In this document: one piece after another, positions 1 through 64,000 of the stretch
How the letters are laid out: each line of letters opens with the position of its first letter
Numbering within the stretch: position 1 is the stretch's first letter
NCBI RefSeq assembly: GCF_012913485.1
Contig: NZ_CP051774.1
Location: 5,208,001-5,272,000, forward strand
From: Luteolibacter luteus
GTDB taxonomy: Bacteria > Verrucomicrobiota > Verrucomicrobiia > Verrucomicrobiales > Akkermansiaceae
Direction of reading: 5' to 3'
DNA length: 64,000 bases
Program-made: the position numbers and the translations under genes
The notes under the pieces: generated by a model
The model's database searches: none
Told to the model about the DNA's origin: nothing
The model's input: the letters and a program-made list of their open reading frames with translations, nothing else

Positions 1-45
1 AAGGCGACGGAACGACTCCGGGCTGCTCGGATGCAGTCCGAATGA
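1..45 (+). CDS. 3' end of an unidentified upstream gene
   Basis: The frame starting at base 1 is open for 14 codons and stops at a TGA that overlaps the ATG of the next gene (ATGA arrangement). Such overlaps usually mark translationally coupled genes, so this is probably the tail of an operon partner that lies outside the window. The visible residues are charged and carry no recognisable motif. It could be chance, since 14 open codons prove little. Confidence 0.4.
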   Translation, partial: KATERLRAARMQSE

Positions 46-875
46 AAGACGAATTGCTTTCGCGATTGGAGTCCTTCGAGATCGATAAGTCCAGAGTGGC
101 ATTTCCCTTCAGCGCCCGCTTGGCCCGCGAGACTGGCTGGAGTCACAGCTACTCCCGCCGCGTGGTCCGGGAGTACCTCCGCTTCGTCTGGCTGGCCATG
201 CGCGCCGGGCACCCGGTGACGCCGTCCAAGGAGGTGGATGAAGCATGGCACCTGCACCTCTGCTATACGCGTTCCTATTGGGATGAGATGTGCGGCAATC
301 TTCTGGGTAAGCCTCTGCACCACGGTCCCACCGAGGGCGGATCGGCGGAGGACGCGAAGTTTGGTGACTGGTATGCGAAGACCTTGGAAAGTTATCGGAC
401 CAATTTTGGCGAGCCTCCCTCAGACATCTGGCCTCCGGCAGAGATCCGTTTCGCTCCGAGCAGGGAGCGCAAAGTGGATGCGCGCAAACACTGGATCGTA
501 TCAAAGCACGGCACGCTCCGCGGGACCTCCATCGCGGGAGGGCTACTGGTCCTACCTGCGCTCGCGGGCTGCATGCCGATCGCCGTGATCGATTCCAGAG
601 ACCAGCTCATCTTGGGGTTTCTGGTCTTCTCCATCGTCGTCATCGTCCTCCTGATGAAACTGTTCGGATTCCGAAACCGGAAGAAGGACAGGAACTCGAA
701 TGACTGTGGAAGCTCGTGCAGTTCTTTTCCCGCTGGCTGCGGATCCTCCAGCAGTAGTCACCATCACTCGGGGAACGATGTCGATTCCGGAAACGACACA
801 TCCGGCTGTGGCGCCTCCGGTTGCACCTCCACTGGCTGCGGTGGTGGCGGGGGGTGCGGAGGCGGGGGAGATTGA
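42..875 (+). CDS. Glycine/cysteine-tailed membrane protein (glycine-rich domain-like family)
   Basis: A 277-residue protein in three parts. Residues 1-130 are a soluble helical region containing VDEAWHLHL at about residue 65, which resembles the D-x-x-WH-x-H motif of the glycine-rich domain-containing (DUF1399-like) family. Residues about 185-210 form one strong transmembrane segment (FLVFSIVVIVLLM). The C-terminus is a low-complexity tail rich in Gly, Ser and Cys, with repeated CG and GCGGGG units. Similar tails occur in TIGR04222-type membrane proteins. The ATG overlaps the stop of an upstream frame, suggesting coupled translation. The biochemical function is unknown; the conserved WH-x-H could bind metal, but that is inference. 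Confidence 0.75.
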   Translation: MKDELLSRLESFEIDKSRVAFPFSARLARETGWSHSYSRRVVREYLRFVWLAMRAGHPVTPSKEVDEAWHLHLCYTRSYWDEMCGNLLGKPLHHGPTEGGSAEDAKFGDWYAKTLESYRTNFGEPPSDIWPPAEIRFAPSRERKVDARKHWIVSKHGTLRGTSIAGGLLVLPALAGCMPIAVIDSRDQLILGFLVFSIVVIVLLMKLFGFRNRKKDRNSNDCGSSCSSFPAGCGSSSSSHHHSGNDVDSGNDTSGCGASGCTSTGCGGGGGCGGGGD

Positions 876-882
876 GTCGAGC

Positions 883-1914
883 TTACTCTGCGCGCTCGAA
901 TTGCGGGGTGCGGTGCTGCACGGCATCCAGAAAGAACTGGCTGACATCCGCATAGAGGCCGTGTGATCCGGTTGCGAGGACGTTGTTGTGGGTCGCTCCC
1001 TTGACGACCACGAAGGTCTTTCGGCTCCCCGGAACAGCGGCGAAGATATCCCTTGCCTGCTCGATGCCGATGTAGGGGTCCTGGTCCCCGTGGGCGATGA
1101 AGACCGGGATATTCAGCTTGCCTGCCGCATCCACGGGACGGACATCGGCAGGCCAGAAGCCGGCGCGCACCCGCGTCCCGCAACTCACGCAGAGGGCCGC
1201 GAGGGGACAGCAGAATTGCAGGTCTTTCGGGACCAGTTCCCGGGCGGTGGCGAGGACCGGACGATCCAAGGAACTAAAGGTGGCAACGCTGGCGACTGCC
1301 GCCCATTTTGACGGGGTCCGGGCGGCCGTCTGGATGGCAATGGCTCCTCCCTGCGAAACCCCAAAAAGGCAGGAAGGCGAGGGAGCAAAGCCGAACCGGG
1401 TTGAAGCATCAGCCAGCACCTTCTCGATCAGGGGGGCTTCCCTTACGCCGAAGGTCCCAAAGGATGCCATGTTCTCGCCCTGTCCGGGGATATCCAGCAG
1501 CAGGCAGCGGAAGCCAGCGGCGGTAAAGCGTTCGCAAATTGGCAGGTGATCCTCCTTTCGTCCGGCGTGGCCGTAGAGCAGGACCACCGTGCCGATTTCC
1601 GTGCCCCAAGGCGGCAGGGAAAGACCTCGACGGGTGAGCTCTTCGCGCAGGATGCGGGATTTCTTCGCCTCTCCCGGAGCCGGGGAGCTGGTGACCAGCA
1701 GGCAGGGCGTTTCTTCCGGACCGGTGTAGGCCTGGATCCGGAGCCCATACTGGTCGGGTTTGTCGAGAATGTCCCGGTGGTAGTCCTGCAGGCTCCGCCG
1801 CTGGGGGGAAACCAGCCGTTCGGAGCCATACCAAGCCACTCCTGCGAGCGCGATGGCCGTTAGGACCCCAACGATGATCGCAAGGCGAACGAAATATCGG
1901 CGAATGCGGATCAT
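883..1914 (-). CDS. Membrane-anchored or secreted alpha/beta hydrolase
   Basis: A 343-residue protein with an N-terminal hydrophobic segment (residues 8-28) that is a signal anchor, followed by an alpha/beta hydrolase fold. The nucleophile elbow is GVSQGG (Ser about residue 188), the likely acid is in HGDQDPYI (about 275) and the catalytic His is in GATHNN (about 306). An oxyanion-type turn HG(H)AG occurs near residue 115. It lies convergent with the preceding gene and only 8 bases from it. Substrate cannot be told; esterase or peptidase-like dienelactone-hydrolase relatives are possible. Confidence 0.85.
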   Translation of the reverse strand: MIRIRRYFVRLAIIVGVLTAIALAGVAWYGSERLVSPQRRSLQDYHRDILDKPDQYGLRIQAYTGPEETPCLLVTSSPAPGEAKKSRILREELTRRGLSLPPWGTEIGTVVLLYGHAGRKEDHLPICERFTAAGFRCLLLDIPGQGENMASFGTFGVREAPLIEKVLADASTRFGFAPSPSCLFGVSQGGAIAIQTAARTPSKWAAVASVATFSSLDRPVLATARELVPKDLQFCCPLAALCVSCGTRVRAGFWPADVRPVDAAGKLNIPVFIAHGDQDPYIGIEQARDIFAAVPGSRKTFVVVKGATHNNVLATGSHGLYADVSQFFLDAVQHRTPQFERAE

Positions 1915-2000
1915 TGGGTGCCGGGGATATACCGCCTCATCTGGTGCGATTTCGCAAGATCGCGTTTGCCAGTCTGGCCCGCTGGCACTAGGGGAATGCC

Positions 2001-2420
2001 ATGACTCTGCTTGCCGAGAAATCTCCCGTCCTCGAGAAAACCCGCGAACTGTGCGCCGCGATCGCGGGAGACGCCCGGTTTGTCCAGCTCCAGAAGGATG
2101 TGGAGCGCTTCCTCGAAGACGATTCCGCGCGCCTGATGTACCAGACCGTGCATGAGCGGGGCGAAGAGCTGCACCAGAAACAGCACGCGGGCATCAAGCT
2201 GGCTCCTTCTGAAATCAAGGAGTTCGAATCCGCCCGCGACGAGCTGCTGCGCAATGACGTCGCCAGCGCTTTCCTGGATGCCCAAGGCGAGCTGGAAGCC
2301 CTTCAGCGGACCATCGCGAAGTATATCACCACCACCCTCGAGATCGGTCGCGTGCCGACCGAAGCCGAGCTGTCCGACGAAGGCGGCTGCTGCGGTGGCG
2401 GATGCGGTTGCTCGCATTGA
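2001..2420 (+). CDS. YlbF/YmcA-family protein with Cys-rich tail
   Basis: A 139-residue, almost entirely helical cytosolic protein that resembles the YlbF/YmcA (Com_YlbF) family. In Bacillus members of this family form a complex that influences RNase Y and development. The end is unusual: after the helical region there is a tail CCGGGCGCSH with four cysteines and a histidine, which could bind a metal or Fe-S cluster; the Bacillus YlbF/YmcA/YaaT complex is known to carry Fe-S clusters. It is divergent from the alpha/beta hydrolase and followed by a strong terminator, so it is probably monocistronic. The family call is by pattern only. Confidence 0.7.
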   Translation: MTLLAEKSPVLEKTRELCAAIAGDARFVQLQKDVERFLEDDSARLMYQTVHERGEELHQKQHAGIKLAPSEIKEFESARDELLRNDVASAFLDAQGELEALQRTIAKYITTTLEIGRVPTEAELSDEGGCCGGGCGCSH

Positions 2421-2453
2421 TCCCCGCACGGTAGATCCGGAATCATTCATTTC

Positions 2454-2490
2454 AGCGCCTCACCTGCTCTCGGGTGAGGCGCTTCTTTTT
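2454..2490 (+). terminator. Intrinsic terminator after the YlbF-like gene
   Basis: An 11-bp perfect stem (AGCGCCTCACC at 2454-2464 with its complement at 2473-2483) has an 8-base loop and is followed by TTCTTTTT. It sits 34 bases after the stop codon. Confidence 0.9.
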
Positions 2491-2558
2491 GATGCGGTTC
2501 GTGGCGGGAACATGCGCCCCGCGAGAAAAGCCTGTGAAGAAAGCGGACCTCTCAGGCC

Positions 2559-3821
2559 TTACTGCCGCGGACGGTTGAATCGATCCACGATCTGCTTGGG
2601 GATGCTCCCCGAGTTGTTCGCCATCCACTGGCGGGCTGCCGCTTCATCCTGGCGCATCCAGCCGCCGAGATAGCGCCAGTAGTAGCCTTCCTGGGCGCGG
2701 CGGTCGCTGAGGTTGGCGACGAATTCGAGCGAGGTTTGCGGGGAATTCCGGAAACTTTCCTCGATGAAGATGCGGCGGGCGCCGTCGAGATCCGGGTTGT
2801 TGCCGAGTCCGGAGAGCCACTTCGCGGCCTCCACCGGATCCTGTCGGGCGTATTGGCGGGCCACGCCTTCGGCTGCTTCCGATTTGGTGTCCTCCGGAAG
2901 GCGCTCCACCCAGAGGCGGGCGGAAGCCAGATCCGTACGGGCCCAGCGATCGGAAACGGTCTCGGAGACATCGCGGCGCAGTTCCACATTCGTCATGGCG
3001 CTATTCCACTGGGAAGCCTGCACCGGATCGAGGTTCGCCAGATCGCGGGCCATCGAGCGGGAAGCTCGGGCGCGGGTTTCTTCGTCGCCCACACCAGCGA
3101 TCCAGTTCGTCGCGAAATCGAATCCGTATTGCATGACGTAGGGCTGCACGGCATCCAGTGCCTGGTCGCGGGTGCGGCCTTCGAGTTGCGCGATGAAATC
3201 ACGGGCGAGCTCCGGATTAGTGGAAGCGATGCCGCGGGTTGCTCCGAGCAGCCAGTTGTTCACCTCACCCTCGTCCTGAGCGGAGGATGCCCAAGCGAAG
3301 GCCGATTGAGGGTCATTGGCCGCCCACGTCGCCACGGCGGTTTCACGTTCCCAATCCTGCGCGCCGCTCTGCTGGAGGAAGCCGAGGGCGCTCATCGGAT
3401 CACGCTCCGCCCATGCTTGGAGGATCAGCGAGCGCTCGGAACCGCGGAGGTTGGCACTCGGGCTGTTGCGAAATTCGTCGTAGACCGCCGCGAATTGGTC
3501 CGCTGGCAGGCGGTCGAGGAAGGCGAGGAGACGCTGGGTGCGGTCCAAGCGGCTCGTCACGTCCATGATCGACTTCAGATCCTTGTCCACGGGCTTGGCC
3601 GCGCCGCCTTCCCGTGCCTCGTTCTCCTTTTTCCGCTGGATTCGCTCGGCGAGGCTCATGCCTCCCATCCCTGGTCGGTCCGAGCGCGCTGATGCGGAGT
3701 CAGCACCCTTGGAAGCCGTTGACTCGGAAGGTGCACTGATGCGACCGATCATCACACCGGCACCCAGGGCCAAAGCGGCACCTCCCACGCTCATGATCCA
3801 TCGGGATTTCATCGGAGTCAT
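2559..3821 (-). CDS. Secreted/membrane-anchored W-DP-A helical repeat protein
   Basis: A 420-residue protein with an N-terminal signal anchor (residues 8-27, then a Ser/Ala-rich linker) and a charged stretch around 50-75. From residue about 145 to the end there are roughly nine degenerate repeats of 33-40 residues built on W/Y-A-x-x-D-P-x-x-A-x-x-W (examples WAERDPMSA, WAANDPQSA, YARQDPVEAAKW, WMRQDEAAARQW). This implies an alpha-solenoid. Such repeat proteins are common in Verrucomicrobia and have no assigned function; a periplasmic scaffold is the best guess. The ATG at 3821 is used; an internal ATG three codons later would also fit. Confidence 0.75.
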   Translation of the reverse strand: MTPMKSRWIMSVGGAALALGAGVMIGRISAPSESTASKGADSASARSDRPGMGGMSLAERIQRKKENEAREGGAAKPVDKDLKSIMDVTSRLDRTQRLLAFLDRLPADQFAAVYDEFRNSPSANLRGSERSLILQAWAERDPMSALGFLQQSGAQDWERETAVATWAANDPQSAFAWASSAQDEGEVNNWLLGATRGIASTNPELARDFIAQLEGRTRDQALDAVQPYVMQYGFDFATNWIAGVGDEETRARASRSMARDLANLDPVQASQWNSAMTNVELRRDVSETVSDRWARTDLASARLWVERLPEDTKSEAAEGVARQYARQDPVEAAKWLSGLGNNPDLDGARRIFIEESFRNSPQTSLEFVANLSDRRAQEGYYWRYLGGWMRQDEAAARQWMANNSGSIPKQIVDRFNRPRQ

Positions 3822-3832
3822 CTGAGAGTATG

Positions 3833-3874
3833 AAACGCTTCGAATTCCCCGAATTTTTCGGGATCGGAGCGTTT
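3833..3874 (-). terminator. Hairpin after the sulfatase gene
   Basis: AAACGCT (3833-3839) pairs with AGCGTTT (3868-3874), and inside it CCCGA pairs with TCGGG. The hairpin overlaps the sulfatase stop codon by two bases and precedes the next minus-strand gene. The T-run is weak, so it may attenuate rather than end transcription. Confidence 0.5.
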
Positions 3875-5276
3875 AGTCGGAACTTCGTCCTGCTTCCTTC
3901 CCCGCGAAAGTGGCGATTTTCCCGGAAAGCTCTGCCTGGATTCCAGCGAGAGCAGGGTCATCGGCGAGATTTCTCATCTCATGTGGATCTGCCGCGGGAT
4001 CCAAGAGCATGGCTCCTCCGGCCGCATACTCGGCGTAGCGCCATTTTTCGGTGCGGATGGAGATTCCTGTGGCCGTCTTTCCGTCCTCGCTCCAGATCGT
4101 GAATGCCGGGTGGTCCCACGGTGCTTGCGGGTCCTTGATGAGCGGACTGAGATCGCGGCCTTCCGTGCCTGGCGCGGCGGGCAGTCCGCAGAGTGCTGCG
4201 AGGGTGGGGAAGAGGTCGATCGATTCCACCACGCGCTGGCATTTGCGTCCCGCGGCTTCACCGGGCACGCGGATGATCAGCGGGACGCGAGTGCCGGCCT
4301 CGAAGAGCGAGCCCGCTTTCGACCATTTGCCTTTTTCGCCGAGTTGATAGCCGTGGTCGCTCCAGAAGACGACGATGGTGTTTCCGGCGAAGCCCAGCCG
4401 ATCGAGTTCGTCCAGCACGCGGCCTGCATTCCAATCGGTCCAGGAGACGCCTGCATGATAGGCGCGGATCATCTCTTTCGCTTCGGTCTCGCTGGCATCG
4501 CGGCCGACGAAGAGATCCGCATTCCTCGGGCGGATGGCGGCCTTCGGAAATCCCTCCGGCACTATCGGGCGCGGCGCGAAATCCGGGGGCAAGGAGATGT
4601 CCTCGGTACGATGAACATCGTAGAAACTCCGTGGTGCCGTCGGCGGGCTGTGCGGCTGGACGAAGCCACAGGCAAGAAAGAAGGGTTTGTCGTGCCGGGC
4701 TCTCAGGAAGCCGATCGCGCGATCGGCGATCGCATTCTCCGGATGTCCGTCACCATTGCCATCGAGCAGGATGCGCCGGTCGCTCTTCTTGTCTTTTGAG
4801 AGTTGGTCGTCGCCCTCAAGCGGCCACTTTGTTTGGGTGGGCCGCGTTTCCACCGCGACATCCGTCATGGCATCTTCAGTCCAGGAGACACCGTCATCAA
4901 TGCCACCGTGGAAGATCTTGCCTGTCTCTGCCGAGATGTAGCCGTGCTCCTTGAACCACTGGGGAAGGGTTGACCACTCGGGGTGCAGCTTGCGGAAGTC
5001 GTCGCGATTTCCCAGCACGCCGGTGGTCTTTGGGTAGCGGCCCGTGAGCATCGAGGCTCGCGAGGGATTGCAGAGCGGAAACTGGCAGTATGCCTTCTCG
5101 AAAAGCACGCCGCTTGACGCAAGCTTGTCGAGATTCGGCGTGCGGCCCAGCGGATTTCCCATGGAGCCGAGTGCTGCCTTCATGTCGTCCGCGATCAGCA
5201 GGAGGACATTGAATTTCTTCTCCTGCGCATGAAGAGGTGCCAAGAGGAGAAGCAGCGCGGCGAGGCGTTTCATCAT
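3873..5276 (-). CDS. Secreted type I sulfatase (iduronate-2-sulfatase-like)
   Basis: A 467-residue arylsulfatase-family hydrolase that would remove sulfate esters, probably from algal or animal polysaccharides, outside the cytoplasm. The chosen start gives a classical signal peptide (MMKRLAALLLLLAPLHAQ); the open frame extends far upstream but that part has no signal. Metal-ligand motif IADDM lies at 28-32 and the formylglycine motif CNPSR at 69-73 (the C-x-P-S-R type needing FGE maturation), followed by TGRYP. Later motifs include SDHGYQLGEKGKWSKA and a D-H pair typical of the family. It resembles iduronate-2-sulfatase in domain order. The SUMF1-like protein in this window lacks the FGE cysteines, so the maturase is probably elsewhere. 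Confidence 0.9.
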   Translation of the reverse strand: MMKRLAALLLLLAPLHAQEKKFNVLLLIADDMKAALGSMGNPLGRTPNLDKLASSGVLFEKAYCQFPLCNPSRASMLTGRYPKTTGVLGNRDDFRKLHPEWSTLPQWFKEHGYISAETGKIFHGGIDDGVSWTEDAMTDVAVETRPTQTKWPLEGDDQLSKDKKSDRRILLDGNGDGHPENAIADRAIGFLRARHDKPFFLACGFVQPHSPPTAPRSFYDVHRTEDISLPPDFAPRPIVPEGFPKAAIRPRNADLFVGRDASETEAKEMIRAYHAGVSWTDWNAGRVLDELDRLGFAGNTIVVFWSDHGYQLGEKGKWSKAGSLFEAGTRVPLIIRVPGEAAGRKCQRVVESIDLFPTLAALCGLPAAPGTEGRDLSPLIKDPQAPWDHPAFTIWSEDGKTATGISIRTEKWRYAEYAAGGAMLLDPAADPHEMRNLADDPALAGIQAELSGKIATFAGKEAGRSSD

Positions 5277-5344
5277 CCCAGCATGGAATGGCTCCCCGCG
5301 TGCCCGCAAGATGCAGCGATGCACCCCGATCGGGTTAGGGCCGG

Positions 5345-5830
5345 CTAGGGCAGCGCTCTCCGTTCGGTGACTTCCAAGCCGCCTTGCCGCTTGTGTTTCA
5401 TCACGAATTCCTCGCGGGTGGCATCTTTCCGGTCCGTCGATCCATACTCGATCGAAACCGTGACCACCCCCGCGTTGTTCGCGATATTCAGAAGCCGGAA
5501 CACCGGCTCCTTCCGCAGGCGCAGGAAGCAGAAGAGTGGCACGTCCGGGTGGTGAGCATTCCACAGCCACTGGGCGGGGAGAAAATCCGGGATGTCTGCC
5601 AGCGCGGAGAAGATGGCCCGCACCCGCTTTTCCCCATGCCTTGCTGCAAGGCGCGATGCCGATTTTTTTGCCAGCAGGCCCTCCCACCATGCGGCGACGG
5701 GATTCTCGTTTGCCTCCACCACTTCCTCGATCAGCGTCCGCGCATGGAAGGCCATGGCGGCGTGAAATTGTTCCCGCGTCAGCAGACCGGCGTCGTAATC
5801 TTCGAAGAGTTGCGGCGGTGTGCGGAGCAT
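5345..5830 (-). CDS. Conserved protein of unknown function
   Basis: A 161-residue soluble protein starting MLRTPPQLFEDY. The N-terminal half is helical and acidic; the C-terminal half holds a W-L-W-N-A-H-H segment (about residues 90-97) and a basic, charged end. The start is the ATG 11 bases after the stop of mrp, so it is probably co-transcribed with mrp on the minus strand. I do not recognise the family. The long reading frame upstream of this ATG overlaps mrp antisense-free coding and is not credible. Confidence 0.6.
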   Translation of the reverse strand: MLRTPPQLFEDYDAGLLTREQFHAAMAFHARTLIEEVVEANENPVAAWWEGLLAKKSASRLAARHGEKRVRAIFSALADIPDFLPAQWLWNAHHPDVPLFCFLRLRKEPVFRLLNIANNAGVVTVSIEYGSTDRKDATREEFVMKHKRQGGLEVTERRALP

Positions 5831-5841
5831 GATGGGCCAGA

Positions 5842-6894
5842 CTATCGGGCAGGTACTCGTTCGCGCAAGTTGGCCGCGATCTGATGGAAGGCAGCGGAAA
5901 CCGGATGCTCGGCCGCAGGGATTAGCGCCACCGGGGTGCCGGCGTCCCCGCGCTCGCGGGTCTGGGCATCGATCGGGATCTGCGCCAGCAGCGGGACACC
6001 CAGTTCCTGGGCCTCGCGCACGCCGCCGCCTTCGCCGAAGAGGTAGTAACGCTGGCCGTGATCGCACTCGAACCACGCCATGTTTTCCACCAAGCCGAGA
6101 ATCGGGACGTTCACCTTGGCAAACATCGACACCGCCTTGCGGGCGTCGATCAGCGCCATCTCTTGCGGAGTGGTCACGATCACCGCGCCATCCACAGCCA
6201 CGGTCTGGACGATCGTGAGCTGGATGTCGCCGGTCCCGGGTGGCAGGTCGAGAATCAGGTAGTCGAGGTCACCCCAGGCGACCTGACGGAGAAATTGCTG
6301 GGTGTAGCGCGTGGCCATCGGGCCGCGCACGATTACCGGTGAGCGGTCTTCGAGGAGGAAGCCCATCGACATGAGCTTCAGGCCGTGAGCCTCGATGGGG
6401 ATGATCTCATCCTTCTCATTCGCCATCGGCTTCTCGTGGCTGCCGAACATCTGGGCCACCGAGGGGCCGTAGAGGTCGCAGTCGCACACGCCGACCTTTG
6501 CTCCGGTGCGGGCCAAGGCTACGGCCAGATTGCCCGCGACGGTGGATTTTCCTACCCCGCCCTTGCCCGAAGCCACCGCGATGATGCGTTTCACGCCGGG
6601 GATGGACGACTTGCCCTGCACGGCTTCCGATCCTCCGCCCTGCGCGCCTTGGGGCTCCTTCACCTCAATCTCCACCTTTACGGTGCCGACATCCGGCAGG
6701 GCGTCCAAGATCGCGTGGCAGTCCTTGAAAATCTGTTCCGGCACCTTCGGGTCCTTGGTCGCGACCTCGATGTGGACGCGCAGGACGCCGTTTTCGTGGG
6801 TAACGCCTTTGACGAGGCCGAAGGAGACGATGTCCCGGGAGAAGCCGGGGTAGCGGACATTGCGGAGGGCTTCCTTGATGAATTCGGGACTCAC
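5842..6894 (-). CDS. mrp: Mrp/NBP35-family iron-sulfur carrier ATPase
   Basis: A 350-residue P-loop ATPase thought to hold and deliver Fe-S clusters in the cytosol. From the chosen GTG the N-terminus is a MIP18/DUF59 domain (residues 1-90, SPEFIKEALRNV then RDIVSFG), followed by a linker and a deviant Walker A of the MinD/Mrp type (SGKGGVGKST, about 112-121), then switch motifs DCDLYGPS and LILDLPPGTGD. The usual C-terminal C-x-x-C is degenerate: ENMAWFEC is followed by DHG, so the second Cys is missing. A longer start at 7014 is possible but would overlap the mobA-like gene by 86 bases. Confidence 0.9.
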   Translation of the reverse strand: MSPEFIKEALRNVRYPGFSRDIVSFGLVKGVTHENGVLRVHIEVATKDPKVPEQIFKDCHAILDALPDVGTVKVEIEVKEPQGAQGGGSEAVQGKSSIPGVKRIIAVASGKGGVGKSTVAGNLAVALARTGAKVGVCDCDLYGPSVAQMFGSHEKPMANEKDEIIPIEAHGLKLMSMGFLLEDRSPVIVRGPMATRYTQQFLRQVAWGDLDYLILDLPPGTGDIQLTIVQTVAVDGAVIVTTPQEMALIDARKAVSMFAKVNVPILGLVENMAWFECDHGQRYYLFGEGGGVREAQELGVPLLAQIPIDAQTRERGDAGTPVALIPAAEHPVSAAFHQIAANLRERVPAR

Positions 6895-6928
6895 GGCGGC
6901 GGAAGCAATGGCGGGATCCAGCCCCCTG

Positions 6929-7771
6929 TCAACCCGTAGAATCCCCGGAACTCCCGGAAGCATGCCCTGCATCGGGGGATGACACGGTTTGGATGCGGAT
7001 TTGCTCGCCGCCATGGAGGCGTTTTCCTGCCCCTGCGGAGCTCCCGCCTTTGAAAATCAAGACTTCATCGAGGCGCTTCCGCAGCCGCTGCTGGAAGCGG
7101 ACCTCCTCGAAAAGACCGCCGATCGTATTGGCCAAGGTCAGGGTCTCCTGAGGCGGTTCGTCATCCAATTGGACGGTGACCGTCTTGGAGACGACACCTT
7201 CCCGGAGCTTCGAGAAACACTCCTCCAGTTCATGGGGCGTATTCACGTTGTCGAGCGCCGCAGGGTGGGGGAGCTCCAGCATCAATGGCTCCAGGCTTTC
7301 GAGGAAGAAGCGGGCCCGGAAGTCGTCGCGGGTGATCCATTCTTCGGCTTTCGCCAAGGCATGGGCCTCATAGATCGCGCAGAGAGGTTCGGGGCGGCCA
7401 TCGAGGCGGTTGGAGTAACAGGTCGCTTGGCGAGATGGATCTCGGCACACCGCGAGATGCCGGATCGTTTCGGCATCCAGCATGAAAAGGTCACAGCCTA
7501 ACAGCAGCACGGACTTTACGGGATGGGCGGCATGGGCCGCGGCTAGTGCCGCCAAGGGGCCGACGCCTGCACGTTGATCCCGGATTACGGGGAGATCGAC
7601 CGGCGGGACCGAATCATTTCCGAGCGAAAGGTAAATCTCATCGCCTGCTAGGCGGGCGAGCGACACGAGGAAGTCGATCTGCCGCTCACCATCCGGGCGC
7701 TCGATCCGGGCCTTCTCCCGGCCCATGCGGCTGCTTTTCCCTCCTGCGAGGATCACGGTGATGAGGGACAT
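6929..7771 (-). CDS. MobA-like nucleotidyltransferase with C-terminal beta-grasp-like extension
   Basis: A 280-residue protein. Residues 1-190 match molybdenum cofactor guanylyltransferase: the nucleotide loop LAGGKSSRMGREKA (8-21), RDQRAGVGPLAAL (64-76) and the metal site GCDLFMLD (92-99), ending with the DNVNTPHEL signature (174-182). Residues about 196-263 look like an added MoaD/ThiS-type beta-grasp domain: strands TVTVQL and ETLTL, then helix IGGLFEEV, then RLHGGEQIRIQTV. It lacks a C-terminal Gly-Gly, so it would not be a sulfur carrier. Its ATG overlaps the stop of the upstream hydrolase (TGATG), indicating coupling. No other molybdopterin genes are nearby. Confidence 0.8.
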   Translation of the reverse strand: MSLITVILAGGKSSRMGREKARIERPDGERQIDFLVSLARLAGDEIYLSLGNDSVPPVDLPVIRDQRAGVGPLAALAAAHAAHPVKSVLLLGCDLFMLDAETIRHLAVCRDPSRQATCYSNRLDGRPEPLCAIYEAHALAKAEEWITRDDFRARFFLESLEPLMLELPHPAALDNVNTPHELEECFSKLREGVVSKTVTVQLDDEPPQETLTLANTIGGLFEEVRFQQRLRKRLDEVLIFKGGSSAGAGKRLHGGEQIRIQTVSSPDAGHASGSSGDSTG

Positions 7772-8625
7772 CAGCGGAAGCGGTCGCGGGTATCGGGTTG
7801 CTTGAAGGGCTTTGTCAGGAAGATCCGGACGGCGTCGTTGAAGCGCTTCGGATCCTCGTTGGAAATCATGTGGGTGGCTCCGCTGAAGATCTGAAGCTGC
7901 GACTTCGGGATGCTCTGGAAAATGAGCAGGGTATGCTCGTTCCGGATCACATCGCGATCTCCGGCCATGACCAGCACGGGCGACGCGATCTTCTTCAGAT
8001 CGCTTGCCGGGATGTCCGGTTGCTTGAGCATCAGGTCCATCTTCTCCAGTTCGAGGGAAATGGCGGCATTGGGGCCTTTCTCGGCGGCTTGTTCATTCAT
8101 CCGCTTCTTCTCGGCCTGGATGAAGTCGATCAGCCAAGGCTCGATGCCATCGGGAGTGAGATTGGCGCCCATGATCGCGAGCTTTCCAACCTTGTCCGGA
8201 TGATGGATCGCGAGCAGAAGCCCGAGGATGCCGCCATCGCTCCAGCCAACGATGTTCACCGACTTGAGTTCGAGTGAATCGAGAAGCATGTCGATGTCTT
8301 CGGCCATCTGTTCGTAGTTCAGCGTACCCTCTCCCTTTCCGCTGCGGCCATGGCCCCGGCTGTCGACGGCGATCACCAGGAAGCTCAGCGCGAAGTGGCG
8401 AATCTGAGGAGCCATGGTCTCGATGCTGCCGCCGTTCGGATGGAGCAGCAGCAACGGTTGCCCGCCGCCATAGGTCTCGTAGTAGAGCCCGATCCCGTTG
8501 ACCTTGGCGGTCTTGCCCGCTTTCGGGTTCTTGCCGTAGCCGGGAAAGTCTTTGGCGGGCGAAGCGACGGTGAAGCCGACGAGGACCAGCAGGCAGGATA
8601 TCAGGGCGCGGCGTCCGGCGTTCAT
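7771..8625 (-). CDS. Secreted alpha/beta hydrolase
   Basis: A 284-residue hydrolase with an N-terminal signal peptide (residues 1-24). Fold motifs: HPNGG oxyanion turn (about 63), DSRGHGRSG (about 92-100), nucleophile elbow GWSDGG (Ser about 129), acid in GDRDVI (about 223) and catalytic His in GATHMI (about 251). This layout is that of lipase/esterase-type or haloperoxidase-like family members. It is the first gene of a tight minus-strand run with mobA-like and mrp. Exact substrate unknown. Confidence 0.85.
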   Translation of the reverse strand: MNAGRRALISCLLVLVGFTVASPAKDFPGYGKNPKAGKTAKVNGIGLYYETYGGGQPLLLLHPNGGSIETMAPQIRHFALSFLVIAVDSRGHGRSGKGEGTLNYEQMAEDIDMLLDSLELKSVNIVGWSDGGILGLLLAIHHPDKVGKLAIMGANLTPDGIEPWLIDFIQAEKKRMNEQAAEKGPNAAISLELEKMDLMLKQPDIPASDLKKIASPVLVMAGDRDVIRNEHTLLIFQSIPKSQLQIFSGATHMISNEDPKRFNDAVRIFLTKPFKQPDTRDRFR

Positions 8626-8632
8626 GGATGGA

Positions 8633-8998
8633 TCAGGCTCGCGCGGCTTCCGGCCAGAAGGCCAGCACGAGGAACGCGAGAATGGCGATGGAAATGCCGA
8701 CGTATTCGTGGGGCTTCAGGATTTCCTGGAGCAGCAGAACGGCGATCAAGTTTCCGATGACGATCGAGCCCGCGCCGAAGAGGGCGACGGTGCGGCCAAG
8801 GCCGCCGGCGGCATAGACGTAGAGCTGGCCGAGCACGGCGATCTGGCGGATGACGGTGTAGCTGAGGAACCACCAGGTGAAAAAGTTCGCGAGGGTGAAG
8901 CCCTGCGCCTTCATGGCCCGTGCTCCCAAATAGTCGGAGATCGAAAAGAGCAGCTGGGAGGCAATGACGATGAACGCCGGTGATTTCAGGAAGGACAC
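8633..8998 (-). CDS. Small four-helix membrane protein (EamA/DMT-like)
   Basis: About 121 residues with four predicted transmembrane helices and a C-terminal pattern (LLLQEILKPHEYVGISIAIL) like the second half of an EamA or small multidrug resistance transporter. No ATG is available at the N-terminus; GTG at 8998 gives a compact membrane protein, and another GTG at 9037 would add 13 residues. It precedes the secreted hydrolase by 7 bases and may be in the same operon. A half-size DMT protein would need to work as a dimer; that is inference. Confidence 0.65.
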   Translation of the reverse strand: MSFLKSPAFIVIASQLLFSISDYLGARAMKAQGFTLANFFTWWFLSYTVIRQIAVLGQLYVYAAGGLGRTVALFGAGSIVIGNLIAVLLLQEILKPHEYVGISIAILAFLVLAFWPEAARA

Positions 8999-9096
8999 GC
9001 CGATGACATGCGGGAGCCGGGGCGCAGGGTCAAGCACCCCCGGTGTCGTGCAACCTTGACGACGGGGCGGCGGGGCTCAGCATCCGGGCGAAGCCC

Positions 9097-9453
9097 ATGA
9101 GCGAAGCCTGCCAGATCGAGATCCGCCGCCTGAAGGTGAAGACCTACATCGGCGTGCCGGAAGATGAGCGGACGGGAGCCCAAGAGCTGCTGGTGACGGT
9201 GAAGATCACGCCGCGCGTGGGCTTCTCCGAGACCGGGGATGAGATCGAGCAGACCGTCGACTACGCCGCGCTGGCGGAAGGGCTGAAGGTGCTGGCTCTG
9301 GCGAAGCCGCGGAAGCTGATCGAGACGCTTGCCTCGGACATCGCGGATCTGGTGCTCAGCCACCCCTTGGTGGCTGCGGTGGAAGTGATGGTCGAGAAGT
9401 TCATCCTGCCGGACACGGAGTGCGTGGCGGTGCATCTGAAGAGGTCTCTCTAG
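9097..9453 (+). CDS. folB: Dihydroneopterin aldolase
   Basis: A 118-residue cytosolic enzyme of folate synthesis that converts 7,8-dihydroneopterin to 6-hydroxymethyl-7,8-dihydropterin and glycolaldehyde. Family motifs are present in order: IRRLKVKTYIGVPEDER (9-25; substrate-binding Glu in the P-E-D-E-R region), TVDYAAL (about 54-60), KLIETLASDIA (about 74-84) and the late VEKFILP, where K is the expected catalytic lysine. The ATG at 9097 gives the standard family length; upstream in-frame starts add a non-conserved extension. No other folate genes are adjacent. Confidence 0.9.
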   Translation: MSEACQIEIRRLKVKTYIGVPEDERTGAQELLVTVKITPRVGFSETGDEIEQTVDYAALAEGLKVLALAKPRKLIETLASDIADLVLSHPLVAAVEVMVEKFILPDTECVAVHLKRSL

Positions 9454-9481
9454 GAATAAGGTGCCCGCTGTGATCCCGTCG

Positions 9482-9751
9482 CTAGGGTTCAAGCGGTGGT
9501 GGTAGCCATGCGTTCTGCTCCGATTTCACCGCCGCGTAGAACTCGATACCCCATATGGAACGGAGGTGCCCCTCGATCACCGACAGCGGCCGGAAAAGAT
9601 CCAGGTGCGATGCCGAGCCGAACAAGCGATGATCGATCCGCTGGCCGGAGATCATCCCCAGGTGGAGCTCGCTCTCTAACAAATACGCGGCGGTGTAGGC
9701 TCCTGATGCGATCAGGACGACAGCCCATAGCCACCGGACAGTCCGTTTCAC
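9482..9751 (-). CDS. Small single-pass membrane protein
   Basis: An 89-residue protein starting at a GTG that overlaps the stop codon of the Tricorn-like protease gene (GTGA), so its translation is probably coupled to the protease. Residues 5-24 (VRWLWAVVLIASGAYTAAYL) form a transmembrane helix; the rest is a short extracytoplasmic tail with conserved-looking RIDHRLFGS and a Pro-rich end. It is not a family I recognise. The coupling suggests a partner or membrane anchor for the protease, but this is inference. Confidence 0.6.
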   Translation of the reverse strand: MKRTVRWLWAVVLIASGAYTAAYLLESELHLGMISGQRIDHRLFGSASHLDLFRPLSVIEGHLRSIWGIEFYAAVKSEQNAWLPPPLEP

Positions 9752-12700
9752 TTCACCGGCTCTCCGGTCGATGGCGTGTAACCACTGCGATACTTCGGGA
9801 CAAAGTCGATGCGCTCCGCGGCGTCGACATCCTTGATGAGGACATCCACAGCCTTCTTTAGCTGCGGGTCTTCCCCGGCGACGAGTTGGCCTGGATCCGG
9901 CCAGACGATGTGATCCGGGACGGCGCCGTTCATCTCCATGTCCGTGCCGTCCTTCGGCGAGAACCATCCGCGAAAGGGGACACGCAGGGTTCCTGCATCG
10001 AGGATTTTTTCGCGCGTGGCAGAGATCACGCCGCCCGCGGTCGGGACACCGACGATGGGCCCGCGCTTCAGGGTCTTGATCGCATGTGCGAAGATCTCGG
10101 CATTCGAGAAAGAGTTCTGGTTGCACACCACCACCAGCGGCTTGTGCCAGGAAGCATAGACCTTGCGGTCTTGCGGATAGCCGGGATTCCCGCCGCGCGG
10201 GATGGTGACCGCATGTTGGGGCTGGCAGAGCACGGTGAGCAAGTGATCGGTGATGAACCCGCCGCCGTTGTCGCGGATGTCGATGACGAGGCCTTCCTTG
10301 CCGTGGCCGGCGGCATAGATCTCGCGCTCGAATTGTTCGAACTCATCCCAATACATCCGCGCGATGTGGACGTAACCGAGACGGCCGCCGGACATCTCTT
10401 CGACGCGCTTGCGGTTATCGAGCACGACCTGCGCCTCGGCGAGATCGCGGGCCTGTTCGTAGCTGATGGGATTGAGATCGTGGACGTGCTCCTTGCCCTC
10501 CTTGTCGCGGACCACCAGCTCGATGTCGCGATCCAGACGGCCATTCATGAAGCGGTGAACCGGCATGGTGCCATCGATGGCACGGCCATTGATCTTCACG
10601 ATGGTATCACCCGCCTGCACCGGTGGCTTGCAGAGCGCGGCAGGGCTGCCTGCGATCACCGAGGCGACCGTGAGCGGCGAGCCTGCACCGTTTCTTTGGA
10701 AGCGGATGCCGATGTGACGCGTTGATTGGAATTCCGCGCCTTCGTTCTCCCATGGCTTCGGCCAGACGGAGGAAATGAAGGTGAGGTGGGAGGCATTCAG
10801 TTCGCCCAGCATCATGCCGACGACGCCATCGAAAGTCGGGGAGTCCGGAGCGTGCGCGGCGGCTTCCTCATACTTGCCGAGGATCTTCATCCAATCCCGG
10901 CCATTCATCGAAGGATCGTAGAAACGATCACGCAAGGTGCGCCAGACGGAGCGATACCAGAGCCGCTGATGTGCGACGCGATCCCGCACCAGGCGTGCGG
11001 TGACCGGATAGCGGGTGATCTTGCCCTTCTTCAGCACGGCAGGCGTACGATCCACGATCCAGAAGAGGGAGCCATCCTTGTCGACGCGGATCGGGAGGCC
11101 GCGGAATTCCGCTTCATCCTGCATCGAGGCACCGTGGCGGGCTTCGATCTTGAAGAGCTTGTCGGTGGAGCTGTTCTTGCTCTGGAAAAGCAGCGACTTC
11201 GAATCGGCGGTCCACAGGATCCGCTCCGGCTCGATACCCCGGGTATTGAGGCGCACGATGCGATCGCTCAGGCCTTCGAAGTCGATGCGCATGCGCTTGC
11301 GCTTCGGCTTCTCCACTTCCTCTATCTTCTCCGGCAGAGCGTGCTTTGCCACCGAGTCTTCGGCGGGCTTTTCCTCCGGTTCTTCGTCGGCCTCGCCGGT
11401 GGTGGTGTCGCGTTCGCTGTCTTCCTGGCGATAAAGCGGGTCGTCGCGCATCGCGGACTCGGCATCGAGTTCGCGGCGATCGCGGGTCGAGCGGACGGCT
11501 TCCTCGATCTTCAGATCGACGTAGAAGAGGCCCATCTCATTGTTCAGGCGGCGGCCGGTGAAGGCGATGCGGCGGCCATCGGGCGACCACTTCGGCGAGC
11601 CTTCGAAATCCGGGTGGCGCGAGAGGTTGAAGGGCTCCTTCGAACCGTCCGCGGGCATGATATAAATGTCCCGGTTGAAGTTCTGGTCTTGCGCGGCAAA
11701 GACCAGCCAACCGGAGTCCGGAGACCAATCGAAGGTCGGCGCATCCCAGCACTCGAAGAGCATCTTGTCATCCGAGCCATCGGCATTCGCCACGTGAAGG
11801 TTTCCACCGCCGGAGATATAGGCGATGCGGGTGCCGTCCGGGCTCAGGCCCATGCGGCGCTTGGCCTCGGTACCCTTGGTTACCTGCTGCTCGTCAAAGC
11901 TCGATGCACGCCACCAGTAGGTATCGCTTTCCTTGCGGGAGATTCGCCAGATGTTCCGGTCGATGCCGTCGTCCTTCAGATAATAGATCCACTGTCCATC
12001 CGGGGAGAAGACCGCGTCTTCTTCCCGCGCATCGCTGCGGGTGATGCGGTTCGGCTCGCGAAGCACGGTGTCGCTGATCCACAGTTCGCCTTCGGCGCAG
12101 AAGACGAACTCCAGGCCGCTGGGGGAGAAATCCGCGTCCACCGTGCCGGTGATCTTGCGCAACTCCTGCGTGGTATCGGGTAAGTCCTCCTGCTGGCGGA
12201 TGGTGACCTGCTCCGCCTTGCCGCCTGGACGCCAGGTCCAGAGGTGAAAATCTCGGCGGAACACGATCACCGAGCCATCATCGGAAATCACCGGACGCAG
12301 CACGCCGTCGTCCTTGAAGCTGGTGAGCTGCTCGTCCTTCCCGCTGGCGAAGTCGCGGCTCCAGAGATTGAAGGTGCCATCCCGCTCGGAGACGTAATAG
12401 AAGCCGCTGCCGTCCGGCTTCCACATCGGGGAGCGGGCTTCGGCCTCTTCCTTGATGAGACTGGTGAAGGTCTTCGCCTTGATATCGTAGAGCCAGATCG
12501 AGGAAGCGCGCGGTCCGCGGTAGCCCTTGCGGTAAAGCTGTTCGCCCTCGCGGCAGAAGAGGACCTTCGACCCATCCGGGCTGTAGCGTGCGGATTGGCC
12601 CTTCTCGTTAAAGAGGTAGCTTTCGGGGGCGTCCTTGCGGAGGTCGATCTCGATCAGGCGCTCCGGCCGGAAGCCCGGTTCATCGCGTAGGCCACGGACG

Positions 12701-13092
12701 AGCGCGCGAGTGCCATCGGGCGTGATGTCCTCCAGGCTCGCGCCCTCGGAGTGGAAACTGTGCTGTGCGGCGGGTCCGCCGCTGGCGGGCATCGAGAAAA
12801 GCTGCAGGAAGCCCGCACGGCTGGAGCAGAAGTAGAGCGTCTTCCCGTCCGGCGAGTAATGGGGGAAGCTATCGCGCGCCGGGTGAGCCGTCAGGCGCTC
12901 GGCGAGGCCTCCCACCACGGGCACCGACCAGAGGTCATCCCGCCATTCGAAGGCGATGGTCTTTCCGTCCGGCGAGAGGGTCGGCCAACTGGCCATCAGG
13001 ATCTCGCCATCGGCAGGTGTCGCCGAGGAGCCCGGCTGCACCGCGGCGACAATCGCGGCGGACAGGAACGCTTGGAAACGCCGGGCAGACAT
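9748..13092 (-). CDS. Secreted Tricorn-like S41 protease
   Basis: A 1114-residue exported protein. Residues 1-24 are a signal peptide. Residues about 30-560 carry many PD40/TolB-like propeller blades (repeats of SPDGKxIAF and similar). Residues about 560-600 are a Glu/Lys-rich linker. A C1-type helical region follows (about 690-760), then a PDZ domain (about 790-880, with AGDTIVKINGRAIDG) and an S41 catalytic domain (about 890-1080). The catalytic Ser is probably Ser996 in NSFSNAEIF, with a GGG oxyanion region in DIRDNGGGF. This architecture is that of Tricorn core proteases, which degrade peptides released by other proteases. The location here is outside the cytoplasm, unlike archaeal Tricorn. 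Confidence 0.9.
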   Translation of the reverse strand: MSARRFQAFLSAAIVAAVQPGSSATPADGEILMASWPTLSPDGKTIAFEWRDDLWSVPVVGGLAERLTAHPARDSFPHYSPDGKTLYFCSSRAGFLQLFSMPASGGPAAQHSFHSEGASLEDITPDGTRALVRGLRDEPGFRPERLIEIDLRKDAPESYLFNEKGQSARYSPDGSKVLFCREGEQLYRKGYRGPRASSIWLYDIKAKTFTSLIKEEAEARSPMWKPDGSGFYYVSERDGTFNLWSRDFASGKDEQLTSFKDDGVLRPVISDDGSVIVFRRDFHLWTWRPGGKAEQVTIRQQEDLPDTTQELRKITGTVDADFSPSGLEFVFCAEGELWISDTVLREPNRITRSDAREEDAVFSPDGQWIYYLKDDGIDRNIWRISRKESDTYWWRASSFDEQQVTKGTEAKRRMGLSPDGTRIAYISGGGNLHVANADGSDDKMLFECWDAPTFDWSPDSGWLVFAAQDQNFNRDIYIMPADGSKEPFNLSRHPDFEGSPKWSPDGRRIAFTGRRLNNEMGLFYVDLKIEEAVRSTRDRRELDAESAMRDDPLYRQEDSERDTTTGEADEEPEEKPAEDSVAKHALPEKIEEVEKPKRKRMRIDFEGLSDRIVRLNTRGIEPERILWTADSKSLLFQSKNSSTDKLFKIEARHGASMQDEAEFRGLPIRVDKDGSLFWIVDRTPAVLKKGKITRYPVTARLVRDRVAHQRLWYRSVWRTLRDRFYDPSMNGRDWMKILGKYEEAAAHAPDSPTFDGVVGMMLGELNASHLTFISSVWPKPWENEGAEFQSTRHIGIRFQRNGAGSPLTVASVIAGSPAALCKPPVQAGDTIVKINGRAIDGTMPVHRFMNGRLDRDIELVVRDKEGKEHVHDLNPISYEQARDLAEAQVVLDNRKRVEEMSGGRLGYVHIARMYWDEFEQFEREIYAAGHGKEGLVIDIRDNGGGFITDHLLTVLCQPQHAVTIPRGGNPGYPQDRKVYASWHKPLVVVCNQNSFSNAEIFAHAIKTLKRGPIVGVPTAGGVISATREKILDAGTLRVPFRGWFSPKDGTDMEMNGAVPDHIVWPDPGQLVAGEDPQLKKAVDVLIKDVDAAERIDFVPKYRSGYTPSTGEPVK

Positions 13093-13219
13093 GCGTTGGA
13101 GGGACTACGGGAGGGTGGAGAGCGGGCTTTCAGGTGTTTAAGAAAGCTTAATCATCACCTCCCGCGCGGAGGGAAGCACATCGCCTGCCAAGTGGCAAGA
13201 GCCCGCCGCGGCCCTTCCT

Positions 13220-13684
13220 CTAACCACCTTGTGCTCTTGCGCAAAAGCGCCAGGCCAGACCCGAGATCACTCCTGCGGCAAGGCCGGGCCAGAGAGTCGG
13301 GTCCCAATGCCAGAGCACGATTTTTGCGTAGCAGGTCAGCGCGGTCACGGCGATGGCGAGGATCTTGGCGAGCGGGTCCCGGCAGGTTAGCAGGGCGTGG
13401 ATGCAGAACCATGCGTGACCGGAAACCGGCGGCTGTCCGGTGAGGGGACGGGACAAGCATAAGATCGCGACCACTGCGTCGATGATCCATCGGGGCTTGC
13501 CATGGGGCCTTTCCGCGATCCGGCTGGCGATGAAGGCTCCGGCCAGCGCCGCCGCCGGGACGTAATACCAGAGGCGGTAGGTCCGGGCCTGGCCTTCGAA
13601 CGCTGCCGCCGCGTAGATGGTCGTCAGCAGCGCGCAGCCTAGCGCTGCCTGCCATTTCGTGCGTCCCGAGGTCTCCGTTCCCAT
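13220..13684 (-). CDS. Multi-pass membrane protein of unknown function
   Basis: A 154-residue protein with about four to five hydrophobic segments separated by short basic loops (for example AALGCALLTTIYAAAAF, LWYYVPAAALAGAFIA, ILAIAVTALTCYAKIVLW). The ATG at 13684 opens a frame starting MGTETSG; the longer open frame upstream runs antisense to the next gene and is rejected. No family recognised. It is divergent from the glycosidase at 13809. Confidence 0.6.
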   Translation of the reverse strand: MGTETSGRTKWQAALGCALLTTIYAAAAFEGQARTYRLWYYVPAAALAGAFIASRIAERPHGKPRWIIDAVVAILCLSRPLTGQPPVSGHAWFCIHALLTCRDPLAKILAIAVTALTCYAKIVLWHWDPTLWPGLAAGVISGLAWRFCARAQGG

Positions 13685-13808
13685 GTCCTGCTGCTGGCAT
13701 ACGGTGAGGCATCCCACAAAATGACGAGGGCAGGAACGATACTTCGCCCTTGCGCGGGGTTTCATGAAAGCTGAGTGACAGCTTTTCCCGGTCTTTTTCG
13801 CCCGCTTC

Positions 13809-15179
13809 ATGCAATCGATCCGTGCCATTCTCTGCCTAACGGCTGCCCTGTTCACCTCGCCCCTCGTGGCGGCGCCACCGGCCGTGGCGGAGGCGAAGAT
13901 CTCTTCGAGCCGCTCGGTCGCGACGCTGGCGAACCGAAAGGCAACCCTGAGTGGAAAGACGGAGCTCCGGCTGACTGCCGGGGGTGATCCGATGCCGGGG
14001 AGCTTCATCAATTTCACCTCGCCGGATTCGTGGTTGATCCTGGAGCAGGTGAAGCCTTCGAAGGTGATCTCCTCCTATCTGGACCGCTTGTTCGTGGATG
14101 GCGAGCCGGCGAAGATCGACCATAACCTGCGCGTGACGGCCTACGGGTCCGGGGCGGTGGTCATTCCGCATGGCCCGAAGTTCGAGGCGATGAGCGTTTA
14201 TGATGCGAAGTCGCTTTCCGGTCCGGCGATGGGTCTGAAGTGTTACGAGAAATACGATGATGCGAAGCTCGGCTCGATGAAGGGGGCGATCAGCTCCTTT
14301 CGCTTGAAGCGAGGCTACATGGCCACCATCGCGGAGAACGAGGACGGCACCGGCATCAGCAAGAACTACGTGGCGCAGGATGCTGACATTGAAGTGAAGC
14401 CGCTCCCGCCTGAGCTGGATAACAAGGTTCGCTTTGTCCGAATCTTTCCGTGGCGCTGGACCAGCAAGAAGGGAATCGCAGGCGGGATCTGGCAGAACCT
14501 GAACGTCGGCTGGTTCTATGACTGGAACATCGAGCAGCGCACCACGCCGGACCTCGAGTATGTGCCGATCAAGCAGAAGCGTTATTGGCCCGGGCTGAAC
14601 CAGGATTGGAAGGAGAAGGGATCGCTCCACTTGCTTGGCTTCAATGAGCCGGATCGACCGGACCAAGCGAAGATGACGCCGGATGAAGCGATCGCGGGAT
14701 GGCCTGAGCTTCTCGGGACGGGGCTGCGGCTTGGCTCGCCCGCGGTCTCGGATGGGGGATTGGGCTGGCTTTATCAGTTCATGGAGAAGGCCGATGCGGC
14801 GAAGCTGCGCGTCGACTTCATCGCGGTGCATTACTATCGCGCGGTCGGTGATCCCGGCGATGGGAAGGCGGCGGCCTCGCAGTTCCACAATTTTCTCAAG
14901 GACATCCATGAGCGCACGAACCGTCCGATCTGGATCACGGAGTGGAACAACGGTGCGAACTGGACCGGCGGCAAGGATCCCGACGCGAAGGAGCAGAAGA
15001 AGGCGATCGAGGAGATGATTGAGATGCTCGACAAGACGCCCTTCGTCGAACGCTATGCGCTCTACAACTGGGTGGAGGACTGCCGCGCGCTGCAGGACAA
15101 GGACGGGAAGCTGACACCGGCAGGCGACGTGTATCGGGACAAGGTTTCGCCCGCCGGCTACAAGCAGGAGAAGAAGTAG
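13809..15179 (+). CDS. Secreted Asl1-like glycoside hydrolase (GH128-type)
   Basis: A 456-residue exported protein: signal peptide 1-21 (cleavage near LVAAPP), an N-terminal beta-rich region (about 30-200) and a C-terminal TIM-barrel typical of the Glyco_hydro_cc/Asl1 family (about 205-440). The acid/base Glu lies in LGFNEPDRPDQ (about 282) and the nucleophile Glu in WITEWNNG (about 381). Known GH128 members cut beta-1,3-glucans. A W-P-x-L segment and HYYRAVG support the fold. The N-terminal region may bind carbohydrate. Family assignment is firm; substrate is inferred. Confidence 0.85.
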   Translation: MQSIRAILCLTAALFTSPLVAAPPAVAEAKISSSRSVATLANRKATLSGKTELRLTAGGDPMPGSFINFTSPDSWLILEQVKPSKVISSYLDRLFVDGEPAKIDHNLRVTAYGSGAVVIPHGPKFEAMSVYDAKSLSGPAMGLKCYEKYDDAKLGSMKGAISSFRLKRGYMATIAENEDGTGISKNYVAQDADIEVKPLPPELDNKVRFVRIFPWRWTSKKGIAGGIWQNLNVGWFYDWNIEQRTTPDLEYVPIKQKRYWPGLNQDWKEKGSLHLLGFNEPDRPDQAKMTPDEAIAGWPELLGTGLRLGSPAVSDGGLGWLYQFMEKADAAKLRVDFIAVHYYRAVGDPGDGKAAASQFHNFLKDIHERTNRPIWITEWNNGANWTGGKDPDAKEQKKAIEEMIEMLDKTPFVERYALYNWVEDCRALQDKDGKLTPAGDVYRDKVSPAGYKQEKK

Positions 15180-15548
15180 GGGCTTGTTTTGACGAAAACG
15201 GCGTTGCCGAACTGGCCGGGGACCACTGGTTGTTTCCCGCCTGTTATGCCTGTTAAAACAGGAGAAATAACAGGCTGGGGTGCACCGGAGTCGAAGTGGC
15301 CCTTGAAGATTTCTTGACGGAGTGGGTAGAGGCGAGGACGTGGGAATTTGGATCGGCATGTTGAAGGGATTTACCGCTCAATCATGGCGTATCCGGGCGA
15401 TGGGTTTCTACTGTCACATCCGTGAAAAACGAGAGGCGGGGACGTCGTGGTCCCACTGTCGCATCTTGCGGGATGCGGGGAGATAGGTGTATCGCAAGGC
15501 GGTTGAATAGAAGGGCGGGTGCTTCCGTTTCCTTCTTATCTTCCTGTC
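15180..15548 (+). other. Intergenic region with short palindromic repeats
   Basis: No credible gene was found. At 15240-15274 there are two copies of CCTGTT and two of AACAGG (CCTGTTAT at 15240-15247 and ATAACAGG at 15267-15274 form a perfect outer dyad, with another CCTGTT/AACAGG pair inside). It could be an operator or a weak terminator for the glycosidase; there is no T-run. Confidence 0.4.
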
Positions 15549-16256
15549 ATGAAACCGGTCCTCCACATTCTTGCGCTGCTTGTGGCCTTTGCGGGTGGCT
15601 TCCTTATCCGTGGTCTTTGGAAGGAGGGGGAAAGAGAGCCTTCTGCTGAGGTAGCCCGGCTGGCCAAGGTTCAGAGTCAGGTGGGGCCGCCGCTGTCTTC
15701 CGGTGCGGTGGTCCACGACTCCGCCCAGCGACCGGAGGCCGGGTCAAAGGGGAACTATATCCAGCTCGATCGCAAGGTGGCGGATGCGCTGGCGGTGAAT
15801 GCTTCGCCGGACTTGAAGCTGATGCGGATGGGTCTGGACGGGGAGCAGGTCAAAGCCGTGCACGAGATCCAGAAGGAGGGGCAGGTGGCATTGAAGGAGA
15901 TCGAGAAGGCGCATGCGACGCCGAAGTCCGATGCGCAGGGGGAGTATGTGGAGATCAGAGCCTTTCCAGAGGATCGGGAGAAGTGGCTCGGGGGGATGAT
16001 CGGGAAGCTGCGCGATCTGTTAGGGGATGACCGGGCGGAGGTAGTGGCGCGGATCATCGCGTATCAGGACAACGATCAGGAGGTGGGACTTTATCGTCGC
16101 GAGGTGTTCGTGACGGACGGGGACCAGGAAGGGAAGGCGCGGATCGAGGAGAGGGTTTTCGATGGGGAGGGGAAGCACATCGATAGCGATTATGAGGTGG
16201 TGGATGCAAACACGCTAGGCCGGTGGGGGCATGTGTTGGAGGGCGGGGAGAGGTAG
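15549..16256 (+). CDS. Membrane-anchored protein of unknown function
   Basis: A 235-residue protein with an N-terminal signal anchor (residues 4-20, ILALLVAFAGGFLIRG) and an otherwise hydrophilic, helical, charged extracytoplasmic region. Residues about 50-110 include regular E/K-rich helices (VKAVHEIQKEGQVALKEIEKA). The C-terminal part is beta-rich with alternating charges. The start is the ATG that gives the signal anchor. No family recognised. Confidence 0.6.
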   Translation: MKPVLHILALLVAFAGGFLIRGLWKEGEREPSAEVARLAKVQSQVGPPLSSGAVVHDSAQRPEAGSKGNYIQLDRKVADALAVNASPDLKLMRMGLDGEQVKAVHEIQKEGQVALKEIEKAHATPKSDAQGEYVEIRAFPEDREKWLGGMIGKLRDLLGDDRAEVVARIIAYQDNDQEVGLYRREVFVTDGDQEGKARIEERVFDGEGKHIDSDYEVVDANTLGRWGHVLEGGER

Positions 16257-16550
16257 AGGGGGGAGAGTTGGAAAAGCGCATGATGGGGCTGGGGCCGAGG
16301 CAAGCAAGTGAGCCAAGGTGGAAGCACTGTCGCCGGTATTGAATGGCGAAGCGGGCTGATAGCCGTTTGGTGTTTGGAGGTCCACGCGGTGGCGAGCGGC
16401 TGCTATCTGGCAGCGGCCCTTGAGGGTTTTCTCAATCCGGGTATTGAAGGGATAGCCGAGGGACAGCTCTGCGGGGCGGAGGCTCCGCTGTCCCGGAGGT
16501 AGAGCCTCTGGTGGTGGGCTGATCGAGCGCCGTTCGGGGCTCCTTGAGGG
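16257..16550. other. Intergenic region with a GGGACAGC/GCTGTCCC hairpin
   Basis: Only weak short frames occur here. A perfect 8-bp dyad (16460-16467 with 16487-16494) has a GC-rich loop that can fold further. It may be the terminator or a repetitive extragenic element shared by the convergent genes; no T-run is present. Confidence 0.4.
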
Positions 16551-17005
16551 CTATTCTTCGGAACGCACCCGTGCTTCTTCTTCGAGCGGGGCGGCGAAGT
16601 AGCCGTGAAAGAGGCATTCCATGAGATACTGCTTCATGAAGGGTCCGATGCCGCCCAGACGCTGGTATTGGGCGACGTGGACGAGTTCGTGCCTCATGAC
16701 CCGGGAGTGGCCGTGGAGGATGTAGATTCCCCGGCCAAGGGTCATCCCGGCGGGGGCGAAGACGGGAAAACCCCAGCTCTCCGCGAGTTTCAAAACCGGC
16801 TGGGGCAGGGGAGTGGGAATCGGATTGATCTCCAGCACCCGGATTCCCTCCGGTGACTCAATCTCGAGCTCCGCGGCGAAGGCGAGATCCTGCGCCTCCA
16901 GTGGCTTGCCCTCGGCGAGAATCCTCCGCTCTTGGTCCTGCGCCCATCGCGAGGTGACCGGAGCGATGCCGGACGCCAGCGTGAGCGCGAGACCGAGCGG
17001 GATGA

Positions 17006-17009
<4 letters not shown>
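16551..17009 (-). CDS. HExxH-containing membrane-associated protein
   Basis: A 152-residue protein with an N-terminal hydrophobic segment (residues 1-18) and the zinc-protease-type motif [15 protein letters not shown] at about residue 106. This resembles the DUF4157/eCIS-core and minigluzincin-like proteins, in which the HExxH helix is retained in a small domain. A G-Y-F-A segment follows near the end. Its ATG overlaps the sdhB stop (ATGA), so it is translated from the sdhB transcript. Active peptidase or a degenerate fold cannot be told apart from sequence. Confidence 0.65.
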
Positions 17010-17758
<749 letters not shown>

Positions 17759-17842
17759 GATCGTGAAATGGAGGATCGCCCGGACGGGTGTTCGCCGGGC
17801 CACGCGCCCGAAGGTAGATTGTCGGCGGCCGGGCGCTAGTCG

Positions 17843-17905
17843 AAAAAGCCGGTTTCGGGCTCGGAACCATCAGGATTTTTCCTGCCGGGCATGAAACCGG
17901 CTTTT
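17843..17905 (-). terminator. Palindromic terminator between sdhB and the SLBB gene
   Basis: A perfect 13-bp inverted repeat (AAAAGCCGGTTTC at 17844-17856, complement at 17893-17905) encloses a 36-base loop that folds into a smaller CAGGA/TCCTG hairpin. On the minus strand it ends in TTTTT, so it should stop transcription from the SLBB gene before sdhB. Confidence 0.7.
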
Positions 17906-17981
17906 CCAAGGACTTCCCCCTGCTTGGGGGGCGGAAGATCGAGACTCCTCCAACAAGGGGGAGCGTTGTCGCCTCACCCGT

Positions 17982-18302
17982 TCACTTCCCGATGATATTT
18001 TTCTGCGGAACCTCGACGATGTCTCCCTTTTCCAAGGGGGTCAGCTTCTGCTTGTCGTCCCGCATGTCGTAGGTGGTCGTCTTGCCATCACGATGGATCT
18101 TCACGCGATTCTGGGCTCCAAACTCCGTGGCACCCCTGGCTGCCTGAATGGCCTCAAAGAGCGTGAGGTTCTTCTCGAACTTCACCGGGCCCGGGGCGCG
18201 AACCTGACCACCCACGGTGACCCTGGGCTCGGTTTCTTGCTTCGACTCCTCGGCGTGAAGGGGGGCCAAGGCCAACAATGAAAATGCGATCAGTGCTTTC
18301 AT
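17982..18302 (-). CDS. Small secreted SLBB-domain protein
   Basis: A 106-residue exported protein: signal peptide 1-17 (MKALIAFSLLALAPLHA) and one SLBB domain (VTVGGQVRAPGPVKFEKNLTLFEAIQAARG then VKIHRDG), ending with a short EVPQ tail. SLBB domains occur in Wza/BexD-type exporters and bind ligands; as a single-domain protein it may be a periplasmic adaptor. The chosen ATG gives a normal signal peptide. Co-transcription with the glycosidase upstream is possible. Confidence 0.75.
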   Translation of the reverse strand: MKALIAFSLLALAPLHAEESKQETEPRVTVGGQVRAPGPVKFEKNLTLFEAIQAARGATEFGAQNRVKIHRDGKTTTYDMRDDKQKLTPLEKGDIVEVPQKNIIGK

Positions 18303-18360
18303 GCGATGCCCTTCTATGGATTTTGCTTTGTGATGCAAAGTCAAAAGATGACTGTGCCGC

Positions 18361-20004
18361 TTATTTCTTCTTCACCCGGACTTCCTTGATCAGGAAATCC
18401 GAGGGCGACCCGGCGCCATCCGTCCGGAAATTCCAGCCCCAGCCACCCGCGAAATTGGCATCGTCCAGCTTCCAGGTGTGCTCCGACCATTGATCGCCTT
18501 CCGGGATGGTCCACCATGTTCCCGCGCCCTTATAGCCGCTTGAGGATTCATAGGTGAGATTCATCCCGGCGCTTCCGCCATCCGGCAGCCGCTTCGCGAC
18601 CACGGTAATCTCCAGCTCCTTCGTGCCGAAGGGAACGAAGGTTGGATCGACGCGGAAGTAAGCGTAGAGGCCCTCGCCGCCTTTCGAGACGTTTGCGCGA
18701 CGGGCGCTGGAATCGAGCCCGTTCATCACCGAGGTGGTCTCCGGATTGGTCTGGGTCACGCCTTCGCTCCGATTGGTCGCGCCGAGGATGCAGCTCACCT
18801 GCTTGGCTTTCGCGAAGTCGGTGCCCCACGGGAAGGGCTTCGCGGCATTCTCCTGTGCTTGCTTCCGCAAGTCGGCGGGCAGCTCGTGTGTGAAGATCGG
18901 TGACTTGGACAGTGGCAGCTCCCTGTCGCCGAGCTTCACCGTTTTCTCCGAAGCCGCCCATGCGACAAGACAGGGCTTGCCCTGGTCCTCGAAGACGAAG
19001 CCGAGCGCCCCTTCCAGGTCCAGCCATCCGAGGTAGTGCGGTTCCTTCCCGAGTTCACGGGTCAAGGTACGATAAGCATCGTAGACGGGCCGCTTGCTCC
19101 AGTCCTCGCGGATGATCCCGTGGTCGGTGCCTTTTCCATAGGCGGGACCGCGTGCTTCGAACCAGAAGACCTTGTCGAAGCCTTGGGCGAGGGAGAGCAC
19201 GTAGCCCTTGGTGAAGATTTCCGCCTGCTTCGCGTCCGCCGCGGCGTCCGGCTGGATGGTCGATTGGATGCCGAATTCCGTGATCCAGAGCGGGAGGTCC
19301 TGCTTCTGGCCATTGGCAGCGAGCATCTGGCGCAGGCTGGCGGTGAGGCTGAGGTAGCCTCGCTCCCCTCCGTTCGCGAGCGAGCCGAGATTTTCGTAGG
19401 GGTGAACGCACACGAAGTCGAAGTGCCCGGCGGCCCCGGCCTTGATGGTGGCATCAAGGAAGCCGATGTCGAAATTCGCCACGCTGAGGCCGATTTTGGC
19501 GTTGGGATTGGCGGCCTTGGCGGTGGTGTAGGCGTCCTTCACCATGTCCGCATAGATTTGCGGTGTGCCACCTTCCGAGAAGCTGCCGTTGAATTCGTTC
19601 CAGACTTCCCACCATAGGACGTCCTTGCCGTAGCGGGTGGCCATGCCCTTCACGTAGTCTTTCCAATCCTGGGGATCCTTCAGCGGGACCCGCCGCGTGC
19701 CGCCATCGGTGGTCGCCCACGGAGCGGCATACCAGAAGCCGCCGGAGATAGTGATCCCGTGCTTTTTGGCGGAGGCCACGAAGTCATCGGCCCGCTTGAA
19801 GTCCCACTGGCCCTTCGCGGGCTGGACGGAGTGCCACTCCGGGAAATAGCGCATCCAGGTGACGCCGGCTTCGTGGAGAAGGGGATTGACCCGCGGGTAT
19901 TCGCCGGACCATTCCGCGCCGAGGGCGATGCCCCACGGGCTCTGGTCGGCGAGGCCAGTGCCGGTGCTGGTGAAGAGAAGCGCGGCGAGGAGCGGGCGGA
20001 TCAT
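18361..20004 (-). CDS. Secreted GH39/GH5-like glycoside hydrolase with C-terminal domain
   Basis: A 547-residue exported protein. Signal peptide 1-20, then a (beta/alpha)8 barrel of clan GH-A type: WMRYFPEWHSVQP (about 49-61), acid/base Glu in WWEVWNEFNG (about 136), HPY in FVCVHPYENL (about 205) and nucleophile Glu in WITEFGIQS (about 250). Residues about 390-547 are a jelly-roll-like region with GWGWNFRTDGA near the end, probably a carbohydrate-binding module. The ATG at 20004 is chosen because the open frame beyond it is antisense to the next gene. Substrate unknown. Confidence 0.85.
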   Translation of the reverse strand: MIRPLLAALLFTSTGTGLADQSPWGIALGAEWSGEYPRVNPLLHEAGVTWMRYFPEWHSVQPAKGQWDFKRADDFVASAKKHGITISGGFWYAAPWATTDGGTRRVPLKDPQDWKDYVKGMATRYGKDVLWWEVWNEFNGSFSEGGTPQIYADMVKDAYTTAKAANPNAKIGLSVANFDIGFLDATIKAGAAGHFDFVCVHPYENLGSLANGGERGYLSLTASLRQMLAANGQKQDLPLWITEFGIQSTIQPDAAADAKQAEIFTKGYVLSLAQGFDKVFWFEARGPAYGKGTDHGIIREDWSKRPVYDAYRTLTRELGKEPHYLGWLDLEGALGFVFEDQGKPCLVAWAASEKTVKLGDRELPLSKSPIFTHELPADLRKQAQENAAKPFPWGTDFAKAKQVSCILGATNRSEGVTQTNPETTSVMNGLDSSARRANVSKGGEGLYAYFRVDPTFVPFGTKELEITVVAKRLPDGGSAGMNLTYESSSGYKGAGTWWTIPEGDQWSEHTWKLDDANFAGGWGWNFRTDGAGSPSDFLIKEVRVKKK

Positions 20005-20146
20005 GGCTTTGGTGTCATTCCTAGCCGGGAGATGGGGGAGACAGGAAGGCTGGTCTTTGGCCGCGCAGGATTTCGAAGGATGCCGAGTCGGTGGGGGAGA
20101 AGGGCAGTTCGTTTTCCGGGGCTTGCCGGAACCCCTTCGGCCTGCG

Positions 20147-21724
20147 ATGACGCGGCTTCCGATGATCGAGACGATCGACCTCATCCTGCCCCTCGAAGCC
20201 TCCGAGGACGAAGCCGCGTGGAAAGCTGCCGCCGCGAAGAAGCTGGGGGTGCCCGCTTCCCGCGTGAAGGGCGTGCGCCTGCTGAAGCACTCGCTGGATG
20301 CGCGCCAGCGGGCGGTGAAAGTGCAACTGCGCCTGGAGGTCGGCGTGGATGAGCCGCTGGCATTCGAGGCAGCGCCGACCTGGTCGGCTCCTGCTTTGCC
20401 ATCCCAGCCGAAGACGGTGGTGATCGTGGGTTGCGGGCCAGCCGGGATGTTTGCGGCGTTGCGATGCCTGGAGCTCGGCATGAAACCGATCGTGCTGGAG
20501 CGCGGCAAGGATGCCTCCGCCCGCCGCTTCGACCTGGCGCCGATCTTGCGACAGGGCACGGTGATCGAGGATTCGAACTACTGCTTCGGCGAGGGCGGGG
20601 CCGGAACTTTCTCCGATGGCAAGCTCTACACCCGGGCCACCAAGCGCGGCCCGGTGGCGCGCGTTTATGAGATCCTGGTGGCCCATGGTGCCCCGCAGAG
20701 GATCCTGACGGATGCGCACCCGCACATCGGCTCGAACCTGCTGCCGAACGTGGTGAAGGCGATGCGCGGCTCGATCCTCGAAGCGGGAGGAGAGGTGAGA
20801 TTCCAGACGAAGGTGGTGGATTTCCTGATCGACGGCGACCGCCTGCGCGGGGTGGTAACGGCTGCCGGAGATGAGATCGCGGGTGATGCCGTGATCCTCG
20901 CGACCGGGCACAGCGCCCGTGACATCTACCGGCTGCTGGCTGAGAAGAAGGTGCTGCTGGAGCGGAAGCCTTTTGCGGTCGGCGTGCGCATCGAGCATCC
21001 GCAGCCTTTCATCGATGCGCAGCAGTATCACTTGAAGAAGGATGAAGAGCGCCACGAGTTGCTGCCTGCGGCGCGCTATGCGGTGGCGACGAAGATCGAT
21101 GACCGCGGTGTGCATTCCTTCTGCATGTGCCCGGGTGGTTTCATTGTGCCTGCTTCGACGGAGAACGACGAGGTGGTGGTGAACGGGATGAGTCTGGCGC
21201 GGCGGGATTCTCCGTTTGCGAACTCCGGACTGGTGGTGACGGTGGAGCCGGAGGACACGGATTCGTTTTCAAAGGAGCACGGCATCCTTTCCGGGATCGC
21301 CTATCAGAAGGCGCTGGAGGTCGCGGCGAAGCAGGCAGGCGGCGGTGGCCAGGTGGCGCCGGGACAACGCGTCGCGGATTTTATCCAGGGTCGCATCTCG
21401 GCCGATCTGCCGAAGACGAGCTATTTCCCCGGTGGCAAGCCGGCGCCGCTGCATGAGATCATGCCGAAGGGCATCGTCGAGCGCATGCGCACGGGGCTGA
21501 AGCTCTTTGACCGGAAGATCCGCGGCTATGCGGGGAAGGAGGCGCTTTTGTTAGGCTTCGAGACGCGCACGAGTTCGCCGGTGCGGATCCCGCGTGAGGA
21601 CGAGACGCTGGAGCATCCCGAGCTTCACGGGCTCTACCCCTGCGGTGAAGGGGCGGGCTATGCGGGTGGGATCGTCAGCGCGGCGCTGGATGGAAGGCGG
21701 GTCGCCGAGGCGGTGGCCGGGTGA
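20147..21724 (+). CDS. FAD-dependent dehydrogenase (COG2509-like)
   Basis: A 525-residue flavoprotein. Residues 1-85 are an N-terminal ferredoxin-like domain, then a Rossmann FAD site VVIVGCGPAGMFAAL (about 93-107), GERG-like turn ERGKDASARR, an active-site YCFGEGGAGTFSDGKLYTR motif (about 146-165) and a second dinucleotide motif (ILATGHSARD, about 262). The combination is that of the uncharacterised COG2509 dehydrogenases. Start: 20147, or ATG 15 bases downstream. It is divergent from the glycosidase gene. Confidence 0.85.
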   Translation: MTRLPMIETIDLILPLEASEDEAAWKAAAAKKLGVPASRVKGVRLLKHSLDARQRAVKVQLRLEVGVDEPLAFEAAPTWSAPALPSQPKTVVIVGCGPAGMFAALRCLELGMKPIVLERGKDASARRFDLAPILRQGTVIEDSNYCFGEGGAGTFSDGKLYTRATKRGPVARVYEILVAHGAPQRILTDAHPHIGSNLLPNVVKAMRGSILEAGGEVRFQTKVVDFLIDGDRLRGVVTAAGDEIAGDAVILATGHSARDIYRLLAEKKVLLERKPFAVGVRIEHPQPFIDAQQYHLKKDEERHELLPAARYAVATKIDDRGVHSFCMCPGGFIVPASTENDEVVVNGMSLARRDSPFANSGLVVTVEPEDTDSFSKEHGILSGIAYQKALEVAAKQAGGGGQVAPGQRVADFIQGRISADLPKTSYFPGGKPAPLHEIMPKGIVERMRTGLKLFDRKIRGYAGKEALLLGFETRTSSPVRIPREDETLEHPELHGLYPCGEGAGYAGGIVSAALDGRRVAEAVAG

Positions 21725-21728
21725 GGAT

Positions 21729-22622
21729 CTACGGACACAGCGTCGACGGGAGCGCGGGGAAGAATACCTTTGCTTCCCAGCCGAGAAGCTCGCGCGTTTT
21801 CCGAACGTCCGCCAGCGTGACAGGGACGTCCGCGGGATGCTCGGAGCCGTATTCGACCTTCGCTCTCATGCCTGTTTGTTCCTCGGCCGCACGAAGCATC
21901 TCGTTCACCGAGTGATTCCTGCCGGTGCCGATGTTGAAGACCTCGAAGCCATTTCCGGTCCAAGTGAGAGCTGCTTCCATCGTGCGGGCGACGTCGGAGA
22001 CGTGAGTCAGGTCCCGCCGCTGCTCGCCATCCCCGTGGATCGTGATGGTTTCGCCTGCGAGGATTTTTCGGCGGAATGACTCCAGCGCGAGATCGGGACG
22101 TTGCCCTTCGCCCCAGACCGCGAAGAGGCGGAGCGCGAAGAAATCGATGCCATGTTTCTCCGAGAAAAGGCGTCCCCATTCTTCACCTTGCAGCTTCGTC
22201 AGCGCGTAGGGGCTGCAAGGGTGGAGTTCGTCGCTCTCCTTGCTCGGCAGGCCAGCGGTCGGTCCATAGACGCTGGATGAGGAGGCGAAGATGAAGCGTT
22301 GTAAGCCGCGCGGGCGGCAGTGCTCCAACAGGCGCATCGTGGCCCGGAGGTTCGTCTCCAGGTAGTCGAGTGGTCGCTCCATGGAAGGCCTCACGCCGCC
22401 GAGCGCCGCAAGGTGGATGACGAACGCGAAGTCACCCTCAGGCAAGGAGTCGCTCCGGAGATCGCAGCTTAGCTTGATGACTCCCGCGGGATGCTCCTGC
22501 GGTGGCGGACGAAGGTCCAAGGCGGTGACCATGTAGCCGATATCCGCAAGATGACGGACCACATGACTGCCGATGAAGCCGGAGGCTCCGGTGACGAGGA
22601 CCTTAGATTTTTCAGGAAGCAT
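21729..22622 (-). CDS. NAD-dependent epimerase/dehydratase (nucleotide-sugar SDR)
   Basis: A 297-residue extended short-chain dehydrogenase from the ATG at 22622. NAD motif GASGFIGSH (12-20), substrate helix with SSSSVYG (about 115) and active-site YALTK (Tyr about 140, Lys about 144) are present, plus the downstream DLTHVSDVARTM region typical of UDP-glucose 4-epimerase-type proteins. The gene overlaps the end of the glycosyltransferase gene by 11 bases, so the two are translated as a unit. Sugar substrate unknown. Confidence 0.85.
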   Translation of the reverse strand: MLPEKSKVLVTGASGFIGSHVVRHLADIGYMVTALDLRPPPQEHPAGVIKLSCDLRSDSLPEGDFAFVIHLAALGGVRPSMERPLDYLETNLRATMRLLEHCRPRGLQRFIFASSSSVYGPTAGLPSKESDELHPCSPYALTKLQGEEWGRLFSEKHGIDFFALRLFAVWGEGQRPDLALESFRRKILAGETITIHGDGEQRRDLTHVSDVARTMEAALTWTGNGFEVFNIGTGRNHSVNEMLRAAEEQTGMRAKVEYGSEHPADVPVTLADVRKTRELLGWEAKVFFPALPSTLCP

Positions 22623-25263
22623 CAGGGAAAAAGAGTCGCAGATAATCATCGGTCATCCGCTCCACCGTGAAGTGCTGGCGGATATGCTCGCGGGCGGCGA
22701 GGCTCATGGCATCCCGGCGTGCGGCATCGCGGGACAGATCCACCATCGCATCGGCGAAAGCGGAGACATCGCGGGCGGGAACCAGGCGGCCATTCAAGCC
22801 ATCGATCACTTGTTCGGAGGCGCCGCCCACATCACTGGCGATCACCGGTAAGCCGGAAGCCAGCGCTTCGAGGGAGGCATTCGGACAGCCGGCGGGATCG
22901 GAGATCATCACGAAGACATCGCACTGCGCGTGGAAGTCGCCGATGTCTTGGGTTTCCCCGAGCCACTCGACTGGTAGGTCTTTGGAAAGCTCGAACAACT
23001 CCGCCGCGTAATCTGCGGCACCGGTTTCGATGCCGCCAGCGATCTTCAGCACGGACTCGGGAAGATCCGGTAGCGCGAGGCGGAAGGCCGCGATCAATTC
23101 ATCCAGGCGCTTCTGCGGGCTGATCCGCGCGGCGCTGCCAAAGACCAGGGGGCCTTCCACTTTCTTGCGGCGACGGGGCGCGGGTGGAAGGATCACTCCA
23201 TTCGGGATCACCATTACCGGTGCGCCGATCGCTTCCGCGCGCGTGGCCTCGGCGGAATATTTCACGGTGAAGCTCTCTAGCAGACGGCCGTAATCGCTTG
23301 GCACCCGGCAGGGAAGTCCAGGCGGTGGATTCTCCATGCAGCGTTCGAAGGAGCTGAACCACATCTCTCCGGGTGAGATGTCGTGTACCCGGGTGAATGG
23401 CAGCGCGTCGGCGAGCAGCAGCTTGTGTGTGGTGATGGCGTTCCAGAAGACCACCGCGGCGGGCGGGGCTGCGGCCATTTCCCCGAGAATCAGATCCACT
23501 CCTTCCTGCGGGTCGATGATTCCTGCTGGCGGTGGCACGAAGACCTCGATTCCATGATCTAACAAATCCTGCCGTCCCGGGGTCGGGTGCTCCGGATACT
23601 CTTGAAGCAAGGCGGCCTTCACCGGGAGGCCACGCTGGTGAAAGGACTTTGCCAAGCGTCGCAGGGATGACTGCGCGCCGCCCATGGCGAGATTGTTGGT
23701 CACGAACCAGAGGGTGTGCCCGGGTTCCTTGGGGAAAGAGGCTGCTTGTTTTGCGAAGCGGGCGACGCGCTCCGTCATGTTGTCCGTCGTGAAGTCCCGC
23801 CAGATCAGCTTGTGGGCGGAGGGCGGGGGAGAGAGGAGCGCATCTGCCAGTGCCTGCGCGAATGTGGCGGGCGTCGCTTCCGCATCAAGCAGGGTGACTG
23901 CAGGATTTTTCCAAGCGAGTTCGCGGGTTCCGCCGGTATCGCAGGCGATGAGCGGACGTCCGGAGGACAGCGCCTCCAGATGGGCCAGGCTCAGGCCCTC
24001 GTGAGCACTGCAAGATACAAGAGCATGCGCATTTGCCAGCACCTCGCGCACCGGCTGCTTGCCCTCGGTCCATTGGAGATCGACCCCGAATTTGGCCGCC
24101 TCGCGATCCACTGCAGCGCGGCTTTCCACGGCGTCGGGCAGCCGAGGGGATGTTTCGCCCGCGATGATCAAGCGCACAGGCTTGATCACGCCCCGCGAGG
24201 CGAGTTCATCGCGCAGGGCAGCGAGGATTGCGGGCAGGCGATCGAGGCGCTTTTGAGGCCGGGGATTCGCCACGCAGGCTAGCGTGAAGCAGATGTGAGT
24301 CGAGGGTAGCGGGGTCTCTGGAAATTGGTTGGGACGAATGCCATTCCACACCGTGCGAGCGGGAATTTTTGGCAGGGACTCGCGTAGCTCCGCTTCCACG
24401 GCTTGGGAGCAGGCGAGCATCAGTCGGATGTCCCCGCTTGCCATCGTCTCCCAGCCGCGCGGCCAGCCCTGGCGGGAGTTGTGGATGGTGGCGATCAGCG
24501 GGATTCCTGACTTCGCCAGCGCACGGGTTTCATCGGCATCGGTGAGGTGGACGTGCAGGACGTCGGCTCCCTGTGCGATGGCTAGTTTTGAGAGAAAGCC
24601 AGCGCGCTCCAGCCGCGGGACATGGGACAGATCCAGCACCACTCCATTTGGCGGCAGGGTGCCGCGGTGGGGCTTGCCCAGCACTACCAGGCATGAGGCG
24701 GCTCCGTGATCCGGCAGGGCATTGGCAAGGTCGCGCGCGATCTTCTCGGCCCCGCCATGCTGGAGACTGGTGACGATCTGATAGACGGAGAGGCGCTGGT
24801 CGGTGCGTGCCAGATCGAGCGCTTGCCAGTGTACAATGCGGCTGTCCGGAGGAAGGGTTTCTCCGGAGAGACGCGCTTGCGCCGTTTCCTCCGTGGCGTG
24901 CCATTCGCAGAGAGGCGGTGGAAGCGTTGCAGGGTAGTCGCCGCCGTGTCGGGAGTGGAAGTCCGACCACTCTCCGGAAGGCGGGAGGCCTACGGCCACG
25001 AAGGCTTTTCCTTGAGGGGCCGGCGGAGGACGGAATGACCCCGGTGAACGTAGTACTTCGCCCGCGCGGAGAATCAGGCAGGGCCCGGAGAGGTGGGTTC
25101 CCTCCACGCAGGTGAAGCCCGCGGCTTCCGCGCTACGGCGGGATCGTTCGGCAAGCCAGGGCTTGTTACGATCCGCATCGAGGATCAGGGCACGCGGGCG
25201 CAGCGTCACCGCAGCAGTGACGGCATCTCCGGGCAGTTCGGAAATCAGGCGGCTGTGGGACAC
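22612..25263 (-). CDS. Tandem GT4 glycosyltransferase fusion
   Basis: An 883-residue protein starting at GTG. Residues 1-150 are an N-terminal region of unclear fold. Residues about 158-490 are one GT-B/GT4 transferase (YQIVTSLQHGGAEKIARDLA; HxxLT region; the E-x7-E motif EGLSLAHLE). Residues about 508-880 are a second GT4 (LWFVTNNLAMGGAQSSLRRLAK; VHDISPGEMW; VIPNGV; FGSAARISPQKR). In the second, the first Glu of E-x7-E is Ala (A in AGCPNASLE), so it may be less active or use a different donor. It is translated with the downstream epimerase and lies 6 bases from the SUMF1-like gene. Confidence 0.85.
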   Translation of the reverse strand: MSHSRLISELPGDAVTAAVTLRPRALILDADRNKPWLAERSRRSAEAAGFTCVEGTHLSGPCLILRAGEVLRSPGSFRPPPAPQGKAFVAVGLPPSGEWSDFHSRHGGDYPATLPPPLCEWHATEETAQARLSGETLPPDSRIVHWQALDLARTDQRLSVYQIVTSLQHGGAEKIARDLANALPDHGAASCLVVLGKPHRGTLPPNGVVLDLSHVPRLERAGFLSKLAIAQGADVLHVHLTDADETRALAKSGIPLIATIHNSRQGWPRGWETMASGDIRLMLACSQAVEAELRESLPKIPARTVWNGIRPNQFPETPLPSTHICFTLACVANPRPQKRLDRLPAILAALRDELASRGVIKPVRLIIAGETSPRLPDAVESRAAVDREAAKFGVDLQWTEGKQPVREVLANAHALVSCSAHEGLSLAHLEALSSGRPLIACDTGGTRELAWKNPAVTLLDAEATPATFAQALADALLSPPPSAHKLIWRDFTTDNMTERVARFAKQAASFPKEPGHTLWFVTNNLAMGGAQSSLRRLAKSFHQRGLPVKAALLQEYPEHPTPGRQDLLDHGIEVFVPPPAGIIDPQEGVDLILGEMAAAPPAAVVFWNAITTHKLLLADALPFTRVHDISPGEMWFSSFERCMENPPPGLPCRVPSDYGRLLESFTVKYSAEATRAEAIGAPVMVIPNGVILPPAPRRRKKVEGPLVFGSAARISPQKRLDELIAAFRLALPDLPESVLKIAGGIETGAADYAAELFELSKDLPVEWLGETQDIGDFHAQCDVFVMISDPAGCPNASLEALASGLPVIASDVGGASEQVIDGLNGRLVPARDVSAFADAMVDLSRDAARRDAMSLAAREHIRQHFTVERMTDDYLRLFFPDAS

Positions 25264-25269
25264 GGCGTC

Positions 25270-26751
25270 TCAGTAGGCCGAAGGTCGCTGCGGCGGAGGG
25301 CGGCGATCGCGGTCATCATCACGATCACGGTCCCGATCGCGGAAGGTGGAAGACGAGGAACTGGAAAAGATCCCGTTTTCCACGGTATTTTCCGGATCGG
25401 CTCCAGCCAGCACGCTCACGGAGTCCGGCTTGTTTCCGGTGTAGATGAATTGGCCCTTCTCGCCGGGACGGTAGAGGATTTCCTGCATCATCACGGCACC
25501 TGCGACCATGTAGCGGACCTGTAGCGCGGTTCCTTCCGGCCAATCGCCACGGATCCAGAAGCCATCGTCGGTTTTCAAGACCGGAGGCACTGCTTGGGGA
25601 ATCGGGCGAGGATCGGGCCGAGGAGCAGGGCGGTTGAGCATCGTGCTGCCGGACATCGCATTGTTGCGGCGGCTGACGGCGCGGAAGATCTTGAAAACGA
25701 TGAAGGCCGGGATGAGGAGGCAGAGCAGGCCGCGTATCGGAGAAGAGGGACGGGACGGCCCTTGCTCAGCATCGATGGGATCGTGGGGAGTTTCCGGGCC
25801 GGGCTGCATCGGTGATGTCGCCTCGTCGCTTGCAGACGGCGTCCCGGATTCGACCGGTGGCAGATCTTGCGATGGCGGGGCAATGACAGGTGCCGGAGCC
25901 TCCACCGAGCAGACGATGCGGAAACCGGTGTCCGCATTCCGGCTGCGCGGATCGGCACGATAGCGAGCGGCACTGCGGGTGTTGCTTGGGCCGCGGTTCC
26001 ATGATCCGCCGCGCAGCACGCGCCGCGGCTTGTCGCTGAGGTTGGAATTGTCCTGGCGCGGGTCGGTCGCCTCTCCAGCGGGATAGGGTCCATACCAATC
26101 GAGGCACCATTCGGAAACATTGCCGCCGATGAAGAGTCCCCATGGGTTCGCCGGCTTCGATCCGACCGTGCGGGTTCCGTTTCCGGCGTTGTCCTTGTGC
26201 CAGGCGCTGCCGGCACCCTCCGGGTGGTGCCATGGGGTGGTAGTGCCAGCCCGGCAGGCGTATTCCCACTGGGCTTCGGTCGGCAGGGTGATTTTCCTCC
26301 CGGTTTTTTTCTCCAGCCACTCGCAGAATTTCTGTGCGTCCGGAAAAGTGAGAAGGCATACCGGTGAATCGGCGGCTTGGGCAAATCCGGGAGTCCGCCA
26401 CGTGAAGTTTTTCCGCTGCTCCAAGGCGCTGCCATTCCAGCCATAACCGCCGCTGGTCCCGGTCTCCGCTTCGCTGCGATAGCCCGTCTCCGCGACGAAG
26501 CGTTCCCATTGGCCGAAGGTTACCGTGCTACGACCGATGTAGTAGTCTTTCGTCAGGATTACCTCGCGTTGGGCTTCATCCGCGCCGCGGCCGGATTCGC
26601 TCGCGGGAGATCCCTGCGTGAAACTGCCGGACTGGATCAGGACGAGATCGAGCTTGGTTCCCTGGCCGAGGTCGAGCTCCAGCGTCGGCTCCGCAGCCCG
26701 CGAGGCATGGGCGAAGAAACAAAGCGCGAAGGCTCCGAGGATTCCTTTCAT
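25270..26751 (-). CDS. SUMF1/FGE-sulfatase-domain membrane protein
   Basis: A 493-residue protein from the ATG at 26751 (the longer frame starts at TTG). Signal peptide 1-20, then an FGE/SUMF1-type C-type-lectin-like domain (residues about 30-285: GSFTQGSPxSE; LPTEAQWEYACRAG; GNVSEWCLDWYG; RVLRGGSW; DTGFRIV). The two FGE cysteines are missing (GGSWNRGPSNTRSAAR), so formylglycine formation is unlikely. A Pro/Ser linker, one transmembrane helix (LLCLLIPAFIVFKIF) and a C-terminal domain follow, ending in Ser runs and Arg-Asp repeats. It precedes the glycosyltransferase, hinting at an envelope role. Confidence 0.8.
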   Translation of the reverse strand: MKGILGAFALCFFAHASRAAEPTLELDLGQGTKLDLVLIQSGSFTQGSPASESGRGADEAQREVILTKDYYIGRSTVTFGQWERFVAETGYRSEAETGTSGGYGWNGSALEQRKNFTWRTPGFAQAADSPVCLLTFPDAQKFCEWLEKKTGRKITLPTEAQWEYACRAGTTTPWHHPEGAGSAWHKDNAGNGTRTVGSKPANPWGLFIGGNVSEWCLDWYGPYPAGEATDPRQDNSNLSDKPRRVLRGGSWNRGPSNTRSAARYRADPRSRNADTGFRIVCSVEAPAPVIAPPSQDLPPVESGTPSASDEATSPMQPGPETPHDPIDAEQGPSRPSSPIRGLLCLLIPAFIVFKIFRAVSRRNNAMSGSTMLNRPAPRPDPRPIPQAVPPVLKTDDGFWIRGDWPEGTALQVRYMVAGAVMMQEILYRPGEKGQFIYTGNKPDSVSVLAGADPENTVENGIFSSSSSSTFRDRDRDRDDDRDRRPPPQRPSAY

Positions 26752-26810
26752 CGCCGCCAAGCTAGCGGCAGGGGAACGCTCCGCAATCCCGGGATAGAGG
26801 CGACGTCGTT

Positions 26811-26835
26811 AGGGATGGGAGTCGTTCCCATCCCT
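26811..26835 (-). terminator. Perfect hairpin after the oxidoreductase gene
   Basis: A 10-bp perfect stem (AGGGATGGGA at 26811-26820, complement at 26826-26835) with a 5-base loop sits just downstream of the minus-strand oxidoreductase. No T-run follows, so it may stabilise mRNA rather than terminate. Confidence 0.5.
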
Positions 26836-26854
26836 CCGATGAGAGGTGGATCAT

Positions 26855-27466
26855 TCAAGACTCCGCGGCTACGACATCCGGAAGAAAGAGAGCCTCTCCG
26901 ATCTTCCGGGCCGTCTGGAGATGGATTTGCGGATCCTGTGTTTCCGAATCCAGAAGAAATTCAGATGTCATCACCTGCGCGCCGCAGTAGTCGAAGATCC
27001 CGTGATCGATCTGCGTCTGCATGGCGGTGAAGTAACCATGGCGCTCAAAGGTGCCTGAGTCCGCACCGCCGACAGCGAGAAGATGGACCTTCAGGTGGCG
27101 CAGCTTCTTGCCCACCTTGCCATCTGCGCCGGTGCCGTAGGCCCAGCCATTCGTGAAGACACGATCGATCCAGCCTTTCAAAAGACCGGGCAGGGACCAC
27201 CAGTAGATCGGATAGACGAGGACGAGCGTGTCCGCCCGGTCGATTCGTTCCTGCTCCGCAGCAATGTCGGCAGGAGCTGGGATCTTTTCGCGGAAATAGT
27301 CGAGGTCAGCTTGGGTGAAGCCGGGCTTGAACCCCTCTGCTGTCAGGTCCGCGATTTCGAAGCTATGAAGGGGATCTGAGCCCACGAGGCCCGCAGCCAG
27401 TTCCCTCGCGATGCTGTGGGTGAGAGAATCCGGATTCGGATGGGAAACAACGATGAGTGCGTGCAT
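26855..27466 (-). CDS. NAD(P)H-dependent flavodoxin-fold oxidoreductase
   Basis: A 203-residue FMN protein of the MdaB/KefF-type quinone reductase group: ALIVVSHPNPDSLTHSIA (3-20; phosphate loop), LVYPIYWWSLPGLLKGWIDRVF (about 82-103), VGGADSGTF (about 130). These enzymes reduce quinones or nitro compounds with NAD(P)H. It is divergent from a TetR gene with a tandem operator between the two, which strongly suggests induction by a reactive or toxic compound. Confidence 0.85.
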   Translation of the reverse strand: MHALIVVSHPNPDSLTHSIARELAAGLVGSDPLHSFEIADLTAEGFKPGFTQADLDYFREKIPAPADIAAEQERIDRADTLVLVYPIYWWSLPGLLKGWIDRVFTNGWAYGTGADGKVGKKLRHLKVHLLAVGGADSGTFERHGYFTAMQTQIDHGIFDYCGAQVMTSEFLLDSETQDPQIHLQTARKIGEALFLPDVVAAES

Positions 27467-27502
27467 GATCGGTAAGTGTTTGTTGACGAGCGGATAAACT
27501 GG

Positions 27503-27530
27503 GTTACCTTTGGTAACTTACTTTTGGTAA
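27503..27530. promoter_or_regulatory. Tandem TetR-type operator
   Basis: Two adjacent dyads share the 13-base sequence TTACCTTTGGTAA (27504-27516) and TTACTTTTGGTAA (27518-27530), one mismatch, centres 14 bases apart. The first extends to GTTACC-TTT-GGTAAC. They lie between the divergent oxidoreductase and tetR genes and 6 bases before the tetR start, so one protein could repress both. A further GGTAA half-site lies at 27470-27474. Confidence 0.8.
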
Positions 27531-27536
27531 TTTAAG

Positions 27537-28163
27537 GTGTCAAGGGAACGGGCCAAAACAGAGTCGGGTGGAGCGGTTCGCCGGCGCATGTCGCGGGCGG
27601 AGAGGCACCGGCAATTGATGGAACATGCATGGAGGCTGATCCGGGAGGAGGGGACCGATGCCCTGACACTTGCTCGTTTGGGCGAGGTGGCCGGAGTGAC
27701 GAAGCCGCTGGTTTACGATCACTTCGAGACGCGCACGGGATTACTGGCATCCCTTTATCGGAAATACGACCTCAGGCAGATCTCGCTGATGGACGAGGCC
27801 CTTCAGGCCGGAACTCCGGATCTGCTGAGCCGGGCCACGGTGATCGCCGCCGCCTATGTCGGCTGTGTGCTGGAGCAGGGACGGGAAATTTCGGGCGTGA
27901 TCGCGGCCTTGGCGGGATCACCGGAATTGGAAGCGCTGCGTTGGGAGTGCGAAGCCATTTTCATGGAGAGGTGCCGCATCGCGCTCTCACCTTTCGCAGG
28001 GGAGAGGCCTCTCTCTACGGCTGGCCTCCGGGCCATGCTCGGGGCGGCGGAAGCTCTGTCCTGTGCCGCAGCGAGGGGCGAGATCTCCGCCGCCGAAGCT
28101 GAAGAAGAATTGTCCGGAATGATTGTCGCCGTGGTCTCCAGAAGAGGTAGCGATGTTAGATGA
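27537..28163 (+). CDS. TetR-family transcriptional regulator
   Basis: A 208-residue regulator. GTG at 27537 gives MSRERAK; an ATG 17 codons later is an alternative start. The HTH is in residues 20-66 (RHRQLMEHAWRLIREEGTDAL-TLARLGEVAGVTKPLVYDHF), where the GVTKPLVYDHF recognition helix is typical of TetR. The rest is a helical ligand-binding domain. It is divergent from the oxidoreductase and separated by the operator described here; autorepression is likely. Confidence 0.9.
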   Translation: MSRERAKTESGGAVRRRMSRAERHRQLMEHAWRLIREEGTDALTLARLGEVAGVTKPLVYDHFETRTGLLASLYRKYDLRQISLMDEALQAGTPDLLSRATVIAAAYVGCVLEQGREISGVIAALAGSPELEALRWECEAIFMERCRIALSPFAGERPLSTAGLRAMLGAAEALSCAAARGEISAAEAEEELSGMIVAVVSRRGSDVR

Positions 28164-28376
28164 GGATGCGGCGTTAGCGGTCCCCCAGAGGAGGAGGCTT
28201 TCGCAAGCTTCCGCTAAGATTTCGCAAGCGATCGGCTTAACTGTGGGAAGATGGTGCCTATATTTGCTTTTTTTCCGGATTTCTGTGAAGTTTCGCCTTG
28301 CCCGGGGAATGAATTGAGCGGGTGGGTTTCGCTTGAGGGAAGTGACTGGACTACAGGGTCTTCTACCCCTTTGGGG

Positions 28377-28609
28377 GACGCTTCGATACCCTTTCGAAAG
28401 CGTCACCGGAAAGGCCTGAAAAAAATCCGAAAATTCTGAAACAAATAACGCGTTGGTGACGTTTAACTAGGTGTAAGGCAACTGCGGAAGACGCACCGCA
28501 AACTTATAACAGATCTTGTCTTGGAGTTCGCTCCTGGCAGGTGGCCCGGCCGGTGGTTCTTTAGGTTTTTGGGTTTTTCCTAAGGAATACCGGTCGGGCT
28601 TCTTTTTTT
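28377..28609 (+). ncRNA. Candidate structured RNA of unknown class
   Basis: Hairpins in order: GACGCTTCGA/TCGAAAGCGTC (28377-28404); a stem TGTAAG (28472-28477) with CTTATA (28503-28508) enclosing GCAAC, a TGCG-gaaga-CGCA hairpin and CCGCAAA; a UUCG-capped hairpin CTTGTC..GGAG-TTCG-CTCC..GGCAGG (28515-28541); and a 20-bp terminator. The GGCAA-hairpin-GCAAA arrangement recalls c-di-GMP-I aptamers, but the matched consensus is not met. It could be a small RNA gene or a riboswitch with its own terminator. Promoter not identified. Confidence 0.45.
28544..28609 (+). terminator. Very strong intrinsic terminator
   Basis: GCCCGGCCGGT (28544-28554) pairs with ACCGGTCGGGC (28589-28599) with one G-U; the helix continues with TTCTTTAGG/CCTAAGGAA (28557-28565 and 28579-28587). 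TCTTTTTTT follows at 28601-28609. It is far from tetR (380 bases), so it ends the structured RNA rather than tetR. Confidence 0.85.
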
Positions 28610-28654
28610 GTACGAATGACGCGCCCGGCTCAGGTTCGGGAGCGGCTCTTTTCT

Positions 28655-28701
28655 AAAAAGGAAAAGCCCGCTGGTCGTCTGGGGGAACGAAGCAGCGGGC
28701 T
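28655..28701 (-). terminator. Minus-strand terminator facing valS upstream region
   Basis: AGCCCGCTG (28665-28673) pairs with CAGCGGGCT (28693-28701); read on the minus strand it is followed by TTTTCCTTTTT. No minus-strand gene is annotated upstream of it, so it may end an antisense or pervasive transcript. Confidence 0.55.
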
Positions 28702-28790
28702 GATGGGAGTGCCTTCCGGAGGGTTTCTTTGTCGGGGGGATTTTGCAGGCTCGGCCGGCGGGGGGATCGGCGTTGCTTACGGAGGAGAGA

Positions 28791-28856
28791 ATGTCCGATT
28801 TTGCTCCCTTTTGGAATCACGCAATGGCGTGCGTCGGTATTTGCGTAACTGGGTGA
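28791..28856 (+). CDS. Candidate 21-residue leader peptide before valS
   Basis: A short ORF begins with an excellent ribosome site (GGAGGAGAG 3 to 4 bases before ATG) and encodes 21 residues starting MSDFAPFWN, with two valine codons in the last seven (CVGICVTG). It ends 192 bases before valS, whose own start is MSDLPKAY. A leader peptide with valines before a valyl-tRNA synthetase invites an attenuation model, but no clear downstream terminator was seen. It could also be a decoy or chance. Confidence 0.4.
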   Translation: MSDFAPFWNHAMACVGICVTG

Positions 28857-29048
28857 GGGGCGGGGTAGGGCCAAGTGGCTTCGGGAAGATGGGCGGTTGG
28901 CTGCCCGGATTGCCGTTTCCAAGGTGAGAGGGGCATCCCGAACGCCGTTGGTGCGAAAGGGAAAGGAGCTTCTTGCTTAACCCTCAGTAATTTCCTGCCC
29001 TCCCCTTTACAAACCCTGCCCCCTCTGGCATCCCTCCGCCCCCATATT

Positions 29049-31757
<2,709 letters not shown>

Positions 31758-31809
31758 GTCCTTGCAAGGTCATCATGAGTTCATAAAGTTGCGAATTCGT
31801 AACGGGGGA

Positions 31810-33090
31810 ATGTCGGATCTGCTGAATATAGAAGGAATTGGAGCCCAGGAGGTTGAGCTGCTACAAGCGACGGGCTGGACTGATTTGCAATCCGTAGCCA
31901 AGGCTGACGTGGATCTTTTGACCCGCGAGCTGGAGGCTGCGAATAACATGCTCAAGATCGTGCCACGGGCTCCGGAGCGCCGGAAGGTGGAGCGCTGGGT
32001 CGCGTCCGCGGCGCATTTGCTTGATCCGGCTGGAGTTGTGGCGAGCCGGCCCTTGCGCTCGAAAGCGGTGGTCTCTTCCCTTGGCAAGGAAACCCCGGGT
32101 GGTAAGCCGGCCAAGGTCAAGCGCCGGAGCGGAACGTCCGCCCCGGCTCCGGTGTCAGATGCAGCTTCGGATGAGCTTCCCCTGATGGCGTCTGTTGCCG
32201 CGGAAGATCTGACGGATCTCGCCGGAGAAGAAGGTCTCAGATCCGTCTCCGGTGAGGTGAACTACGAGGCGGACCCGGAGGTCCAGGAGATGCTGGCCAT
32301 CGCGCCGCTCGCCATTCCGATTCCTGCCCGCACGCTGGCCGAAAAGGGGATCTCGCCGGGTGAAATCGCGGTGGCAGCCCTGATGAACCATGCCTCGGGC
32401 GACTTGGACGTCCGCGTGGCTGTCCCGAAGACTGATCGCAAGGACATTCCGGATGCACCGGTGGGAAGCCGCCGCTCGGAGACGCTTTCTTCGGTTCAGG
32501 TTTCCGATGTTGGTTTTACCATGGGACGCCGTGGTTTCGATCCGGGGAAGGTCCGCACTATTGAAGATGCCCAAGGAGATGCTCCACCGGTCCGGGCCTC
32601 GTCGAGCAAGCAGGGAATGATGGACGAACGCATCGCGCTGCTGCGTTCGCCGCGTCCCGAGACGAACAAGGGCCGCAAGCCCGGCTCGAAATTCTACATC
32701 CGCGGCGTGCTTCACGATCAGCCGCTCAAGGTCTGGTTCGGCGGCTTGTTCGCGGTGCTTTTGCAGCTTTCCGTGCCTTTGGCGGTGATTGCCGCGCCCC
32801 TGCTGATCCTCTCCAATGAGAATCCGGAAAAGTTCAACTGGGTCCCGAAATGGATCATCGGTTTCCCGATCGCACTGCCGATCCTGGGGTTGCTGTATGT
32901 GCTGGTCAGCGCCCGTGCGAAGTGCCGGGTCTGCGCCCAGCGCCTCTACGTGCCGAAGCATTGTTTGAAGAATCGCAAGGCGCACCATCTGCCCTTCCTG
33001 GGTCACATCGGTGCCCTCGCCTTGCACGTGATGACCTTCAAGTGGTTCAACTGCACCTTCTGCGGAACCTCGATCCGCATTAAAAAGTAG
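31810..33090 (+). CDS. Membrane protein with helix-hairpin-helix N-terminus and C-terminal zinc ribbon
   Basis: A 426-residue protein. Residues 1-65 look like a DUF4332/HhH domain (LLNIEGIGAQEVELLQATGWTDL). A long low-complexity cytoplasmic linker follows (about 70-285). Two or three transmembrane helices lie at about 305-380 (VWFGGLFAVLLQLSVPLAVIAAPLLIL; IIGFPIALPILGLLYVLV). The C-terminus has two C-x-x-C pairs (CRVCAQ about 379 and CTFCGT about 416), a zinc-ribbon layout. RBS GGGGGAATG. Function unknown; the DUF4332 domain suggests nucleic-acid or protein binding at the membrane. Confidence 0.75.
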   Translation: MSDLLNIEGIGAQEVELLQATGWTDLQSVAKADVDLLTRELEAANNMLKIVPRAPERRKVERWVASAAHLLDPAGVVASRPLRSKAVVSSLGKETPGGKPAKVKRRSGTSAPAPVSDAASDELPLMASVAAEDLTDLAGEEGLRSVSGEVNYEADPEVQEMLAIAPLAIPIPARTLAEKGISPGEIAVAALMNHASGDLDVRVAVPKTDRKDIPDAPVGSRRSETLSSVQVSDVGFTMGRRGFDPGKVRTIEDAQGDAPPVRASSSKQGMMDERIALLRSPRPETNKGRKPGSKFYIRGVLHDQPLKVWFGGLFAVLLQLSVPLAVIAAPLLILSNENPEKFNWVPKWIIGFPIALPILGLLYVLVSARAKCRVCAQRLYVPKHCLKNRKAHHLPFLGHIGALALHVMTFKWFNCTFCGTSIRIKK

Positions 33091-33144
33091 TCCTGCTTTC
33101 CTCGACGGAAGGAGCGTGCCTTCTCCTTCGTAGACGGGATGGCC

Positions 33145-33675
33145 ATGAAAAGATCCCACCTGATTCTCGCTGCAACGGGGCTCGTCATGGGCTTGGTGGC
33201 AGGCGAGGAAGGACAGGCTCCCGCGAAGCCGGAGAGAACTCCCGAAGTGAAGGAAGCGCGCGTAAGAGCGCAGCTTCTGCACGAGACGATCCATGGCTCC
33301 TTGCAGGTGATGCACCGGGACTTCTTCCGCGAAGGGGATCGACTGCGGATTCCTTCGTCGTCCATGGAAGATGTCTTTCGCGAGCTGAAGCGTTCGTGGA
33401 ACGTGGAAGTCGCCTGGATGTCGGTGAATGCCAAGGCGATGAACGTCGATCACAGGCCGGAAGGAGCCTTCGAGGAATCGGCCGTGAAGGAGCTCAATGC
33501 GGGCAAGGAAATGGCCGAGACCGTAGAGGGGGATACCTATCGCTACGCTGGAGCGATTTCCTTGGGCAATGAATGCCTGAAGTGCCACCTCCCGGATCGC
33601 CAGAATCTGGATGAACGGAAGGCAGCGGTCCTTATTTCGATGCCTCTGCGCAGCGAATCAATAGGACCGCGGTGA
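33145..33675 (+). CDS. Secreted DUF3365 (Tll0287-like) c-type haem protein
   Basis: A 176-residue exported protein: signal peptide (MKRSHLILAATGLVMGLVAG) and a Tll0287-like/DUF3365 domain with a single c-type haem site CLKCH at about residue 150. The fold is PAS-like in known structures and may sense redox state or small ligands. ATG at 33145 gives the cleanest signal; ATG at 33139 is equally possible. No cytochrome partner is adjacent. Confidence 0.75.
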   Translation: MKRSHLILAATGLVMGLVAGEEGQAPAKPERTPEVKEARVRAQLLHETIHGSLQVMHRDFFREGDRLRIPSSSMEDVFRELKRSWNVEVAWMSVNAKAMNVDHRPEGAFEESAVKELNAGKEMAETVEGDTYRYAGAISLGNECLKCHLPDRQNLDERKAAVLISMPLRSESIGPR

Positions 33676-33681
33676 AGCGGT

Positions 33682-34134
33682 TCACTCCTTGTTTTTCGTG
33701 TCGATGACGATGGTCACCGGGCCGTCGTTCACGAGGGATACCTTCATGTCCGCGCCGAAGCGACCGCGCCCGACCGGCTTGCCGATCTCCTTTTCAAGGA
33801 CATCACAGAACGCAAGGTAGAGAGGTTCCGACATGTCGGGTGGACCCGCGCGGAGAAACGAGGGGCGGTTACCCTTCTTCGTGGAGCCGTAGAGGGTGAA
33901 CTGGCTGACGACGATCAACTCCCCGTGGCAGTCGATCACGGATTGGTTCAGCAGCCCGGCTTCATCGGGGAAGATCCGCATCCTTGCGACTTTCGGTGCC
34001 AGCCATGCGATGTCTTCCGATCCATCTCCACGTTCGACGCCCAAGAGCACCAATAGGCCTTGGCCGATTGAGGCCACGGTTTCGCCATCGATCACGACGG
34101 AGGAAGAGGAGACCCTTTGGATGACAGCGCGCAT
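33682..34134 (-). CDS. dtd: D-aminoacyl-tRNA deacylase
   Basis: A 150-residue enzyme that removes D-amino acids wrongly attached to tRNA. Family motifs present: MRAVIQRV at the start, SQFTLYG (77-83, catalytic face) and the NDGPVT cis-proline motif (136-141), plus G-R-F-G-A-D-M near the C-terminus. Length is normal for DTD. It heads a minus-strand group whose order is dtd, rhodanese-like, L,D-transpeptidase by coordinates; translation runs from the transpeptidase end, so dtd is last. Confidence 0.95.
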   Translation of the reverse strand: MRAVIQRVSSSSVVIDGETVASIGQGLLVLLGVERGDGSEDIAWLAPKVARMRIFPDEAGLLNQSVIDCHGELIVVSQFTLYGSTKKGNRPSFLRAGPPDMSEPLYLAFCDVLEKEIGKPVGRGRFGADMKVSLVNDGPVTIVIDTKNKE

Positions 34135-34168
34135 GAGGGAGGAATGACGAATCCGGCATTCGCGACTT

Positions 34169-34513
34169 TCAATACACCGGCACTTCCGGATCGATCTCCG
34201 CGGACCAGCGATCGATGCCGCCGCTCATCGACCACACCTGGTCGTTTCCACGGGATCTCCAGTAGTTCGTGGCGCGGAGCGATCGCATGCCGTGGTGGCA
34301 GTAGACGATCACCGGCTTTTCCGGCACGGGGGCCTCGGCGAAGCGGGTGAGAGGAACGAGGCGCGCTCCTTCGATGCGGTTGAAGCGCCACTCGTCGTCC
34401 TCGCGGCAATCGACCAATTCGATCTCGCCGCTGCGGATCGCCGGAAGCAATTCAGAGACCTGTGCCGGAGTCAGCTCCATGCCCGACTCCGGGTCCGGCA
34501 AGCGATCCTTCAT
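34169..34513 (-). CDS. Rhodanese-like sulfurtransferase
   Basis: A 114-residue single-domain rhodanese: ELVDCREDDEWRFNRIEGA (about 32-50), active-site Cys in VYCHHGMRS (Cys about 71) and a WSMSGGIDRW C-terminal motif. It could transfer sulfane sulfur or act as a phosphatase-like protein; the CHHGMRS loop is that of GlpE/PspE-like sulfurtransferases. Its ATG overlaps the stop of the transpeptidase gene (ATGA). Confidence 0.9.
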   Translation of the reverse strand: MKDRLPDPESGMELTPAQVSELLPAIRSGEIELVDCREDDEWRFNRIEGARLVPLTRFAEAPVPEKPVIVYCHHGMRSLRATNYWRSRGNDQVWSMSGGIDRWSAEIDPEVPVY

Positions 34514-35127
34514 CGTTCGACGGTGACCGGGGTGCCGATCTGGGCGTTGTCGAAGAACTTCTGGGCCATCCGGTCCGGCATGCGGACGCAGCCATGGGAA
34601 GCGGCGTAGCCCGGCAGGTAGCCGGTATGCATTCCGACGGCAGGGGCGAAGTTCAGGTAGTTGAACATCGGCGCGCCCTCGTAGTAGCAGCCGGGAGGCA
34701 CCGGCTCGTTGTGGGCTTCCGCGTCGTCATCCACGATGCGATCGGTGCCCTTCTCCTTGAAAACACCATAGCTCGAAGAACGGTGCCACTTGTCCTTCTG
34801 GTTCACCTTGTAGGTGCCGGAAGGAGTGCTGCGGCCTTCCTTGCCGGTGGAAATCTTCGAGACGCCGGCGAGCTGGCCACCCTTGTAGAAGAAGGCTTTC
34901 TGCTGGGTCAGGTTGATGCGGATCGACGCGGGGCCGGTCATGTTATCCCCGTCCCAATAGGAGACATCGTCAGGGATCGGGCTCGATTTCCAGTCGTGCT
35001 CCCGCTTGTTCGTGTAGCCGGCCATGTACCGCGACTCGCCGCGCATGTTTGCCATGGTGCCCTCAAGCGAGGTGCAGGAGACGGCGATCAGCGGGAGCAA
35101 TGCGATAGGTAAGAGGCTGGCTTTCAT
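34510..35127 (-). CDS. L,D-transpeptidase lipoprotein (YkuD family)
   Basis: A 205-residue exported lipoprotein: signal and lipobox LPLIAVSC (Cys18) then a YkuD domain with HTGYLPGYAASHGCVRM (Cys in SHGCVRMP, about residue 184). These enzymes make 3-3 peptidoglycan cross-links or attach proteins to peptidoglycan. ATG at 35127 is used because the longer frame has no signal. It is translationally coupled to the rhodanese gene. Confidence 0.9.
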   Translation of the reverse strand: MKASLLPIALLPLIAVSCTSLEGTMANMRGESRYMAGYTNKREHDWKSSPIPDDVSYWDGDNMTGPASIRINLTQQKAFFYKGGQLAGVSKISTGKEGRSTPSGTYKVNQKDKWHRSSSYGVFKEKGTDRIVDDDAEAHNEPVPPGCYYEGAPMFNYLNFAPAVGMHTGYLPGYAASHGCVRMPDRMAQKFFDNAQIGTPVTVER

Positions 35128-35287
35128 GGTGATTCGGATGCGGCGATTGTAAACTGATGCGTGGGTTGGGGTCAACCCCCGGAACCTCAAGGGCTCCATC
35201 GTGCCCTTACGCAATTCTTTGACAGGGAAAGCGGGGTTTTATTCCATGGTAGCTGCGAAAGACCGGAACCCTGTCGTCTGCCGCGCC

Positions 35288-36187
35288 ATGAATGCGGGGG
35301 TTCAAAAACTTCTCAGTCTGGGAGCCAGCCTGGCAATCGGGTCTGGATTAGGAGTTGTCGCCCAGCAGGGTAGGAGTCATCCCGCCGCAGACCTACCGGT
35401 GCCGGAGACGCAGCGATTCTCCGAGGCACTTGTCTCTCCGGGGATTCCTCCCATGTCGCCGATGGAGCTCCCCGGGAAGCCTGTGCCCGTGGAGGCGAGG
35501 GAATTCCGGCAGCTCTCGGACCCTGAAAGGGCGGCGCTCGAGGCTCTGATTTCAGCCTACAAGGCGGCGGAGGATCATTCCGAGCGGGACCGCATCCTAG
35601 ACCGCATCGAGGATGGATTCTACGGGCAGGAGGTTCTGGGACTGGCGCTCTTGGTTTTTGAGAACCGTGACCGGTTCGGGGTCTCCCAAGTCAACCGGGT
35701 TACCACAATCTTGGCGGGAAACACCTCCCCGCAGATTCTGCCGGTCCTGAAGGTGGCCTATGACCGCGCCTCCGACGCGGAAAAAGCCCGCTTGCTGATG
35801 GCGGCGGCCCGGGTGGAAGGGGACGGCCTGCCAGAATTCGTCGCCCGGGGTTTTGAGGACAACTCCTCGAATGTCAGGTTTGCCGCCTTCGATGTGGTGG
35901 ATCATCAGGACCCCCGCATGAAAAAAGTGCTGCTCCTAGCGGCACTGCGCTCCAGCAAATCGGACGTGGCGCTAGCCGGTCTCGGCGAGTTGGAGGTGGA
36001 TGCCACTCCGGATTCCCTCCCGATTATCATGGAAGGCCTCTCGTCCCGGAACTCCGAAGTCCGGGAAGAAACCAGGGGCACGCTCCAATTTCTCCTCGAT
36101 GAGGAGTTCCGCGATTCCGAGGCCGCCGCACAATGGTGGCAGCAGAATCGCCATCGTTTCGACCGCAATCTGATCCGCGCCAACTAG
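35288..36187 (+). CDS. Secreted HEAT-like repeat protein
   Basis: A 299-residue protein with a signal-like N-terminus from the chosen ATG (LLSLGASLAIGSGLGVVA), a Pro-rich linker and several alpha-helical HEAT-like repeats (about 90-285), in which LxxLxxAL and D-x-R-xx-A units recur. Earlier starts (GTG 35201, ATG 35246) would lengthen it with no extra conservation. Likely a periplasmic scaffold; no specific family. Confidence 0.6.
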   Translation: MNAGVQKLLSLGASLAIGSGLGVVAQQGRSHPAADLPVPETQRFSEALVSPGIPPMSPMELPGKPVPVEAREFRQLSDPERAALEALISAYKAAEDHSERDRILDRIEDGFYGQEVLGLALLVFENRDRFGVSQVNRVTTILAGNTSPQILPVLKVAYDRASDAEKARLLMAAARVEGDGLPEFVARGFEDNSSNVRFAAFDVVDHQDPRMKKVLLLAALRSSKSDVALAGLGELEVDATPDSLPIIMEGLSSRNSEVREETRGTLQFLLDEEFRDSEAAAQWWQQNRHRFDRNLIRAN

Positions 36188-36233
36188 TGCGGGATCATCC
36201 CAGGATCAGAAGCAACCCCGACCTCCTCGGGTT

Positions 36234-36965
36234 ATGAAAAATTACCTCTCCCGTTTCACCGGAGTGACCGCTGCCCTTTTGCTGGGAAGCAGCGGGACTG
36301 CTCCGGCGGAGCATGTGGTCTATCGCGGCAGCACCACCGTCCGGTGGGAGCTGCTCAATTATCTGGCCACCACCCAGTTCACGAGCCTGCTGCGTGGCAG
36401 CCAGCGTCTGCAGCAGATCGGCATTTCCTCCTCGCTGGGGAACACCGGTTATGCGCTCTATACCCTCGATTCCCGGCAGCATATCGCCTACAAATCCACC
36501 GGCAATTTTGCCAAGGGGCCGACGATTTTCCCGAACTTCAACGATTCGGGGCGCGGCTTCGAGGTGCACAAGCAATTCAACCGGAGCTGGAGCGAAGATA
36601 TTCCTGGCCTCGGAGACACGGAGGATATCTGGAATCGGAAAACAGGGATCTTGGGCGGGCCGCGGAGTTTGGTCAGGCTGCCTGTCGCCAACTTCTCGAT
36701 CGAGGCCGCCCTGCGGCTTACCGGTTACCACACCCACACGATCTGTTCGGAGGATTTCGGGATCGATTCAAGTGCCTCCTCCGGCTATTCGACCGGCCGC
36801 TTTTTCCGCGTCGATAGCTCCCGGAGCAGCTACCGCTTCGATCTCCGGCTGACGGATCAGGCCAATGCGCTGGGTGGGACCCTGCCGAGTGCGATCTTCG
36901 TGGTGGAGGATTATCTCACGGACCGCAATTACACGATCGTGAGCCAGCCACCGCTGCCGTTCTAG
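36234..36965 (+). CDS. Secreted protein of unknown function
   Basis: A 243-residue exported protein: signal peptide 1-25 (AALLLGSSGTAPAEH) and a beta-rich body with many aromatic and Gly/Ser positions (YRGSTTVRWELL, LYTLDSRQHIAY, GYSTGRFFRVD). The pattern suggests a beta-sandwich, perhaps carbohydrate or adhesin related. No C-terminal sorting signal (such as PEP-CTERM) is present. It follows the HEAT-like gene by 46 bases. Confidence 0.6.
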   Translation: MKNYLSRFTGVTAALLLGSSGTAPAEHVVYRGSTTVRWELLNYLATTQFTSLLRGSQRLQQIGISSSLGNTGYALYTLDSRQHIAYKSTGNFAKGPTIFPNFNDSGRGFEVHKQFNRSWSEDIPGLGDTEDIWNRKTGILGGPRSLVRLPVANFSIEAALRLTGYHTHTICSEDFGIDSSASSGYSTGRFFRVDSSRSSYRFDLRLTDQANALGGTLPSAIFVVEDYLTDRNYTIVSQPPLPF

Positions 36966-37088
36966 GGCTTCCTCCGGCGGAAGCGCGATCCTGCGAAGGG
37001 GGCGGGGTCGCGCTAGCCTGTGCCCGTGACGCTTGCACGGAGGGGAGGGCGTGCTATGGATGCCGCCCGAGTTCGCCAGGAACACGCC

Positions 37089-37388
37089 ATGCCAAATTAC
37101 GACTACGTCTGCCAGAGCTGCGGTCACCGCTTCGAGGTTTTCCAGAGCATGAACGATGCGAAGCTGGAGGATTGTCCCGTGGAAAGCTGCGATGGGAAGG
37201 TGAAGCGTCTGCTGGGTACGGGAGCCGGGCTGATTTTCAAGGGTGCCGGCTTTTACCAGACCGACTACCGCTCGAACTCTTACCAGCAGGGGGCGAAGCA
37301 GGACAGTGCGGCATCCAAGCCGGCTGAATCCTCATCGGCACCCGCAGCGGCACCTGCCCCGGCCTCCACTCCCGCGAAGTCGGAGTGA
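37089..37388 (+). CDS. FmdB-family zinc ribbon protein
   Basis: A 99-residue protein with the FmdB-type N-terminus: MPNYDYVCQSCGHRFEVFQ, a C-x-x-C pair (residues 8-11) and a second cluster C-x-x-x-x-C (DCPVESCDG, about 29-35), then VKRLLGTGAGLIFKGAGFYQTDY, which is diagnostic of the family. A Ala/Ser/Pro-rich tail follows. Suggested regulators of formamide or other genes in literature; exact role unknown. Confidence 0.85.
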   Translation: MPNYDYVCQSCGHRFEVFQSMNDAKLEDCPVESCDGKVKRLLGTGAGLIFKGAGFYQTDYRSNSYQQGAKQDSAASKPAESSSAPAAAPAPASTPAKSE

Positions 37389-37439
37389 TCCGGGTGAGCG
37401 CGCTTCCCAAACCCGGAGGGCTTTGCTACGCCTCGCCGC

Positions 37440-38159
37440 ATGGCTGAAGAGAAACTGGAGAAACCGCGCGGGAGCTGTCTGGGAAAGCTGGTCTCCCTGT
37501 TCACCTTTGCCGGTGTGGCCGGACTGGGTGCGGCGGTTTTCTTCATTTTCCAGCCGCAGGATCTTTCCGACGTCAAAGGTCTCAATGCCGCTTCCGCACT
37601 CAACGGGGGAAAGGCGCGCGACCTGCGCGAGGTCCTGAAGAACTCCGTGAACCGCGGCTATCCGCTGAGCCTGACGGAAGAGGAAATCAACCTCTACTTA
37701 GGCCAAACCCTCGCAGCCAAGCAGGGCGGGGGACTGGACAAATTGGTGAATGTCGACCGCGTCTGCGTGCGTTTGGAAGACGAGCGTGCGGAAGTGATCA
37801 TTGAGCGCTCGATTATGGGGCACCCGATGACGGTTTCGATGTATTACCGGATCCTTCAGGAGATCGATTTGAATGGCTCCACCAAGACCTCGGTGGTGCG
37901 GGATGGCGGGCAATTTTTCCCGGACCTTCCGCGTTTGGAGCGTCTGACCAAAGGGGGCCGTTTCGGCAAGCTGGTGGTGCCGCAAGGATTCCTGATCCTG
38001 GTATTGCCGTCCTTCGAGAAGTTGGCCCCGGTTTATCGGTCCGAATTGGAGCAGGCCTTCGAGGAAATGTCCCGGATTACGATTTCAAAGGGCAAGCTGG
38101 TGCTGGATCCGCGCGCGGACGGAGGCTCGGCCTTGCCTCAGGGGGGCGGAACGTTTTGA
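37440..38159 (+). CDS. Membrane-anchored protein of unknown function
   Basis: A 239-residue protein with an N-terminal transmembrane helix (residues 17-37, VSLFTFAGVAGLGAAVFFIF) and a mainly alpha/beta extracytoplasmic region. Residues about 55-100 are helical; the rest is beta-rich with LTEEEINLYLGQ and TISKGKLVLDP segments. It lies 51 bases after the FmdB-like gene and 14 bases before the next gene, so it is probably in an operon. Family not recognised. Confidence 0.6.
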   Translation: MAEEKLEKPRGSCLGKLVSLFTFAGVAGLGAAVFFIFQPQDLSDVKGLNAASALNGGKARDLREVLKNSVNRGYPLSLTEEEINLYLGQTLAAKQGGGLDKLVNVDRVCVRLEDERAEVIIERSIMGHPMTVSMYYRILQEIDLNGSTKTSVVRDGGQFFPDLPRLERLTKGGRFGKLVVPQGFLILVLPSFEKLAPVYRSELEQAFEEMSRITISKGKLVLDPRADGGSALPQGGGTF

Positions 38160-38173
38160 GTGTCGGGTAGCCT

Positions 38174-39715
38174 GTGAAAACCTGCTTCCACCGACTGGCC
38201 TTTTTCCTCTGTGCCTCCGCATTTCCCGCGGTGGCACAGGAGGCTGACCCGTCACCGGCACCCGAGCCTGCTCCGCCGGTCGCGATCCCGGTGGATGAGC
38301 AGCCGATGCCAGTGGCTCCCGATCCTGCCCCGCAGCCGGTGGTGCCGGGAGGGAATGTGCCGCAGCCGCAGCGCGAGGAGCGTTCGCTCAGCCGTTCGGG
38401 GATGTTCCGGGTTTTTGGCGGAGGTCCGGAGATGCGGGCGCAGCGTGGAGCGGTGGCGCTCTTGCTGGAGCAGACCAAGGACGACTTTGAGGAGCTCATG
38501 GTGGAGCGGGCTGATCCATCGGAGCAGAAGCCGAAGAATCCGAATGCCTTTGCCACGCCGGGGACAAAGCTCGATGACTTCAGAACGCCGGTGGACGTCG
38601 TTCTGGTGGGAAAGCCGGGAGATGCGCCCTTGCCGAAGAGCGTGGCCTACGAACTCGATGACACGGGCCACTCCTTCAACCTCCGGATCCGCATCCATCT
38701 GGCACGCGGCATCGACAATGAACTGCTGCAACGCATGGCCCTGACGGTGCTGCTTTACGAGCGAGCCCTGCGCGACTCGAAGCCCGGGGAATTCGTGGAA
38801 GGCAAGGAGTCGCTGGTGGTGCGTCCCTGGCTGGTGGAGGGCCTGATGGAGGCTCAAAAGTGGCGCTCCAACACCGCGGACCGCCGTCTTTACGAAGGAG
38901 TCTTTAAGCAGGGCGGAGGCTTCACGATGGATGAGCTTTTTGAAATCTCCGAGCGGAACTTGGCCCAGCTCGACAGTACCTCGGTGCTGAGCTTCCGGGC
39001 TCTTTCGGGAGCTCTGGTGATGGCCTTGCTGGAGCAGCCGCATGGGAAGGGGGCCTTCCGGTCTTTTTGTGGTGAAGCCGCCCGCTTTTCGGGAGAAATG
39101 CCGGTGCTGCTCCGGAAGCACTTTCCCGAGCTGAATCTTTCGGAGAAGAGCCTCGCGAAATGGTGGGCGCTCACGCTGGCAAAGCTGGTGCAGCCGAAGC
39201 TTACCGAGTCGCTCTCCATCCGTGAAACGGAGACCATGCTGAATGAATCGCTGATTTTCCACACGCGGGATGCCGACGGAAATGCGGTGAACCGGGGGAT
39301 GGATGCATGGCAGGCGATCCTCGAACTCGAGGAGGGCGAGCGTCTTGAGGCACTCAAGCCCGCGAACGAGGGGCTCGTGCGCTTGAGCTATCGGTGCTTT
39401 CCTTCCTACCGCCCGCTTCTCAACGAGTATCAGCAAATCCTGCGGGATATCTCGCAGGGCAAGGACAAGGACATCGGCAAGCGTGTGGCGGAACTGAACG
39501 AGCAGCGCAAGGTGAGGCTGGATCGTGCCTTGCGTGCGCGGGATTTCATGGACTTTACCGAGATCTCCCAAGCCCGTGAACTCAGCGGGCAATTCGATGA
39601 CTACATGCGCCTGAAGAAGGATCTGGAATTGAGGCCGCGCGCCACTCGCCACGATCGCGTGACCGATACACTCGACCGGATGGAGAAGACCTACGATTCG
39701 CGGCGCGAACGTTAA
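38174..39715 (+). CDS. Secreted protein of unknown function
   Basis: A 513-residue exported protein starting at GTG (reading MKTCFHRLAFFLCASAFPAVAQ), with a signal peptide, then a long Pro-rich linker (about 22-75) and a helical body. Conserved-looking features are ALMVERADPSEQKPKN and several aromatic helices; no catalytic motif was identified. The gene lies 14 bases after the preceding membrane protein, supporting co-transcription. It resembles proteins seen only in Verrucomicrobia, but this is not verified. Confidence 0.6.
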   Translation: MKTCFHRLAFFLCASAFPAVAQEADPSPAPEPAPPVAIPVDEQPMPVAPDPAPQPVVPGGNVPQPQREERSLSRSGMFRVFGGGPEMRAQRGAVALLLEQTKDDFEELMVERADPSEQKPKNPNAFATPGTKLDDFRTPVDVVLVGKPGDAPLPKSVAYELDDTGHSFNLRIRIHLARGIDNELLQRMALTVLLYERALRDSKPGEFVEGKESLVVRPWLVEGLMEAQKWRSNTADRRLYEGVFKQGGGFTMDELFEISERNLAQLDSTSVLSFRALSGALVMALLEQPHGKGAFRSFCGEAARFSGEMPVLLRKHFPELNLSEKSLAKWWALTLAKLVQPKLTESLSIRETETMLNESLIFHTRDADGNAVNRGMDAWQAILELEEGERLEALKPANEGLVRLSYRCFPSYRPLLNEYQQILRDISQGKDKDIGKRVAELNEQRKVRLDRALRARDFMDFTEISQARELSGQFDDYMRLKKDLELRPRATRHDRVTDTLDRMEKTYDSRRER

Positions 39716-39786
39716 AAACGGTCAATTTTCGGCTGCATAAAGGGGGTGATTTGACAAGGCATGGCCCCCCCAACAGTCTGGCGCGC

Positions 39787-40881
39787 GTGAGCACCATCCA
39801 GAGTACCCCGTTGGAAGCCCTTCATGTCCGTCTTGGCGCCAAGATGGTGCCCTTCGCCGGGTGGAACATGCCGGTGCAGTACACTTCCATCATGGATGAG
39901 CATGCCGCGGTGCGGAAGGCCGTCGGGATTTTCGATATCTCCCACATGGGTCAGTTCATCGTCAGCGGCCCGGGTGCCTTGGCATGGCTGAATCGCGTGC
40001 TTGCGAATAACGTTGCGAAGCTTGCCCAAGGGCAGGGGCAGTATTCTTTCCTGCTGAACGAAAAGGGCGGGGTGATCGATGATCTGATCGTCTACCGCAC
40101 CGGTGACGAGTCGTTCTTCCTGGTGGTGAATGCCTCGATGATCGAGGAGGACTTCTTCTGGATGGCGAAGCATCAGCCCGACGATGTGGAGTTCTCCAAT
40201 GAAAGCGCGCTGTGGGCCGGCATGGCCGTGCAGGGGCCGGAGTCTGCGGCTGCATTCGCGAAGGCTTGTCCGGGCCAAGAGCTGCCGCACCGCAATGGGA
40301 TCTCGCGTTTTGCGATCGAGGGCGGCGAGGCGGTGGTTTGCCGCACCGGTTACACCGGCGAAGATGGTTTCGAGTTTTTCTGCCCCGCGGAGGAAGGAGA
40401 GAAGTGGTTTGAAAAGTTCATCGGGGCAGGTGCGAAGGCTTGCGGGCTCGGTGCTCGCGATAGCCTGCGCCTGGAGATGTGCTATCCGCTCAATGGCAGC
40501 GATCTCTCGCCGGAGCGCACTCCGATTGAAGCCGGCCTCGGCTTCTTCGTGGATCTCGACAAGGGCGACTTTATCGGCCGCGACACGCTGGCCACTCAGA
40601 AGGCGGAAGGACCGGCCCAACGCCTGGTCGCTCTGGAATACACGGACAAGGGGGCACCGCCGCGTGCTCACTACGCGGTGCTGGATGCCTCCGGGCAAGT
40701 GGTCTCCGAGCTTTCCAGCGGCGTGCTTTCCCCGAGCCTCGGCAAGGGCATCGGCATGGCTTACTTGCCTGCCGCGCTTGCGAAGCCGGGCACGGATCTC
40801 TTCGTGGATGTCCGCGGCCGCCAGTTCCCGGCGAAGGTCGTGAAGAAACCGTTTTACAAGCCCGCCACCCAAAAAGCATAA
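39787..40881 (+). CDS. gcvT: Aminomethyltransferase (glycine cleavage T protein)
   Basis: A 364-residue folate-dependent enzyme of glycine cleavage: it passes the aminomethyl group from H-protein to tetrahydrofolate. Start GTG at 39787 gives MSTIQSTPLEALH, matching the family; the longer frame lacks conservation. Motifs: LGAKMVPFAGWNMPVQY (15-31), FDISHMGQF (about 54) and the DSLRLEMCYPL region (about 230), followed by an OB-type C-terminal domain. gcvH follows by 15 bases; gcvP is not adjacent. Confidence 0.95.
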   Translation: MSTIQSTPLEALHVRLGAKMVPFAGWNMPVQYTSIMDEHAAVRKAVGIFDISHMGQFIVSGPGALAWLNRVLANNVAKLAQGQGQYSFLLNEKGGVIDDLIVYRTGDESFFLVVNASMIEEDFFWMAKHQPDDVEFSNESALWAGMAVQGPESAAAFAKACPGQELPHRNGISRFAIEGGEAVVCRTGYTGEDGFEFFCPAEEGEKWFEKFIGAGAKACGLGARDSLRLEMCYPLNGSDLSPERTPIEAGLGFFVDLDKGDFIGRDTLATQKAEGPAQRLVALEYTDKGAPPRAHYAVLDASGQVVSELSSGVLSPSLGKGIGMAYLPAALAKPGTDLFVDVRGRQFPAKVVKKPFYKPATQKA

Positions 40882-40896
40882 GCTTCCTTATACCCG

Positions 40897-41274
40897 ATGA
40901 ACGTACCTCAGAATCTCCGCTACAATTCCTCCCACGAGTGGGTCCTCCTCGAAGGTGATGTCGCCACCATCGGGATTTCAGATCATGCCCAGGAAGAGCT
41001 GACCGACGTTGTGTTCGTCGAGCTGCCGCCGGTGGGCAAGACCGTCGATATCGGTGATCCGACCGCTGTGGTGGAATCCGTGAAAGCTGCGAGTGATATC
41101 TACGCCCCGGTTTCCGGTGAAGTGGTGGAAGTCAACGACGCGGTGGAAGCCGATCCTTCGCTGGTCAACACCGATCCCTACGGCAAGGGCTGGATCTTCA
41201 AACTGAAGGTCAAGGACGCCGCCCAGCTTGACTCGCTGCTCGATGCCGCCGGCTACGAGGCATTGATTGGGTAA
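40897..41274 (+). CDS. gcvH: Glycine cleavage system H protein
   Basis: A 125-residue lipoyl carrier. The lipoylated lysine is in the [13 protein letters not shown] motif (Lys about 63-64), and the N-terminus ([30 protein letters not shown]) matches GcvH throughout. It is in an operon with gcvT and ends with a strong terminator 26 bases after its stop, so gcvP must be transcribed elsewhere or absent nearby. Confidence 0.96.
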
Positions 41275-41299
41275 GCTCCAGGCTCCAGAGATTTTGAAG

Positions 41300-41333
41300 A
41301 TACCCGGCGGGCTACGGCTCTCCGGGTATTTTG
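41300..41333 (+). terminator. Terminator of the gcvTH operon
   Basis: A perfect 8-bp stem (ATACCCGG at 41300-41307, CCGGGTAT at 41322-41329) is followed by TTTTG. Confidence 0.85.
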
Positions 41334-41397
41334 TTGTGAGTTCGGGGGACTTTCCATGCAACGGTTCGTGTATGGATTAGCCGGTTTTGTGTAGCTT

Positions 41398-41425
41398 TGC
41401 GCCAAGATATGTCGTATTTGGCGCA
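41398..41425 (+). promoter_or_regulatory. Dyad just upstream of the AbfB-domain gene
   Basis: TGCGCCAA (41398-41405) and TTGGCGCA (41418-41425) form a perfect 8-bp inverted repeat with a 12-base gap. It ends 8 bases before the ATG, so it could be an operator or an mRNA hairpin that limits translation. Confidence 0.5.
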
Positions 41426-41433
41426 GGCCCTCC

Positions 41434-42225
41434 ATGAATTCCCTGCTTCGATATCTCCTCGTTTTTCTCGCGGCGTGCGGATTTCTGTCCGCCCAGACCG
41501 AGCCTCCGGCGTCACTCCAAGCGCTGGCATGGAAAAAGATCTCACAGGATCTTTCGAAGGACCCCTTCTTCCAAGAGGATATCAAGAAGGCTCTCCCGGC
41601 ACTTTCTCCGGAAGGCAAGTCCTCGGTTACCAAGTGCATCAGCCAGATGATCAAAGGGAACGGTGTGGCGGCAACCGGATCGGCTGCCGATGCGATCCTC
41701 GCCAAGGAACTGCGGGGCAAGGCGCGTGTGCTTGTGCCGGACAAGGACCTCGATGCTCTGAATGCCCTTAGCGATGCAGATCTCCTCGCGATCGCCGGCG
41801 GGGTCTTCGGTCAGGAACAGAAGCTTCCGTCGAAGGTGCAAATCGTCCTCGATTCAGATCCTACGATGGGCCTCAACGCGCGTGATCCCGACTCGATCAA
41901 ATTAGGGAAGCAATTCACCCGTTTCCGCATCATGCCCGGTCTCGCCGATCCGGGGATGGTGACCTTTGAGCAGGACAGCGGGACCGGGAAGAATCTTATC
42001 CTGAGGCACTATACCTTCAAGCTGTTCGTCAATTCGCTTCCTGACAACGACCCGCTCTTCAATGCCGATTCCACCTTCAAGATCGTCCGGTTGCCGGGTG
42101 ACAAGGTGAAGTTCCAGTCCAAGAACTATCCTAACAAATACATCTGCGTGGATGAGAAAGGAGGCTTCGTCCTGACGGAGGTGAGCGATGAGGCATCCGC
42201 GACTTTCCGTCTAGTGGGTAAATAA
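41434..42225 (+). CDS. Secreted AbfB-domain-like protein
   Basis: A 263-residue exported protein: signal peptide 1-20 (LLVFLAACGFLSA). Residues about 25-130 are helical; residues about 150-262 resemble an arabinofuranosidase-type AbfB domain (beta-trefoil): RFRIMPGLADPGMVTFEQDS, then LILRHYTFKLFV, then FNADSTFKIV, and a second lobe QSKNYPNKYICVDEKGG. AbfB domains bind arabinose side chains. A catalytic domain is not visible, so it may be a non-catalytic binding protein. The call is by pattern. Confidence 0.7.
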   Translation: MNSLLRYLLVFLAACGFLSAQTEPPASLQALAWKKISQDLSKDPFFQEDIKKALPALSPEGKSSVTKCISQMIKGNGVAATGSAADAILAKELRGKARVLVPDKDLDALNALSDADLLAIAGGVFGQEQKLPSKVQIVLDSDPTMGLNARDPDSIKLGKQFTRFRIMPGLADPGMVTFEQDSGTGKNLILRHYTFKLFVNSLPDNDPLFNADSTFKIVRLPGDKVKFQSKNYPNKYICVDEKGGFVLTEVSDEASATFRLVGK

Positions 42226-42235
42226 GCCCGGTGGA

Positions 42236-45200
42236 TTAGCCAAGGACCGCTTTCATGACCGCCGCGACTTCTGTCGCCGAGTGGTTGCGAAGGAAATCCT
42301 CGTGCACGCCGGGAACCGTATAAACCTCGAAGGGTTGATCCGCCTTCCATCCCAAGGTGGGGTGTCGCGGTAGCCAGCCCTCGTCATCAGCCTGAACAAT
42401 GACGAGGCGCCCGACTTCGGGCAAGCGGGGCACATGGAGATGGAGCGCCTCCCAGTGCTGGGTAGCGCGGGCTTGGGAAGCTTCGTCCAGCAATTCCAGA
42501 TCAAGCACGCTGCGGATATCCGGGACCACATTGCGCACGGAGACAGCGGCACGTTGCTTCATGCGGAGACGACGCAGGGCCGTGGCGGTGTCCCGGGAAA
42601 GCAGGCTCTTCACGCGGGAAGGGAGGCGGGAAAAGATCCGCTTCCAAGTCGCGGGTTCAAGCCACATCGACGAGGATCGCTTGGTATTGGGTGCTGTGGA
42701 TTCCAGCAGGACCAGGAGTTCCACCGTTTCGCCCACCGTGCTGAGTTGCCAAGCGATCTCCGCGGCGAGATTCCCGCCGAAGCAGAAGCCGGCGATGCGA
42801 TAGGGGCCTTTCGGTTGAACGGAGCGAATCTTTTCCACGTGGCTGCGCGCCATCTCGCTGATAAAGCCGAAGGTCCGGGTGCCTTCCGCGACGCCATAAG
42901 AGGTGGCGAGTCCCTCGAGGAGATGGGCTGCCTCGCGATACGGCATCAGGCCCATGCCACCATCCACAAGGGTGTGGATCCAGAAGAGCGGTTTGTTCTT
43001 GGTGCCATGGCTCAGGCGGATCACCCGCGGTTGGGCAAGGTCATTGCCGGCATTGGCTCGGATTTGTTCCGCCATGCCCGCGGGAGTAGGGCGATCGAAG
43101 AGCCAGTCGAGCGGGACGTTGACGCCGATCCGGCGTGATGCTTCCGCGACGAGTCGTGCTGCGAGCAGGGAATGGCCACCGAGAGCGAAGAAATCATCGT
43201 CTGGACGCACGCCGCGACAGTCCAGTACATCGCTCCAGATGTCGGCGAGTTCGATTTCCAGTGGATTGTTGGCCCCGCGGGCAGATGAGATCTCGTTCGC
43301 TGGGAGCTCGCGTGCTGCGAGCGCCTTCCGGTCGATCTTGCCACTCGAAGTCAACGGCATCCGGTCGAGCGCAATCAAAGGTGCCGGTACCATATAGTCC
43401 GGCAGACGTTCCCGCAGGTGAGCGCTCAGTTCCGCGGGATCGAGCGCCGAGGAGATCGGTCGGTACCAAGCAACGAGCTTTTCTCCGGGCGTGGTGAGCA
43501 CCGCCGCCGCTTCCGCCACTCCGAGGTGCGAAAGCAAGGCTGCATCGATCTCGCCAAGCTCCACGCGGAAGCCGCGAATCTTCACCTGTCCGTCCGAGCG
43601 TCCCAAGCATTCCAAGGTGCCATCGGGATTCCAGCGGGCGAGGTCGCCGGTGCGATAGACTTTCGAGTGGGGCCCGGGAAGCAGCGAGAGGCTATCGATG
43701 AAACGTTCCTCCGTGAGCTCCGGCCGCTGCCAATAGCCATCGGCCAAGCCAGACCCTGATATCAGCAGCTCTCCGGGAACTCCCGGAGGAGCGAGCGCGC
43801 CGTCTGCCCCGGCAATGTGGATGCCGGTATTCGCAATCGGATGTCCAATGCTGATGCGATCCGGACGATCGGGCACGCGCCAGATGGTAGACCATACGGT
43901 GGTCTCCGTGGGGCCATACATGTTCCATGTCTCCCGGCCCATCTGAACCAGGCGCTTGGCCAAGGGCAGATCCATCGCCTCGCCACCGCAGAGAATCTTG
44001 AGATCCGGAGAGCCCTGCCATCCGGCGTCCATCAGCATGCGCCAGGTAGCGGGAGTCGCCTGCATCAGGTCCGGCTTGCTCTCTCCCAGCCGGGCTAGCA
44101 GCGCTGCGGGATCGCGTGCGACTTTGCCGGGGACGAGATCCACGGTGCCTCCCGTGACAAGAGGCAGGAAGATCTCCAGCGCCGAGATGTCGAAAGATAC
44201 GGTCGTCACGGCCAGCAAGCGTTGGCCTTCTTGGAACCCTGGTTGCTCGGCCATCGAGAGCAGGAAATTCGCCAATGCACCGTGGGAAACGACAACGCCC
44301 TTCGGCCTTCCGGTGGAGCCAGAGGTGTAGATGATATAGGCCGGATCGCTTGGCTGGGGCAGGGGATTGCGCGGTGCCGACCGGCCTGACGCCATTGAGC
44401 GGTCAAATACGATGCTTTCCGTACCTCGCGGCAGGTGGTTGGCCAGTGCCGGGGAAACCAGCACATGAAGCGGAGCCTGGTCCTCAAGGATCAGGGCGAG
44501 CCGTTCCGGAGGATTGGCGGAGTCGAGAGGCACATAGGCCGCACCCGCTTTCCAGATCGCGAGCAGGGCGATGGGCAAAAAGAGATCCCTCTCCAGCATC
44601 AGCGCCACGCGATCACCGGGACGCACGCCATGAGATTGCAGGGTGGCGGCCAGCGTGGATGATCTCAGGTCGAGGTCCGCGTAATCCATCGACTCTTCCC
44701 CGCAGACGAGCGCGGTTTTCTTCTTCAGCCGCGCCGAAGTTGCCGAAATGAGGGATGGAGTGGTCTTGCGCGGGAACTCGCGGCGCACGGGGCCTTGGCC
44801 CGCATCCACGAGCCGCCGGCGATCGCTTTCCGCGAGGCTATCGATCTCGCGAATCGGAACATCGGGGTCCAGGCAGATCGCATTGAGAGTGGCGAGAAAG
44901 CGGTCCAGCATCGCCTTCGCCGTCCCTTGCTCGAAGAGATCGCTGCGATATTCCACCACCACCTGCTGGCGATCGCTCAGGACGAAGAGCAGCAGGCTAA
45001 GATCAAATTGCACCGCACCGCGATGCGCCAGGTAAGGCTTGCAACTCAGGCCGCCGGCCCAGTGTTCGGCGAGCGGTAACTCCTGATGATCGAACATCAC
45101 CTGCGCCAGCGGCGAGCGGTCGCGCGCACGCTCGGGACGCACCGCATCGATGATCTTTTCAAAAGGCGCATCCTGGGCGGCCTGCATCTCGAAAGATGCC

Positions 45201-48052
45201 TGCCGCACGCGTTCCAGCAGCGAGATGAATGTTTCCTCCGGATCGAGAACCATCCGGAATGGCAAGGTATTCACCAAGGTGCCGATCAGGTCGCCTGCCA
45301 CCGCGTGATTCCGGTTTGCCACAGGCACCGCGATCACTTGGTCGTCCCCGCCTCCATGGCGGCGAAGCAGCAGCATGAAGGCCGCGAGCTGGATCATGAA
45401 GGGCGTCGAGCGCTGCTCCCTCGCCAAGGTGGCGACCCGCTCCGCAAGCTGATGCGGCACGGTTCGTTCCACGGCGCCACCTTTCGAAGAAGGCTTGGCA
45501 GGCCTCGGGAAATCGGCCGCCAATTCCATCACTCCGGGATGACCGCTGAGGCGTTCCTTCCAATAGGCCACGCGGGCATTCGCAGCACCGCCATCGATCC
45601 ACCGGCGGTGCCAGGCCGCATAGTCGAGATAGTCCGGGCCGGCCGGAAAGGGATAGGGTTGCTTGCCCTGGCTGTAGGCCCGGTAGCAAATCGCCAAGTC
45701 TCTCACCAGCACCCGCACGGACCAGCCGTCGGCTACGATGTGATGGGCGCAGAGCGCGAAGACGTGACGCTCCTTCGCCATGGTCAGCACGGTCGCACGG
45801 ACAGGCGGAGCGCTTTCGAGGCGGAAAGGAATCAACGCGAAGGATTGCAGCGCGCGGTCGAGATCTTCCTCCGTGTTCGCCTTGCCCCGTATGAGGGGCG
45901 GCGGAGTGGCAGGATTGATCCAGACCCGCGCCCGGCCGTTCTCCGCCGCGTGGCGGCTTCGCAAGATGGAATGGTGGGCCAGCACCTTCGCATAGGCACG
46001 TTCGAACGCGGGTATGTCCAGCGGGCCGTTCATCTCCAGCGCGCCGAAGACATGGTAGGCCGCACTTTCCGGCTCCAGCTGGTGGAGGAACCACATGCGT
46101 TCCTGCGAATGCGTGAGCAAACCTGAATCCCGCCCTGAGCCCGGAACGATCTCCGGGAGAGGGGCCGCGGACGCTGCCTTGCTTTCCACCGTTGCCGCCA
46201 GATGGGCGAAGGAAGGGGAGGTGAAGAGCTCTCCGTGAGCCAGCTCCACCCCGGTGGCTGCGCGGAGCAGGGCAGAGAGCCGGGTGGCTTCCAGCGAACT
46301 CATTCCGAAGGCGATCAGATCATCATCGGCCCGCACGCCATCGCGGCCGGTTGCTTCGCGCACCGCATCCAGCACGCAATCAAGGATCGGGCCTTCAGGG
46401 AGACGCGGGCTGGCGATGTGGGCGGCCTCGTCGTAGGTCACCGTGAGTCTTCCCGTCGCGAGGGCCTCGCGGGTGCTGCTGCGGCGGATCTTGCCGCTGG
46501 TGGTGCGCGGCAGCGTGCCAGCGCGGACAAAGAGGATGCGATGGATCGAGAGCTCTAACAGATCTGCCACACGCCGCCGGATGGCGGAGCAGAGGATGTG
46601 GAATTGTGGGAAAGAAAGCCGGGCGCATTCCATTGCCAGAACCACGCCCTCGCCATTTCCTGTTTCATCGGCGAAAGCTGCGGAGGCGAGGATCTCCGGG
46701 AAGGCGATGAGGGCGGACTCGATGTCCTCAGGCGCGATGTTGCTGCCACCCAGGATGATGAGGTCCTTGATGCGGCCCACCACGTGGAGCTCTCCATTCT
46801 CGAGATAGCCGCGGTCACCGGTATGAAGTTCTCCGTCCGCGCTGAAGGTCGCTGCATTTGCCTCGGGCCGCTGCCAGTAGCCGGGCGAGACGCTGGGACC
46901 CTTCACGCGGATCTCACCAATCAGTCCCGCGGGCAAGGTGCGTCCCGTTTGGGGATCCGCGATGCGGATGGCCAAGCCATCGAGCGCCGGCCCGCACGAA
47001 ACATGGCGACCGGCCTGTGGATGATTGGAGATCCGCTGCAGGGCGCCCGAGCGGCAGGCGGTCACGGTCAGCGTCGCTTCCGCCAGGCCGTATCCGGGCA
47101 GGAAGGCCTCGGGGCGGAAGCCGTAAGGCGCGAAGCGGCGGGTGAAGCGCTGCAAGGTCTCCACTTGGATACGCTCGGCTCCGCAGGGTGCGGCTTTCCA
47201 GCAGGAGAGGTCGAGCCCTTGCAGCTCTTCATCGCGGATGGCCCGGAGACAAAGCTCAAAGGCAAAATTCGGACCGCCGCTGAACTCGGCGCGGTAGCGG
47301 CTGATCGCACGCAACCAGCGGACCGGACGCTGGATGAAATGATCCGGAGAAAAGAAGGTGAGCGGGAAGCCTGCCTCGATGCTGAAGAGAAGCTTCAGCA
47401 CCAGTCCCATGTCGTGATAGGGCGGGAGCCAGCTCAGGCCGCTCTGGATGTTTAGCCCGTGGATGTTTGTCACCAGTGCGCTGAGATGGTGGCGCAGGTT
47501 CCGGTGGTGGATCATCACTCCTTTCGGGTCCGCCGTGGAGCCGGAGGTGTATTGGAGCAGGCAGGGATGACTGCCTTCTTTGGCCGGTCCTTCGAAGGGT
47601 GTGCCCTTTGTCGCCAACTCCCCGGGGTGCAGGACCTTGACGTCCGGCAAGGGGATGCGCGGCCTCTCGCCGATCGCAAGTGTGGCACCCGAATCGCGAA
47701 GGATCGCCTCGAGCCGCTGCCGGTGACGATTTCCCCTTGGCGGATAAGCGGGCACCGCGATCGCTCCGGCATACCAGCACGCGAAGAGTCCGGAGATGAA
47801 ACCGAGGCCCGGCTGCTCCATCAGCAAGACCGGCTTTCCGCTTGCCCCCTCGCGGACCAAGCCGCCAGCGATTGCCCGGGCTTCGCGGACCAATTGCCCC
47901 ATGCTGAGCAGCTTCTCGTTCTCCTCGGCATCCGGTAGAAATCGATAGGCCAGTTGATCGGGATCCTGCTCCGCCCGGAGATCCAGCACCGATGGCAAAG
48001 CGCACCCCGCGGGTATCGCGAGGTGTTCGATGGGAGCTGCGGAAGGGGACAT
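42236..48052 (-). CDS. FAAL-initiated single-module NRPS (predicted N-acylglycine synthetase)
   Basis: A 1938-residue multidomain enzyme. Order: FAAL domain 20-545 (LLQYTSGSTADPKGV at 165-179; WLPPYHDMGL; YGLAEATL); carrier with phosphopantetheine Ser586 (GMSSLEA); condensation domain 645-1070 with intact HHIVADG (770-776); adenylation domain 1095-1580; second carrier, Ser1628 (LGGHSLL); thioesterase 1687-1935. The A-domain specificity residues read D1288 I1289 L1292 Q1331 L1354 G1356 M1378 V1386 W1387 K1572, which matches the known DILQ-type glycine code. The TE nucleophile position in GFCFGG is Cys1757 with His1917. Simplest product: a fatty acid joined to glycine. No other biosynthetic genes or PPTase are adjacent. 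Codons and GC resemble neighbours by eye. Confidence 0.92.
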   Translation of the reverse strand: MSPSAAPIEHLAIPAGCALPSVLDLRAEQDPDQLAYRFLPDAEENEKLLSMGQLVREARAIAGGLVREGASGKPVLLMEQPGLGFISGLFACWYAGAIAVPAYPPRGNRHRQRLEAILRDSGATLAIGERPRIPLPDVKVLHPGELATKGTPFEGPAKEGSHPCLLQYTSGSTADPKGVMIHHRNLRHHLSALVTNIHGLNIQSGLSWLPPYHDMGLVLKLLFSIEAGFPLTFFSPDHFIQRPVRWLRAISRYRAEFSGGPNFAFELCLRAIRDEELQGLDLSCWKAAPCGAERIQVETLQRFTRRFAPYGFRPEAFLPGYGLAEATLTVTACRSGALQRISNHPQAGRHVSCGPALDGLAIRIADPQTGRTLPAGLIGEIRVKGPSVSPGYWQRPEANAATFSADGELHTGDRGYLENGELHVVGRIKDLIILGGSNIAPEDIESALIAFPEILASAAFADETGNGEGVVLAMECARLSFPQFHILCSAIRRRVADLLELSIHRILFVRAGTLPRTTSGKIRRSSTREALATGRLTVTYDEAAHIASPRLPEGPILDCVLDAVREATGRDGVRADDDLIAFGMSSLEATRLSALLRAATGVELAHGELFTSPSFAHLAATVESKAASAAPLPEIVPGSGRDSGLLTHSQERMWFLHQLEPESAAYHVFGALEMNGPLDIPAFERAYAKVLAHHSILRSRHAAENGRARVWINPATPPPLIRGKANTEEDLDRALQSFALIPFRLESAPPVRATVLTMAKERHVFALCAHHIVADGWSVRVLVRDLAICYRAYSQGKQPYPFPAGPDYLDYAAWHRRWIDGGAANARVAYWKERLSGHPGVMELAADFPRPAKPSSKGGAVERTVPHQLAERVATLAREQRSTPFMIQLAAFMLLLRRHGGGDDQVIAVPVANRNHAVAGDLIGTLVNTLPFRMVLDPEETFISLLERVRQASFEMQAAQDAPFEKIIDAVRPERARDRSPLAQVMFDHQELPLAEHWAGGLSCKPYLAHRGAVQFDLSLLLFVLSDRQQVVVEYRSDLFEQGTAKAMLDRFLATLNAICLDPDVPIREIDSLAESDRRRLVDAGQGPVRREFPRKTTPSLISATSARLKKKTALVCGEESMDYADLDLRSSTLAATLQSHGVRPGDRVALMLERDLFLPIALLAIWKAGAAYVPLDSANPPERLALILEDQAPLHVLVSPALANHLPRGTESIVFDRSMASGRSAPRNPLPQPSDPAYIIYTSGSTGRPKGVVVSHGALANFLLSMAEQPGFQEGQRLLAVTTVSFDISALEIFLPLVTGGTVDLVPGKVARDPAALLARLGESKPDLMQATPATWRMLMDAGWQGSPDLKILCGGEAMDLPLAKRLVQMGRETWNMYGPTETTVWSTIWRVPDRPDRISIGHPIANTGIHIAGADGALAPPGVPGELLISGSGLADGYWQRPELTEERFIDSLSLLPGPHSKVYRTGDLARWNPDGTLECLGRSDGQVKIRGFRVELGEIDAALLSHLGVAEAAAVLTTPGEKLVAWYRPISSALDPAELSAHLRERLPDYMVPAPLIALDRMPLTSSGKIDRKALAARELPANEISSARGANNPLEIELADIWSDVLDCRGVRPDDDFFALGGHSLLAARLVAEASRRIGVNVPLDWLFDRPTPAGMAEQIRANAGNDLAQPRVIRLSHGTKNKPLFWIHTLVDGGMGLMPYREAAHLLEGLATSYGVAEGTRTFGFISEMARSHVEKIRSVQPKGPYRIAGFCFGGNLAAEIAWQLSTVGETVELLVLLESTAPNTKRSSSMWLEPATWKRIFSRLPSRVKSLLSRDTATALRRLRMKQRAAVSVRNVVPDIRSVLDLELLDEASQARATQHWEALHLHVPRLPEVGRLVIVQADDEGWLPRHPTLGWKADQPFEVYTVPGVHEDFLRNHSATEVAAVMKAVLG

Positions 48053-48202
48053 CGGAGGGGGGATCCGAGAGTGGAGGGGGACCGACAGAGAGACCCCGGA
48101 CCTTAATGAAGATGGGGTATCAAGACAACCGTGCCGTGGTTACGCGATCACGTATCTCTTTGCCACCCTATCTTTTATCCGCGCGATGAAGCAGACGCCG
48201 GG

Positions 48203-48282
48203 CCGGAATCATCTCTGATCAAGAACGTCCGGCCGGGGTACGCGGGCAACTGGGGCGCCCCCGGCCGGAGTTCTGATTCCGG
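48203..48282. other. Long imperfect hairpin of unknown function
   Basis: CCGGAATCA (48203-48211) pairs with TGATTCCGG (48274-48282). Directly inside, GAACGTCCGGCCGGGG (48223-48238) pairs with CCCCGGCCGGAGTTC (48259-48273) with one bulged base. The two helices can stack into about 24 bp with an 11-base bulge and a 20-base GC-rich loop. No T-run follows on either strand. It may be a structured RNA, a repeat-derived element or a site for a DNA-binding protein. Confidence 0.6.
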
Positions 48283-48609
48283 AGGAAAGAGACCTAGCCG
48301 CCAAGCCGACCCGCGAAGGGGATGCCGCGGCGGCCTTCAAGGAGGGACGGTTTCATTTTAGCGGAGGGTTGCGACGGAACTGAGAATGCTCTCGAAGCCG
48401 TAAAATCGACGTTATGATTCGAGATTATTAATAATTAAGCAAACTTAAATTTTGAAACGAAAGTGTCAGCTAAAGAATTATCACAAAATGAACTCTAAAG
48501 TGCGATGGGTGTTCGTTTGGTGAAATCACGTTAATTCATGGAACAAATCATGAAAAACGAGGTTCATACCCTGCGTAGGCGCGCGAACCCTCGATAGCTT
48601 GGCGGCGAA

Positions 48610-48638
48610 TTGACGGGTTGTTATCAAACGCGTATTTT
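48610..48638 (+). promoter_or_regulatory. Sigma70-type promoter for the DUF1549/DUF1501 pair
   Basis: TTGACG (48610-48615), a 17-base spacer and TATTTT (48633-48638) lie so that transcription would begin about 10 bases before the ATG at 48655. No Shine-Dalgarno is visible, so the mRNA may be nearly leaderless. Confidence 0.55.
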
Positions 48639-48654
48639 ACGCATCACAAAACCC

Positions 48655-50568
48655 ATGAAACGATCCACAAGCGTTGCAGCCGTCTGTTTCCTCGCATTCG
48701 GCACCCTCGGCTTCGCGGCAGAAAAGCTACCCAAGGGCGAAGATCCGGAGTTCATCGCCAAGGCTGCCAGAACCATCGACGGCCACGTGGCCGCGTGGTA
48801 CCGCAAGCAAAAGCTTCCCGTGCCGGAAGTGACCGATGACGCCACCTTCCTGCGCCGTGTCTTTTTGGTGGCGATCGGGCGCATTCCCACCGCCGAGGAG
48901 GCCCGTTTTTTCCTAGAGATCGAGGATGCGACCAAGCGCACGCAGTTGATCGACTATGTGATGAAGTCGAAGGGCTACTCCAGCCACATGACGAACTGGG
49001 CCTTCGACCTGCTGCGCGTGACCGACGGTCGCCCGGGCTTCCAAGGGAACTTCGAGCCCTATCGTAACTGGGTTCGCACGGCTCTGGAGAACAACATGCC
49101 GTGGGATGATTTCACCAACTCGCTCCTGGCATCCTCCGGTGACGGTTGGGATCCGCAGACCGCGTCCGTCGGCTACTACACGCGCGACCGCGGCATGCCT
49201 TTGGACAACTTGGCGAACTCGATGCGCGTTTTCCTCGGTTCCCGCATGGAGTGTGCGCAGTGCCACGATGATCCCTTCGGCACGACCGAGCGTCACGATT
49301 TCTACGAACTCGCCGCCTTCACGGAAGGCCAAGGTGCCCTTGGCCAAAACAAGATGCGCAAGCTCTGGGACGAGGTCCAGGATGCGGATCGCCGCAACGC
49401 GGTTGACTACGAGGTCGCCCAAGTCATGTGGGACGGGGTCTATGGCCTGAGCCTCGGTGGTTCCGGGGAAGGGAAGATCAAGCTGCCCGAGGACTATCAA
49501 TACAAGGATGGCCAGCCGGGTCAGATGATCGGAGCCAAGACTCCTTTCGGCAAGACGGTCCGCATTTCTGAAAAGAACGACAAGGGTAACGGCCGCAAGG
49601 ATCTGGCCGAGTGGGTGACCACCAAGACCGGGGATCAATTTCCTTCCGTCGCCGCGAACCGGATGTGGAAGCGCGTGATGGGCCGCGGGGTGTATGAGCC
49701 GGTGGACGAATACAAGGACGCCAAGGAGCTCCATCACCCGGACCTGATGCGTTATCTGATCGGCCTGATGGTCGAGCTGGACTATGACCTGCGTGCTTTC
49801 CAGAAGGTGCTTCTCAACACGAAGACCTTCCAGTTCGTTCCGAATCCGGAGCCCTCGAAGGTTGCTTCCGGGGATGACTTCCATGGCCGCCAGTTGAGCC
49901 GTCTTTCCGCGGAGCAGCTCTGGGATTCCCTGATCACGCTGGCGAATGGCGATCCGGACAAGCTTCCACGCCGTTCACTTGATGACCGCATTTACGTCGG
50001 CAACAAGCCCGTGCTGGTGGGCAAGAAGAACATGACCCAGGTCTCCAAGGAGGTGCTGGCCTTGGAATCCGAAGAAGCGGTCCGCGGTTACTTCAACAAG
50101 CTGCTCGCCGATGTGAAGGCGGAAGGAGGTTCCTCAAGCAGCGGTGGCGACATGATGGGCATGAACGCGAAGATCCAGAAATACGGCAGCAACTCCGCCG
50201 TCCGAGCTTCCGAGCTTCCGAGCCCGGCTCCGCGTGATCACCTGCTTTACCTCTTCGGCCAGTCCGACCGTATCGTGGTGGATGGCTCCAGCCGCGAGCC
50301 GAACGTGGGTCAGGTGCTCTCGCTGATGAACGGTTACGTTCAGCAGCAGTTGGTGAACAATTCCGGTGCGAGCCTCTACAAGAGCCTCGAAGGAGCAACG
50401 ACGGATGAAGAAAAGATCCGCCGTCTCTATGTGACGATCCTCAGCCGCCCGCCGAGCACGGAAGAGATGGGCTGGATGCTGGATGAAGTGAAGAAGGGCA
50501 AGGAAGCGGGCTACCGCAACGTCGTTTCCGCGCTCGTGATGTCCTCTGAATTCCTGTTCCTGCAATAA
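48655..50568 (+). CDS. Secreted DUF1549/DUF1553 protein
   Basis: A 637-residue exported protein: signal peptide 1-22 (VAAVCFLAFGTLGFA). The N-terminal DUF1549 region (about 30-260) holds the haem-like C-x-x-C-H motif ECAQCHDDPFG (about 199-205). The C-terminal DUF1553 region includes LSAEQLWDSLITL (about 417) and a later YVTILSRPPSTEEM segment. Such genes are abundant in Planctomycetes and Verrucomicrobia and are paired with DUF1501 genes. Function is unproven; roles in polysaccharide or sulfated-glycan use have been proposed. Confidence 0.85.
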   Translation: MKRSTSVAAVCFLAFGTLGFAAEKLPKGEDPEFIAKAARTIDGHVAAWYRKQKLPVPEVTDDATFLRRVFLVAIGRIPTAEEARFFLEIEDATKRTQLIDYVMKSKGYSSHMTNWAFDLLRVTDGRPGFQGNFEPYRNWVRTALENNMPWDDFTNSLLASSGDGWDPQTASVGYYTRDRGMPLDNLANSMRVFLGSRMECAQCHDDPFGTTERHDFYELAAFTEGQGALGQNKMRKLWDEVQDADRRNAVDYEVAQVMWDGVYGLSLGGSGEGKIKLPEDYQYKDGQPGQMIGAKTPFGKTVRISEKNDKGNGRKDLAEWVTTKTGDQFPSVAANRMWKRVMGRGVYEPVDEYKDAKELHHPDLMRYLIGLMVELDYDLRAFQKVLLNTKTFQFVPNPEPSKVASGDDFHGRQLSRLSAEQLWDSLITLANGDPDKLPRRSLDDRIYVGNKPVLVGKKNMTQVSKEVLALESEEAVRGYFNKLLADVKAEGGSSSSGGDMMGMNAKIQKYGSNSAVRASELPSPAPRDHLLYLFGQSDRIVVDGSSREPNVGQVLSLMNGYVQQQLVNNSGASLYKSLEGATTDEEKIRRLYVTILSRPPSTEEMGWMLDEVKKGKEAGYRNVVSALVMSSEFLFLQ

Positions 50569-50596
50569 AAACCCCCTGACTCACTCTTAAAAATCC

Positions 50597-51892
50597 ATGA
50601 ACTCCTCGGATTTCAATCGCTACGACGAGCCGACCCGGCGCCGCTTTCTTTCAAATGCGGCCAAGATGTATCTCGGCGTGAACCTGTTTCCGGCAATGAG
50701 CGGCCTCGCATCGGCAGCTCCGACCGCCGCGGCCACGCCGAAGGCAAAGAGCGTGATCTATCTCTACATGTCCGGCGGCATGAGCCACTTGGACACCTTC
50801 GACCCGAAGAAGAAGAAGGAAGTGATGGGACCCACCGAAACCATCCCCACCAAGGCCACCGACATCATGGTGGGCAAGTGGCTGCCTAAAACGGCCGGGG
50901 TGATGGACAAGGTCTGCGTGGTCAATTCCATGACCTCCCGCCAAGGTGCCCACGAACAGGGCACCTACATCATGCACACCAGCTATGACATGCGTGGCAC
51001 GGTGAAGCATCCTTCCCTGGGTGCCTGGGTGATGAAGCTTGGCGGCCGCCATAATCCGGAGATTCCGGGCTACGTGGCGATCGACTCTTCGCAGGAATAC
51101 TCCGGTGGCGGCTTCTTCGGTGCCAAGTATGCGGCAGCTCCGATCGGCAGCCCGACCGATGGCCTGCAGGATTCCAAGAAGCCGGGTTCGGTTTCGCAGG
51201 AAGAATTCGATCGCCGCCTGTCCTTGGCTGACCGCTTGAACAAGCAGTTCCACGGCCGCTACCAGAATGCGGACGTGAAGGCTTACGAAGAGCTTTATCA
51301 GGAGGCCATCAAGCTGATGAACAGCAAGGATCTGAAGGCCTTCAACATCAAGGACGAGTCGGCTTCCACCCGCGAGCTCTATGGCAATGGCCGCTTTGCC
51401 CAAGGTTGCATGCTTGCCCGCCGCTTGGTGGAGCACGGCGTGCGGTTCGTGGAAGTGCAGCTCGGCGGTTGGGATACCCACTACGATAACTTTGCTGCCG
51501 TGGAAGGCCGCTGCAAGGAGCTCGACCAAGGCTATGCCGGCCTGATCATGGACCTCGCGTCCCGTGGCATGCTGAAGGACACGCTGGTGGTTGTCGCCAC
51601 CGAGTTCGGCCGCACCCCGGAGATCAAGACGGAGCACAATGACGGTCGTGACCACCACCCGGCTGCTTTCACCTGCCTCCTGGCTGGTGGCGGTGTCAAG
51701 GGTGGCTACAAGTACGGCGAGACCGATCCGAGCGGCGAGCGCGTGAAGACCAATCCGGTGACCCCGCAGGACTTCAATGCCACCATCGCTGCCGCGCTCG
51801 GCGTGCCGCATGACCTGACCGTTATGTCGCCATCTGGGCGTCCCTTCCAGTTTGCCGATAAGGGCAAGCCGGTGATGGATCTCTTTGCGTGA
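50597..51892 (+). CDS. DUF1501 (sulfatase-like) Tat-exported protein
   Basis: A 431-residue exported protein of the alkaline-phosphatase-like superfamily (DUF1501). The N-terminus has a Tat-like motif RRRFLSNAAK (residues 14-23) then a hydrophobic segment. Motifs: IYLYMSGGMSHLDTFDPK (about 55-72), a metal-rich region near VVATEFGRTPE (about 333-343) and DHHPAAFTC (about 352). It lies 28 bases after the DUF1549 gene and is probably co-transcribed; the pair ends with a strong terminator. Confidence 0.88.
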   Translation: MNSSDFNRYDEPTRRRFLSNAAKMYLGVNLFPAMSGLASAAPTAAATPKAKSVIYLYMSGGMSHLDTFDPKKKKEVMGPTETIPTKATDIMVGKWLPKTAGVMDKVCVVNSMTSRQGAHEQGTYIMHTSYDMRGTVKHPSLGAWVMKLGGRHNPEIPGYVAIDSSQEYSGGGFFGAKYAAAPIGSPTDGLQDSKKPGSVSQEEFDRRLSLADRLNKQFHGRYQNADVKAYEELYQEAIKLMNSKDLKAFNIKDESASTRELYGNGRFAQGCMLARRLVEHGVRFVEVQLGGWDTHYDNFAAVEGRCKELDQGYAGLIMDLASRGMLKDTLVVVATEFGRTPEIKTEHNDGRDHHPAAFTCLLAGGGVKGGYKYGETDPSGERVKTNPVTPQDFNATIAAALGVPHDLTVMSPSGRPFQFADKGKPVMDLFA

Positions 51893-51915
51893 TCGATTGA
51901 CCGATCTCTAGAATC

Positions 51916-51952
51916 CCGCGCGCCCCGGTCTCCGGCGGCGCGCGGTTTTTTT
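51916..51952 (+). terminator. Terminator of the DUF1549/DUF1501 operon
   Basis: CCGCGCGCC (51916-51924) pairs perfectly with GGCGCGCGG (51937-51945) and is followed by seven T residues. Confidence 0.9.
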
Positions 51953-52130
51953 GGGTCGGAGGTGGAGTTGCCTGAGGTCAGGCAGCGAGTGGTACTTCCA
52001 TTAGGCACCCTGGCCGCGCGTGGTTCTTCGCCGTGAGATGACGACTCAGCGCAATTGAAAACCCTTGGCATCAACGGATGTGCTTATTAGCTAGGGTCGC
52101 GTCTGCCCTAACTCCAGCTGCCCTTCGCCC

Positions 52131-53660
52131 ATGCAACTCCAGTTCGATTGTCCTCATTGCGGAATGACCATGCTCGCCCCCGAAGGTAGCAGTGGCACCG
52201 TTCAATGCCCGGGATGCAGCCAACAGTTTGTCCTGGAGGCAAAGGTTCCTGTTGTCCCGGTGGTGCAAGCGCGTGCAGTGCCTTCTCACCCGCAGCAAGC
52301 AGCGCCCGGCCGGAGTGCCCGCCCTTCGCCAACTCCGCGCCCGCAAGGGAGGGGGGCTCCCGGTCGTCCGTCGCAGGAAGCGAAGGAGAGCAAGGCTCCC
52401 TTCTATGGCTTGGGTGCGGCGGCGGTAGCTCTTGTAGGCGTGGTTGTCTGGCTGAAGACTGGCGGTCATAAGCCGGTGGCACCGCCGGCACCTCCAGCTC
52501 CACCCGAGGAAGCACGGGCCCTGTCACCTGCCGTGGTTCCGGCTCCCGCGGCTCCGGTCGATCCGGAGAAGGCGAAGCTTAACGAGGAGCTGAAGAAGAT
52601 AAAGGACGCCATGGCGGCCAAGGAGTTGAAGGAGCGCGAGGAGTCGGAGCGGGCCTTCGATACCGTCCAGACGGAAGCGGTGGCGCGCTACAATCAGGAG
52701 AAGGAGAAATTTCTCGATTACTTCACCACGGAGTTTTTTGCCGGAGACAAGGAGGCTGCCCGGACTTTCATGGACGTCCAGCGGGACGTGATGTGGGGGA
52801 TGTCCAACCTGATGAATGACGGGGATTCCTCGAACGACCCGAAGAGTGAAGATGAGTTGAAGGATTACGTGGCGAAGCGCTTGGTCCTCTGGTTTGAGAA
52901 GAAGCCGGTGCTTAGCAAGTGGCTTGAAGACAATCAGAAGGACGCCCGAAAGTTTGTCGATGAACTGATGGAAGCTGATCCCGAGACCAAGACGGATCGG
53001 GGGCCGGCTTTCGATTTCGCGAAGTATGTTGGCGTAGGGTCCGGCTTCTGGATCTCTGCAGATGGCTGGATCCTCACTAATGAGCACGTGGTTGGATCCG
53101 CGAAGAGAGTGGACCTCCGTCTGCGCAGCGGCGACGTCGTCGAAGCGGAGGTCGTGAAGGCTGATCCGGTGAATGACCTTGCGATGCTCAAAACAAGCAG
53201 CGGTTCGCAGGCTTGGCTCGCCGTGTCAAAGGGTGACAACGACCTCTCGCTGGGGCGGACGGTTTTCACCGTCGGCTATCCTAATCCCATGTTGCAGGGG
53301 GTGGAGCCCAAATTCACGGACGGGAGGATCAGCGCGGCATCGGGTGTCGGTGACCGCAAGGATAGCTACCAGACTTCCATTCCGGTTCATCGGGGGAATT
53401 CGGGCGGGGCGCTGGTGGATTTCTCCACGGGCTGGGTTGTGGGGATTGTCAACGCCAAGCTGATGGGGAGCGATGGCGAGAGGGCCGACAATGTGAGCTA
53501 TGCGATCAAGTGCAGCGTGGTGAGTGGATTCATCGACAAGATCCCGGAGGCCAAGGCGGCGATGTTGAAGAATCCGCCCAAGGCTCCGGCCAAAGGGGAT
53601 GAGCAGGAAGTGATCAGTCGCGCCACCGAAGCGTCCGTGCTGATTCTCCGCCCCCGATGA
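52131..53660 (+). CDS. Membrane-anchored trypsin-like protease with N-terminal zinc ribbon
   Basis: A 509-residue protein. Cytoplasmic N-terminus: zinc ribbon CPHC (7-10) and CPGC (26-29). Linker rich in Pro; transmembrane helix about 91-108; a Glu/Lys coiled coil about 145-195; then a trypsin-like (S1-fold) domain from about 300. The catalytic triad is His319 (TNEHVV), Asp349 (PVNDLAML) and Ser424 (GNSGGAL). The protease domain would sit outside the cytoplasm. The zinc ribbon could sense cytosolic metal or bind nucleic acid and signal across the membrane, which is inference. Confidence 0.88.
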   Translation: MQLQFDCPHCGMTMLAPEGSSGTVQCPGCSQQFVLEAKVPVVPVVQARAVPSHPQQAAPGRSARPSPTPRPQGRGAPGRPSQEAKESKAPFYGLGAAAVALVGVVVWLKTGGHKPVAPPAPPAPPEEARALSPAVVPAPAAPVDPEKAKLNEELKKIKDAMAAKELKEREESERAFDTVQTEAVARYNQEKEKFLDYFTTEFFAGDKEAARTFMDVQRDVMWGMSNLMNDGDSSNDPKSEDELKDYVAKRLVLWFEKKPVLSKWLEDNQKDARKFVDELMEADPETKTDRGPAFDFAKYVGVGSGFWISADGWILTNEHVVGSAKRVDLRLRSGDVVEAEVVKADPVNDLAMLKTSSGSQAWLAVSKGDNDLSLGRTVFTVGYPNPMLQGVEPKFTDGRISAASGVGDRKDSYQTSIPVHRGNSGGALVDFSTGWVVGIVNAKLMGSDGERADNVSYAIKCSVVSGFIDKIPEAKAAMLKNPPKAPAKGDEQEVISRATEASVLILRPR

Positions 53661-53670
53661 AGGAAAAGAA

Positions 53671-53701
53671 AACGGCGAGCGCGGAATCCACGCTCGCCGT
53701 T
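53671..53701. terminator. Bidirectional terminator
   Basis: AACGGCGAGCG (53671-53681) pairs perfectly with CGCTCGCCGTT (53691-53701). The minus-strand side has TTTTCTTTT after it, so it ends the AraC gene well and the protease gene less strongly. Confidence 0.85.
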
Positions 53702-53718
53702 TCGGATAAAGCTTTGTT

Positions 53719-54888
53719 TCAGCCTTCCATCGTTGCCGCGGTGACGACGGCGAGGGCGTGGTCGTTCGGTGTGCGGAAGTAGCGCTCGCGACCGGAACCG
53801 GGCGAGCGGACGATCCAGCACGAGCCACCGTTGTCGCGGTTCACGAAGACCATGCCGCCGCGCTCGAGCACGTCGATACGGGCACGCTTGCCTTGGGGAG
53901 TGACCCAGAAGAGCTCCACGATCTCGTGCAGGGCATTTGCCACGACCACGGTATGCGGATCGCCTTCGCGGTCTTCCTCCGGGCTTGCGGCGACGGAGCC
54001 GACTGGCAGCCACTCGACGGCGGAGCGCTCGGACACCTGGCAGAGCTCGGCCAATTCGGAGTCGCTCAGCGCGGCTTGGTTCCATGCCTTGCGGAACTGG
54101 AGAGGGGTCCAGCCGAAGGCCTTGTTGAAAGAGCGGATGAATTGTTCGCGGCTGTTGAAGCCGGAAGCGCGGGCCACATCCATGACCGATTGACCGCTGC
54201 GCATCAGGAGGGCGCGGGCCAAGGTCAGGCGGTGCATCGTGAGGTGCTCGGCGAATCCGGCACCGGTTGTTTCCTTCAGGATTCGGATCAGCTGGCGCGG
54301 GCTCTTGCTGAAGCGCTTGGCGGCGTCGCCCAGCTTGACGGATTTTTCCAAGTTCGGGCGCAGCCACTCGTGGAGCTGGGTCACCAGCTGGTCCTTGCGC
54401 GGGGAACGCTTGGTCCCGCGGTCCGGACCCGCAGCGGCAGCGGCGGCTTCCCGAGTGAGCGCCGCCAGTCGCATTGCAGCGGCCACGATCACGAGGTCGC
54501 GGGACCATTTTTCGCCGGATTGGCCTTGGAAAGCGGACTGAGCCTCGCCGGTAAGTTCGCCGATTTGCTGGTAAATCACCGGATCCACGGCACCCACGAC
54601 CATCGGCTCACGGCCGGGCAGTTTCAGGCGGATGGTGCCGAGACCAGGTTCGATCGCGAGGAGGTGTCCGTTTCCAGTGGAAATCCGGCCCTCCTGCTCA
54701 GGCCAAAAAGAGACTTTTACGGGTCCCAGACCGTTCTCCCAACGATAGACAAAAGCGGGTCCGTTAAGCGTGATGGAGCCGTTCACCGCGGGCTCCACCG
54801 GAACCGCTTTCCAAGCCTGAAGCTCGGCCCATTGCGGGCCGGCCGCGTCGAGGACAGTGAGAATATCGTGATCGGAACTATTGGACAT
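53719..54888 (-). CDS. AraC-family regulator with VHL-beta-like C-terminus
   Basis: A 389-residue regulator (ATG at 54888). Residues 20-160 are an N-terminal sensor region of unknown type. The AraC HTH is at about 170-268 (LEKSVKLGDAAKRFSKSPRQLIRIL; SVMDVARASGFNSREQFIRSFNKAFGW). Unusually for AraC, about 110 residues follow. They include VVVANALHEIVELFWVTPQG, LERGGMVFV and GGSCWIVRS, a pattern like the pVHL beta-domain (N, W, G, L-G, W-R positions). A TTG start at 54942 is possible. It reads into direct repeats that may be its own operator. Confidence 0.85.
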   Translation of the reverse strand: MSNSSDHDILTVLDAAGPQWAELQAWKAVPVEPAVNGSITLNGPAFVYRWENGLGPVKVSFWPEQEGRISTGNGHLLAIEPGLGTIRLKLPGREPMVVGAVDPVIYQQIGELTGEAQSAFQGQSGEKWSRDLVIVAAAMRLAALTREAAAAAAGPDRGTKRSPRKDQLVTQLHEWLRPNLEKSVKLGDAAKRFSKSPRQLIRILKETTGAGFAEHLTMHRLTLARALLMRSGQSVMDVARASGFNSREQFIRSFNKAFGWTPLQFRKAWNQAALSDSELAELCQVSERSAVEWLPVGSVAASPEEDREGDPHTVVVANALHEIVELFWVTPQGKRARIDVLERGGMVFVNRDNGGSCWIVRSPGSGRERYFRTPNDHALAVVTAATMEG

Positions 54889-54925
54889 CTTTTGGAAACT
54901 CCGCAGTTGGAACCTGTCAAATAAT

Positions 54926-55006
54926 GACTCAATAAGACTCAACAGGTCCGCCTCCCGATGGCAACCGCCGGGAAGGACATTTTTTCATTTGTCCCGCGTT
55001 TGAGTC
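54926..55006. promoter_or_regulatory. Direct GACTCAA repeats upstream of the AraC-type gene
   Basis: GACTCAA occurs at 54926-54932 and again 10 bases later at 54936-54942; the same motif in inverted orientation (TTGAGTC) occurs at 55000-55006. Spacing of one helical turn is typical of AraC-family half-sites, suggesting autoregulation. Confidence 0.5.
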
Positions 55007-55012
55007 GCCCAA

Positions 55013-55522
55013 TCAGGCTTCCCCTTCCTGAGTTCCGGTCGCGGTGGCTGGGCCGCCGCTCATTCCGATCCCGGGAATCACCCGGCGAACGAGCTTCTTC
55101 AGGCCACTTTCGCCGGCTTCCAGCTCTACTTCGGCCTGGCGCATTGCCTTTTCCCACGCCGGAGCGAATCCCGGAGCCTGCTCGCGCATGAGGCGCACCG
55201 CATTCTCGGTCATCTGGGCGTGGCGCAGTTCGGCCTTGCCGGGCTTGGATTGAAGGGAGGCGAGGCTGACACGGAGATTCTCGTTCTGCCGCTTCATTTC
55301 CTCCAGCTCCTTCTGCACGGCATCGTTACCCTGAGCATTGATTTTCAGCTGGGTATTGAGATGTCCTTGAAGCTCGCGGAGCTCGTTCTCCAGCTTCCGG
55401 ATGTCCTTGCCCAGCCGGCGGCGGGCGGAAAATCCGGATTTCCAAGCGACGGCAGCCACCGCAAGGCCAAGGAGAAGGCCGAGGGTGAAGGGGTGTTTGA
55501 GGTATTCCCAGAATTGGTCCAT
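55013..55522 (-). CDS. Single-pass membrane protein with coiled coil
   Basis: A 169-residue protein: transmembrane helix at about 12-30 (FTLGLLLGLAVAAVAW) and then a heptad-rich coiled coil (about 34-90, RRRLGKDIRKLENELRELQ and QKELEEMKRQNENLRVSL) with a helical C-terminal part. No family recognised. It lies 12 bases downstream of the OmpH-like gene, so the pair is an operon; a role in envelope assembly is a guess. Confidence 0.65.
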   Translation of the reverse strand: MDQFWEYLKHPFTLGLLLGLAVAAVAWKSGFSARRRLGKDIRKLENELRELQGHLNTQLKINAQGNDAVQKELEEMKRQNENLRVSLASLQSKPGKAELRHAQMTENAVRLMREQAPGFAPAWEKAMRQAEVELEAGESGLKKLVRRVIPGIGMSGGPATATGTQEGEA

Positions 55523-55534
55523 GTTGAAACGCGG

Positions 55535-56158
55535 TCAGCGATTTTGATTCTTCTTCGGCGGGGCGGGGGGCTTCGTCGAGCCGGTTTTCGGGTCATTCTT
55601 GGCAGGGCCGAGCACTGCCAGGACCCGGTCGGTCAGGTCGGTCGGGTTTTTGGAATACAGCACTAGCGGCACGCCGGTATTGGTTTGTCCGGAACTGTCG
55701 AAGACCCAGTCATAACCATCCTGCTTGGCAATCTTTTCAGCGGTGACGCGGATCAGATCGAGCCGGGTCCGCATTCCTGCGACCATCTCGGCATTGATCT
55801 CCTTGTTCTTTTCGGCGCGGTAGGATTCGAAATCTTCTTCCAGTGACTTTGCCTCCTGGCGCTTGAGGAGAAATTCCCGCTCGAGCGTCTTGCGGGTTTC
55901 CGGATCAATGGTTGTTCCGGCTTCTGCGAGCTTTTTACCGCGCAGTTGGAGATCGGCCACCATTTCGTCGATCGCGACCTGGCGTCTGTCTTTCTTCAGG
56001 GCCTCGCGCTTTGTCTGGATCTCCTCGTTTGCCTTCACCGTGCCCTCAAGCTGGCGGAAGACATCGGCGACCCGCACCATGGCAACCTTCGGTGGGGCGG
56101 CGAAAGCGGGAAGCGACGCCATGATCAGGGTGGTGACAAGGGCGGCGGCTCTCTTCAT
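55535..56158 (-). CDS. OmpH/Skp-family periplasmic protein
   Basis: A 207-residue exported protein: signal peptide 1-20 and a central OmpH/Skp-like coiled coil (MVRVADVFRQLEGTVKANEEIQTKREALKKDRRQ then FLLKRQEAKSLEEDFESYRAEKNKEI), ending with the AEKIAKQDGYDWVFDSSGQ motif of Skp-like proteins and a Pro/Lys-rich tail. Skp chaperones outer-membrane proteins; verrucomicrobial homologues are often given the OmpH name only. ATG at 56158 chosen; the upstream frame is not credible. Confidence 0.8.
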   Translation of the reverse strand: MKRAAALVTTLIMASLPAFAAPPKVAMVRVADVFRQLEGTVKANEEIQTKREALKKDRRQVAIDEMVADLQLRGKKLAEAGTTIDPETRKTLEREFLLKRQEAKSLEEDFESYRAEKNKEINAEMVAGMRTRLDLIRVTAEKIAKQDGYDWVFDSSGQTNTGVPLVLYSKNPTDLTDRVLAVLGPAKNDPKTGSTKPPAPPKKNQNR

Positions 56159-56263
56159 CTCGTGCCGGGATGATGCACGCCCCCCGGCGACCTGTCCAGT
56201 GCCCGTGAGATGTCTCGATTTCCGAGCATTTCCTGAAGACTCCGGCAAGACCCCGCCGCTAGC

Positions 56264-57529
56264 ATGAACATCGTGAACCCTCGCCAAAACCGGGTGGTCA
56301 TCCTGGGCGGCGGGGTGATCGGAATGTGCTCTGCCTACTATGCCTTGCGCCGTGGTTTCCAAGTGACGGTGATCGAGCGCGAGGCCGCGGGTGGCGACAA
56401 TTGTTCGATGGGAAATGCCGGCATGATCGTGCCCAGCCATTTCATCCCGCTTGCCGCTCCCGGTATGATCTCGAAGGGCCTGCGCTGGATGTTCAATCCC
56501 GAGAGCCCCTTCTATGTCCGTCCGCGGGTGAATCTGGACCTCGCCCGCTGGGGATGGCTTTTCTACCGGAGTTCCACCGCGAAGCACGTGGAGGAAACCC
56601 GGGAGCTGCTGCGGGATCTGAATCTGGAAAGCCGCCGCCTCTTCGCCGAGCTTTCGGACGAAGAGGACTTCGGCCTCGAGAAGCGCGGGATGCTGATGCT
56701 CTGCAAGACGGCGAAGGGCCTCGATGAAGAAGCCGAGGTCGCCAAGGCGGCACGGGAAATCGGTCTCGAAGCCGAAGTGTTAGATGCTGGCGGGGCTGCG
56801 GAGATCGATCCGGACATCACCATGGATGTGGCCGGTGCCGTGTATTTCCCGCAGGATTGCCATCTCGACCCGGCGCGCTTCATGGCCTCCATCCGCAAAC
56901 GCGTGGCTGCGCTTGGCGGCGAGATCGTGAGTGGCGTGGAGGTTGATGGCTTCGAAACGAAGTCGGGCAAGGTGACCGCCTTGAAGGCGGGCGCCCGCAA
57001 GTTCGAAGGGGATGAATTCATCGTGGCCGGCGGCTCGTGGACGCCTGGCTTGTTAGAAAAAGCGGGCATCTGTCTGCCGCTGCAGGCAGGCAAGGGTTAC
57101 TCGCTCACGCTGCCGAATCCGCCCGAATTGCCCGGCGTCTGTTCGATCTTCGTGGAAGCGAAGGTGGCGATCACGCCGATGGGGCGCAGCCTGCGCTTTG
57201 CGGGCACGATGGAAGTCGGTGGCTTGGATCTTTCCATCAATCCCTCTCGCGTGAGGGGCATCGTGAAATCGGTGCATGCCTATTTCCCGAAGTTTTCCGA
57301 AACCGACTTCGAGGGCGTGAAACCATGGGCCGGACTGCGGCCGGTATCTCCGGACGGGATTCCCTATCTCGGCCGTGCGCCGAAGCTCGCGAATCTAACG
57401 GTCGCCAGCGGTCACGCGATGATGGGGCTCAGCCTCGGTCCCGTGACAGGCAGCCTGGTGGTGGATTTGCTCGCGAACGAGCGTCCCTTCCGCTCGATCA
57501 CCCAGATGGCCGTGGAGCGGTTTGCCTGA
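56264..57529 (+). CDS. DadA-like FAD oxidoreductase, probable D-hydroxyproline dehydrogenase
   Basis: A 421-residue amine/D-amino-acid oxidase-family flavoprotein: FAD motif VVILGGGVIGMCSAYYALRRGFQVTVIERE (about 12-40), GDNCSMGNAGM and SHFIPLAAPG regions, and a C-terminal PVSPDGIPYLGRAP / ASGHAMMGLSLGPVTGSLVVDLL segment typical of DadA-like dehydrogenases. In hydroxyproline clusters such a protein oxidises cis-4-hydroxy-D-proline. Here that is supported by the nearby epimerase and DapA-family gene, although they are about 5 kb away. Confidence 0.78.
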   Translation: MNIVNPRQNRVVILGGGVIGMCSAYYALRRGFQVTVIEREAAGGDNCSMGNAGMIVPSHFIPLAAPGMISKGLRWMFNPESPFYVRPRVNLDLARWGWLFYRSSTAKHVEETRELLRDLNLESRRLFAELSDEEDFGLEKRGMLMLCKTAKGLDEEAEVAKAAREIGLEAEVLDAGGAAEIDPDITMDVAGAVYFPQDCHLDPARFMASIRKRVAALGGEIVSGVEVDGFETKSGKVTALKAGARKFEGDEFIVAGGSWTPGLLEKAGICLPLQAGKGYSLTLPNPPELPGVCSIFVEAKVAITPMGRSLRFAGTMEVGGLDLSINPSRVRGIVKSVHAYFPKFSETDFEGVKPWAGLRPVSPDGIPYLGRAPKLANLTVASGHAMMGLSLGPVTGSLVVDLLANERPFRSITQMAVERFA

Positions 57530-57593
57530 GCCAAGGGAGCAGGGTTGGCGATCTGTGGCTTGTGGCGGCGGAAAGACACCTCGTTCCGACGGC

Positions 57594-58304
57594 TCAAGAG
57601 ACCGGCCGCCCCGCCGCAATCGGTACCATCACCGCATCGGCCTTGAGGCTCCAGCGCAGTCCGGTGAGGGCCCCCGTCTCTGGATCCGCGATCAAGACCA
57701 TCACCCCGCGGCCCAAGCCGCTGCGCTTGCCGGAAGGAAGGCGCTGGGCTCGCTCATCTTCGGGGCGGGAGTCGTCCGTATGAGGAGATCCCGTGGAATC
57801 GAAGACCTCCACCTTCCATGATCCATCTCCTTGTTTCAGCGGATCGCCGGCAAGGATCACGGCATGCCCCACCGCGCTGGTGGTCTTGTGTTCCCATGCC
57901 ACGATATCGCCAGCCTTCAAATCCGAGGCCTTCGGAACCGCCTGCCACCCCGGTTGCGGTTGTTCCGGGAGCTTCGCGAAAAACACCTGATACTTGGGTG
58001 GGCTGGGGATGCGTCCTTTGCCGATCCCGGTTTCCTTGAAGACCGTCGCCCATGCTTCCGGCGTTTTCACCCGCAGGCAGTAGGACACGAAACCCACGCA
58101 ATCATATCGATAACTACCCGTCTCACGGTTCACCTCGGTCCGATACTGGTAGAAGGTGGACTTCATCGTTTCGAACTGATGCTTGGCCTCTTCCTGTAGA
58201 GGTGCGTCGGCGGCCTGGAGCGGCTGGACCGCATGCAGTTCGGCGATCGCACCGAGGGCTAGGATAGCACGCAGGAAAGAGCGGTGGATTTGAATCGTCG
58301 GCAT
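57594..58304 (-). CDS. Secreted NlpC/P60-like protein
   Basis: A 236-residue exported protein: signal peptide about 9-31, then a domain with the Cys-His pattern of NlpC/P60-like amidohydrolases (catalytic Cys in YDCVGFVSYCL, about residue 68; His in VGHAVILAG, about residue 145). Such proteins cut peptidoglycan peptides, although in this protein activity is only inferred. ATG at 58304 is used; an earlier Met in frame has no signal. Confidence 0.65.
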   Translation of the reverse strand: MPTIQIHRSFLRAILALGAIAELHAVQPLQAADAPLQEEAKHQFETMKSTFYQYRTEVNRETGSYRYDCVGFVSYCLRVKTPEAWATVFKETGIGKGRIPSPPKYQVFFAKLPEQPQPGWQAVPKASDLKAGDIVAWEHKTTSAVGHAVILAGDPLKQGDGSWKVEVFDSTGSPHTDDSRPEDERAQRLPSGKRSGLGRGVMVLIADPETGALTGLRWSLKADAVMVPIAAGRPVS

Positions 58305-58377
58305 CGTGCACGGATCGGATAACCGGGCCAGCCTGTTAGAGATCTGCCATTCCTGTGACGATCCCGTGAGATGCAAC

Positions 58378-58788
58378 TTACCTTGTCAGCCCGAAGGAGG
58401 CGCAGATCCTTAGCACTGCTTCCTGCCAAGGCGGATGGAAAAGCAGCGCCCCGCCATGGACCAGGCCGAATACCACCCCGGCCCAGATGAATGCCGTGCC
58501 CAAAGGGCCATGCTGATTGATTCGGGAAGCTCCGAGCGGCGCCTTGAAAAAGAAGGCGATTCCCACGAAGAAGAGGACGATCGAAAGGAAATTGAAGGCA
58601 AATGAGATCTTCGCTCCAGAGACCAACTGCAACGCACAGGCGACGATCCAGAAAAGCGAGCACGTAATCAGCGAGGCCCCCAAGGCAGGACGATTCATCG
58701 CCATTCCCTTCGGGATCTGCATCTTGAATCCGATGCCCGCGATGACCGCTCCGATAAGCAGCGGAATGAGGTAGGAGTAAGTCGGCAT
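58378..58788 (-). CDS. Four-helix membrane protein of unknown function
   Basis: A 136-residue protein with four transmembrane helices (YLIPLLIGAVIAGIGF; ALGASLITCSLFWIVACALQLV; FAFNFLSIVLFFVGIAFFF; GTAFIWAGVVFGLVHGGALL). Basic loops lie inside. It has no recognised family and sits in a minus-strand group with the NlpC/P60-like gene (73 bases away). Confidence 0.65.
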   Translation of the reverse strand: MPTYSYLIPLLIGAVIAGIGFKMQIPKGMAMNRPALGASLITCSLFWIVACALQLVSGAKISFAFNFLSIVLFFVGIAFFFKAPLGASRINQHGPLGTAFIWAGVVFGLVHGGALLFHPPWQEAVLRICASFGLTR

Positions 58789-58846
58789 GCCAGCGCTTTA
58801 TCAGACTCTAAGAACCGGGAAGATTTCAGGAAAGAACGAAGCGGGC

Positions 58847-59296
58847 TCAGTCCAGATCCGGCAATTGTAGCAGCAGGGCTGAAGCGGCGCCTTCCGTGCC
58901 GTCGTCACTTTCCGCGATCGCAATGCTGCGGGCTTCTTCCAAAAAAGGAAGGGCCTGCCGGTGGTCTCCGCGCTTCACATGGATTCGCCCCATCTCCAAC
59001 AGGATCGTCTGGACTGGTTCCCGATTGGCCCGGCCCAGCGCCAGACCTTTGCGGTAATATTCCAGCCTCTGCTCATCCTCATCTGTCACATCGGCCAGCG
59101 CCTCCCAGATGAAACCGGATCCCCGGCCGGCGGCAGTCTCCGTCTCGCAGCAATCGAGCAGCCGATCGTAGGCCCGGGTCCGCAGCACCTCATCATCCGT
59201 CTCAGCGGCACTCACGATATCACTGACGAGCCGCAGCACGGTGGCGTAGGTTTCGGGGGGAATCACATAGGGCTCGTTCATCACGCTGCCGAACAT
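58847..59296 (-). CDS. TPR-like helical protein
   Basis: A 149-residue soluble protein with tetratricopeptide-like helices (YATVLRLVSDIVSAAETDDEVLRTRAYDRLLDCCETE; GRIHVKRGDHRQALPFLEEARSIA). Start ATG at 59296; an ATG five codons later is a second option. It is probably a protein-interaction adaptor; specific role unknown. It lies 37 bases from the AraC/PAS gene and may be co-transcribed. Confidence 0.6.
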   Translation of the reverse strand: MFGSVMNEPYVIPPETYATVLRLVSDIVSAAETDDEVLRTRAYDRLLDCCETETAAGRGSGFIWEALADVTDEDEQRLEYYRKGLALGRANREPVQTILLEMGRIHVKRGDHRQALPFLEEARSIAIAESDDGTEGAASALLLQLPDLD

Positions 59297-59333
59297 GGCG
59301 CGGCGAGCGCGTCTTGGCCACAGTAGATCTGCG

Positions 59334-60083
59334 TCAGGCCCCCTGCATCTTCTTCCGGTAAGCCAAGGGGCTGATCCCCACAGCTTGCTTGAACTGCCGG
59401 GAAAAGGCGGATTGGTCCGAATAACCGCAGCTCAGCGCGATCTGCGCGATGACTTCGTTCGTCTGTGCGAGGCGGTCGCAGGCGGCATCAATGCGCACCT
59501 TCACCAGATATTGCCCCGCGGTCACGTGGAAGAGGGAGCGGATCCGCTGGTCGAATTGATAGACCGAAAGCCCGGCCATTTCCGCGAGTTGGGGCAGGCG
59601 CAGCGGCTCGTCGAAGTGCTTGTGGATGTGATCGATCGCCCTCGACATCGCGGCGAAGTCCTCCTGTCGGTCACTCGGCCCGTGAAGGTCCCGGGAAATA
59701 CCGCAGACACCGATGACACGTCCATCTTTCGCCCGCACCGGTTCCTTGAAGGTCAGGCACCAGCCGCGGCGGCCGCCGGCGTAAAGGTGCAGCTCGAGGT
59801 GATCGCGAATGCCGGTGCCGGTTTTCAGGATCTCTTGGTCTTGGGCGGCGAAGCCCTCGCCCAGCGGCGGTGGGAAAAGCTCCTCGGCCGTCAGTCCGAT
59901 GGCGGACTCCTTGTCAGGCAGGCCGCAACGTTCCGCCAGCGTGCCATTCACCGCCATGTAGCGGCCATGGGCGTCCTTCACGAAGAACACGATGTCCGGC
60001 ACCGCGTCGAAAAGGCTGTCCACCGGCGGCATGCCGTCCAGCGAATCGAAAAAGCTCCTGCGAAGTCGGGCTGCGGGTGTCAT
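59334..60083 (-). CDS. PAS-AraC transcriptional regulator
   Basis: A 249-residue regulator: a PAS domain at about 20-140 (DAVPDIVFFVKDAHGRYMAVNGTLAERCGL; GWCLTFKEPVRAKDGRVIGVCGISRDL) and an AraC HTH at about 150-245 (PLRLPQLAEMAGLSVYQFDQRIRSLF; VIAQIALSCGYSDQSAFSRQFKQAVGISPLAYRK). Its gene is divergent from the lipoprotein and epimerase genes of the hydroxyproline cluster, with an inverted repeat between, so it probably controls that cluster in response to a small molecule. Confidence 0.88.
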   Translation of the reverse strand: MTPAARLRRSFFDSLDGMPPVDSLFDAVPDIVFFVKDAHGRYMAVNGTLAERCGLPDKESAIGLTAEELFPPPLGEGFAAQDQEILKTGTGIRDHLELHLYAGGRRGWCLTFKEPVRAKDGRVIGVCGISRDLHGPSDRQEDFAAMSRAIDHIHKHFDEPLRLPQLAEMAGLSVYQFDQRIRSLFHVTAGQYLVKVRIDAACDRLAQTNEVIAQIALSCGYSDQSAFSRQFKQAVGISPLAYRKKMQGA

Positions 60084-60089
60084 CCTCCG

Positions 60090-60113
60090 GGCCTACGATG
60101 CCACAGGTAGGCC
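60090..60113. promoter_or_regulatory. Inverted repeat in the divergent promoter region
   Basis: GGCCTAC (60090-60096) and GTAGGCC (60107-60113) form a 7-bp dyad, flanked by CCGG/CCGG that could extend it. It lies 7 bases upstream of the PAS-AraC gene start, a likely binding site for its own or another regulator. Confidence 0.45.
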
Positions 60114-60250
60114 TCCGGCGGCTAGTCCGATTCCTTGATCTCCGATGGAAGTCCGGCACGAAATTCCTATGTGAGGTTTCCGTGAATTCGTCCCGGCTGG
60201 TCTCCGCGGCATCGACACCATGGCCCGGTCCCGGCTAGTCAGGGGCATCC

Positions 60251-62323
60251 ATGAAATGGCGATTCGTGACAGCATGCATGGCGACCGCATCCGCGGTAGG
60301 CTTGGTCTCCTGCAGCGGGAAGAAAAAGCAGGTCGTGCCGATGAATCAATCGACGATGGTTGCCTCCGAGACGGCGGTCGACTTTCGCGACGAGCATTTC
60401 CGTTTCTCTATTCGCGGCTTGGATTCGAAATGGCAGGTCGTGGACAAGGAGCGGCGCCTGGCGGTGGCTCCGGAGTCCGCCGTCGCCGTGAGCAGGGTGG
60501 GTGGAACCTATGGTGCCGTGGTGGTGGAGCCGGTCGGCGGGATGGAATTGGAAGCCTATGCCGAGCTCATTCGTTCGAACTACGCAGGGCTGCTTCAGGA
60601 CCTTGAAGCGGCGGAACCTAGGAAGGCGGAAATCGGCGGTATCCCTGCCCTTCAGCAGACCATCACCGGCAAGCTCAATGGGATCGAATTGGATTACGAG
60701 ATCGTCTCATTTTTCCGCGGGGATCTGGGATATCAGATCATGGCGTGGGAGCCACGGAAAGAAGCCGATCGCGGAAATCTGACATCCTTCATTGCAGCAG
60801 TGTCTCTCGATGAAGGAGAGATCACCTTTCCTCCGCCGGACACCCTTCCCGATGGGATCGGGGTCGGGAATCGAGTTCTCAACAACCGCTATGAAAGCGC
60901 CATCTCGCGGCTGGCTGCCGAGCCGTCCGGCCCGTGGGGGCTGATGTGGGGTGCCAGCCTGGCCAGCACGGGTGAGGACGCGGAGATCGGCCTCGCGCGG
61001 CCGGATCTCGGGCTCTACATCACGGTTGCAAGCGAGGCGGTGGATGAATCCCGGCGGGAGAAATTTGTCTCATCCGCCACGTCTACCTTGGTGGAGGAGG
61101 CTGAGATCAAGGGGAAAGAGCATCTCGATTTCGCCGGGACTCCATTCGAGTGCACCCGCGCCCTGGTTGCCGGGGAAATGCCCATTGAAATCTATCTGGG
61201 GAACTTTGTCCGGGGTGATCTCGGCTATCAGTTCAAGGCCTGGCGCCTTCAGCACAAGCGCAAGGATGAGCCTCTTTTTGATTTCTTGAAGGAGGGCTTG
61301 AAGTCCTTCTCTTTCCTGGATGATGCCGCCGCGGAAAAACTGCGCACGGCACTGGTAGCGTCTCCGGACAGCTTTGGCGCCGTGGGCGAAGGCTTCTCGG
61401 TTCGCGGCGGAGTGTATCGGAATTTCGGAGCCGGGATCGCTTGGAAGCGCCCGGCGGGCTTCTGGAAATTTCACGTTGGCGATCAGGCCCGCGCCCGGAA
61501 TGAGGACATTTCTTTCCAGGCCATGGAGATCGAGAAGGGGCTGAATACCCAATTGCTCGTGGAAGATTGGTCGGAAGGGGATGCCACCCAGTATCATGAA
61601 GCGGCAGCGGCGGCGCTTGAGGAGGGAAACTTCCAGCCTGGGACGAAGGTCCTTCCTCCCCTTGTCGTGGATGGCCAGCAGATCCTGCGCAGCTGTTACG
61701 TGCTACAGGCCGAGGATGCGGTGCTGGAGTATCATCTCTGCACCACCCTCAAGGACGGCCAAGGCATCCAGATGAACACCTTTGCGAAGGTGGAAGTCAT
61801 GGAAGCCTTCCCGAAGCTCGCGGAAGAGTGCCTCACTGCCTACACCTTTCCCGGTGATTCCCTGAATTCGTCAAAAACCTCGGGCGGCCGCTTTCACGAC
61901 CTGCGGATGGGATTCCAGATGTCGCTCGCGGACGGTCCTTGGACCATCGCCGAACAGCCGCACCCGGTGATTTCGAAGTTGGGAAATATCGTCAGTTTCA
62001 CTGGCCAATCGGGGGTCGTGACCCACTTTGCCATTCAGACGGACGGTTCGGGGAATGACGCGTCCTTCGCGACGAAGATGATGGAAAACATCTTCCGCGT
62101 GAACTTGAACCGCTCCAGCACGGAGGGTTCCACCTCGCGTCCCGAGACGATCGCAGGCCTTCCTGCCACGGTCCGCTCCGGTGCCTCCGCCGGCACCCAC
62201 ATGAATGTCATTCTTTTCCAAGTTGGCGGAGTGGCTCATTTCGGGGTCATCGTCGCCAAGAACGAGAAGACGGCCGACAAGATCCTGAAGGACTACATTG
62301 CGGGATTTTCGCTGGTTCCCTGA
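60251..62323 (+). CDS. Large lipoprotein with four repeated domains
   Basis: A 690-residue lipoprotein: signal with lipobox AVGLVSC (Cys21). The body has four repeats of about 150-170 residues, starting near residues 40, 205, 370 and 545. Each begins with a F/Y-x-x-x-F-x-I/M and W core and ends with a beta/helix pair such as RGDLGYQIMAW-FIAAVSL, RGDLGYQFKAW-GLKSFSF and DYIAGFSL. The repeats resemble DcrB/PsbP-like (DUF1795) folds. Its position between the PAS-AraC regulator and the epimerase suggests a cell-surface role, perhaps substrate capture, but this is inferred. Confidence 0.7.
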   Translation: MKWRFVTACMATASAVGLVSCSGKKKQVVPMNQSTMVASETAVDFRDEHFRFSIRGLDSKWQVVDKERRLAVAPESAVAVSRVGGTYGAVVVEPVGGMELEAYAELIRSNYAGLLQDLEAAEPRKAEIGGIPALQQTITGKLNGIELDYEIVSFFRGDLGYQIMAWEPRKEADRGNLTSFIAAVSLDEGEITFPPPDTLPDGIGVGNRVLNNRYESAISRLAAEPSGPWGLMWGASLASTGEDAEIGLARPDLGLYITVASEAVDESRREKFVSSATSTLVEEAEIKGKEHLDFAGTPFECTRALVAGEMPIEIYLGNFVRGDLGYQFKAWRLQHKRKDEPLFDFLKEGLKSFSFLDDAAAEKLRTALVASPDSFGAVGEGFSVRGGVYRNFGAGIAWKRPAGFWKFHVGDQARARNEDISFQAMEIEKGLNTQLLVEDWSEGDATQYHEAAAAALEEGNFQPGTKVLPPLVVDGQQILRSCYVLQAEDAVLEYHLCTTLKDGQGIQMNTFAKVEVMEAFPKLAEECLTAYTFPGDSLNSSKTSGGRFHDLRMGFQMSLADGPWTIAEQPHPVISKLGNIVSFTGQSGVVTHFAIQTDGSGNDASFATKMMENIFRVNLNRSSTEGSTSRPETIAGLPATVRSGASAGTHMNVILFQVGGVAHFGVIVAKNEKTADKILKDYIAGFSLVP

Positions 62324-62394
62324 GGCTGTATGCCAATTCGGGATGCGGAAGTGCTTCATCCGACAAGACCTTTGCATGTAAGGTGGGCCAGCCC

Positions 62395-63351
62395 ATGAGT
62401 TCCCCGCGCCTGCGTGTCATCGACTCCCATACTGAAGGTGAGCCTACCCGTGTTGTCATCGAAGGCGGGCCGAATCTCGGCACCGGCACCTTGGCGGAAA
62501 AGGCCCGCCGCCTGAGGGATGAGCATGACTGGCTGCGCAGCGCCGTCTGCAATGAACCGCGTGGCCACGAGGCCATGGTCGGTGCTCTGCTAGTGGAGCC
62601 TCACGCGCCGGACTGCTGCTGCGGGGTGATCTTTTTCAATAACGTCTCCACCCTGAACATGTGCATCCACGGCACGATCGGTCTTGCCGTGACCTTGGCC
62701 CACCTCGGGCGGATCGGCCCCGGAGAGCATCGGATCGATACCCCGGTGGGCGTGGTCGTGGCGCATCTCCATCAGAATGGCTCGGTCACCGTGGCGAACG
62801 TGCCCAGCTATCGCCTCGCTGCCGATGTGGAGGTGGAAGTGCCGGAGTGGGGGACCGTGTGCGGTGACATCTCTTGGGGCGGCAATTGGTTCTTCCTGAT
62901 CGAGGATCAGGGCCCGAAGGTGGAGTTCAAGAATCTTGAATCCCTCACCGCCTTCACCTGGGCAGTTCGCCAAGCTCTCGAAACACAAGGCATCACCGGC
63001 GAGAACGGGATGGAGATCGATCACATCGAGTCCTTCGGCCCTCCTGCCGATCCCGCGCTGGCGGATAGCCGGAACTTCGTCCTCTGTCCCGGCAAGGCTT
63101 ATGACCGCTCGCCCTGTGGCACCGGCACCAGCGCGAAGCTGGCCAGCCTGCATGCAGCGGGAAAGCTCAAGCCTGGCCAGATCTGGCGGCAGGCCAGCAT
63201 TCTCGACACCGTTTTCCAGGGAGAAGTGGAGGAGCTTCCCGATGGCAGGGTCATCCCGCTCGTCACCGGGCGTGCCTGGGTCAATGGCGAGTCCGTCTAT
63301 TACTTCGATCCCTCCGATCCTTTCCTCCACGGCATCCCCGCACCTCTCTAA
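62395..63351 (+). CDS. 4-hydroxyproline epimerase (proline racemase family)
   Basis: A 318-residue cofactor-independent racemase. Start ATG at 62395 gives MSSPRLRVIDSHTEGEPTRVV. Catalytic Cys pair: first in the MCIHGTIG loop (about residue 87) and second in SPCGTGTSAKLA (about residue 236); both present, so it is a racemase/epimerase and not a dehydratase. The usual Gly after the first Cys is Ile (MCIHG). It probably converts trans-4-hydroxy-L-proline to cis-4-hydroxy-D-proline, feeding the DadA-like enzyme. Confidence 0.88.
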   Translation: MSSPRLRVIDSHTEGEPTRVVIEGGPNLGTGTLAEKARRLRDEHDWLRSAVCNEPRGHEAMVGALLVEPHAPDCCCGVIFFNNVSTLNMCIHGTIGLAVTLAHLGRIGPGEHRIDTPVGVVVAHLHQNGSVTVANVPSYRLAADVEVEVPEWGTVCGDISWGGNWFFLIEDQGPKVEFKNLESLTAFTWAVRQALETQGITGENGMEIDHIESFGPPADPALADSRNFVLCPGKAYDRSPCGTGTSAKLASLHAAGKLKPGQIWRQASILDTVFQGEVEELPDGRVIPLVTGRAWVNGESVYYFDPSDPFLHGIPAPL

Positions 63352-63372
63352 CAACCACCACCGACCGATATC

Positions 63373-64000
63373 ATGAGCATCGAATGGAAGGGCGTCATGC
63401 CCGCCACCCTCACGCAGTTCAACGCCGACCTGACCATCGACCATGGCCTCATGGCGGAACACGGGAAGTGGCTGATCGAAAACGGCTGCAGCGCGATCGT
63501 GGTGCATGGTTCGCTTGGTGAAGGTGCCACGCTTTCCTTCGAGGAGAAGGTGGGCCTGCAGAAGATGTATGTGGATGCCTTGCCCGGCACCCCGATCATC
63601 CCGGGCATCGCCGCGCTTTCCACGAAGGAAGCGGTGGATCTCGCCAAGGCCGCCAAGGACAACGGCTGTCGTGGCCTGATGGTGCTGCCTCCTTATCTCT
63701 ACGCCTCCGATTGGCGTGAGATGAAGACGCACATGTCCGCCGTCATTTCCGCGACGGACCTGCCCTGCATCATCTACAACAACCCGGTAGCGTATAAGAC
63801 CGATTTCACGCCGAAGCACATCAAGGAGCTGGCTGATGAACACGCGAACGTAGAGTCCGTGAAGGAGTCCTCCACGGACGCGCGCCGCATCGCCGGGATC
63901 CGCGAAGTCTGCGGAGACCGTCTGGTTCTGGGCGTCGGCGTGGATGACTGCGCCCTGGAGGGTGCCGCCATGGGTGCCAAGTTCTGGATCACCGGCGTGG
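63373..64000 (+). CDS. DapA-family lyase, truncated by window end (probable hydroxyproline deaminase)
   Basis: The frame from ATG at 63373 is open to the window end (209 codons). It is a DHDPS/NAL-superfamily TIM barrel: GSLGEGATLSFEEK (about 46-60), Tyr in IYNNPVAYKTDF (about 135) and the Schiff-base Lys in VESVKESSTDARR (about 163). In hydroxyproline clusters this enzyme is a 1-pyrroline-4-hydroxy-2-carboxylate deaminase. It follows the epimerase gene by 21 bases. The aldehyde dehydrogenase step was not visible in the window. Confidence 0.88.
   Translation, partial: MSIEWKGVMPATLTQFNADLTIDHGLMAEHGKWLIENGCSAIVVHGSLGEGATLSFEEKVGLQKMYVDALPGTPIIPGIAALSTKEAVDLAKAAKDNGCRGLMVLPPYLYASDWREMKTHMSAVISATDLPCIIYNNPVAYKTDFTPKHIKELADEHANVESVKESSTDARRIAGIREVCGDRLVLGVGVDDCALEGAAMGAKFWITGV

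Follow-up and report, generated by a model that had tools for sequence, protein, structure and literature searches.

The closest solved counterpart of the enzyme described here is AB3403 (A1S_0115) of Acinetobacter. It is encoded in the operon A1S_0112-A1S_0119 which comprises, as does our gene, a fatty acyl-AMP ligase (FAAL), a carrier protein and a condensation-adenylation-carrier-thioesterase unit (C-A-PCP-TE) with a glycine pocket and a cysteine nucleophile in the TE. AB3403 was crystallized with glycine and AMP and, out of 20 amino acids assayed, prefers glycine, as summarized in PMC5376624 (citing Drake 2016). In the TE of AB3403, the cysteine is paired with a triad aspartate located at the first of two acid positions, termed position I and position II (PMC11298585). 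The operon is linked to the compound acinetin 505, which was missing when the ACP gene was deleted. This compound was interpreted as a hydroxylated C15 chain and a glycine-containing part, connected by a link which is neither of the N- nor of the O-type, plus a Cys-Gly attached via sulfur; the same publication calls the AB3403 biosynthetic pathway not yet understood (PMC5376624).

Two further NRPS TEs with a cysteine nucleophile, ObiF1 and SulM, have been characterized structurally. Both carry an aspartate at position II and, as described in the source, both close small rings (PMC11298585), a β-lactone or a β-lactam, whose formation requires a β-substituent. Replacing the cysteine of the ObiF1 TE by serine led to dominant hydrolysis (PMC6668435). 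In addition, a gut pathway to fatty acid amides, OaaA-OaaACP-OaaC, likewise combines an acyl-activating enzyme, an ACP and a condensation domain. Unlike the protein analyzed below, these are described as three free-standing proteins with a free amine as the acceptor and an altered condensation motif (PMC13142362).

Here, we analyze a gene of Luteolibacter luteus (phylum Verrucomicrobiota), whose genome is a single contig of 6.41 Mb. The gene lies in a stretch of 64,000 nucleotides, referred to as the window, to which all coordinates below refer unless another locus is named. Judged from its sequence, it probably encodes a stand-alone single-module lipo-glycine synthetase which makes and releases an N-acylglycyl chain; free N-acylglycine as the final product is not implied. 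The complete open reading frame (42236-48052, minus strand, ATG start) encodes a protein of 1938 residues. Pfam reports two AMP-binding and two PP-binding matches, Condensation (645-1081), AMP-binding_C (1501-1572) and Thioesterase (1723-1796), all of them exceeding the curated cut-offs, and profiles built in this analysis confirm the domain order FAAL-CP-C-A-CP-TE. Both carrier serines are intact, as is the condensation motif. The architecture given in an earlier note on this DNA, a single 1938-residue protein with a FAAL, two carriers, one intact condensation domain, one adenylation domain and a TE, is thus borne out by reading frame, Pfam matches and motifs.

By similarity, the first AMP-binding domain (residues ~19-538; 46439-47998, minus strand) is assigned as a FAAL. 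At E ≤ 1e-50, 14 solved sequences are similar to the first 545 residues of the protein. Half of them bear the name FAAL, fatty acyl-adenylate ligase or FadD23/28/32, while the remaining seven carry other depositor names and we take them to be FAALs as well. Among the NCBIfam models, those for FAALs top the list after one NRPS/PKS model, with no model reaching its own cut-off. The first carrier domain follows at residues ~560-630 (46163-46375, minus strand), as placed by Pfam, motif alignment and custom profiles; the serine of its motif FGMSSLEA is kept in all 11 aligned family members besides our protein. Pfam and motif alignment place the second carrier domain, with the motif LGGHSLLA, at residues 1602-1663 (43064-43249, minus strand). 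Both carriers require a phosphopantetheinyl transferase (PPTase) from elsewhere in the genome, where two ACPS-family matches are found, one of them an Sfp-like PPTase of 226 residues near 2.145 Mb.

The condensation domain spans residues 645-1081 (44810-46120, minus strand) and reads HHIVADG at 770-776, a motif of the HHxxxDG type. We placed it in a tree of 212 condensation domains, 86 of which follow a FAAL while 126 stand later in their assembly lines. Our family falls inside a clade of 138 domains (41 FAAL-following, 97 later) and outside a group of 38 which are all FAAL-following. We count this placement against the synthetase reading given above, as the domain may not be a starter condensation domain of the classical type.

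The adenylation domain (residues 1106-1580; 43313-44737, minus strand) very likely activates glycine, as its pocket suggests. From D1288 to K1572 the ten pocket residues read DILQLGMVWK, the same code as in the earlier note; we placed these positions by their motif contexts, and the alignment with AB3403 agrees. Residues 1285-1400 find their best solved match in AB3403 itself. The copy of this protein in Acinetobacter baumannii has the pocket DILQLGVVWK and shares nine of ten pocket residues with ours, the two adenylation domains being 44% identical over 469 positions. A closely similar code, DILQLGMIWK, is common to four glycine-activating domains in a published survey (PMC12283262). Together with the glycine found in the AB3403 crystal, the shared pocket lends good support to the glycine specificity proposed earlier; glycine use by exactly this enzyme is inferred.

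Within the family, the pocket reads DILQLG(L/M)(V/I)WK in ten of the 11 readable members (ours included) and DILQFGLVWK in one; a twelfth member, whose contig ends inside the pocket, was left out of the count. Among the matches listed, seven of 75 first adenylation domains following a FAAL, ours included, have the identical code. The other six loci belong to one Planctomycetota and five Corallococcus. Corallococcus FAAL-first NRPSs (e.g. L052, L054, L055) share the order FAAL-CP-C-A and the code DILQLGMVWK with our protein but, in contrast to it, run on with further modules in the same polypeptide.

On this basis, synthesis would proceed as follows. The FAAL would activate a fatty acid as acyl-AMP and load it onto the first carrier, while the adenylation domain would activate glycine and load the second carrier. 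The condensation domain would then couple both to give an N-acylglycyl-S-carrier. Finally, the TE would take the acyl-glycyl chain onto Cys1757 and release the product. Each product presumably requires one round, and a single acyl-glycyl chain is the likely outcome. The earlier note had proposed the same sequence of loading, one condensation and release; glycine and the single condensation domain speak for it, whereas free N-acylglycine is only one of the possible forms of release.

The gene thus resembles a fused, minimal version of the split AB3403 system, for which it would provide a one-protein counterpart outside Acinetobacter. AB3403 offers both the closest solved pocket and the closest solved TE. 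The two systems also differ in several respects. In the Acinetobacter operon the FAAL and the ACP are separate proteins and are accompanied by an acyl-CoA dehydrogenase, an RND pump and other genes (PMC5376624); none of these lies beside our gene, in which all domains are fused. Sequence identity amounts to 32% for the FAALs and 27% for the TEs, and BLAST finds no match between the carriers. In the 3.66-Mb Acinetobacter baumannii record used here, which is labelled a plasmid, the NRPS of the AB3403 type occupies two reading frames (L144:5890-9846).

Layouts of this kind were compared in the 80 loci that best match our protein, a sample whose architecture counts lean towards its own layout. A single reading frame with FAAL-CP-C-A-CP-TE is found in six of them: L040, L042 and L044, which belong to our family, and L050, L116 and L051. 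Two of the latter (L050 and L116) come from Planctomycetes and have a code unlike that of glycine. The third, L051, is a Legionella MAG with the glycine-like code DILQIGVVWK and an ordinary serine TE. The one-protein layout is therefore uncommon in this biased sample, yet not unique. The literature matches listed contain no publication on a single-protein FAAL-C-A(Gly)-CP-TE. The earlier note had called a complete lipo-glycine pathway in one gene without partner enzymes unusual. In line with the absence of partners, no conserved tailoring neighbor accompanies the gene in the stretches compared below. However, the rarity was overstated, given the same layout in two Planctomycetes loci and the Legionella MAG, and the split Acinetobacter system described in PMC5376624.

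The TE domain (residues ~1690-1938; 42239-42985, minus strand), delimited by Pfam, the structure model and sequence and fold matches, shows a feature which is absent from the earlier note: in the nucleophile motif GFCFGG, Cys1757 (codon 42782-42784) stands where serine is usual. TE alignments place Glu1784 (codon 42701-42703) at acid position I, and alignments and model together place Asp1890 (codon 42383-42385) at position II and His1917 (codon 42302-42304) as the presumed catalytic histidine; all four codons are on the minus strand. These residues are invariant in nine aligned TEs (ours included). A tenth, L016, which lies in another frame in its MAG and was therefore analyzed on its own, agrees. 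In L021, the gene is cut off by the contig end; its remainder lies on a different contig of that genome (G005) and supplied the eleventh TE (L147, G005:C320:1-1790). The cysteine, glutamate and histidine are kept there, but position 1890 is a glycine with an aspartate one residue to either side. In total, the family shows cysteine as the nucleophile in 11/11 TEs, glutamate at position I in 11/11 and aspartate at position II in 10/11.

A structure model of the TE (eight sequences; mean pLDDT 78.9, pTM 0.80) is consistent with these assignments. Cys1757 is modeled directly after a strand and Glu1784 directly after the next one, while Asp1890 lies at the end of the last-but-one strand and His1917 after the last. 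In the nomenclature of PMC11298585, Cys1757 corresponds to the nucleophile elbow, Glu1784 to acid position I, Asp1890 to acid position II and His1917 to the histidine. AB3403 is the first Foldseek match. The 50 Foldseek matches listed include neither ObiF1 nor SulM, and ObiF1 (6n8e) is likewise missing from the 35 solved sequence matches at E ≤ 1. Beyond the shared cysteine and the position-II aspartate of ten family TEs, the two ring-forming enzymes differ from our family in detail: ObiF1 is described with glycine at position I (PMC6668435), where our family has glutamate, and the Gln-Cys-Asn motif reported for SulM (PMC11298585) is absent from our TE which reads Phe-Cys-Phe.

Comparison with other TEs sets the family apart. 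Position I is an aspartate in all 21 non-family TEs compared. Among 31 TEs (before G005 was added), 13 have cysteine and 18 serine as nucleophile. With G005 included, aspartate at position II is found in 12 of 14 cysteine TEs, the exceptions being L077 and G005, and in none of the 18 serine TEs. Three of these serine TEs have a glutamate at position II, and two others an aspartate one column before. Few independent cases stand behind this correlation, since 11 of the 14 cysteine TEs form one family and some serine TEs are near-duplicates. L077, a more distant Verrucomicrobiia MAG, has the order FAAL-CP-C-A with the code DILQLGLIW and a cysteine TE with aspartate at position I and none at position II.

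The Acinetobacter copy has an aspartate at both positions, whereas our TE has a glutamate at position I. As the solved triad uses the aspartate at position I (PMC11298585), an aspartate at position II is by itself no proof that the catalytic acid has moved. Glu1784 may therefore be the catalytic acid, and Asp1890 need not be catalytic.

This unusual active site means that the released product may differ from a plain fatty-acyl-glycine. Of the release modes considered, plain hydrolysis is our first, though tentative, choice: the TE would admit water and yield free N-acylglycine, as the earlier note proposed. This fits a minimal module with one adenylation domain and no conserved tailoring neighbor in the compared stretches, and glycine offers no side chain to cyclize on. 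Against it stands the cysteine, which is kept throughout the family; since the ObiF1 enzyme turned towards hydrolysis upon its replacement by serine, cysteine is not the obvious choice for a hydrolytic TE (PMC6668435). A further objection comes from the rest of the genome, which encodes an N-acyltransferase (PF13444, 311 residues; L146:1033-1968, minus strand) near an acyltransferase (PF01553, 269 residues; L146:2409-3218, minus strand). Pairs of this type make glycine or ornithine lipids elsewhere. If this pair did the same, plain N-acylglycine would hardly call for an NRPS, and the PF13444 enzyme near PF01553 may offer this organism a simpler way to lipo-amino acids, which also weighs against the synthetase reading as a whole.

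The cysteine also makes release by an internal or other nucleophile, instead of water, a serious option. By analogy, it fits such release at least as well as hydrolysis. The acyl-cysteine enzyme would then be attacked by a nucleophile within the chain or by an added amine: a 3-hydroxyl group would give a lactone, an active methylene a tetramate and a second acyl-glycyl chain a dimer. The reaction of ObiF1 and SulM itself is impossible here, because glycine has no β-substituent; for the same reason, the attacking group would have to be supplied by the acyl chain, a second chain or a free amine. A Dieckmann release of the pyreudione type was weighed as well; the native amino acid of pyreudione is proline. 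Cysteine combined with aspartate at position II is the arrangement of the two ring-forming enzymes (PMC11298585), and the correlation between both residues in the compared TEs points in the same direction. The acinetin 505 structure, with its hydroxylated C15 chain and a glycine part that are not ordinarily joined (PMC5376624), hints, without proving it, that lipids of the AB3403 type may leave the enzyme as something reactive. This linkage may equally be explained by the acyl-CoA dehydrogenase and other operon proteins which are not found beside our gene.

Several observations weigh against non-hydrolytic release, which we regard as possible and hold with some reserve. The correlation reflects few lineages, and some serine TEs come close to the same pattern, as noted above. 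The fold and sequence matches listed favor AB3403 and do not include the ring-forming enzymes, the TE is only 27% identical to the Acinetobacter copy, and the sequence reveals no candidate nucleophile. The G005 TE with its glycine at position II and the AB3403 triad, which uses position I although both aspartates are present, place hydrolysis slightly above non-hydrolytic release.

A more specific version of non-hydrolytic release appears unlikely. It posits a one-gene synthetase in which the catalytic acid has moved to position II and position I has become a glutamate, with release by ring closure, dimerization or amine capture. We rate it low because the G005 TE does without an aspartate at position II while the AB3403 relative has this aspartate but uses position I. 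If true, an unknown class of glycine-derived lipid would be made from a single gene. As a test case of how an NRPS TE selects water or another nucleophile for release, the probable lipo-glycine synthetase is very small yet complete: it comprises a single gene, a single amino acid that lacks a side chain, and a cysteine TE with a clade-specific glutamate at position I.

The gene is found in 11 of the 18 genomes of the genus, its own included (E ≤ 1e-180), the ten others being 51-75% identical, a recurrence which argues against a chance reading frame. Among 39 other relatives, the matches listed contain it in G029 alone, where 1651 residues match with ~52% identity. This version has no TE, and a PPTase gene begins within the end of its reading frame, overlapping the stop (L128:8132-8800, minus strand). 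It is neighbored by a C-A-CP-TE protein and a 2889-residue KS-AT-CP-aminotransferase-C-A-methyltransferase protein. As the TE-less gene lies beside another NRPS cluster, G029 may pass its acyl-glycyl chain on to a further enzyme. The Luteolibacter luteus genome has a second NRPS/PKS cluster of the same kind at 0.664-0.682 Mb (L145, G000:C1:665500-683000; L131), which comprises an A-CP protein, a 2982-residue KS-AT-aminotransferase-C-A-methyltransferase protein and a C-A-CP-TE protein and adjoins polysaccharide export, Wzz-like and sugar transferase genes.

That our enzyme would likewise hand its acyl-glycine to this second cluster, its TE only editing, seems quite improbable: the G029 arrangement and the Corallococcus FAAL-C-A first modules, which start longer NRPSs with the identical code, speak for such a starter role, but 4.6 Mb of the contig separate the two loci (1.8 Mb in the opposite direction if it is circular) and, among the matches listed, G001, G014 and G016 have the FAAL-NRPS without the cluster while G004, G011 and G012 show the converse.

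A search with the TE over 387 genomes of the phylum returned matches in seven genomes at E ≤ 1e-15, the four strong ones all in the genus of the window. Family members with a name comprise Haloferula luteola as well as MAGs; one record title names a pond, none names the gut, and the others give no source. This distribution lends no support to the connection with lipid signals of gut bacteria drawn in the earlier note.

Regarding its surroundings, the gene lies between a convergent AbfB-domain gene, which ends at 42225, and a divergent gene starting at 48610, and is thus probably its own transcription unit. Its nearest neighbors are this AbfB-domain gene, gcvH and gcvT on one side and the divergent DUF1549/DUF1553 gene, followed by DUF1501, on the other. 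We compared 12 stretches (the window and 11 relatives), covering ~6-7 kb per side in most cases and less at contig ends. The only genes common to more than four of them are DUF1549/DUF1553 (7/12) and DUF1501 (6/12), apart from overlapping frames, and the FAAL-NRPS is accompanied by neither a conserved tailoring enzyme nor a conserved transporter in these stretches. The upstream regions of the window and five relatives aligned too poorly for motif reading.

The genes gcvT and gcvH (39751-41274, plus strand) are close downstream of the FAAL-NRPS gene. A link to glycine supply was considered and rejected: only one of the 11 relative stretches (G015) has both genes, ~6 kb away and on the other side, and for this reason we treat the adjacency as chance. 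The window further contains a sulfatase (3873-5690) and a protein of the FGE-sulfatase (sulfatase-modifying factor) type (25270-26760), both on the minus strand.
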